IMG/VR virus record: IMGVR_UViG_3300031658_000063
Coordinates: 1 to 31,072 of that record
DNA length: 31,072 bases
Source: a virus
Direction: 5' to 3' (one strand)
This document shows positions 1-31,072 of the stretch, piece after piece. The notes beneath the pieces were generated by a model. It saw only the letters and a program-made list of their open reading frames with translations, ran no database searches and was not told the DNA's origin. A program made the translations under genes and the position numbers. Position 1 is the stretch's first letter. Every line of letters starts with the position of its first letter.

Positions 1-267
1 TACGGTATCGCTTTCAACAACGCTTACTATCGCATTGCTACAGCGGCTATCAGTCGTCAACGTGGTGATGATCCCAAGTTCACAGTAATGATTGACCTGT
101 CAGCATATGCGACAGCTACACCAACTGATGATACTCGTGAGGTAGACTTTAAGCGTTACAACGCAAACCTCGCTGACGTTCAGGCTTCATCTGGCGATGC
201 TTTCTTGGACAAATGTTATGCTTGGGTTATGGCTCAGGACGACATGGCAGGTTCTACTGCAGTATAA
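1..267 (+). CDS. C-terminal part of a phage protein upstream of terminase (partial)
   Basis: An open frame runs from the first base to a TAA at 265-267, giving the last 88 residues of a protein whose start lies outside the window. The visible part is soluble, with no membrane segment, and holds the stretches FNNAYYRIATAAISRQRGDD, FKRYNANLADV and CYAWVMAQDDMAGSTAV. I do not recognise a named family. Its place directly before the terminase, in the same direction and with a 4-base gap, suggests the late structural operon, so a virion component is a reasonable guess, but nothing in the sequence proves it. Confidence 0.75.
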   Translation, partial: YGIAFNNAYYRIATAAISRQRGDDPKFTVMIDLSAYATATPTDDTREVDFKRYNANLADVQASSGDAFLDKCYAWVMAQDDMAGSTAV

Positions 268-271
268 ATTA

Positions 272-1816
272 ATGGCAACACTCATCGAAATAAGAGAAGC
301 AGCAGAAGCAAGTCTAATAACATTTATTAGGCTTGTTGCTCCTCAACGTGTACTAGGTAACTGTCATGAGGATGTCTGTAAGTGGTGGACAAGGCAGGAA
401 TGTAAGTCTCACCAGCTTCTACTATTTCCTCGTGACCACGGTAAGTCAGCTATGGTTGCCTACCGTGTTGCTTGGGAGTTAACTAAGAATCCTTCACTAC
501 GGGTCTTGTATATTTCAGCTACATCAAACCTAGCGCAGAAACAGTTGTCGTTTATTAAGAACATCTTTGAGTCAGACATTCACCAGAAGTACTGGCCTCA
601 ACACTTGAACAAAGATGAGAGTAAACGAGAGAAGTGGACTACATCTGAGATTGCCTTAGACCACCCTGACCGTAAGAAGGAAGCTATCCGTGACCCTTCT
701 ATATTTACTGGCGGTCTCACTACTTCCCTTACTGGGATGCACTGTGACATTGCAGTTCTTGATGATGTTGTGGTGTTTGAAAATGCGTACACTAACGAGG
801 GCCGTAATAAGGTTAAGTCTCAGTACTCATTGCTTTCGTCTATTGAGGGTAGTGAAGCTAGGGAGTGGGTAGTAGGTACACGTTACCACCCTAAAGATTT
901 GTACTCTGACTTGATGAGTATGGAAGAAGACATCTATTCACATAAGAATGAAATAATAGGTAAGGAATCTATCTACGAAGTAATGGAACGAGGAGTAGAA
1001 GATAACGGGGATGGTACTGGTGACTTCTTGTGGCCTAGACAACTTCGTAAAGATGGCAAGATGTTTGGTTTTGATATTAAAATCTTAGCTAAGAAACGAG
1101 GGCAGTACCTAGACCGTGTACAGTTCAGAGCACAGTACTACAACGATCCTACTGACCCAGATACACAACCTATTGCTTACGACAGGTTTCAGTACTATGA
1201 TCGTAAACACATGAATAGAGACAACGGTCAGTGGCACTACAAAGGACGTAAATTAAATGTTAGTGCAGCTGTGGACTTTGCTTACAGTGTCAGTAAACGT
1301 GCCGACTACACCGCCATTGTCGTCATTGGTGTGGACTTTGAAAATAACGTATATGTTTTAGACATTGACCGCTTTAAAACAGATAAGATTTCTGAGTACT
1401 TCAGGCATATCTTAGACTTACTTAACCGTTGGGACTTTAGAAAACTACGGGCTGAATGTACTGCTGCTCAGTCAGCAATTGTATCTGAACTAAAAGATAA
1501 CTACATTAAGCCTAATGGTCTAGCTTTAAAGATTGATGAGCACCGCCCCAACAGACACCAAGGTTCTAAAGAAGAACGTATAGCAGCTATCCTTGAGCCT
1601 AGGTATGACAACCTACAGATGTTTCATTACCGTGGTGGTAACTGCCAAGTCTTAGAAGAAGAGTTAGTATCGTATAACCCTGCCCACGATGACTGTAAAG
1701 ACTGTCTGGCTGCTGCTGTTGAAGTAGCTGTTAAGCCGGGTAATGCTGTCAAGAGAATAAGAAGTCAAGATAATAATGTAGTATTCCATCCTAAATTCGG
1801 TGGTGTTTCATTTTAA
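272..1816 (+). CDS. terL: Terminase large subunit
   Basis: This is the ATP-driven motor and nuclease that packages concatemeric DNA into the prohead through the portal. With the start at 272 the protein has 514 residues. An atypical Walker A, FPRDHGKS, lies at about residues 52-59 and a Walker B, IAVLDDVV, at about 160-167. The C-terminal RNase H-like nuclease shows D335 (AVDFAYS), E395 (AECTAAQ) and the HDDCKD cluster near 472-477. A TTG 25 codons upstream is in frame but lies inside the preceding gene. The ATG four bases after that gene's stop is preferred, although it has no clear Shine-Dalgarno sequence and probably relies on translational coupling. No small terminase is seen in the window. 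Confidence 0.95.
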   Translation: MATLIEIREAAEASLITFIRLVAPQRVLGNCHEDVCKWWTRQECKSHQLLLFPRDHGKSAMVAYRVAWELTKNPSLRVLYISATSNLAQKQLSFIKNIFESDIHQKYWPQHLNKDESKREKWTTSEIALDHPDRKKEAIRDPSIFTGGLTTSLTGMHCDIAVLDDVVVFENAYTNEGRNKVKSQYSLLSSIEGSEAREWVVGTRYHPKDLYSDLMSMEEDIYSHKNEIIGKESIYEVMERGVEDNGDGTGDFLWPRQLRKDGKMFGFDIKILAKKRGQYLDRVQFRAQYYNDPTDPDTQPIAYDRFQYYDRKHMNRDNGQWHYKGRKLNVSAAVDFAYSVSKRADYTAIVVIGVDFENNVYVLDIDRFKTDKISEYFRHILDLLNRWDFRKLRAECTAAQSAIVSELKDNYIKPNGLALKIDEHRPNRHQGSKEERIAAILEPRYDNLQMFHYRGGNCQVLEEELVSYNPAHDDCKDCLAAAVEVAVKPGNAVKRIRSQDNNVVFHPKFGGVSF

Positions 1817-1819
1817 CTA

Positions 1820-1848
1820 TTGACAAAGAAATTAATGTGTGTTATTAT
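1820..1848 (+). promoter_or_regulatory. Sigma70-type promoter upstream of portal
   Basis: TTGACA at 1820-1825 and TATTAT at 1843-1848 are separated by exactly 17 bp, in the 61-bp gap between the terminase and portal genes. The -35 is a perfect consensus and the -10 has one mismatch. The TG just before the -10 fits an extended -10. A 6-bp inverted repeat (TGTGTG at 1836-1841, CACACA at 1852-1857) brackets the -10. Confidence 0.75.
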
Positions 1849-1877
1849 TATCACACAGGCTAGGACTGGGAGTCATC

Positions 1878-3671
1878 ATGGCTGGCACTACAATCGACAT
1901 TGAAAGCATTATTGATCCACACACCCTAGCTGTGGACATTTCCAACCGTTGGTCATCGTGGAACAATGCTCGTTCTGAGAAGATCACAGAATGGAAAGAG
2001 TTACGTAATTACGTCTATGCTACAGATACCCGTACTACGAGTAACAACAAGCTGCCGTGGTCTAACTCAACTACGACACCTAAGCTAACACAAATTGCTG
2101 ATAACTTACATGCTAACTACTTTGCTGCTTTGTTCCCACAGAAGCGTTGGTTTCGTTTTGAAGCTACAGATGCTGACTCAGATGTTAAGATTAAACGTGA
2201 CATCATTCAGGCATACATGGAAAACAAGGTACGTCAGTCAGACTTTGTAAACACAACAAGTAAACTTATTAATGACTACATCCAGTACGGTAACTGCTTT
2301 GCTATGGTAGACTACCAACGTAAGGTAACTAACTTTGAAGACGGTGATCGTATTGTAAACTACATAGGTCCAAAGCTAGTCCGTATCTCTCCTTACGACA
2401 TCTGCTTTAATCCTGTAGCTGCTGAGTTTGCCGATACTCCTAAGATTATACGTTCTGTTATTACTTTAGGTGAAGTGCAACGTATGGTTGAAACTGCACC
2501 AGATAAAGAGTACATGGCTGACATCTTCAATAAGATGCTAGGTAACCGTGGTGCAGCTAAGGGCAACGAAGTAGACGTTAATAAGTCAGACGGTTTTGTA
2601 GCTGATGGTTTCTCTAACATAACTGACTACTACGAATCAGACTACGTAGAGATACTTACATTCTACGGAGACATCTACGATACTAACTCAGGTAAATTCC
2701 TAAACAATCGTATCATCACAATTGTTGATCGTGCATATGTCTTATCTAATGAAGAGAACCCTAGCTACTTAGGTCGTGATCCTATCTTCCACGTAGGTTG
2801 GCGGGATCGTCCTGACAATATCTACTCTATGGGTCCACTAGATAACCTTGTAGGCATGCAGTACCGCATTGACCACTTGGAGAACTTAAGGGCTGATGTC
2901 TTTGACCAGATTGCTTACCCTGTTCTTAAAATACGTGGTGACGTAGAGGACTTTGACTTTGAACCTAATGCTCGTATTTACTTAGGGGATGAAGGGGACG
3001 TAGGTTACCTTGTTCCTGACAGTACAGCTTTGAATGCTGACTTTCAGATTCGTGATCTTGAAGTTAAGATGGAAATGATGGCTGGTGCTCCTCGTGAAGC
3101 TATGGGTATCCGTAGTGCTGGTGAGAAGACAGCCTTTGAAGTCAACCAGCTTATGACAGCAGCAGGACGTATCTTCCAACACAAGACAGCCCACTTTGAA
3201 CGTGTGTTCCTTGAGCCTATCTTGAACGCTATGCTTGAAGTATCTCGTCGCAACATGGACTACGAAGATACAGCTAAGGTACTCAACGAAGATACAGGTC
3301 TTTATTTCTTTACACAGATTACTCGTGAGGATATCAAGGCTAACGGTAAGATCATACCAATGGGTGCTCGACACTTTGCTGAACGTGCTCAACGAGTACA
3401 GAACCTTACTACTATGTACCAGATCAAAGCATCTGATCCTACTATTGGGTCACACCTGTCAGGTAAAGAGTTTGCTCGTTTGTTAGCAGATGAACTAGGT
3501 GAACCAGCTTTGTTCCGTGAGAACATTGCAGTAACTGAACAGCTTGAGACACAGAAGGTTGTTACAGAGGCTCAGGTCGAGTTTGAAGCAGAGCAAGAAG
3601 AGAAAATTGAACAGGGTATGCAGGAACTGCAACCTACTCCTGAGCAAGTCTCTGAGGAGCCTATCGAATGA
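1878..3671 (+). CDS. Portal (head-tail connector) protein
   Basis: The portal forms the dodecameric ring at the capsid vertex through which DNA enters and leaves. At 597 residues it is in the size range of podovirus portals (T7 gp8 is 536). It follows the terminase and precedes scaffold and capsid, as in T7-like late operons. Visible stretches include GNCFAMVDYQR, YDICFNPVAAEF, MQYRIDHLENLRADVFDQIA and the AREAMGIRSAGEKTAFEVNQ-type segment around residues 415-435, which resemble the wing and clip regions of podovirus portals. The last 50 residues are rich in Glu and Gln. The ATG at 1878 has GGGAG at 1868-1872. An in-frame codon at 1839 lies inside the promoter spacer and is rejected. Confidence 0.88.
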   Translation: MAGTTIDIESIIDPHTLAVDISNRWSSWNNARSEKITEWKELRNYVYATDTRTTSNNKLPWSNSTTTPKLTQIADNLHANYFAALFPQKRWFRFEATDADSDVKIKRDIIQAYMENKVRQSDFVNTTSKLINDYIQYGNCFAMVDYQRKVTNFEDGDRIVNYIGPKLVRISPYDICFNPVAAEFADTPKIIRSVITLGEVQRMVETAPDKEYMADIFNKMLGNRGAAKGNEVDVNKSDGFVADGFSNITDYYESDYVEILTFYGDIYDTNSGKFLNNRIITIVDRAYVLSNEENPSYLGRDPIFHVGWRDRPDNIYSMGPLDNLVGMQYRIDHLENLRADVFDQIAYPVLKIRGDVEDFDFEPNARIYLGDEGDVGYLVPDSTALNADFQIRDLEVKMEMMAGAPREAMGIRSAGEKTAFEVNQLMTAAGRIFQHKTAHFERVFLEPILNAMLEVSRRNMDYEDTAKVLNEDTGLYFFTQITREDIKANGKIIPMGARHFAERAQRVQNLTTMYQIKASDPTIGSHLSGKEFARLLADELGEPALFRENIAVTEQLETQKVVTEAQVEFEAEQEEKIEQGMQELQPTPEQVSEEPIE

Positions 3672-3910
3672 AGGCAGCTTGGTTCAGAGAGTGTAAGACA
3701 AAGAAAGATAAAGAGGCAGTAGGTCAGGTTCTCCAATCTAACAGAGAGAGCCTAGACCGCCTTAAAGAAATCCTAGAGCCTATGCTAAAGGATACTACCC
3801 CTGCCGCAGACTATGACTCACCATCGTGGGCATACAAGCAAGCAGACCGTAACGGGTTTAATAGAGCAGTGACCACTGTGTTAGACCTAATTAACTTAGA
3901 CAAGGAATAA
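3668..3910 (+). CDS. Small protein between portal and scaffold
   Basis: An 80-residue soluble, charged protein with no recognised domain. It is Lys/Glu-rich and probably helical in its first half, and has the stretch DYDSPSWAYKQADRNGFNRA in its second half. Its ATG overlaps the portal stop codon (ATGA), so translation is coupled to the portal, and it ends two bases before the scaffold ATG. A role in portal or prohead assembly is suggested only by this position. Confidence 0.8.
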   Translation: MKAAWFRECKTKKDKEAVGQVLQSNRESLDRLKEILEPMLKDTTPAADYDSPSWAYKQADRNGFNRAVTTVLDLINLDKE

Positions 3911-3912
3911 CA

Positions 3913-4677
3913 ATGAGTGTATTTTCTGAAGAACAGGTGACCCCTGTAACGCAGAGTGAACAAGTATCATCCTTTGAGGAGCCAACCAGCCCTTCAGTCC
4001 TAGGTGATCTTGTGGGAGAAGGACGTAAGTTCAATGATGTAGAAGCTCTAGCAAAAGGTAAAGTAGAAGCAGATAGATTTATCGAACAGATGAAACAAGA
4101 AAATTCTGCTTTAAAAGCTGACCTAGAAAAACAATCCTACAAACTTGGAGTTACTAATAAGATGGAAGAAATGGCCTCGGCATCCCCAACCGAACTTCTT
4201 GACCCCAACAATAATAATGGTGGCACTCCGAATACAGCTAACACCCAGCCTGTGTCGAGTGAAGCAAACATTGAGAGCCTAGTTGAACAGACCCTGAAGA
4301 AACGAGAGCTAGAAGGTGTTGCTAAAAACAATATCGCTGTCGTTGAATCGGAACTTGCACAAGCCTACGGAACAGAAGCAGCAACTGCCGTGCAGCAGAA
4401 AGCTAATGAACTAGGTTTACCAATGACGGAGTTACAAAGTATGGCTGCTAAATCACCAGCTGCGTTTATGCAGTTGATGGGGCGGTCAGCACCTAAGTCT
4501 TCGCCATTAGTGCAAGGGAGCATTCGTACTGAGGGTTCTACAATGCAAGCATCCTCTGGGAAGGACTTTGGTTACTACCAACAACTTCGTAGGGAAAACT
4601 CTTCACTATACTACAAACCGTCTACCCAACGTGCAATGATGGCTGATGCCGAACGTCTGGGTGATAAATTTTATTAA
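3913..4677 (+). CDS. Capsid scaffolding protein
   Basis: A 254-residue, hydrophilic, Glu/Gln-rich protein directly before the major capsid gene, the position and approximate size of T7 gp9. Residues about 45-75 (around DRFIEQMKQENSALKADLEK) are predicted coiled coil. A Pro/Asn/Thr-rich linker with a run of Asn follows near residue 97-110, and a second helical segment lies near 115-150. The C-terminus is basic and aromatic (YYQQLRRENSSLYYKP), fitting a capsid-binding tail. The start has AAGGAA seven bases upstream. The assignment rests on composition and position, since scaffolds diverge fast. Confidence 0.82.
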   Translation: MSVFSEEQVTPVTQSEQVSSFEEPTSPSVLGDLVGEGRKFNDVEALAKGKVEADRFIEQMKQENSALKADLEKQSYKLGVTNKMEEMASASPTELLDPNNNNGGTPNTANTQPVSSEANIESLVEQTLKKRELEGVAKNNIAVVESELAQAYGTEAATAVQQKANELGLPMTELQSMAAKSPAAFMQLMGRSAPKSSPLVQGSIRTEGSTMQASSGKDFGYYQQLRRENSSLYYKPSTQRAMMADAERLGDKFY

Positions 4678-4692
4678 TAAAGGAATACGAAA

Positions 4693-5640
4693 ATGGCTGG
4701 TAATACAGTAGCAACACTAGCACTTGCTAAACGGGCGGAAGTCTGGAGTGCAGAACTAAAAGAAATCTTGCGTGACGAACTGCAAGGTATGAAATACGTT
4801 AACTGGTTGAGTGATTTCCCTGACGGAGATACATTTAAAATCCCATCACTTGGCGATGCAACCATTGCTGACTACGCTGAAGATACAGCAGTATCCTACA
4901 CTGCTATTGATGATGCACAGTTTACATTTACAATTACTGACTACCTACAGTCCAGTAACTACATCACTAACAAAGCGATGCAGGATGTTTACTACGCCAA
5001 TCAAATCATGTCTCAGTTTGTACCTCTGCAAGAACGTGCCTTGATGGAACGTCTTGAAACAGACATCATGAAGTTGGCACAAACTGGTCAAACAGCAGCT
5101 AACCCTAATACAATTAATGGTGTTGCTCACCGTATGATTGGTTCGGGTACTGGTGGTGTAATTGCAGTTGAAGACTTCGCAAAAGCTCTTCGTGCATTGA
5201 AGACTGGTAAAGTACCACAGCGTAACCTCGTGGCTATTGTTGACCCATCTGTTGAATTTGAGATGAATACCCTCTCAGCTTTGACAAGTGTATCTAACAA
5301 CCCACGTTGGGAAGGTATCGTAAATACTGGTATCGCTTCCGGTATGACTTTTGTAGCTAACATCTATGGTTTTGATGTATACACATCTAACTACCTTGCT
5401 ACAAAGGCTTCAGAAACTATCAGTACTGTGGCTGCTCCCGCTAACGCAATCAACAACTTGTTCTTCTCAGCTGACCAAGCTGTGTCGCCTTTTGTTGGTG
5501 CATGGCGTCAGATGCCAAACGTGGACACTGAGTACAACAAAGACTATCAGCGTACAGAGTTCGTTACTACTGCACGTTATGGTATGAAATTGTACCGTCC
5601 AGAGAACATGGTTTCTGTTCTTACAAAGCCAATGGCTTAA
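4693..5640 (+). CDS. Major capsid protein
   Basis: At 315 residues this is the expected size for a T7-like/HK97-fold coat protein. It opens with MAGNTVATLALAKRAEVWSA and includes FPDGDTFKIPSLGDATIADY, an N-arm/E-loop type segment, then a long spine-like helix with QIMSQFVPLQERALMERLE. The later FVTTARYGMKLYRPENMVSV resembles the closing segment of podovirus coat proteins. It sits immediately after the scaffold, with AAGGA 11 bases before the ATG. A hairpin terminator follows at 5654, so this is probably the end of a strongly expressed transcription unit. Confidence 0.92.
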   Translation: MAGNTVATLALAKRAEVWSAELKEILRDELQGMKYVNWLSDFPDGDTFKIPSLGDATIADYAEDTAVSYTAIDDAQFTFTITDYLQSSNYITNKAMQDVYYANQIMSQFVPLQERALMERLETDIMKLAQTGQTAANPNTINGVAHRMIGSGTGGVIAVEDFAKALRALKTGKVPQRNLVAIVDPSVEFEMNTLSALTSVSNNPRWEGIVNTGIASGMTFVANIYGFDVYTSNYLATKASETISTVAAPANAINNLFFSADQAVSPFVGAWRQMPNVDTEYNKDYQRTEFVTTARYGMKLYRPENMVSVLTKPMA

Positions 5641-5653
5641 ACTTAAATACAAC

Positions 5654-5688
5654 GGGAGGGGAGAAATCTCCTCCTGTTACTCTTTTTC
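5654..5688 (+). terminator. Rho-independent terminator after the capsid gene
   Basis: A GC-rich inverted repeat (GGGGAG, loop AAAT, CTCCTC, one G-U pair, roughly 6 bp) is followed by TGTTACTCTTTTTCTC. It lies 14 bases past the capsid stop codon and directly before a strong promoter. The stem is short and contains a wobble, so it may be only partly efficient. Confidence 0.6.
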
Positions 5689-5690
5689 TC

Positions 5691-5719
5691 TTGACAACTA
5701 TTTTACTTGTGTGTATAAT
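5691..5719 (+). promoter_or_regulatory. Consensus sigma70 promoter for the tail/internal protein operon
   Basis: A perfect TTGACA at 5691-5696 and a perfect TATAAT at 5714-5719 are separated by 17 bp. The promoter lies in the 115-bp gap between the capsid gene and the next CDS, just after a terminator. It should start transcription near 5726 and reads into the gene at 5756, whose ATG follows TAAGGA. Confidence 0.85.
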
Positions 5720-5755
5720 AGTCTTAACAAGTCCCCCCGGTAAGGATTAAATACA

Positions 5756-6328
5756 ATGGCTAACGTAGAACATTCAGCATTAACGGGAAGTGCACTGCAT
5801 GAACCCAAAGGTATTGCCAGTGCAAGCAGTGGTGAAACCTATGTTGCTAATGGTTCCGGTAGTGGTACTTGGCAACCTATCCACAGACACTTAGGTGCTG
5901 CCACAGCCTTTAATAAATCTTCTCCGTATGCTTATTCGATTGATACTGACATTGCTGAAAAGTTCTTATCCCCTTCTATCTCCTCGACTGTAGCTAACGG
6001 GTTCACAGTTGTGACAAGCCCTAACTTACGTTTTAAGTATGACGAAGCAACCAGCCTTACAGGTCTTATCAATGTAACCATGTCTTCCTCTCAGGCAAGT
6101 GGTAGCTCTAAAGAAGTAGAGTGGGCTTTGTTTAAGAACGGTACAGAGATTGTAGGATCAAGGTCTGTTCGTTCTATTAGGTCAAGTACTTGGGGTTCTA
6201 TTAGTGTCACAGGCCTAACAGCCCTTGCACAAAATGACTATATTGAAATTAAGACTAAGGCAAGCGCAGACAACGTAGATGTAAACTATGCAAATATCTA
6301 CGTATCAATTATTGGAATGAGTGCATAA
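5756..6328 (+). CDS. Head fibre/decoration-like structural protein
   Basis: A 190-residue Ser/Gly/Thr/Ala-rich protein with no membrane segment. The N-terminus holds SALTGSALHEPKGIASASSG and TYVANGSGSGTW, a pattern I associate with a structural protein of marine podoviruses that follows the coat gene. The C-terminal half reads as alternating beta strands (VEWALFKNGTEIVGS, LAQNDYIEIKTKAS, YANIYVSIIGMSA), resembling C1q/TNF-like jelly-roll domains of phage head fibres and decoration proteins. It is the first gene after the strong promoter at 5691, so it is probably abundant. Decoration, head fibre and tail fibre tip all remain possible. Confidence 0.65.
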   Translation: MANVEHSALTGSALHEPKGIASASSGETYVANGSGSGTWQPIHRHLGAATAFNKSSPYAYSIDTDIAEKFLSPSISSTVANGFTVVTSPNLRFKYDEATSLTGLINVTMSSSQASGSSKEVEWALFKNGTEIVGSRSVRSIRSSTWGSISVTGLTALAQNDYIEIKTKASADNVDVNYANIYVSIIGMSA

Positions 6329-6329
6329 C

Positions 6330-7079
6330 ATGAAAATGAATCTCCTCGAAATGGTCCAGAACATCTTGTCCGATATGGATTCGGAGGAGATCAACAGTAT
6401 TTCTGATTCAAACGAGGCTGTTCAGATAGCCAGTGTTATAGAAAATACTTACTTCGGTTTAATATCTGCAAGAGCTATACCGGAACATTCTCAGACTATA
6501 AAACTTACTTCTTTCTCTAGCTCTGTTCGGCCTACTCACTTCTCTTTTCCTGCCCGTATAAAGAACATTGAGTTCTTAGACTATAACGTGACAGAAGTAG
6601 TAGGAAGTATTAAATACAAACGTCTTACATACCTAAGCCCAGACGATTTCTTTAGTGTGTCAGATAGCCGTGACAGTACTGCCTCAAACGTATTACAAGT
6701 TGAAGACGTACAAGCAGACAGTATCTTACTTATCCGTAATGATATAATGCCAATTTACTACACATCTTTTGATGATGAGAATGTAGTGTTAGATTCGTAT
6801 ATGTCTTCAGTAGACTCCACCCTTACCTCAGCTAAGACTAGGGCCTACGGTGTAAGGTTTCCAACATTTGATTCCTACACAGATACTTTTATCCCAGACA
6901 TTGACGATGTAATGTTTCCATACCTTCTAGCTGAAGCTAAGTCCACAGCCCTGTCTTTGTTTAAGTCAGGTACTGACCCTAAGATTGAACAGTTAGCTAG
7001 ACGCCAAAAGGTGTACGTACAAAATGATCTACACCGACTAAATGTAGGAAGGCCTAAGAACGACTATGGTAGACGTTAA
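6330..7079 (+). CDS. Tail tubular protein A (gp11-like adaptor)
   Basis: A 249-residue protein immediately before a gp12-like nozzle gene, matching T7 gp11 in position and roughly in size (196 residues). It begins with a helical segment (MNLLEMVQNILSDMDSEEIN) and contains NEAVQIASVIENTYFGLISA, which resembles the N-terminus of podovirus gp11-like adaptors. It ends with a helical stretch, LARRQKVYVQNDLHRLN. The ATG at 6330 is chosen over an in-frame GTG at 6321 that overlaps the previous gene; a further ATG at 6336 is possible. It would bridge the portal and the tail nozzle. Confidence 0.78.
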   Translation: MKMNLLEMVQNILSDMDSEEINSISDSNEAVQIASVIENTYFGLISARAIPEHSQTIKLTSFSSSVRPTHFSFPARIKNIEFLDYNVTEVVGSIKYKRLTYLSPDDFFSVSDSRDSTASNVLQVEDVQADSILLIRNDIMPIYYTSFDDENVVLDSYMSSVDSTLTSAKTRAYGVRFPTFDSYTDTFIPDIDDVMFPYLLAEAKSTALSLFKSGTDPKIEQLARRQKVYVQNDLHRLNVGRPKNDYGRR

Positions 7080-7383
7080 TCTAATTACAAGTGAAGATGG
7101 TCAAGAGATAAAAGTTCTTAGCAGTAAAACAGAAAAAGCATTAGTCGTTTACAAACCTCAAGATGGTTTTAAGTTCTACGGAGTTAAGTACGAAAACGGA
7201 GCACAGGTTCCAGAAGAACTAAACGGAAGGTGGACAGGTATTGACGCAGCATTAAAGGCTGTAATCTCTCACCTAGAGTTGAAGAAACCTACACCCCGTA
7301 AAGCAGTTAATGACAGGTACAAGGCTCGTGAGGCCAAGAAGGAAATGCTAAATGCCACAGAGCCTGATCCAGAGAACAGTTAA
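7066..7383 (+). CDS. Small protein between tail tubular proteins A and B
   Basis: A 105-residue soluble protein of unknown function. It overlaps the preceding gene by 14 bases and the following one by 32 bases, so the three genes are tightly coupled. The first 70 residues look like a small alpha/beta domain (LVVYKPQDGFKFYGVKYENG). The last 35 are basic and helical (RKAVNDRYKAREAKKEML). Its position suggests a tail or connector accessory protein, without further proof. Confidence 0.75.
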   Translation: MVDVNLITSEDGQEIKVLSSKTEKALVVYKPQDGFKFYGVKYENGAQVPEELNGRWTGIDAALKAVISHLELKKPTPRKAVNDRYKAREAKKEMLNATEPDPENS

Positions 7384-9511
7384 TACCTTTGTTAAAGGCC
7401 TTATCACCGAGGCCTCTGAGCTTACGTTCCCTGAGAATGCTTCAGTAGATGAGCTAAACTGTGCCTTGGAACGGAACGGTACTCGTCGCAGGCGGCAGGC
7501 TTTAACATACGAAGAAAACTTTGTACTCTCAGATATTGTTGTACCTCAAGGTGCTTTGGTTCAGACACTAGACTGGTTTAACGTAGCTGGGCAGGCTAAC
7601 CTAGAGTTCCTAGTCATTCAAGTAAATGAAACACTTTACTTCTACGAGAAGTCAGTTGATCCTTTGTCAGCTAATAAGTATGTAAGTACTGTTTCCCTTT
7701 CTGGCTATTCGATACATGCACATAATGGTCTCTCCCCCTCAGAAGAACGTATCCAAGTAACATCCTTGAATGGTGCATTGATCGTTGCTTCACCAGCAAT
7801 CAATACTTTCTATATTGAGTTCGATACAAGTGTCCAGACTTTCTCTATTACAGTTATAGCTTTTAAAGAACGTGACTTTGAATGGCAGGGTACAGATGCT
7901 GAAGTAACAAGTCAATACTTTTCAGCTAAGACTGTGGCATCGACAACGGCACAACGTATTTATGATACAAGAAACGTAGGTTGGGTAGGTACCAAAGGTC
8001 ATAATGCCTTATTCACATACGGAGCATTTCTTACTTACCCTCCTCTAACACATGCTTGGTACTCAGGAAAAGATGCTAACGGAGCCTTCAATAAAGCTGA
8101 CTGGGAAGAAATCTACACAGGTACATCTCTTGCTGCCAACGGACACTTTGTAGTTGATGTATTTAATAAAGTCCGTGGTAGTCTTACAACAGAGTCAGAA
8201 GCTGGTAGGTTCCGTAGTGTTGCAGCCTATTCTGGTAGAGTATTCTATGCAGGTATTGACTCAGCTAAGAATGGTAGTAAGGTTTACTTCTCTAGGCTTA
8301 CTGAGAGAATGGCTGATGTAGGTAACTGTTATCAGGTATATGACCCCACCTCAGAAATTATTAGTGATCTACTGGACACTGACGGTGGTGTAGTAAGTAT
8401 CCCTGATGCACACAACATCCGTAAGCTACACGTACTAGGTGCATCCCTATTGGTGTTTGCTGAGAATGGTGTGTGGGCAGTTGGTGGTGTAGACAACGTG
8501 TTCCGTGCTACTGAGTTTGCTATTACTCGTATCAGTGACACGGGTTTAACAAATGAGAACTCCTTTATTGTAGCAGACGGATTACCTGTGTGGTGGAGTA
8601 AGACTGGTATCTACGCAATTCAACAGGGCGAGTCTCTAAGTGTACCAACAGCACAGAACGTATCTCTTTCAACTATTCAGACTTTCTGGAATGCTATTCC
8701 AAATGAGAAGAAGGCACAGGTCCACGTAGAGTACGACAAAGTAAATCAAAGAGTGTTCTGGTTCTATCCTGATGCTGATGAAAGTATTAACTACAAGTAC
8801 AATAACATTCTAGTCATGGACTTAGCTCTTCAGGCTTTCTACCCTTGGAAAATAGCAGATCAAGATACTAACACATCCTACATCATTGGTACGTCATACT
8901 ACTCAGGCCTAGGTTCTACAGAAACTGAACTACAAGTTGTTGACGGAGCAGACACAATCATCAATGGTGCAAATACTGTAATAGCTACACTGTACCGTGA
9001 CTACCTACAAGGCGACAGTGAGATTAAAGTTCTTGTACGTGATGGTGCTACAGGTAAGATGACCTTTGCTACCTTCCGTGGTTACACCTACCTAGACTGG
9101 GGTACTGCAAACTACAAGAGCTATGCTGAGGCAGGCTACGACTTCATGGGTGACATGACAACCTTCAAGACTGCTCCTTACGTTACAACGTACATGCGAG
9201 TAACTGAAGATGGCTACGTAGCTAGTGGAGCAGGGTACGACTTCATCAATCCGTCCAGCTGTTTGATGTCTGTCTCGTGGAACCTAACTAAAGCTAGTAG
9301 TACTCCTCGTGAGATTTACAAACTAAAGGATGTACCAGTAGTTGACCCAGCCGATCTAGGTTCTTTCAACTACCCGACAGACACAGTAGTAACTAAATCA
9401 AAAGTCCGTGGTCGTGGACGTTCAATGAAACTTAGGTTCGAGAGTGCAGCAGGTAAAGACTTTCACCTAGTAGGATATGAGGTAATTGGTGGTAAAAACA
9501 ACACCTATTAA
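7352..9511 (+). CDS. Tail tubular protein B (gp12-like nozzle / stabilisation protein)
   Basis: A 719-residue beta-rich protein, close to T7 gp12 (794 residues). The N-terminal NTFVKGLITEASELTFPENA followed by VDELNCALERNGTRRRRQ is the usual opening of the podovirus nozzle or stabilisation protein. Long stretches suggest a beta-propeller (for example VSIPDAHNIRKLHVLGASLL and FAENGVWAVGGVDNVFR). It would form the distal tail tube below the gp11-like adaptor and is probably the platform for receptor-binding parts. It overlaps the preceding small gene by 32 bases and the following acetyltransferase by 23 bases. Confidence 0.85.
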   Translation: MPQSLIQRTVNTFVKGLITEASELTFPENASVDELNCALERNGTRRRRQALTYEENFVLSDIVVPQGALVQTLDWFNVAGQANLEFLVIQVNETLYFYEKSVDPLSANKYVSTVSLSGYSIHAHNGLSPSEERIQVTSLNGALIVASPAINTFYIEFDTSVQTFSITVIAFKERDFEWQGTDAEVTSQYFSAKTVASTTAQRIYDTRNVGWVGTKGHNALFTYGAFLTYPPLTHAWYSGKDANGAFNKADWEEIYTGTSLAANGHFVVDVFNKVRGSLTTESEAGRFRSVAAYSGRVFYAGIDSAKNGSKVYFSRLTERMADVGNCYQVYDPTSEIISDLLDTDGGVVSIPDAHNIRKLHVLGASLLVFAENGVWAVGGVDNVFRATEFAITRISDTGLTNENSFIVADGLPVWWSKTGIYAIQQGESLSVPTAQNVSLSTIQTFWNAIPNEKKAQVHVEYDKVNQRVFWFYPDADESINYKYNNILVMDLALQAFYPWKIADQDTNTSYIIGTSYYSGLGSTETELQVVDGADTIINGANTVIATLYRDYLQGDSEIKVLVRDGATGKMTFATFRGYTYLDWGTANYKSYAEAGYDFMGDMTTFKTAPYVTTYMRVTEDGYVASGAGYDFINPSSCLMSVSWNLTKASSTPREIYKLKDVPVVDPADLGSFNYPTDTVVTKSKVRGRGRSMKLRFESAAGKDFHLVGYEVIGGKNNTY

Positions 9512-9947
9512 CATTCGTAAAGCAGTAGAGGAAGACGTACTAGACTGCCTTATCTTATTCAAACAATTCCACAAAGAGTCTAAAGTACCTTACTCGTGGG
9601 ATGCTAAGAAAACACAAGAAGCAATCATCAGTTCTTTTTCTACAGATAACTACGAGATACTTCTAGCAGAAAATAATGAAGAGATAGTAGGTCTTCTTGC
9701 TTGTATGTACGGTCAGCCTTTGTTTTCTTCAGAGACTCTAGCTACTGAGATAGCTTGGTACGTTAACAAAGATCACAGAACATCTACTGCGGCCTTTAGA
9801 TTAATGAAAGCATACGAAGAATGGGCTTTGTCAAAGGGTGTCAAGTATGTCGGTATGACTTACCTAGAAGATATAACAGACCTCTCTGAGATATACGAGA
9901 AAAAGGGTTACTCAAAAGCTGAAACCCACCACATAAAGGAATTTTAG
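9489..9947 (+). CDS. GNAT-family N-acetyltransferase
   Basis: A 152-residue protein of GNAT size and layout that would transfer an acetyl group from acetyl-CoA to an amine of an unknown substrate. It opens with the beta strand INIRKAVEEDVLDCLILF. The strand ILLAENNEEIVGLLACMYG is typical of GNAT strands 2-4, IAWYVNKDHRTSTAAFRLMK carries the acetyl-CoA-binding region, and a C-terminal IYEKKGYSKAE is the usual YxxxGF-type end. The pyrophosphate loop (Q/RxxGxG/A) is degenerate, reading HRTSTAA. The GTG at 9489 is chosen because GAGGT at 9479-9483 sits at proper spacing; a TTG at 9486 is also open. It lies inside the virion operon, overlapping the nozzle gene. Confidence 0.85.
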   Translation: MVKTTPINIRKAVEEDVLDCLILFKQFHKESKVPYSWDAKKTQEAIISSFSTDNYEILLAENNEEIVGLLACMYGQPLFSSETLATEIAWYVNKDHRTSTAAFRLMKAYEEWALSKGVKYVGMTYLEDITDLSEIYEKKGYSKAETHHIKEF

Positions 9948-9948
9948 T

Positions 9949-10374
9949 ATGGGTATTTTAACAACAATAGCTCTTACTGCGGCTGCGGTAGGCGTTGCAG
10001 CTACTGTAAATGCTTCTAACCAAGCTGGCAAAGCTGCGTTTGCACGACAGAGAGCATCTAAGGTGCAAGCTAAACGCCGACAGAGGGCAGCTGTCCGTTC
10101 TAATATCCTTGCCTCTGCACGAGCAAGAGCTTCCGCACAGGCAACTGGCGCAGCGCAAAGCTCAGGTCTATCTGGTGGTTTAGGTTCTGGTCGTTCACAA
10201 CTAGGTGCTGAACTAGGCTTTGGTACACAGATGAGTGGCCTAAGTGCTCAGATTTCTAATTTTGAACAAAACGCACAGCGGTCTAGCATGATTGCAGGTC
10301 TAGGCTTTCAGGCAGCAGGTTTTGCTATGTCACCTCAAGGCTCATCCCTTTTAAAGAAAGTGAAAGAAAGGTAA
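9949..10374 (+). CDS. Internal virion protein, gp14-like
   Basis: A 141-residue Ala/Gly/Ser/Gln-rich protein with a hydrophobic N-terminus (GILTTIALTAAAVGVAATVN), then a basic helical segment full of Arg, Ala and Gln, a glycine-rich middle and a hydrophobic patch near the C-terminus. This composition, the size, and the place before very large virion proteins match T7 gp14, which leaves the capsid at infection and forms a pore in the outer membrane. The start is two bases after the acetyltransferase stop, with AAGGAA upstream. Confidence 0.75.
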   Translation: MGILTTIALTAAAVGVAATVNASNQAGKAAFARQRASKVQAKRRQRAAVRSNILASARARASAQATGAAQSSGLSGGLGSGRSQLGAELGFGTQMSGLSAQISNFEQNAQRSSMIAGLGFQAAGFAMSPQGSSLLKKVKER

Positions 10375-10382
10375 CAGCATAG

Positions 10383-10424
10383 ATGAATGGCTGTTCTCTA
10401 AATAAGAGTAAGGAAGACTGTTAA
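10383..10424 (+). CDS. Possible 13-codon minigene
   Basis: In the only gap inside this operon, an ATG at 10383 opens a 13-residue frame, MNGCSLNKSKEDC, whose TAA at 10422-10424 touches the ATG of the next gene at 10425. AAAGG lies upstream at about 10367. The frame could be chance, but the exact abutment is the pattern used by the other coupled genes here. Confidence 0.2.
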   Translation: MNGCSLNKSKEDC

Positions 10425-13400
10425 ATGGTAAGTATTCTCTCCGCAGAGGACACACTTAGTAGCCTAGAGGAAACTCAAGGTGAAGCTATAACTCAAGTTG
10501 ATCAAAGGATTGACCCGACTTCTCCTATTGAACAACGCATTGTGGATCAACAGGCTACTCTCCTAGAGACAGACCCCTTAGAGGTTTCTCAGGCTAGGCA
10601 GAATAATGACTTCTCTCATGATGCTTTAATTAGAAAGTATCCTGACTCCGAAGAGTTCTTGAACACCTTGTTTGATGCTGGTGTCCCAGTAGAGGAAGCA
10701 GCAGAACGCCTATCAGTCTACCAAGCAAAGCAACAAGCAGCTTTAACTCCTAAAGAGTACTTCTTCAACAGTATCCTTATGACTGACGATGAAGAGTTCA
10801 GCCCCGAAGGCTTGCAAATGCTGGCTAACTACGAGTGGTTAACAAATAGGATTAATAAAGAACTTGAAGAAAATGACCCTTCCACCTTTAAGTGGATTTC
10901 CGCTGGTGTAGGAGAGTTCATAGAATACCCAGTTCTTTGGTATAGAAACCTTGTCAAAGGTGACGAAGCAAAAGGTAAAGAGTATGCACAAACTTATTCT
11001 TTATCACATAAAGAGTTCAAAGAGGTTTGGGAAGGAGTAATAGACTCCACTAAACGTGAAGGCTTATTGAACATTCGACAGTTTGAAAACCTGAGGGAAC
11101 TACAGGCTCAAGTAGAGGGCTTTGGAACAGACCCCGATGCTAGTTTTAAACAGTTCATGTCTATTGTAGAACTAGCTACAGCTGGTACAACGAGGGGTGT
11201 TGTTAGATTAGGTAGCAGGGCCGCTGGTGCAGCTGCGGTAGGTATTACTGGGGCAACTAAAGATACTTTGAAACGCCTTATGTCAGCAAAGACTGCGGCA
11301 GAAGCTATTACAGCTATCAAAGGCCCAAGAGCAGGGGCAATAGCAACCGTTCGTCAGTTAAACACTAACGCTGCACCTGATGGAGTTGCTTTAAAAGCTG
11401 GTCCTAGCACAATGGACCCATTCCAAGGACCAATTAAACCCGTTAATGTTCCTCAAGCATCTGTTATAATTGAAGGTACTAACGCATCTAACATCTTTCA
11501 GAAAATGTCTAACGTCATGAAGTCCGTTATGTCAGGTAGAGCCTTCTCGCCTGTACAACTACAAGAGGTAGTGGAGGGAGTAGTTACAAGAATTTCTAAA
11601 GCAGCTAACAACCCCACAGCAGCTGTATACCGTACAGTAAACGAAGGGTCTGACCTGAACACTGTAACAATTCGCATGGGTAATGCAATAGATGGTTCAG
11701 CTTTTCCAAGTAAAGAATCAGCCTTGAAGGCAGCAAACAACAATCCAGAATTTACAGTTGTTGAAGCTCCAAGGATTGTTAGAAAAGACACAGGTGTAAG
11801 TGTAGAACGCCTTGATGAAATTGAAGATGGTGTCGAGTACGCAGTAAAACCTAAGACTTACTTACTAGAGTACAGTGAACGTGTTGATACACGGAGACTT
11901 GCCGAAGGCTTAGACGATTTGAACCTACAGGAAGCCGTTTGGAAGAGGGCCTTGGCTGGTATTATCTCAACACCACAGGCAATGCTAGGGGGTCGTCTTG
12001 ACTTCATGATAACAGCAGCAGAAAATGCTGTTATAAGGTTTAGTAGGTTTGCAGATCAGTCCTTCAAGGATGTAAGGGCCTTGTCTAAAGGTGAGTTTAA
12101 TGAACTAGAAGAGATAATGACAGCCTACAGGGATGGTGTCCTTGGTGACATAGACACTGGCCTAGCAGCCTTGCGGGGAGCACCTAACTCTACTGAGTTC
12201 TCAATGGACTTCTTTGCCCTGTATGGTAGGACACCTACAGAGAAGCAGGTTAAGTCTTACGTTGCCTTGACTGACCTAAATAACGCCTCTTGGAACATTA
12301 AAGCCACAGAAATCCTTAAACGTGTTGCTGAACGTAACGGACGAACAGTCACTGTTACTGAAGGTTATGAAACTGTAGGTGTAGCCGTAGCTGCTCAAGA
12401 AATAGCAGATAATGTTATTATCTTCAGTCGTCTGTCTGGTCCGGTAGATGCTAAACGAGCAGGCCAAAGAATTGTTTACAAACTGGACGAACCCTTTGAA
12501 GCAGCAGACGGTATCAAGTACGATCACGTAACTGATGTAGTGTCTAGCAGAGTTCCTTTAAAGTCTGATGTTCTAGGGTACAATGTCGGCGGTCCCCGTA
12601 ACAACGAGAGGCTCAAACACTTTATCGGTACAGTATACGAAGAAACTTTAGCTGGTGGTCGTAAAGTAACTGGTGGTTTCCGTACACTCCTAGGTTCCTT
12701 TAGTGTAAAAGAAGCAGACAATGCTGAACGTCAACTAAATAATATTGTAGATGCTCTTAAACCTTTAATAGACCTTCAAGGCTTAAAGGGTATTAGGAAA
12801 TTAAACCTTTCTGGTGAAGACTTAGCGACTATCAATAGAGTTATCGCAGCTAACAACTCTTGGAATAAAAACGTAGTTGATTTTGATACCTTAAAAAGAG
12901 TAGCTAAGGATCACGATGAAAGTTTTACCAACACTTTTGTATCTAAGTCTCGTGATAAAGCAGTAGAAAGAGAAATACCTGTTATCGGTAACGCCCAAAG
13001 TATGACAGTAGGTGAATACCAGAGTCAAAGAGTTACACGTAAACGTGGTGACACACCCCCTATGACTTACGGTGGTGAACGGGCAATCAACCAAAGCCCT
13101 ATCAGTAACATTGTAGACCAGTTTAAGTCAGAGGCATACCGTTATTCCCACTATAAAGCTACTCAGTCAGCAGTAAATGGTTGGGTTGCAAAGGCTCGTA
13201 CTAAAGGTAACGTATCCTTTGATGGTGATATACCTTCTAACCCAGACGATTTTGTTCGTCTAGCTAAGGTATCCTCTAAAAACAGACCTATTAATCATGA
13301 AATGAAAGCACAGCAAAAGGCTATTCAAGTTCGCCTAGGGCTTATGGAACGTACTGATCGTGATAATGCTTGGGCTACAACTGTTGCTGAAGCTATCTAT

Positions 13401-15008
13401 GATAAAGGTATCTTTGGTTTTGGTAAAGGTATTGTAACTAAGCCAGAAGACTGGGTAGGTAATACGGCTGGGATGGCACGAGCAACTGTATTTCATATGA
13501 AGATGGGCATGGCCAATCCAGACCAATTTATCCTTAACGCATCTCACATTGCTCAAATTACCTTTATCTCTCCTAAGTACGGTTTCAAGGCTGCACCTAA
13601 CGTACCAATCATAGCCCTCCTAATGCACAAGACACGTAAGGCTGCTGACAAAGACATAGCTCACATTGTTAAAACTACCCTGCGAGAAAAGGGTGGGCTA
13701 TTAATGACTGAGCAAGAGTTGATTGACACTGTACGGTACATGAAAGAGTCTGGAAGGTCTTCCATAGGAAGTAACACACTGGAACGCAGTGGTGCTACCT
13801 TTAGTGGGGCAACTTTAAGCAAGACAAATGCTAAATTAGGTGCAGCCTTAGAGATGGGTCTTACCCCATACAAAGGTGGGGAGCTTTACGGACGTATCAC
13901 AGCAGCAGCTGTAGCCGTTATGGAGCACAATGCCAAGAAGATATCCGATAGTGTGTTTTCCCCAAAGGGTATTCAATACGTATCTAATCGTGAGCAAGCT
14001 CTAACCTTCCGTATGACATCTGGTCAAAAAGCTAGTTTCCAAGAAGGCCCTATCCGTGCTTTAGCAACCCAGTGGCAGTCTTATTCCTTTAGGTTTGTTG
14101 ATCACCTACTCATAGGTAGGGACTTGACAGGTGCTGAACGTATAAGTATGGCAGCTTGGAACACATTTATGTTTGGGTTTAGGGGCATGGGTGCTCCACC
14201 TAGGATGATTGCTGGTATGGTTGGTTTAGGTATGGACCCTGAAGACCCTAATACCATTAAGGTTTTAAATGCTGTTAAGTTTGGAGCCTTCGATCAAGCA
14301 CTTTCCAAACTTGTAGGTTCTGATGTTTCCCTAAGCTCTCGTATCGGGCCTCTTAGTGGAGCAGCACAACAGTACTCAGACTTATTTAGTGAAACTCCTA
14401 TGCTAGAAACACTGACAGGCCCTGCTGGTCAGATTGGTGCAGATTCTTTTAGAGCTATTAGAGGAATGTGGAGAGCAACCCGATATGACTTAGATTCTGT
14501 CTTTTATCAAGAGTTTATTCAGCTTGCAAGAAACATTAAGTCTGTAGATATGTACCAAAAAGTTAAAGAATTATCTCTAACTAAGGAATACCGTTCAAAA
14601 CGAAGGGGTGTAGCAGGCCAGTTCCAAGACGAAGAGGTTACCTTTGGGTTACTCTCCTCTATTGTCAGTGGTGCAACACCTATGCGGGTTCTTAATCATT
14701 ACGATGCTAAAGATATCTCTTACGGTGACGATAAGAAATACAAGGAAGCTCGTAAGTTTGTCCAACGGTTTGCAGATCAAGGGTTAGAACTGATCAGGAC
14801 GGGTGACCCTGACAAGATGAACCAAGGGGAGGAACTCTACGGAGATGCTCTTTTCTATATTAGGTACGGCGGTTTCTCTATGGAAAACCAAAGGAGATTA
14901 ACCCGCAGTATTCTTAACATCGAAACAACAATAGATTTAGCTAAGAAAACTAAAGGGCAGTCTGATGCCGCAAGAATTACAGCAGAAGCTGCTCAAGGAG
15001 AAAACTAG
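10425..15008 (+). CDS. Large internal virion protein (gp16-like ejection protein)
   Basis: At 1527 residues this is the largest gene in the window and close to T7 gp16 (1318 residues), which forms part of the internal core and the periplasm-spanning ejection channel. It follows the gp14-like gene. The N-terminal half is helical and acidic. Around residues 1020-1070 the segment FHMKMGMANPDQFILNASHI resembles a stretch found in large podovirus internal virion proteins, followed by an apolar region and a Gly/Met-rich region near 1245-1265 (FMFGFRGMGAPPRMIAGMVG). I see no lysozyme or transglycosylase active-site pattern at the N-terminus, unlike T7 gp16. The ATG is preceded by TAAGGAAG. Confidence 0.75.
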   Translation: MVSILSAEDTLSSLEETQGEAITQVDQRIDPTSPIEQRIVDQQATLLETDPLEVSQARQNNDFSHDALIRKYPDSEEFLNTLFDAGVPVEEAAERLSVYQAKQQAALTPKEYFFNSILMTDDEEFSPEGLQMLANYEWLTNRINKELEENDPSTFKWISAGVGEFIEYPVLWYRNLVKGDEAKGKEYAQTYSLSHKEFKEVWEGVIDSTKREGLLNIRQFENLRELQAQVEGFGTDPDASFKQFMSIVELATAGTTRGVVRLGSRAAGAAAVGITGATKDTLKRLMSAKTAAEAITAIKGPRAGAIATVRQLNTNAAPDGVALKAGPSTMDPFQGPIKPVNVPQASVIIEGTNASNIFQKMSNVMKSVMSGRAFSPVQLQEVVEGVVTRISKAANNPTAAVYRTVNEGSDLNTVTIRMGNAIDGSAFPSKESALKAANNNPEFTVVEAPRIVRKDTGVSVERLDEIEDGVEYAVKPKTYLLEYSERVDTRRLAEGLDDLNLQEAVWKRALAGIISTPQAMLGGRLDFMITAAENAVIRFSRFADQSFKDVRALSKGEFNELEEIMTAYRDGVLGDIDTGLAALRGAPNSTEFSMDFFALYGRTPTEKQVKSYVALTDLNNASWNIKATEILKRVAERNGRTVTVTEGYETVGVAVAAQEIADNVIIFSRLSGPVDAKRAGQRIVYKLDEPFEAADGIKYDHVTDVVSSRVPLKSDVLGYNVGGPRNNERLKHFIGTVYEETLAGGRKVTGGFRTLLGSFSVKEADNAERQLNNIVDALKPLIDLQGLKGIRKLNLSGEDLATINRVIAANNSWNKNVVDFDTLKRVAKDHDESFTNTFVSKSRDKAVEREIPVIGNAQSMTVGEYQSQRVTRKRGDTPPMTYGGERAINQSPISNIVDQFKSEAYRYSHYKATQSAVNGWVAKARTKGNVSFDGDIPSNPDDFVRLAKVSSKNRPINHEMKAQQKAIQVRLGLMERTDRDNAWATTVAEAIYDKGIFGFGKGIVTKPEDWVGNTAGMARATVFHMKMGMANPDQFILNASHIAQITFISPKYGFKAAPNVPIIALLMHKTRKAADKDIAHIVKTTLREKGGLLMTEQELIDTVRYMKESGRSSIGSNTLERSGATFSGATLSKTNAKLGAALEMGLTPYKGGELYGRITAAAVAVMEHNAKKISDSVFSPKGIQYVSNREQALTFRMTSGQKASFQEGPIRALATQWQSYSFRFVDHLLIGRDLTGAERISMAAWNTFMFGFRGMGAPPRMIAGMVGLGMDPEDPNTIKVLNAVKFGAFDQALSKLVGSDVSLSSRIGPLSGAAQQYSDLFSETPMLETLTGPAGQIGADSFRAIRGMWRATRYDLDSVFYQEFIQLARNIKSVDMYQKVKELSLTKEYRSKRRGVAGQFQDEEVTFGLLSSIVSGATPMRVLNHYDAKDISYGDDKKYKEARKFVQRFADQGLELIRTGDPDKMNQGEELYGDALFYIRYGGFSMENQRRLTRSILNIETTIDLAKKTKGQSDAARITAEAAQGEN

Positions 15009-17177
15009 ATGGCATTTACACTAGATCAAAATGTACAAGGTGCAGCAGCTTTTACAGAACCAACTGCTCCCACCAGTTCTGCTGGGTTAAGTGTGGCGGG
15101 TGGACTCTTAGGTCTGCTTGACACATTTGCAAGGGCTGAACTTGCTTCAGATAAAGCTATCGCTGTTGCAGCTAGGGCTAATGCACCAACGCAAACTGAA
15201 AAAGATAACGCAGCTTTCAAGGATATTATCCTAAAAGCTAAACAAGAAATTACTGCTGGTAAACCTAAAGATCAGGCAGCAGCAGATTATGCCTTAGACT
15301 TATCTAACCTTGGTTTAGATGCAACCCAACAGGCGGTAGCTACTCAAGTATTTGGGGAAGATGTCTTTGCCATACCTGTCGAAACTATTAATCGTCAAGA
15401 TACAGTCACCGCATTATTTAATTCTCTGGGAGAACCTACACGGCTGGGTTTGATGGCTGTTGAACAGAAAAAGGCTGCTTCGGAAGGCAATGCAATTTCA
15501 GACGATGAGGCTTACAACCTAGCAGTAGTTAACTATGCTGCCCAAACTGCGCAGTCACAAGCAGGTATCGTAGCAGGTAATGCAGATTGGCAGTCGGGTT
15601 ACGTTAATAACATTCAGACCTTAGATAAGTTCTCTGAGGCTATGTATTCGGCAATAGAAGTTGAGGTATCTGGTAAGAACTTTAGTATTGAGAATACAGC
15701 TAGGATGTATGCTACCTTTCAGCAGTTAAAAACTCAGGCAGCATTCTCTGAACCGTCAGGTACAGTAGCTCAAGAGCAATGGCAGCAGATGAAAACTAAG
15801 ATAGATGGTATAGATAACCTGTTCACACTTCTCAAAGACTACGATAAGAATTTTGTAGCAGACAAGACTGCTGCCCTTGCAGCTAACATAGCTTTGAATC
15901 TTTCAAAAGATAACCCCTTAGTCCTTTTGGCTTTTAACGATGCTGACACACTAGCAAGTATTGCCGCAGACAATGCAGGCAACATCACAAGGGCGTTAAC
16001 AGAAAGCAAAGGCCGTTTAGATAACGTAGTAAGTTATGATACACTGGACTTTGATCCAGTTGTGCTACGCCTTATGGGTCTTGAAGATACTACTACCGCA
16101 GGTGCAGGTCCAACTGCCAGTAACCTTGCGTCTGACCCAAGTATCTTCCCGACAGAATTAAGAGAAAAGTATGCACCAGCTTTAGCTAATCAAAAAGAAG
16201 CTGTAGCAGAACTAGGAAGTACTAATGCAGTCCTCTCAAGTTGTTTTGAAGGTATCGTTGACACACCAGCTGGCCTTAATGTTTGGGCTACGAGTATAGC
16301 TAAATGCTCTTTCATACTAAGTGAATTGAAGGCCCCTTCTACAACAAACCTAGACGCATTGTTTTCTCCTAAGAACATTAAGAACTTAAATCTTTTACAG
16401 GTTAAGGGTGGTCAGGAAGCGGAGACTGCTACTCTGTTACGTTCACAAATGGCTGCTGCCTTAGGGAATACGGCACGGAAGTATTCAATAGCTGCACTAG
16501 GGGAAACAAAGGCAGTACCGGGTTTAAAGATAGACCCCGTTAATCTCTCGTTTGTTCTAGATAAAAACTCAGAGCTTCAGCCGATTAATGCTGTTGCAGA
16601 ACTCTACTATGGTGGTAACTTCGAGGCACTCTGGAAAGACGGACCATTAGCATTTGAAAAACTTAAGAATACTTTAGCTGAGACAGGAAGAATAACACCT
16701 GATAGCCCTGCGTATGCTGCCTTCCTTGAAGGTACTAAGTCCATTAACCCTGCTAGGCCTGAGAGTGTGTTGTGGAGAGGTCTGGCACCCCTCTACAGTT
16801 CTTATTCTGGTATACTACCAAGGCTAAAGCAGCTAAAAGATTTTGGTAAGGCTCTTGACGTAGACACAGGTATAGATCAGATACTAAAGGTAGACAAGGT
16901 AGCCATCGACGAGGCAGTCGCAGGGGTAGTAGCTCCACGAATAGGGAATACTGAGGCTTTGGGTTTGATAGAAGAAGGTGAGACATTCCAAGACACTGAC
17001 GGTAAGTTACGTACCAAACCTGTTACAGGTACAAGAGAAAACCCATTGGTGATAAACTGGGTAGACTTAAATAATGTTGAAGCTAACGAAGAACTCTTCT
17101 CAGGTATTGGTGATGGTGTGTACTTCATTGATCCTAATGGCACCCCAAGGCGCAAACCGCCAAGGAGGGCTAACTGA
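15009..17177 (+). CDS. Probable second internal or structural virion protein
   Basis: A 722-residue Ala-rich, mostly helical, soluble protein that starts directly after the stop of the 1527-residue gene with AAGGAG upstream. An N-terminal Ala/Gly stretch (SSAGLSVAGGLLGLLDTFAR) precedes long amphipathic helices. The length is close to T7 gp15 (747 residues), although the order relative to the gp16-like gene is reversed from T7. No catalytic motif was recognised. A gp15-like core protein fits best, but a tail-associated structural protein is possible. The C-terminus ends in a basic PRRKPPRRAN. Confidence 0.6.
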   Translation: MAFTLDQNVQGAAAFTEPTAPTSSAGLSVAGGLLGLLDTFARAELASDKAIAVAARANAPTQTEKDNAAFKDIILKAKQEITAGKPKDQAAADYALDLSNLGLDATQQAVATQVFGEDVFAIPVETINRQDTVTALFNSLGEPTRLGLMAVEQKKAASEGNAISDDEAYNLAVVNYAAQTAQSQAGIVAGNADWQSGYVNNIQTLDKFSEAMYSAIEVEVSGKNFSIENTARMYATFQQLKTQAAFSEPSGTVAQEQWQQMKTKIDGIDNLFTLLKDYDKNFVADKTAALAANIALNLSKDNPLVLLAFNDADTLASIAADNAGNITRALTESKGRLDNVVSYDTLDFDPVVLRLMGLEDTTTAGAGPTASNLASDPSIFPTELREKYAPALANQKEAVAELGSTNAVLSSCFEGIVDTPAGLNVWATSIAKCSFILSELKAPSTTNLDALFSPKNIKNLNLLQVKGGQEAETATLLRSQMAAALGNTARKYSIAALGETKAVPGLKIDPVNLSFVLDKNSELQPINAVAELYYGGNFEALWKDGPLAFEKLKNTLAETGRITPDSPAYAAFLEGTKSINPARPESVLWRGLAPLYSSYSGILPRLKQLKDFGKALDVDTGIDQILKVDKVAIDEAVAGVVAPRIGNTEALGLIEEGETFQDTDGKLRTKPVTGTRENPLVINWVDLNNVEANEELFSGIGDGVYFIDPNGTPRRKPPRRAN

Positions 17178-17178
17178 T

Positions 17179-18354
17179 ATGCCTTTTGAAATCGGAGATA
17201 GGGCAGAGTTTCTTGACAAAGAGCCTGTAGTAGAGGAAGAAATTGCTTCAGTATCTTCCTTTGCTGACCTTCTTACTTTGCTAGAGGAAACTACAAGGTC
17301 AACACCTTCAGCAGACGGACCAATAGACCCTGCTCGTACCAACTACCAGTCAGGTGTAGGCCTAGAGGATAGGGTCTTTGAACCTGAGCTAGATGCTGCT
17401 GATGTAGCACCTGACTTACAGGTTATGGAGCCTCCTGTTGCTGACACAGCTGCTCCTGAGACATCCTTACGTCCTGAGGCTAGGCCTACTGGTCTTCGAG
17501 CACTAGCAGAAGAAGACGTAAACAGGGCTGCTCAAGAGTACCTAGGGATTACGGTAGACGGGGAATGGGGTAGGGGTTCCACAAGGACACTTGCGGGTTG
17601 GCAGTACCAGCAGGGCCTTCCTGTTTCAGGTGAAGTAGATGGAGCTACCATAGATGCTATGGAAAACCCCACTACAGAAGATCCTAGAAATGTAGTCGCT
17701 CGTATTAATGTTCTTAATTCAACGAGTACAGCCCCTGAGATATCTAAGGTTAAGGACTGGGCTAAGACTAATATAAAAGATCCGATGAGGGCTGCTGCTT
17801 TTGTAGCTACGGTTGAGGCGGAGACAGGTAACAGAACACTTGTCGAAAATGGCTATAGTCTAGACAGGGCAGTAGAAGTTTTTGTCACAGACAATAAAGC
17901 TATGCACGTAGGAGGAGACCTTACAAAACCTCTTACACCTAGAGGCACCCGTCGAGAAGCAAAGCTAAGGGCTTTAGGTACAGCTGCTTCAGGAGACCAA
18001 ATCTTTGACTTTATATACGGGCCTGACGCAGACGCCGTTGGGACTAGGTTAGGAAATACTTCTCCAACCGATGGATCTACGTACAAAGGAAGAGGTCTAG
18101 TCCAGATTACAGGTAAAGACAATTACAAGAGAGTTGGGGACATCTTAGGTATTGATTTAATAGCTAACCCTGAACTCGTAAATGACTCCAAGTATGCTGC
18201 TGCGGCAGCTATGGCTTACCTTTCTTTACCCGGTAAGGATTTCTTTGAAGGTACTTTAACCAGCCAGAAACTTGCCCAAGCTATAGGGCATACAGGCTCA
18301 GGAACTACAAGGTGGGCTAGAGCCACTGCTTTAAAAACAGAGATGTACCCCTAA
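17179..18354 (+). CDS. Endolysin: peptidoglycan-binding domain plus GH19-type (chitinase-like) lysozyme
   Basis: A 391-residue muramidase-type lysin. Residues 1-110 are acidic and Pro-rich with no domain visible. Residues about 112-162 form a peptidoglycan-binding repeat (YLGITVDGEWGRGSTRTLAG, then LPVSGEVDGATIDAM). Residues about 180-391 are a GH19 domain, with the catalytic region VEAETGNRTLVENGYS at 212-227 (E213/E215 and E223 are the candidate acids) and YKGRGLVQITGKDNYKRVG at 302-320. An in-frame start 35 codons upstream lies inside the previous gene. The ATG at 17179 has AAGGAGGG at 17162-17169. There is no signal peptide, so release probably needs the following holin-like protein. A virion-associated role is also possible given its place after the internal proteins. 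Confidence 0.88.
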   Translation: MPFEIGDRAEFLDKEPVVEEEIASVSSFADLLTLLEETTRSTPSADGPIDPARTNYQSGVGLEDRVFEPELDAADVAPDLQVMEPPVADTAAPETSLRPEARPTGLRALAEEDVNRAAQEYLGITVDGEWGRGSTRTLAGWQYQQGLPVSGEVDGATIDAMENPTTEDPRNVVARINVLNSTSTAPEISKVKDWAKTNIKDPMRAAAFVATVEAETGNRTLVENGYSLDRAVEVFVTDNKAMHVGGDLTKPLTPRGTRREAKLRALGTAASGDQIFDFIYGPDADAVGTRLGNTSPTDGSTYKGRGLVQITGKDNYKRVGDILGIDLIANPELVNDSKYAAAAAMAYLSLPGKDFFEGTLTSQKLAQAIGHTGSGTTRWARATALKTEMYP

Positions 18355-18776
18355 TGTTTGGCCTACCCTTAGAACTTATCACTATGCTTTTCTCTACCAT
18401 ACTAGGTGGGGTCATGTCTATGTGGGGCTTGAACACTAAGAACAAAGCTGAACAACAGAAGATGATGATTGGTGGTATGCAGGAAGCCAGAGAACATGGC
18501 AAGACTGACGTACACTTTGCATGGACACGTAGGATCATAGCCTTGTCAGCTGTGTTCGCTATCATAGTCTTACCTAAGGCGGTAGCTGTGTGGTACCCTG
18601 AGGTAAGTGTCATCGTAGGTTACACAGAAGTAAAGGGAGGGCTATTTAATTGGTTATTCGGGGGAGATGGCACAGTACAATGGCAATCAGCTAGAGGCTT
18701 TGTCATTACACCATTAGACACTCACATAGTGTCAGCAATTGTTGGATTATATTTCGGGGCAGGCTTTACAAAATGA
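18354..18776 (+). CDS. Holin-like membrane protein
   Basis: A 140-residue protein with hydrophobic segments at about residues 5-24 (ELITMLFSTILGGVMSMWGL), 59-82 (RIIALSAVFAIIVLPKAVAV) and 120-138 (IVSAIVGLYFGAGF). The first two are separated by a charged, Lys/Gln-rich loop. Its ATG overlaps the endolysin stop codon (TAATG), so the two are coupled. Position, size and topology suggest a holin that permeabilises the inner membrane at lysis, but no named holin family is recognised. Confidence 0.6.
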   Translation: MFGLPLELITMLFSTILGGVMSMWGLNTKNKAEQQKMMIGGMQEAREHGKTDVHFAWTRRIIALSAVFAIIVLPKAVAVWYPEVSVIVGYTEVKGGLFNWLFGGDGTVQWQSARGFVITPLDTHIVSAIVGLYFGAGFTK

Positions 18777-19048
18777 ATCAAGATCAAGAATGGCACCTAT
18801 CTAAGTCAGTACCACTGACCTTTGTCGTAGCTATCTTCATACAAACTGCCTCATTGGTTTGGTATGTATCCTCTTTAGACAACAGCATCAAGAACAATGC
18901 AAGAGAAATAGTAAGGCATGATGTACGTATTCAAGCCTTAGAGACTGTGGTGCAAACTCAGGCCCTTACACTAGCACGTATAGACGAGAACATTAAGTCT
19001 ATCAGAATTATGATGGAGAGGTCATCTTCTGGCAGAGACCCTAGGTAA
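18773..19048 (+). CDS. Small membrane-anchored coiled-coil protein (spanin-like or XhlA-like)
   Basis: A 91-residue protein with a short polar N-terminus, one membrane helix at about residues 11-31 (VPLTFVVAIFIQTASLVWYV), then a heptad-like coiled coil (IVRHDVRIQALETVVQTQAL) and a basic tail. This topology fits an inner-membrane spanin subunit or an XhlA-like holin partner. The ATG overlaps the previous stop (ATGA), and its own stop overlaps the next start (TAATG). Confidence 0.7.
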   Translation: MNQDQEWHLSKSVPLTFVVAIFIQTASLVWYVSSLDNSIKNNAREIVRHDVRIQALETVVQTQALTLARIDENIKSIRIMMERSSSGRDPR

Positions 19049-19221
19049 TGCTATGCGTTTTAGTATTTGTGGGGTGGGGTCACGCATGGGTTGATGGAGC
19101 AAACCAGCTGGCAAAGCTGTGCTACTATGATTGCAAATCCACTAAAACTGGTGGTTGGTACGACAGGGTGTACAGGGTTGACCACAGGCACTCTTGTCCA
19201 GCGAGGTTTGGGGACTCATGA
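19048..19221 (+). CDS. 57-residue cysteine-containing small protein
   Basis: The ATG at 19048-19050 overlaps the preceding TAA and the TGA at 19219-19221 overlaps the next ATG. The product starts with a short hydrophobic stretch (MLCVLVFVGWGHAW) that could be an export signal, followed by LCYYDC and a C-terminal SCPARFGDS, giving Cys at 3, 25, 29 and 50. The CYYxC...CP pattern resembles small proteins I associate with the lysis region of marine phages. There is no lipobox, so it is not a classical outer-membrane spanin. Function unknown; a periplasmic disulfide-linked lysis accessory is a guess. Confidence 0.7.
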   Translation: MLCVLVFVGWGHAWVDGANQLAKLCYYDCKSTKTGGWYDRVYRVDHRHSCPARFGDS

Positions 19222-19694
19222 TTGATCCATTCACAGCCTTTGCAGCAGCACAGGCAGCTGTATCAGCCATCAAGAAGGGCATACAATTAGGTAAAGACAT
19301 AGGTGGTATATCAAACGATTTATCTAAGTTTGCTACGGCTATGTCAGATATTAACTTTGCTCATAAACAAAAGGAAGACCCACCTTGGTATGCCGTACTG
19401 TTCGGAAGCCACGGCCCTAGTGCTATGGACATTTTTGCTAAGAAGAAACAAGCGGAGGCGTTACGTGCTGAGATTAAGCAGTATATTCAATTCTCTTTTG
19501 GTCAACCTGCGTGGGAAGATTTGTTGGCTATCGAAGCTCAAGTACGCAGGGAGCGTCAGAAGACTATGTACCGTAAGGCTGAGATACAGAAATCTATTAT
19601 TGAGTGGACTTTGGGTATTCTGGTGGCGATATCAGGACTTACTCTATTCGGCATTGCGTTTTATTTCGTCGGCAAGAAACAAGGGAAATGGTGA
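19218..19694 (+). CDS. Membrane protein with C-terminal anchor
   Basis: A 158-residue protein that begins MIDPFTAFAAAQAAVSAIKK, continues with a helical KGIQLGKDIGGISNDLSKFA segment and a charged middle, and ends with one membrane helix at about residues 133-152 (LGILVAISGLTLFGIAFYFV) and a Lys-rich tail. The start at 19218 overlaps the previous stop (ATGA); an in-frame TTG eight codons earlier is inside the previous gene. Proteins with this opening recur in marine phage late regions, to my recollection, but the function is unknown. It may take part in lysis or in membrane attachment of virion parts. Confidence 0.75.
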   Translation: MIDPFTAFAAAQAAVSAIKKGIQLGKDIGGISNDLSKFATAMSDINFAHKQKEDPPWYAVLFGSHGPSAMDIFAKKKQAEALRAEIKQYIQFSFGQPAWEDLLAIEAQVRRERQKTMYRKAEIQKSIIEWTLGILVAISGLTLFGIAFYFVGKKQGKW

Positions 19695-19729
19695 TGGCTG
19701 ATTACTGGGCTAACAAGGTTAAGTGGTGA
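19694..19729 (+). CDS. 11-residue minigene in a stop-start overlap chain
   Basis: The ATG at 19694 overlaps the previous stop (TGATG) and the frame encodes MADYWANKVKW before a TGA at 19727-19729 that overlaps the next ATG in the same way. AAGGGA lies 7-12 bases upstream of the ATG. Both flanking junctions have the same arrangement as the confirmed genes of this cassette, so translation is plausible. It may act as a peptide or only to carry ribosomes from the 158-residue gene to the 62-residue gene. Confidence 0.45.
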   Translation: MADYWANKVKW

Positions 19730-19917
19730 TGTGGTTAGCTGTCTTAATGGTGTGTTCATCTCCTGAAGTTTCATCCTGTGTAGTAGTAGGTAATACTAAA
19801 AACCTGTGGCCTACTGAATCCAGTTGCCAAGCCGATGTAATTACTGTAGGCAGTAAGTTTATGCTAGAAGGTTACATAGTTAAACCAAATTGTTTTAAAA
19901 TAGGGGAGAGTGTATAA
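19729..19917 (+). CDS. 62-residue exported cysteine-containing small protein
   Basis: The ATG at 19729 overlaps the stop of the 11-codon frame, and the TAA overlaps the ATG of the next gene (TAATG). It begins MWLAVLMVCSSPEVSSCVVV, a short hydrophobic segment followed by Cys residues, and has further cysteines in ESSCQADV and PNCFKIG, so four Cys in all. The hydrophobic start suggests export or membrane association. An in-frame GTG two codons upstream is less likely. Function unknown. Confidence 0.7.
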   Translation: MWLAVLMVCSSPEVSSCVVVGNTKNLWPTESSCQADVITVGSKFMLEGYIVKPNCFKIGESV

Positions 19918-20039
19918 TGTCAATGAAGAAGAAAGCACCTAAGGGTTATCACTACATGCCCAATGGAAAACTTATGAAGGATTCAGCAATGAAATCTACA
20001 AAGAAGAAGCCAGCTAAAAAGAAATCAAAAGGTTATTAA
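19917..20039 (+). CDS. 40-residue lysine-rich protein
   Basis: An ATG overlapping the previous stop opens a 40-codon frame with 15 Lys residues, starting MSMKKKAPKGYHYMPNGKLM and ending in a KKKPAKKKSKGY tail. The KGYHxMPxGKxMKD motif is a pattern I have seen at the end of small basic proteins in marine phages. It is the last gene before the bidirectional terminator. Nucleic-acid or membrane binding is possible from its charge but not shown. Confidence 0.7.
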   Translation: MSMKKKAPKGYHYMPNGKLMKDSAMKSTKKKPAKKKSKGY

Positions 20040-20085
20040 TAAAAACCCCCTAAGGATTAACTTCCAAGGGGGTTTCTTTTTGTTT
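20036..20085. terminator. Bidirectional rho-independent terminator between convergent arms
   Basis: AAACCCCC at 20043-20050 pairs with GGGGGTTT at 20068-20075, extended inward by T20051-A20067 and an inner GGA/TCC pair. It is followed by CTTTTTGTTT on the plus strand. On the minus strand the same stem is followed by TTTTTATTAA. It lies exactly between the last plus-strand gene and the last minus-strand gene (PhoH stop at 20090). Confidence 0.92.
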
Positions 20086-20089
20086 GGTA

Positions 20090-20800
20090 CTAGATGTTCT
20101 CTTTCATGAAGACCTTCACCCACTGAGCACAGACACCGCTACGAACAATATCCTCTACACCAAACTCAATGATTGGTATGGGTAACATATGTTTCTTAGC
20201 TAGGTGAATGACCTTAGACAAACCGTCAGCTTCCTTTAGGTCTGACTGCTGTACATCTCCGTTAAGAACAATGGTTGACTCCTCACCTACCCTTGTCAAC
20301 AACATCTTAAGCTCATGTGTTGTGATGTTCTGTGTTTCGTCTACAATTATGAAGGCATTGTCGAAGCTGCGCCCACGCATAAGTGCAAGAGGTGCCATCT
20401 CAATGTTTCCATTCTTGATACCTGTTTCAACTGTTCCCTTTCCTAAGTGTTTCTCTAGGACATCTAACACAGGCAAGGCCCAAGGCATTGTCTTCTCTTG
20501 AAGGTCACCCTTTAAAAAGCCTAACTCCTTACCTACCGCAACGTGCGGCCTCGTGATAACGATCTTATCAATTTGTTTAGTCGTGTATAAATCCGCTGCG
20601 AACGTAGCCGTAACGTAAGTCTTGCCTGTTCCAGCTGGGCCAAGAACGAATACTTGATTCGATGAAGATAACGCATCAATGAACTCCTTTTGTTTATCTG
20701 TCTTAGGTGTTAACCCAGATGTTTTCTTAGCACTTGCACCCTTGTAGTTTGTCTTACGCCTTGTCTTCGATGGCTTTGTAAGGGGTTCTACATTATTCAT
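20090..20800 (-). CDS. phoH: PhoH-like P-loop ATPase
   Basis: At 236 residues this is the size of phage PhoH proteins. Walker A is GPAGTGKT at residues 54-61, Walker B is AFIIVDETQN at 149-158, and RGRSF (142-146) plus VLNGDVQQSD (178-187) complete the family pattern. PhoH is a cytoplasmic ATPase/helicase-like protein, in bacteria often under phosphate control and fused or linked to RNases; its phage role is unsettled. The N-terminal 30 residues are basic. It is the last gene of the minus-strand arm, and its start overlaps the previous stop (ATGA). No Pho box is visible, so phosphate regulation is not supported here. Confidence 0.93.
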   Translation of the reverse strand: MNNVEPLTKPSKTRRKTNYKGASAKKTSGLTPKTDKQKEFIDALSSSNQVFVLGPAGTGKTYVTATFAADLYTTKQIDKIVITRPHVAVGKELGFLKGDLQEKTMPWALPVLDVLEKHLGKGTVETGIKNGNIEMAPLALMRGRSFDNAFIIVDETQNITTHELKMLLTRVGEESTIVLNGDVQQSDLKEADGLSKVIHLAKKHMLPIPIIEFGVEDIVRSGVCAQWVKVFMKENI

Positions 20801-21243
20801 AGTTTAATTAACTCCGCTTCAACGTAAGGTATATGGAAGAACTTTTCCCCATGTGTTATGTACCTGCCCTTGGCTACCCTTAGGCTTTCTTGTGTAAGCT
20901 GAGTATCTTTAATACGCCATGCCTGCTTGAAGTCAGGACGAAAGATGTAGAAGTTTAAGACACCGTTGACACCTGCATGCTTGTCTATCAGACGTTGCTT
21001 ACGTTCAGGTAAACGTATCTCTGTCCAAGATGTATCCCAGTCTGCTGTCCATGCAGTCTTAACCTCTGCCTCATTGAAGTAAGTATGGTCGCCCTTCTGA
21101 GATACTACGTCTACATTGTAGTTCTCCTCATTGTTTACGATGGTGTGGCCCTTACCCTCAAGGTGTTTAACTAAGGCCTCACGAGCAGGTGCATCGTAGG
21201 CTGCATACAAGGCTCTGCTAAACTTCTTACGTACTGCACTCAT
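20797..21243 (-). CDS. PD-(D/E)XK nuclease-like protein
   Basis: A 148-residue soluble protein. The core reads NVDVVSQKGDHTYFNEAEVK, in which D45 and E60-x-K62 match the Asp...Glu-x-Lys pattern of PD-(D/E)XK nucleases, with hydrophobic strands around each and a helix before them (REALVKHLEGKGHTIV). It may cut or bind DNA in recombination or host-DNA breakdown, but the motif is short and the substrate unknown. It lies between glutaredoxin and PhoH, overlapping both by 4 bases. Confidence 0.6.
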   Translation of the reverse strand: MSAVRKKFSRALYAAYDAPAREALVKHLEGKGHTIVNNEENYNVDVVSQKGDHTYFNEAEVKTAWTADWDTSWTEIRLPERKQRLIDKHAGVNGVLNFYIFRPDFKQAWRIKDTQLTQESLRVAKGRYITHGEKFFHIPYVEAELIKL

Positions 21244-21485
21244 TCTAAATTTCCTTCTACTTTACCGAACAAAGCCTTCAACTCTGCGTATCCTCCAATG
21301 TAAGTACCATCCGTTGCAAATATCTGTGGTACTGTCTTACGTCCTGCTTGTTTTAGAAGTGTCAGTACCCACTTAGAACTGGTGGACTGTACATTGTATT
21401 CTGTGTAGCCTTGCCCTGCTCCTTTCATTAGTATCTTGGCTGAGTCACAGAAGTTACATTGGTCACGGGTAATGATAGTGTACAT
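21240..21485 (-). CDS. Glutaredoxin
   Basis: An 81-residue thioredoxin-fold protein with active site CNFC (C10, C13), TVPQIF with the cis-Pro at 53, and GGYAEL at 64-69, the glutathione-binding end of glutaredoxins. It probably supplies electrons to the C-terminal cysteine pair of the phage ribonucleotide reductase encoded two genes upstream. The ATG is preceded by GGAGATAAC. Confidence 0.93.
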   Translation of the reverse strand: MYTIITRDQCNFCDSAKILMKGAGQGYTEYNVQSTSSKWVLTLLKQAGRKTVPQIFATDGTYIGGYAELKALFGKVEGNLE

Positions 21486-21493
21486 GTTATCTC

Positions 21494-21652
21494 CTATTCT
21501 GAGGGCGTTGACGGTGTAACGTAGTCAATAGCTTTCTCAACTACAGGAGTTGTAACTTCAATTACCTTATTTGCAGCTGGTACTACAACTTCTTCTACAA
21601 TACCTATTGAGATAAGTACTACTACGAAGAAGGCGAATGCTGAATGTATCAT
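21494..21652 (-). CDS. 52-residue single-span membrane protein
   Basis: An ATG at 21652 with AAGGA nine bases upstream opens a frame ending at a TAG at 21494-21496. The product has a hydrophobic N-terminal helix (HSAFAFFVVVLISIGIVEEV) followed by a Val/Pro/Thr-rich, mildly acidic tail. It fills the gap between RNR and glutaredoxin. No family is recognised. A role in the membrane during takeover of the host is possible but not shown. Confidence 0.6.
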   Translation of the reverse strand: MIHSAFAFFVVVLISIGIVEEVVVPAANKVIEVTTPVVEKAIDYVTPSTPSE

Positions 21653-21671
21653 TTGGGTATTCCTTTTATGT

Positions 21672-23576
21672 TTAAACTAGGTCTACGATTTCACATGAGT
21701 CACCTGAACAAGCCATAGTCTGACTGCCAGATGTATTGTCCTCCTGCTCATAGTCAGCAAGAGATGCCCAGTCAATAGCTTTAGGCATTAAAGATAGTAA
21801 CTCTTTGTATTCTGACTTACCACAGTCCTGATAAGGGGCCTGTTGGTAGGTATGATCTGAGTGTGGCAAGAATGACACACCTGACATCTCGTCGAAGTGG
21901 CGGTAGACAAAGGCACCCACCTCTACCCATTCACTATCCTTAACTGAGATAGTAACGGATGGCTTATGCTCACACCAGTGACGTTGGTACATCAACCATG
22001 TCTCTAACTGTTCGATAGCTGTTGTATCATTACGAGTGACAGCACCATCAGGTGACTTCATAGGGAAGCTAAACACAGTAGTCTGTTCTGGTTTCATAAC
22101 ACAAGGTGCTGAAGGGATACCTTGATCAATCATGAACTGTGTCAAGGGGTCTTTGTTGTCTCCTCGAACTGTTCGTATGTAATAGTTATTGTGTCTGGCG
22201 TGTACCCCAGAGGCTGAGTTAACGAGTTGCGAGACGGTACCTGAAGGTTTAACACAAGTAATAGCAGTAGACACAGGGATATTGAGAAGGCCAGCCCATT
22301 CAGCATTAGTTTCAACTGCGACTTCACGTAACTTATCCAATGTCTTATCTAAGCCAACATTGCTGCTAGTCATGAGAGGGTTATCCATAATACCTGTAAG
22401 GCTTACACCCAACAGACGTTCAGCTTCTGTGTTGATGGCCCATATCTTACGGAGGTATGGCATCTTAGTGTAGGTAGACTGGATCGTACCAAGGATGGTA
22501 GCCAACTTAACCTTGTGCATCAGAGTATCAATCGTATCTGTTGCACGTACCACAACTTCTGTTAGGTTGCAGAACTGATTTGGGCGTAAAATTATTTCGC
22601 TGCAAGGATTTGTTCCGAACTCAAAGTTAGGATCACGTCTACCATTCTTAGCTGCCTGTACCTTAGATGCCTGACGATTAAAGATACCTCGTTCACCTGA
22701 CCCTGACTCAACCAAGGCTGTCCACTCACGCATGAATGACATAGCATCTGGCTTCTCAGTGTAGCTTACAGAGTTGTTAGCCAAGGCACGTTGAGGGTTG
22801 TTCTCCCACCATGTACCTGACTTAGCATGTCGCATACGGTCATCACTAAGATTGCTCAATGAAATCATAGCACTACGGCGAACACCACCAACTACTACTA
22901 CCTCACCAATCTTACACATAAGGTCATGACACTCAACAGACGATAGCTTACGTCCCTCTGCCTTCTTGAATGTGTTAACTGCAAAGTTAAACAGATCAAT
23001 CAATGGTGCTGGGCCTGATGCTCTACCACCAAAGGTCTTGAGCCTAGCACCAGCTGGACGCACCTTAGCCACATCCCACTTAGGAATCTCACCACTATAC
23101 AGGAGTGCAATCACTTGACGAAGAGCCTTAGCCCACCCCTCCTTGCTATCTTTGACGAAGATAGTCGTCTCACTCTCGAAGAGTTGAGGCACCTCTGGGA
23201 GCTTACTGATGAACTGTCTCTCGACACTGAAGCCCACGCCCGTGCCGCAAAGAAGAATGAACATAGCCTCATCGAAGGCCTTAAGGTCATCTACGGGTAG
23301 GTACGAGCAGTTGTACATGCATGTGTTGTCACGACTAGCTGCTGGCCCTGCTGTCATGAGTGATCGCATAGAGGGCATGACACCTAGGTCTAGGATGGCC
23401 TCCTCAATCTGAGTAATGTATGTATTGTCACCAGCTACAGGACGTACTACGTTGTCCATGTAACGAGAGACTGTCTCACCCCAGTTCTCCCTGCGTCCCT
23501 CTTTGTCGAGCCAACGTGCATAACGTGAGGTAGCAATGAATGTCTGGTAGTCTGTAGGTAGTAGGTTGTTGTTCAT
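21672..23576 (-). CDS. Class II (adenosylcobalamin-dependent) ribonucleoside-triphosphate reductase
   Basis: This enzyme reduces ribonucleoside triphosphates to deoxy forms using a radical made with coenzyme B12. At 634 residues it is shorter than the Lactobacillus monomeric enzyme (739) but in the phage range. C90 (MYNCSYLPVDD) and C336 (QFCNL) form the likely reducing pair. NPCSE at 323-327 carries the thiyl radical C325 and E327, matching C408 and E410 of the Lactobacillus enzyme. The finger-loop end KPSGTVSQLVNSASG is clear, and the C-terminal C623-x4-C628 pair fits a shuttling dithiol. The gene overlaps MazG by 4 bases. The phage depends on the host's B12 supply. Confidence 0.93.
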   Translation of the reverse strand: MNNNLLPTDYQTFIATSRYARWLDKEGRRENWGETVSRYMDNVVRPVAGDNTYITQIEEAILDLGVMPSMRSLMTAGPAASRDNTCMYNCSYLPVDDLKAFDEAMFILLCGTGVGFSVERQFISKLPEVPQLFESETTIFVKDSKEGWAKALRQVIALLYSGEIPKWDVAKVRPAGARLKTFGGRASGPAPLIDLFNFAVNTFKKAEGRKLSSVECHDLMCKIGEVVVVGGVRRSAMISLSNLSDDRMRHAKSGTWWENNPQRALANNSVSYTEKPDAMSFMREWTALVESGSGERGIFNRQASKVQAAKNGRRDPNFEFGTNPCSEIILRPNQFCNLTEVVVRATDTIDTLMHKVKLATILGTIQSTYTKMPYLRKIWAINTEAERLLGVSLTGIMDNPLMTSSNVGLDKTLDKLREVAVETNAEWAGLLNIPVSTAITCVKPSGTVSQLVNSASGVHARHNNYYIRTVRGDNKDPLTQFMIDQGIPSAPCVMKPEQTTVFSFPMKSPDGAVTRNDTTAIEQLETWLMYQRHWCEHKPSVTISVKDSEWVEVGAFVYRHFDEMSGVSFLPHSDHTYQQAPYQDCGKSEYKELLSLMPKAIDWASLADYEQEDNTSGSQTMACSGDSCEIVDLV

Positions 23577-23929
23577 CTGTTATCACCTGATCCTTTAATC
23601 ACACCACGTTTTGCTCTACTGTTTAGCTTGTCCATGTTAGTCTCTAGTACCTCAGGTAGATTACTGTAGAAGTAATTGGCTAAGGCAGTGGCATAGAAAA
23701 CAACATCACCTAACTCTTTGATGACATCTTTCTGACTTACCTTTGTATCATCACGGATATATTTCTTAATCTTTTCAGCTACTTCACCAGCTTCACCCAC
23801 TAAGCCAAGGGTATTTTCAACTAATCGTTTCTCCCCTTTCGTAGTAATCTTACCCTCTACCCAGTACGAGTAATCCATAGGTGATACATTAACAATGCTG
23901 AAAGCATCTATGTCTTCTTGTGTAATCAT
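23573..23929 (-). CDS. mazG: MazG-like nucleotide pyrophosphohydrolase
   Basis: A 118-residue all-alpha NTP pyrophosphatase. The ExxE motif is in GEAGEVAEK (E46, E49) and the matching ExxD in KELGD (E72, D75), the metal-binding set of MazG enzymes. It removes pyrophosphate from (d)NTPs, or possibly (p)ppGpp, as proposed for marine phage MazG proteins; the substrate cannot be told from sequence. It overlaps RNR by 4 bases and the upstream small gene by 4 bases. Confidence 0.93.
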   Translation of the reverse strand: MITQEDIDAFSIVNVSPMDYSYWVEGKITTKGEKRLVENTLGLVGEAGEVAEKIKKYIRDDTKVSQKDVIKELGDVVFYATALANYFYSNLPEVLETNMDKLNSRAKRGVIKGSGDNR

Positions 23930-24105
23930 TCTTCTTCTTCTTTCTGTATTACGAACCCTTGATCAATATCTGCTAAGGCTGAGATGTTGTCAAGTATTTC
24001 ATCAGCAAAAGTTTGGATAAACATATGAGGTGTGATGCCTACTGCATCTGCTATATCCTCTATGCTGAACCTATCAGCTATACGAGTAGCTAAGTCACTA
24101 TTCAT
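23926..24105 (-). CDS. 59-residue small protein, possible helix-turn-helix
   Basis: An ATG at 24105, preceded by GAGGAATGG, opens a frame whose TGA overlaps the MazG start (ATGA); it overlaps the endonuclease gene by 8 bases. The segment RFSIEDIADAVGITPHMFIQ reads like a helix-turn-helix (SIEDIADAVGI as helix and turn), and the end is a run of four Glu. The product is acidic. DNA binding is an inference from pattern only. Confidence 0.65.
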   Translation of the reverse strand: MNSDLATRIADRFSIEDIADAVGITPHMFIQTFADEILDNISALADIDQGFVIQKEEEE

Positions 24106-24499
24106 TTAACCATTCCTCAGGTATCTCCTTGTCTGCGTAAAGGAATCCATTCTTATTACACCAGTCACCGTATGTGGACTTAGCACCCTTGTATAACTTA
24201 GCACGACTGTTACTGAAGACGAACCGGATGTCATGTTCTGTCCCGTATTGTCGTTTGATTTCAAGGTGTTTGCGTCTATCTGCTGCTGTGAAACGGCCCT
24301 TCGTTTCTATTATGATATTGTTATGAAGAACAAAGTCAGGTGTGTACGTTCTAATCTTGAAGTCTTCCCACTTGATCTTTGTCTCTTCATAGGTGTACTT
24401 GATCTTCTTCTTCTTCAGCATCTTAGCTGTTTGTTCCTCAAGGCCAGACCTATACCCAGCCTTGATTGCTCGTTGTCTAGTGTTCAGCTTCTTAGGCAA
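24098..24499 (-). CDS. Endonuclease I (T7 gp3-like Holliday-junction resolvase)
   Basis: A 133-residue structure-specific endonuclease that resolves four-way junctions and branched replication intermediates and, in T7, helps degrade host DNA. YTPDFVL at 52-58 gives D55 and IIETKGRF at 63-70 gives E65 and K67, with E21 or E22 upstream. These are the positions of the T7 catalytic residues (E20, D55, E65, K67). T7 gp3 has 149 residues. The start is a TTG at 24499 with GGAG eight bases before it, overlapping the exonuclease stop by 8 bases. Confidence 0.93.
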   Translation of the reverse strand: MPKKLNTRQRAIKAGYRSGLEEQTAKMLKKKKIKYTYEETKIKWEDFKIRTYTPDFVLHNNIIIETKGRFTAADRRKHLEIKRQYGTEHDIRFVFSNSRAKLYKGAKSTYGDWCNKNGFLYADKEIPEEWLNE

Positions 24500-25364
24500 T
24501 GTCTATCTCCGCAACCCTTGGTTCCTTCACCACTTTGGTAAGGTATAAAGGGAACGGCATAGCTGCATACTTGTACCCTCTGAGACCATGACCATCGTTA
24601 GCATCTTTCCAGCACTCCTTCTTGAAGTCACAGAAAACACAGCCGATAGCCAGCTTCTCGTTGCCTGTCTTGTAATCAAACTCAACATCGTAGCACCGTT
24701 CAGGTGGTGTGTCAGATGCTAAGACTTCTAACAATTCAGTGACACGTTCTTGTGTGTCAGGTAGTAAGTCTTCAGATGGTTGGTACAGTACGAGTGAACC
24801 GTCCACCTTGTTCATTGCCCAGAAAGCTACACCCTTGTTGTCAGGGACAGCCTCACTGTAGGCAGAGATTTGCTGCATGTATCCGAATGGATCATCAACA
24901 GCTAGGCTTGCCTGAGAAAACTTCTTGAAGGCAAAGGGAGAAGCTGACTTCACATCGACTACATGACCATCAATCACTGCGTCCATATGTCCTGTGATGC
25001 CAGCAACCTTCACCTTCTGTTGCTCATTTGTCACACTGTGACCAGAAAGTTTAGCTAACGTAAGAAGTATCTCTTCGATGATGTCCCCGTAAAGAAACTT
25101 AAGTAGCTTATCACCTGTCATAGTCTCACGGCTGTGTCCCTTACTGTCATACCATAGTTGACGAGCAGGCTTGCCTAGTGCTGATAGGCGGAGGGTTGGA
25201 CCTCCTTCTTTACGGGGTATCAAACGAGAACGGAGTAAGTCTTTTAGACTGTCCCCAAAGGCATCAATAACCTTCTCGCTTTTTTCTGTCGATGTGTAGC
25301 CATCAGTGAGTACAGCATAGACATCTTCGATCAGGGTATCAATACCTTTAGGTTGGTCAGTCAT
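24492..25364 (-). CDS. RecB/Cas4-family PD-(D/E)XK exonuclease
   Basis: A 290-residue nuclease in the place of T7 gp6 exonuclease. Catalytic pattern: E98 in IIEEILL, GHMDAVID at 125-132 with D128, VVDVKSAS at 135-142 with D137 and K139, and a YMQQISAYS segment at 162-170 typical of RecB-type nucleases. C242-x2-C245-x5-C251 near the end resembles the iron-sulfur staple of AddB/Cas4 proteins, and C224 lies before it. It would degrade DNA for nucleotide recycling and recombination. It is the second gene after the internal promoter. Confidence 0.88.
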   Translation of the reverse strand: MTDQPKGIDTLIEDVYAVLTDGYTSTEKSEKVIDAFGDSLKDLLRSRLIPRKEGGPTLRLSALGKPARQLWYDSKGHSRETMTGDKLLKFLYGDIIEEILLTLAKLSGHSVTNEQQKVKVAGITGHMDAVIDGHVVDVKSASPFAFKKFSQASLAVDDPFGYMQQISAYSEAVPDNKGVAFWAMNKVDGSLVLYQPSEDLLPDTQERVTELLEVLASDTPPERCYDVEFDYKTGNEKLAIGCVFCDFKKECWKDANDGHGLRGYKYAAMPFPLYLTKVVKEPRVAEIDIA

Positions 25365-25373
25365 GTTATCTCC

Positions 25374-25913
25374 TTACTCGAATGCAATTTCCATCTCTTC
25401 AACTGCCGCTGCCTCAACAGATGTAGTAGTCTGAACATTGGTCTTGATGACAGCAGAGGGGGCTTCGTAATCAACTAGCTCCAAGACCTGACAGAAATCA
25501 AAGAACATATCCTTGGTGTCGTGGTTCATGTCAGACAAGTGACCCAGCTTGATGATGTTACCGTAGTCACTGTCACCGATAGAGACAAACATGTTAACCT
25601 TGGAGCCATTACCAATCAAGTCCTGAGTTGGGTTACCGTTAACGTCATACACCTCGCCGTACCGTGTCCAACCACTGCGTGTATTCTCATCAAGACCAAT
25701 CTTAATGAAGCGGCCCCCATCGAATGTGCTGTCCTTACCTTCCTTTACTTTCTTGTTGAGTTTATAGTCTACCATCAGACGTTCCAGCTGGTCAGTCATC
25801 TTGATAGCAACTGAAAACTCTGTGTCATCTGACATGTATTTGTTGGCTGACTCTTGTAACTTTGCCCAGCAAACTTCAACATCTTTTAGTACAATTTTCT
25901 TTTCACTAGCCAT
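25374..25913 (-). CDS. Single-stranded DNA-binding protein (gp2.5-like)
   Basis: A 179-residue protein with an OB-fold-like beta-rich body (VLKDVEVCWAKLQES, GGRFIKIGLDE, KVNMFVSIGDSDYGNIIKLG) and a short acidic tail ending EEMEIAFE, the C-terminal aromatic/acidic end used by T7 gp2.5 to contact polymerase and helicase (gp2.5 has 232 residues). Strong AAAGGAGATATAA precedes the ATG, and a promoter lies 33-61 bases upstream. High expression would fit its role in coating replication-fork DNA. Confidence 0.82.
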   Translation of the reverse strand: MASEKKIVLKDVEVCWAKLQESANKYMSDDTEFSVAIKMTDQLERLMVDYKLNKKVKEGKDSTFDGGRFIKIGLDENTRSGWTRYGEVYDVNGNPTQDLIGNGSKVNMFVSIGDSDYGNIIKLGHLSDMNHDTKDMFFDFCQVLELVDYEAPSAVIKTNVQTTTSVEAAAVEEMEIAFE

Positions 25914-25945
25914 TTATATCTCCTTTGGCGTTGGTCTGTTTAATT

Positions 25946-25974
25946 ATAATACACTGACTATCAACCTATGTCAA
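25946..25974 (-). promoter_or_regulatory. Sigma70-type promoter on the minus strand before ssb
   Basis: Read on the minus strand, TTGACA (25974-25969) and TATTAT (25951-25946) are 17 bp apart, the same design as the promoter at 1820. A shifted TATAAT at 25948-25943 has a less favourable 20-bp spacer. The -35 overlaps the last codons of the polymerase gene, so this gives a second transcription unit starting with SSB. Confidence 0.8.
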
Positions 25975-27722
25975 TGGGTTTCTAGCCAATTCTTACCTAT
26001 TTTTGCCTCGCCATCCATTGGACAGTTTAGCTTGAAGAACTTACCAGCATCTACAATAGACTGGACTTGTATCTCTCCTAGTCTGTGAGCTTGGTGTTCG
26101 TCAACCTCCGTTTGCCATTCGTCGTGTACCCATGCACATTGCTTAAAGTTAATGCCTTCCTTCTTAGCTTGGCGTTGCCAGAATACATTGGCTAAACGCA
26201 TGAGTACTGTCTCCCCTCCCTGTAGGTAAACAGAGAGGGCAAGGTGATCACTGCCAATCCTTAGGATGCGTCCGTCAAGACCCTTCATCCAACCCATACT
26301 GGCAGCACGAGATGCCTCACTCTTTAATCGCTTGAGTGATGGCAGTGCCTCATAGAAGTTCTGCATAGCCTTGTTTGCTTGTGCTCCATTGCATCCAAGT
26401 ATCTCTGCAATCTTACCTACCCCTGCCCCTAGCAGGAAGGCGTAGATAAATGTCTTAGCTGTTGGTCTGTCCTTGCAGAACTTACCCAACGCATTCATGT
26501 TGAACGTGTGTATGTCACCGTCAATTACTTGCTCAGTGTACAACGGATCGTTCATGTAGTGTGCAAGTACACGCAGCTGAATCCCTGCTGCATCTGTACC
26601 TACAAGTAGCCTACCCTTAGGTACCTTGAATACTTGACGACACTCAGCTGCGTACATACCATCCATCTTCCACAGGATACCACCATTACCGTGTGGTACT
26701 GATGGGATGTTAGCCATGTTGGGGCCACGATGTGCAGCCCTGTGTGTCACAGCACCGGGAGTAATGACCTGTCCATGTACCCTGCCATCAGACTGAGAGC
26801 CTTGTATCCACTCAGCTGCCAGCTTCCAACGTGATTCTAGTACCTTCCACGTCTTAAGACCCTTGACTGCCTGAGGTGCAGTGTCAGGTATAGTGGCTAA
26901 ATTTTCTGGGCAGATTTTATAGAAGTCTCCGCCATCTGTTTTTATTGTAGGCTTCCAACCTAACTTAGCCAGACGTTTGTTAATCTGTACTGGTGAGTCT
27001 AGGTTGAACTCTTGCCACATGATCTTGGTGTAGTCCCCTTGTACATTGCAGCCATCAAGTAATTGGTTGGCGAATATAGAACCGTCCAGCTTGTACTTGA
27101 TTACAACATCCTTGACCTTAACTGCGACAGGCACCATGAACTCTTTGATCTCTTTCTTAATACGTGTTGTCTCAGCAAGGCATGTAGTATAGATTTCCTC
27201 TGCAAGATCAGTGTCAAGTTGAAAACCATTGTTCTCTTGCTCACACATGATGGCCTGAACCTGATGCTCTAAGTTGATACACGATTGGCTGAACTTAGCC
27301 CCTTCCTTCATCAACTCATTGTATACTAACTCAGTTACATGAACGTCTTGCTTGCAGTAATCCTTCATCTCTTCTGAGTACTGAGACCAGTCATTGAAGT
27401 CATCCTTGAAGTCACCGAGGCGTTCACCCCATGCCTTGAGTGAGTGACCACCCTTACGTTTAGGATCAAACAGACGGGACAGTACAAGGGTGTCAGTTGT
27501 CTTAGCTAAGGGTATCTTGTAGCCCCATAGCTTCTCAACGACTGGTATGTCAAAGCCTATCCCGTTCTGTGCGATCCAGTGTGTCACACCTTCAGCAAAC
27601 TTAGCAAAGGATTTAGGTCCACGTATAATGTAGTTACGTTTAACACCTAGCTCCTTGGCTACGAGTACATGAATAACTGTAGCATCCAAACCGTCTGTCT
27701 CAATGTCAAATACTACCTTCAT
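25971..27722 (-). CDS. Family A DNA polymerase with 3'-5' exonuclease
   Basis: A 583-residue replicative polymerase. The proofreading domain shows FDIETDG (D6, E8), NGIGFD (N53, D58) and YCKQD (Y122, D126). Polymerase motif A is GTDAAGIQLR (D377), motif B is DRPTAKTFIYAFLLGAG (R419, K423, Y427) and motif C is VHDEW (H533, D534, E535). It is about 120 residues shorter than T7 gp5 and probably lacks the thioredoxin-binding insertion in the thumb. Y427 corresponds to E. coli Pol I F762, L431 to Y766 and Q382 to E710. Its start overlaps the preceding stop (ATGA). Confidence 0.95.
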   Translation of the reverse strand: MKVVFDIETDGLDATVIHVLVAKELGVKRNYIIRGPKSFAKFAEGVTHWIAQNGIGFDIPVVEKLWGYKIPLAKTTDTLVLSRLFDPKRKGGHSLKAWGERLGDFKDDFNDWSQYSEEMKDYCKQDVHVTELVYNELMKEGAKFSQSCINLEHQVQAIMCEQENNGFQLDTDLAEEIYTTCLAETTRIKKEIKEFMVPVAVKVKDVVIKYKLDGSIFANQLLDGCNVQGDYTKIMWQEFNLDSPVQINKRLAKLGWKPTIKTDGGDFYKICPENLATIPDTAPQAVKGLKTWKVLESRWKLAAEWIQGSQSDGRVHGQVITPGAVTHRAAHRGPNMANIPSVPHGNGGILWKMDGMYAAECRQVFKVPKGRLLVGTDAAGIQLRVLAHYMNDPLYTEQVIDGDIHTFNMNALGKFCKDRPTAKTFIYAFLLGAGVGKIAEILGCNGAQANKAMQNFYEALPSLKRLKSEASRAASMGWMKGLDGRILRIGSDHLALSVYLQGGETVLMRLANVFWQRQAKKEGINFKQCAWVHDEWQTEVDEHQAHRLGEIQVQSIVDAGKFFKLNCPMDGEAKIGKNWLETH

Positions 27723-27904
27723 GGTTTTTGTACTAACTCAATTTTGTAGTCAGGGGCTGCCCATTTACTGCGTATTTTGACCATTTCTACAGCGTAAAGC
27801 AACCATTCTATAGCATCTTGGTTTGTCTCATGTAGTGGACCAACTTCGTTCCACCAAGAGGTTTGCTTAAAACCATTCATTACTTGAAAGTATTCATTTT
27901 TCAT
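27719..27904 (-). CDS. Small protein between primase-helicase and polymerase
   Basis: A 61-residue soluble protein, Trp-rich for its size (four Trp), with SWWNEVGPLHETNQDAIEWL as the central stretch. No domain is recognised. TAAGGA precedes the ATG, and its TGA overlaps the polymerase start. The position between two replication genes suggests a replication accessory role, but this is inference only. Confidence 0.75.
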   Translation of the reverse strand: MKNEYFQVMNGFKQTSWWNEVGPLHETNQDAIEWLLYAVEMVKIRSKWAAPDYKIELVQKP

Positions 27905-27907
27905 TCC

Positions 27908-29491
27908 TTATCCTCCGTAACTTGTAAGTCTGCCTGTGTGTCGTGAGTACAGTAAGCTATCTGCTACCCCTGTCTCACCCGTGAATCGGTTCTTGATGAC
28001 ACGTACCTTTGTGGTGTTACGTTCCAACTCATCCTCTGCCTGTGTGTTTCTCTCCAGTGCAATGATGATGTTGGACAGCTGACCGATACCTGCTGTACCT
28101 CTGATGTCCTGTAGATTGACAGTACCTCCCTCCTCTGGTGGCTTACGGTTCTTGTCACGGTTAAGGTGTGACACCATCAGTAGACAGATATCTAACTCAA
28201 CTGTCAAGGTTTTTAATTTGGTTGCAATCTCATCCAATGCCTTGCGTTCATCCTTGGCATGATCACTTACAATAATACTGATGTGGTCAAGGATGATGTA
28301 CTTGCAGTCACACGAACGAGAAAGATAACGAACCATGCTAACAATGCGTTCAGGAGTATTACTACCGAAAGAGTCATAAAGATAGACACGACTGCTCCCA
28401 AGAGTTGCGTGATAGGCGACATCAAATTCTTCCTTTGTATATTCTGTATCGGGTAGGTGTAACATCTTATCTGCGTGGATGGACATGATGCCCAAGCCTG
28501 TGTCACGTACTGGTTCTTCTAAGAACATAGTACCTACGTTGCCCTTGTCCTGCTGTATGAGGCTGTAAAGTATTTCTCGCATGACCTGTGTCTTGCCTAC
28601 TCCAGTGCCTGCAACAAAGGTAACCATCTCACCAGTACGTAGGCCCTTAGTCATATCGTTTAGGCCATCAAAGGGGTACGGCACACAGTCATAGGTTGGT
28701 GCTGTACTGACCTTCTCGTATAGGTCAAGGCCAGAGATGATACCATCAGGTGTGAAAGGCCCAGCCTTCTTGTGACTGTCGATGAACTCACGTTCACGAT
28801 GCTGTAGTATGAAGTCGTTAGGATCATTGAGTACCATCTTAACAAGGCGTACCTTGCGTGGATCAAACAATTCAGCCACCGCAAGGGCTGCATTCTGCCC
28901 AGCTGCATCACTGTCAAAGCACACGTTGATCTTCTCGAAGCTGTCAAGCCACTCATAGTTTCTCTTGCAGTCCTGTACTGCACCTGATGCACCATTGATT
29001 ACAGATACACAAGGCTCAGACATAAACATCATCTGATACGCAGCCATTGCATCGAACTCACCCTCCGTTATGGTGACTGACTTGCCACCCTTAGAGAATG
29101 CTGCCTGTCCAAACAGGTCAGCCTTAGCATTGCCGTTGAACTTGAATGTCTTTTCCTGTAGGCCTCGTTGTTTAAAGCCTGTTGGTTTACCATTCAATGT
29201 GTAGATCAGGTTGACCTGTCCATTAGATGTCAGTGCCTTGTACTTCTCAGCCACAGCCTTAGTCAAACCACGGCTACTAATAGCAGCAGGTGTACCAGTG
29301 ATAGGTGGTAACGGCTTGACTGTAGTTAGGTGTGTCTGTTGCATCTCTGTCTCTTCCTCTTCATCATGGAATGTTTTAGTTTTACAGACGTAGCAGTATG
29401 CCCCGTCAGCATGTGGATAAACACCGTCACTACTGCCGCAGCTTTGGCATGGTTGGTGTTTCTTGTAGTCGTAGTCCATCGAATAGCTCAA
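27908..29491 (-). CDS. DNA primase-helicase (T7 gp4-like)
   Basis: A 527-residue bifunctional protein (T7 gp4 has 566) that primes lagging strands and unwinds DNA as a hexamer. The zinc-binding domain has C15-x2-C18 and C33-x2-C36. The TOPRIM primase domain has TEGEFDAM (E143) and CFDSDAAGQ (D193, D195). The RecA-like helicase has Walker A AGTGVGKT at 294-301 and Walker B YIILDHISI near 400. A TTG at 29491 is chosen because AGGAGG lies nine bases upstream; an in-frame ATG at 29479 is the alternative. The 5' end overlaps the zinc-ribbon gene by 62 bases in another frame. Confidence 0.94.
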   Translation of the reverse strand: MSYSMDYDYKKHQPCQSCGSSDGVYPHADGAYCYVCKTKTFHDEEEETEMQQTHLTTVKPLPPITGTPAAISSRGLTKAVAEKYKALTSNGQVNLIYTLNGKPTGFKQRGLQEKTFKFNGNAKADLFGQAAFSKGGKSVTITEGEFDAMAAYQMMFMSEPCVSVINGASGAVQDCKRNYEWLDSFEKINVCFDSDAAGQNAALAVAELFDPRKVRLVKMVLNDPNDFILQHREREFIDSHKKAGPFTPDGIISGLDLYEKVSTAPTYDCVPYPFDGLNDMTKGLRTGEMVTFVAGTGVGKTQVMREILYSLIQQDKGNVGTMFLEEPVRDTGLGIMSIHADKMLHLPDTEYTKEEFDVAYHATLGSSRVYLYDSFGSNTPERIVSMVRYLSRSCDCKYIILDHISIIVSDHAKDERKALDEIATKLKTLTVELDICLLMVSHLNRDKNRKPPEEGGTVNLQDIRGTAGIGQLSNIIIALERNTQAEDELERNTTKVRVIKNRFTGETGVADSLLYSRHTGRLTSYGG

Positions 29492-29609
29492 TCTGTTGTG
29501 CCTCCTTTACCTTAGCTATGCACTTAGGACACGGGGACCAAGCCTGTTTGCTTTCCTCCCAGTATATCTCAGTACCTTCTGTCATAGCATTACATATATA
29601 ACAACGCAT
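29430..29609 (-). CDS. 59-residue zinc-ribbon protein
   Basis: An ATG at 29609 with a strong GAGGAGG upstream opens a frame with C3-x2-C6 (MRCYICNA) and C27-x2-C30 (SPCPKCIAK), a classic four-Cys zinc ribbon. The last 20 residues are encoded over the primase 5' end in another frame. Small proteins opening MRCYIC are familiar from podovirus early regions; the function is unknown, with nucleic-acid binding a reasonable guess. Confidence 0.72.
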   Translation of the reverse strand: MRCYICNAMTEGTEIYWEESKQAWSPCPKCIAKVKEAQQIELFDGLRLQETPTMPKLRQ

Positions 29610-29611
29610 GT

Positions 29612-29800
29612 CTAGTCCTCCTCTTGTTTACCGTACACAAAACGAAGTACGATAAGTTTAACTGCTACGTAAGGCCATAGCAATGCTGTCTTGAAGTAAC
29701 TTGCACCACCCTCTTCTTCATCAGATAAGAATGCCTCAAAGAAGAAGAGGATACCTAGTAGGTACATAGCAAATGCTCCGTAGAAAAATTCAATAGTCAA
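29612..29800 (-). CDS. 62-residue two-span membrane protein
   Basis: It has hydrophobic segments at about residues 5-24 (FFYGAFAMYLLGILFFFEAF) and 37-55 (KTALLWPYVAVKLIVLRFVY), with an acidic SDEEEGG loop between and an acidic tail. The start is a TTG at 29800 overlapping the previous TGA (TTGA), with GAGGGG seven bases upstream. Early membrane proteins of this kind can affect host membrane functions or superinfection, but there is no direct evidence here. Confidence 0.7.
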   Translation of the reverse strand: MTIEFFYGAFAMYLLGILFFFEAFLSDEEEGGASYFKTALLWPYVAVKLIVLRFVYGKQEED

Positions 29801-30039
29801 TTCTTACCCCTCTTTCTGTTTTGGAATGTTCCTTCAGTCTGGTGTAGTGCAGCTAAGATGTCAAGTAATTGTTGGTACTTTACAATGATTACGTCCTCTG
29901 TTTCTTCATAGTCCATGTTGGGTTGTGATAGTATAACAGAACCATCCTCTTCAAAGTACACATTTACATCATCGTGCTCCCCTGTCTCGTCTATCGAAAC
30001 AATCTTAACGTGGTCAGAATAGAACTCAACAGTAAACAC
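29797..30039 (-). CDS. 80-residue acidic protein, unknown
   Basis: A soluble protein, strongly acidic in the first 50 residues (DETGEHDDVNVYFEEDGSVI) and basic at the end (QNRKRGKN). It starts with GTG at 30039, overlapping the previous TAG (TAGTG). The pattern of short strands followed by a helix (YQQLLDILAALHQTEG) suggests a small folded domain. An acidic surface could mimic DNA, but no family is recognised. Confidence 0.7.
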   Translation of the reverse strand: MFTVEFYSDHVKIVSIDETGEHDDVNVYFEEDGSVILSQPNMDYEETEDVIIVKYQQLLDILAALHQTEGTFQNRKRGKN

Positions 30040-30398
30040 TACAACTTTTCCTTCCCGTTCAACTGATTGATACGCATCTCAGCATACCTGATTACTTTAT
30101 GTAGGTCAATGATCTCGCTGGCATCCTTTGTCTTACCATCGTAAGGCTTAAACCCTGCACGACTAGCATACTTGATGATGTTACCTCGCCAGAAGTCAAA
30201 GCCATTGGTCATGATGTATGTGATAGGCTCTATCTTCCACCGTGCGTAGTGCTCTGGCTCATTGACTGCATCATCCTTGTTGTGTTTAGCCACTACTGTC
30301 TCCTCAAAAGCATGTTCTCTAATTGGCTTTCTCCACTTGTTAACTTGATCTCTAAACACAGACCGTTTACGTTCCTCTTCACTCATACGTCTAATCAT
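30039..30398 (-). CDS. DUF3310/SaV-like protein (T7 gp1.7-related nucleotide kinase family)
   Basis: A 119-residue protein whose C-terminal 75 residues carry the DUF3310 pattern: VNEPEHYARWKIEPITYI, then FWRGNIIKYASRAGFK and EIIDLHKVIRYAEMRI. T7 gp1.7, a nucleotide kinase needed for dideoxythymidine sensitivity, has been linked to this family, to my recollection, so a nucleotide-metabolism role is plausible but unproven here. The ATG at 30398 is preferred because it overlaps the previous stop (ATGA); an in-frame start six codons earlier lies inside the previous gene. Confidence 0.8.
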   Translation of the reverse strand: MIRRMSEEERKRSVFRDQVNKWRKPIREHAFEETVVAKHNKDDAVNEPEHYARWKIEPITYIMTNGFDFWRGNIIKYASRAGFKPYDGKTKDASEIIDLHKVIRYAEMRINQLNGKEKL

Positions 30399-30559
30399 TG
30401 TTCTGACTTGTCCCACTCAGCGTCCAGCCCAGCCTTGACTAAGGATACAAAGCCTACATTGAAGATAGCCCTATACGTTTCTGGGTCACACTCTAGTTGC
30501 AATGTAGCACTGCCATCCTCATGTTCATCTATCTCTATTATTTTTATTATGTCATTCAT
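30395..30559 (-). CDS. 54-residue small protein, unknown
   Basis: An ATG at 30559 opens a frame that ends at a TGA overlapping the DUF3310 gene start. It overlaps the upstream basic protein gene by 8 bases. The product is acidic, with a beta-like first half (IEIDEHEDGSATLQLECD) and a helical second half (RAIFNVGFVSLVKAGLDAEW). It resembles small phage proteins of unknown function. No cysteine pair or membrane segment is present. Confidence 0.65.
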   Translation of the reverse strand: MNDIIKIIEIDEHEDGSATLQLECDPETYRAIFNVGFVSLVKAGLDAEWDKSEQ

Positions 30560-30707
30560 CTGTCTTCTCCTTGTTATACTTACGTAACCTTTTATTGTAG
30601 GCTCGTTTAATCTTCTTCAACTGACCAGCTTTCCACAGGTAAAACTTACGTGCTTTAGTGAGGCCATCATACTCATCGCCACCCTTCATGGGAATACGTT
30701 TAGTCAT
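30552..30707 (-). CDS. 51-residue strongly basic protein
   Basis: The ATG at 30707 overlaps the ThyX stop (ATGA); a longer in-frame start at 30776 inside ThyX is rejected. It opens MTKRIPMKGGDEYDGLTKAR and continues with KKIKRAYNKRLRKYNKEKTD. The GGDEYDxLTxxxK motif recurs in small basic proteins of marine phages, to my recollection. About a third of the residues are Lys or Arg, which suggests nucleic-acid binding. Function unknown. Confidence 0.7.
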   Translation of the reverse strand: MTKRIPMKGGDEYDGLTKARKFYLWKAGQLKKIKRAYNKRLRKYNKEKTDE

Positions 30708-31072
30708 GACATAGCACCCATCAATGCTATCCACGACACAGGGAATAGCTTTTCCATTTGAAAGTATATGTCCCAAGCTACCTCTTGTGTCTCTGCCTGT
30801 GTATCAGTGGCACACCTTAGCTTACACATATCAGCAAAGGCATCAAGGCTACCTGACCAGTACCACTCAGTCATGGTAGACTGTGGCAATACCATACGTG
30901 CTTGCTCAGGACATACACCCGCCTCAAGTAATGTTTCGTACTCATAGAGGGCAGACTTGTTAAACTCATGTGGCACTAAGTAAGGAACTTTAACTTCACC
31001 TGAACTACCTTGTTTTATATCATCAGCCCTACCACGCCATACATCAGGTGTGTAAAACTCAGGCTCATCATC
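30704..31072 (-). CDS. thyX: FAD-dependent thymidylate synthase ThyX, C-terminal part (cut by window edge)
   Basis: ThyX makes dTMP from dUMP with FAD and methylene-tetrahydrofolate. The frame is open to the last base of the window, so the N-terminus, including the RHRxxSxNExSxRY motif, lies beyond it. Visible are FYTPDVWRGRADDIKQGSSG, matching the segment after that motif, then EQARMVLPQSTMTEWYWSGS, the ThyX signature with the dUMP-contacting Arg, and LRCATDTQAETQEVAWDI. Only 122 residues are present of an expected 210-250. A GTG at 30976 is not the true start. It completes the deoxynucleotide set with RNR, MazG and glutaredoxin. Confidence 0.9.
   Translation of the reverse strand, partial: DDEPEFYTPDVWRGRADDIKQGSSGEVKVPYLVPHEFNKSALYEYETLLEAGVCPEQARMVLPQSTMTEWYWSGSLDAFADMCKLRCATDTQAETQEVAWDIYFQMEKLFPVSWIALMGAMS

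Follow-up and report, generated by a model that had tools for sequence, protein, structure and literature searches.

A conserved trio of small-protein genes in a Veravirus-like lysis region

The lysis region and its overlapping gene chain

The closest described counterpart of the locus studied here is the lysis module of the cobaviruses (Zobellviridae, Cobavirinae), which occur worldwide in the sea and include SIO1, ICBM1, ICBM2, CRP-4, and CRP-5. Their module lies between the internal virion proteins and a convergent PhoH arm, starts with the endolysin gene, continues with small transmembrane (TM) genes, and has a bidirectional terminator; cultured cobaviruses also possess a spanin (PMC6775973). 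The window, by which we mean the whole 31,072-base IMG/VR virus record analyzed, carries a cassette in the same genome position and with a similar layout (Table 1). The closest isolate to the cassette is Roseobacter phage CRP-5 (Zobellviridae, Cobavirinae, Veravirus), and the gene chain is part of a Veravirus-like (Cobavirinae) late operon with the lysis region at the operon end. ICBM1 has a homolog of B91 but no annotated gene of the C57 or D158 kind behind it, and the ICBM1 spanin is unmatched in the window. Two further groups of proteins invite comparison. Rz-like i-spanins and XhlA-like coiled-coil membrane proteins share with B91 a single TM segment, a coiled coil, and a lysis-region location, but no lipoprotein partner of B91 was found and its family scores are weak. 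GTA_holin_3TM (PF11351) and other multi-TM holins are similar to A140 in length and in their basic-flanked central TM segment, and a PF11351 holin shares the neighborhood of a D158 homolog in MW202496, whereas A140 itself lies outside PF11351.

The initial annotation described eight genes joined by stop/start overlaps, with products of 140, 91, 57, 158, 11, 62, and 40 residues after the endolysin. A sequence check placed every overlap where it had been reported (TAATG at 18352, ATGA at 18773, TAATG at 19046, ATGA at 19218, TGATG at 19692, TGATG at 19727, and TAATG at 19915), and the product lengths are correct. The gene count has to be reduced: the 11-codon frame is not a gene, which leaves six genes after the endolysin and a 34-nt gap ahead of F62. 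Nor is the overlap as special as had been supposed. Prokaryotic genes are most often −4 or −1 nt apart, and genes encoding the subunits of one heteromeric complex show an excess of short overlaps (PMC10666635). Such overlaps occur at 8 of the 28 other junctions of the window, a set that we selected from the open reading frame list, compared with all seven in the cassette (Fisher P = 0.001) or five of six when the 11-codon scar is left out (P = 0.02). Because 1- and 4-nt overlaps are the commonest prokaryotic junction and recur at those eight junctions, the chain represents a moderate enrichment.

Table 1. Features of the cassette and their positions in the window
Feature	Position	Strand	Description	Evidence
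Endolysin	17179..18354	+	PG-binding and GH19 lysozyme-like domains	PF01471, PF00182, and phrog_181 matches; start context
A140	18354..18776	+	Probable holin	Hydropathy; conserved neighborhood
B91	18773..19048	+	One N-terminal TM segment, then coiled coil	Alignment; PF24073 below cutoff; weak Rz-like PHROG matches
C57	19048..19221	+	57 aa, predicted all-beta	114 distinct homologs; dN/dS; structure model
D158	19218..19694	+	Helical, C-terminal TM segment at ~134-152	phrog_32327 match; model
E11	19694..19729	+	Remnant of a deleted basic gene, 87-88 aa (phrog_7595)	Comparison with relatives
F62	19729..19917	+	Small, four Cys, hydrophobic N terminus	Homologs in relatives
G40	19917..20039	+	Strongly basic, 40 aa, KGYHYMPNGKLMKDS motif	Relatives in phages
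Hairpin	20043..20075	.	A-run and T-run flanks	Fold, −18 kcal/mol

The endolysin is the sole member of the chain with a match to a curated lysis family, and both its catalytic and its cell-wall binding domain exceed the Pfam gathering scores. It matched PG_binding_1 (PF01471) with an E-value of 1.9e-6 and 28.4 bits (cutoff 23), GH19 (PF00182) with 3.2e-6 and 27.5 bits (cutoff 25.5) over just 41 of 232 positions, and the phrog_181 endolysin with 2e-28 over 140 of 769 positions. Judging from its context, the start given in Table 1, behind AAGGAGGG, is likelier than position 17074, where the open frame begins. A140 is a probable multi-TM holin by its hydropathy, with hydrophobic N and C termini and a strong TM segment at about residues 55-80. 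It is conserved beside endolysin-type genes in Veravirus and also occurs in Pelagibacter phages. A140 reached no curated holin family, and PF11351 was matched neither by A140 homologs nor anywhere in the whole genomes of CRP-4, -5, -6, -7, and HTVC031P; the hhalign probability of A140 against the 3-TM holin profile was 18%. We rejected A140 as a PF11351 member, the family cutoff having been missed with no Pfam match. Member-level similarity was detected to phrog_38283 (E = 5e-9), whose function is listed as unknown, together with a weak, site-specific match to phrog_9646, a family including the TM protein that follows D in locus L061. A PDB sequence search with A140, B91, and D158 returned nothing below an E-value of 0.05.

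The B-C-D gene set

The expectation that the small frames would be conserved in related phages was borne out for C57, F62, and G40 and failed for E11. C57, for which 114 distinct homologs were collected, has four invariant cysteines (C3, C25, C29, and C50). Median pairwise dN/dS was 0.086 over 505 pairs, which are not independent of each other, and values for the window's C57 against its nearest relatives were 0.26-0.36; both C57 and D158 are under purifying selection. The C57 gene is annotated in CRP-902 and unannotated in CRP-5, -6, -7, -13, -114, and -212, making it an overlooked gene to be added to published genomes. An AlphaFold2 model of C57 (pLDDT 84.5, pTM 0.63) is all-beta with four strands. 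Export, which had been proposed for several of the small products, is doubtful for C57 because it lacks signal-peptide features and is predicted to be all-beta. None of 36 aligned relatives has K or R within the first ten residues, and conservation alternates in a strand pattern, with positions 3 and 5 invariant, 7 almost invariant, and 2, 4, 6, and 8 variable, so the N terminus appears more like a strand than like a signal peptide. Neither alignment nor model contains the basic n-region and hydrophobic helix of a Sec signal. Among solved structures the best match to C57 had a Z score of 3.8, with no convincing fold, and the best BFVD matches of C57 and D158 are phage proteins that are unnamed or uncharacterized. 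Two assignments were rejected: phrog_10092 for C57, with an E-value of 0.0035 in the best of four members and absent from 14 related genomes, and a lipoprotein reading of C57 and F62, for which the lipobox spacing is unacceptable.

D158 matched phrog_32327, listed as of unknown function, at member level (E = 5e-19). Its model, of moderate confidence (pLDDT 73, pTM 0.58), consists of helices only, and its best match among PDB structures (Z 9.0) falls among common helical bundles. D158 matched no lysis family and no structural-protein family, and none of B, C, and D reached a lysis family above a curated threshold. A SPOR match of D158 (E = 0.008 over 21 residues, below cutoff) was taken as chance. 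Homologs of D in CRP-902 (L264:2662-3129) and MW202496 (L175:4001-4465) are annotated as peptidases, a label that we rejected, as the Pfam listing for 26 homologs at E-values up to 1 comprised 25 families, none of them a peptidase family. In the bacterial and archaeal genome contigs searched, only four MAG contigs contain a D homolog.

Loci were pooled from scans anchored on D, A140, and C and from annotated isolates; the D-anchored scan selects for D, whereas the C-anchored scan does not. The C-anchored scan yielded no locus without D except where the contig ended. A D158 homolog lies near every complete C57 locus, at a distance of ≤1.4 kb for 113 of 114 distinct C sequences, with the contig ending in the remaining case. 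Where D is downstream of C, the exact ATGA at the C stop is found in 106 of 109, and this C-D junction is nearly fixed among 109 distinct sequences whereas the B-C and D-next spacings vary. At nine loci where BLAST did not detect D, a protein of 155-157 aa that begins MIEVLAL is encoded with the same overlap (D2); profile comparison shows D2 to be a distant D (hhalign probability 99, E = 8e-18, ~18% identity). Since C57 stays recognizable while D becomes D2, C may respond to something besides D. B-C-D recurs across several marine phage groups, adjoining holin, endolysin, or terminase genes. The order is C-B′-D in CRP-13 and D-B′-C in L216 and L223, which indicates that the set is kept together despite rearrangement.

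At most loci a one-TM coiled-coil protein is encoded immediately 5′ of C or D; for C this holds in ~88 of 112 distinct sequences, a count obtained by reading clusters. The families at this B position are unrelated in sequence and have their TM segment at either the N or the C terminus. Frequently the coiled coil precedes a C-terminal TM segment with positive N-flanks, an arrangement that would make the coiled coil cytoplasmic. Flanking charges likewise suggest a cytoplasmic coiled coil in several B-position families, with exceptions and ambiguous cases, and the positive-inside counts of B are weak and inconsistent among members. B91 itself has the form of an i-spanin, an N-terminal TM segment with a coiled coil for which periplasmic placement would be hypothetical, and its matches to the Rz-like PHROGs 739, 214, and 7686 are weak.

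The gene after D encodes an LPRLMM-type two-TM protein at 61 loci, the terminase small subunit at 34, a phrog_7595 protein at 21, and an Amidase_2 endolysin at three (L016, L025, and L059); the numbers refer to loci, and some contigs are represented more than once. A protein that by inspection resembles GTA_holin_3TM comes after D in CRP-114. In MW202496, a PF11351 holin is followed by a coiled-coil protein and then directly by D, placing D two genes past the holin, and in L175 and L176, D comes within a few genes after virion or injection-protein genes. Puniceispirillum phage HMO-2011 has an annotated methanesulfonate monooxygenase alpha subunit (L166:3917-4999) directly upstream of its D158 homolog.

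Possible roles of the trio

Our preferred reading, to which we assign a probability of roughly 45%, is that B91, C57, and D158 make up an accessory module at the inner membrane that belongs to the lysis region; we infer the lysis role of these middle proteins from guilt by association. The order would run from the endolysin and the probable holin A140 through B91-C57-D158 to the scar, two small accessory genes, and the terminator. C57 and D158 would be produced in coupled amounts, act together, and join B in a complex at the inner membrane, to which B and D would be anchored with the helical portions of both probably facing the cytoplasm. The trio might tune or assist lysis by holin and endolysin, for example as a timing regulator. 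Of the proposal of an unusual lysis module, what survives is a late lysis-region operon in which endolysin and holin are accompanied by conserved, unrecognized small proteins of membrane or Cys-rich type, without the export of all of them. A stronger version, in which the trio is a self-contained, undescribed envelope-disruption or lysis-control machine in a spanin or antiholin role and C57 is a disulfide- or metal-stabilized beta mini-protein made in step with D158, seems to us quite unlikely.

The trio could also be a non-lysis module of the late operon that merely lies near lysis and terminase genes and serves in the virion, in DNA ejection, or, bound to the membrane, in superinfection exclusion or anti-defense. 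The 34 loci with D directly 5′ of the terminase small subunit gene are consistent with this, as are the positions of D in L175 and L176 and its lack of a lysis match. However, direct neighbors are often Amidase endolysin, holin, or LPRLMM-type TM genes, D is also without a structural-protein family match, and we consider such a role rather unlikely. Among the listed literature titles and abstracts, none dealt directly with virion proteomics of these phages. Compact gene packing alone, in which overlaps and neighbors carry no functional message, would fit both the general frequency of −4 and −1 nt distances and the similar junctions elsewhere in the window; the near-fixed C-D junction beside variable flanking spacings, and the grouping of B, C, and D through changes of order, argue against it, and we give it little credence.

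A canonical cassette, with B91 as i-spanin and an unrecognized o-spanin, is distinctly improbable, although B91 has the appropriate form and Rz-like matches and cultured cobaviruses have a spanin. In the lysis region, a rough scan for lipoboxes in every frame detected no lipoprotein candidate on the + (coding) strand, although the same scan recovered the known ICBM1 spanin, itself without a counterpart in the window. The TM and charge layout of the B-position analogs would moreover put the coiled coil on the cytoplasmic side. The N-terminal lipobox and C-terminal TM segment of a unimolecular spanin were not found either. A spanin gene may lie outside the window, because the IMG/VR record may be incomplete; in a survey of 677 phages infecting Gram-negative hosts, 91 had no recognizable spanin (PMC6139136). 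In CRP-4, gp37 (L164:2687-3220) is a lipoprotein-like frame with the lipobox LMAGC just 5′ of the endolysin position, and the same scan finds no frame of this type in the window or CRP-5. The conserved trio, mostly unannotated, lies in the lysis region of cultured roseophages (CRP-5, -7, -13, -114, -902, and others), so that the way in which such phages open the envelope becomes testable.

A deletion scar and the distal genes

The 11-codon frame E11 was rejected as a gene: it consists of the two ends, now fused, of a gene of 87-88 codons. Close relatives, among them L002, CRP-5 (L162), and CRP-4 (L164), have that gene intact at this place, directly after D. The intact gene, encoding an 87-88-aa product that reads MAKKDPRLERAG...KMSAAYWANKVKW, belongs to phrog_7595, whose function is listed as unknown. 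What the window retains, between the end of D158 and the start of F62, is MA-DYWANKVKW, in which the start codon is joined to the final codons (YWANKVKW). The scar was not found in other IMG/VR contigs, the window's own record perhaps being outside that scan, and an assembly error at this point may be involved. Within 19218-19740 of the window, KW is the terminal residue pair of D158 and of the lost E product alike, with TGATG or TAATG coming next; this short repeat, shared by gene ends near the scar, possibly marks a site of small-gene exchange.

The hairpin is likely a bidirectional terminator between convergent arms; it was absent from the list produced by a simple consensus terminator scan. 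Beyond it, a PhoH-like protein (20090-20800, − strand) is encoded convergently to the cassette, as in cobaviruses, and beside that gene lies a 148-aa frame (20797-21243, − strand) of no known family. F62 homologs are present at 12 loci, including the window's own and CRP-5 gp31. G40 is also found in CRP-5 and, unannotated, in Pelagibacter phage HTVC026P; in HTVC026P (L177), the G40 relative is the small basic frame MVKKRRKKAPKGYHYMPDGRLMKDSDHGKKKKSRKR, within ~2380-2640.
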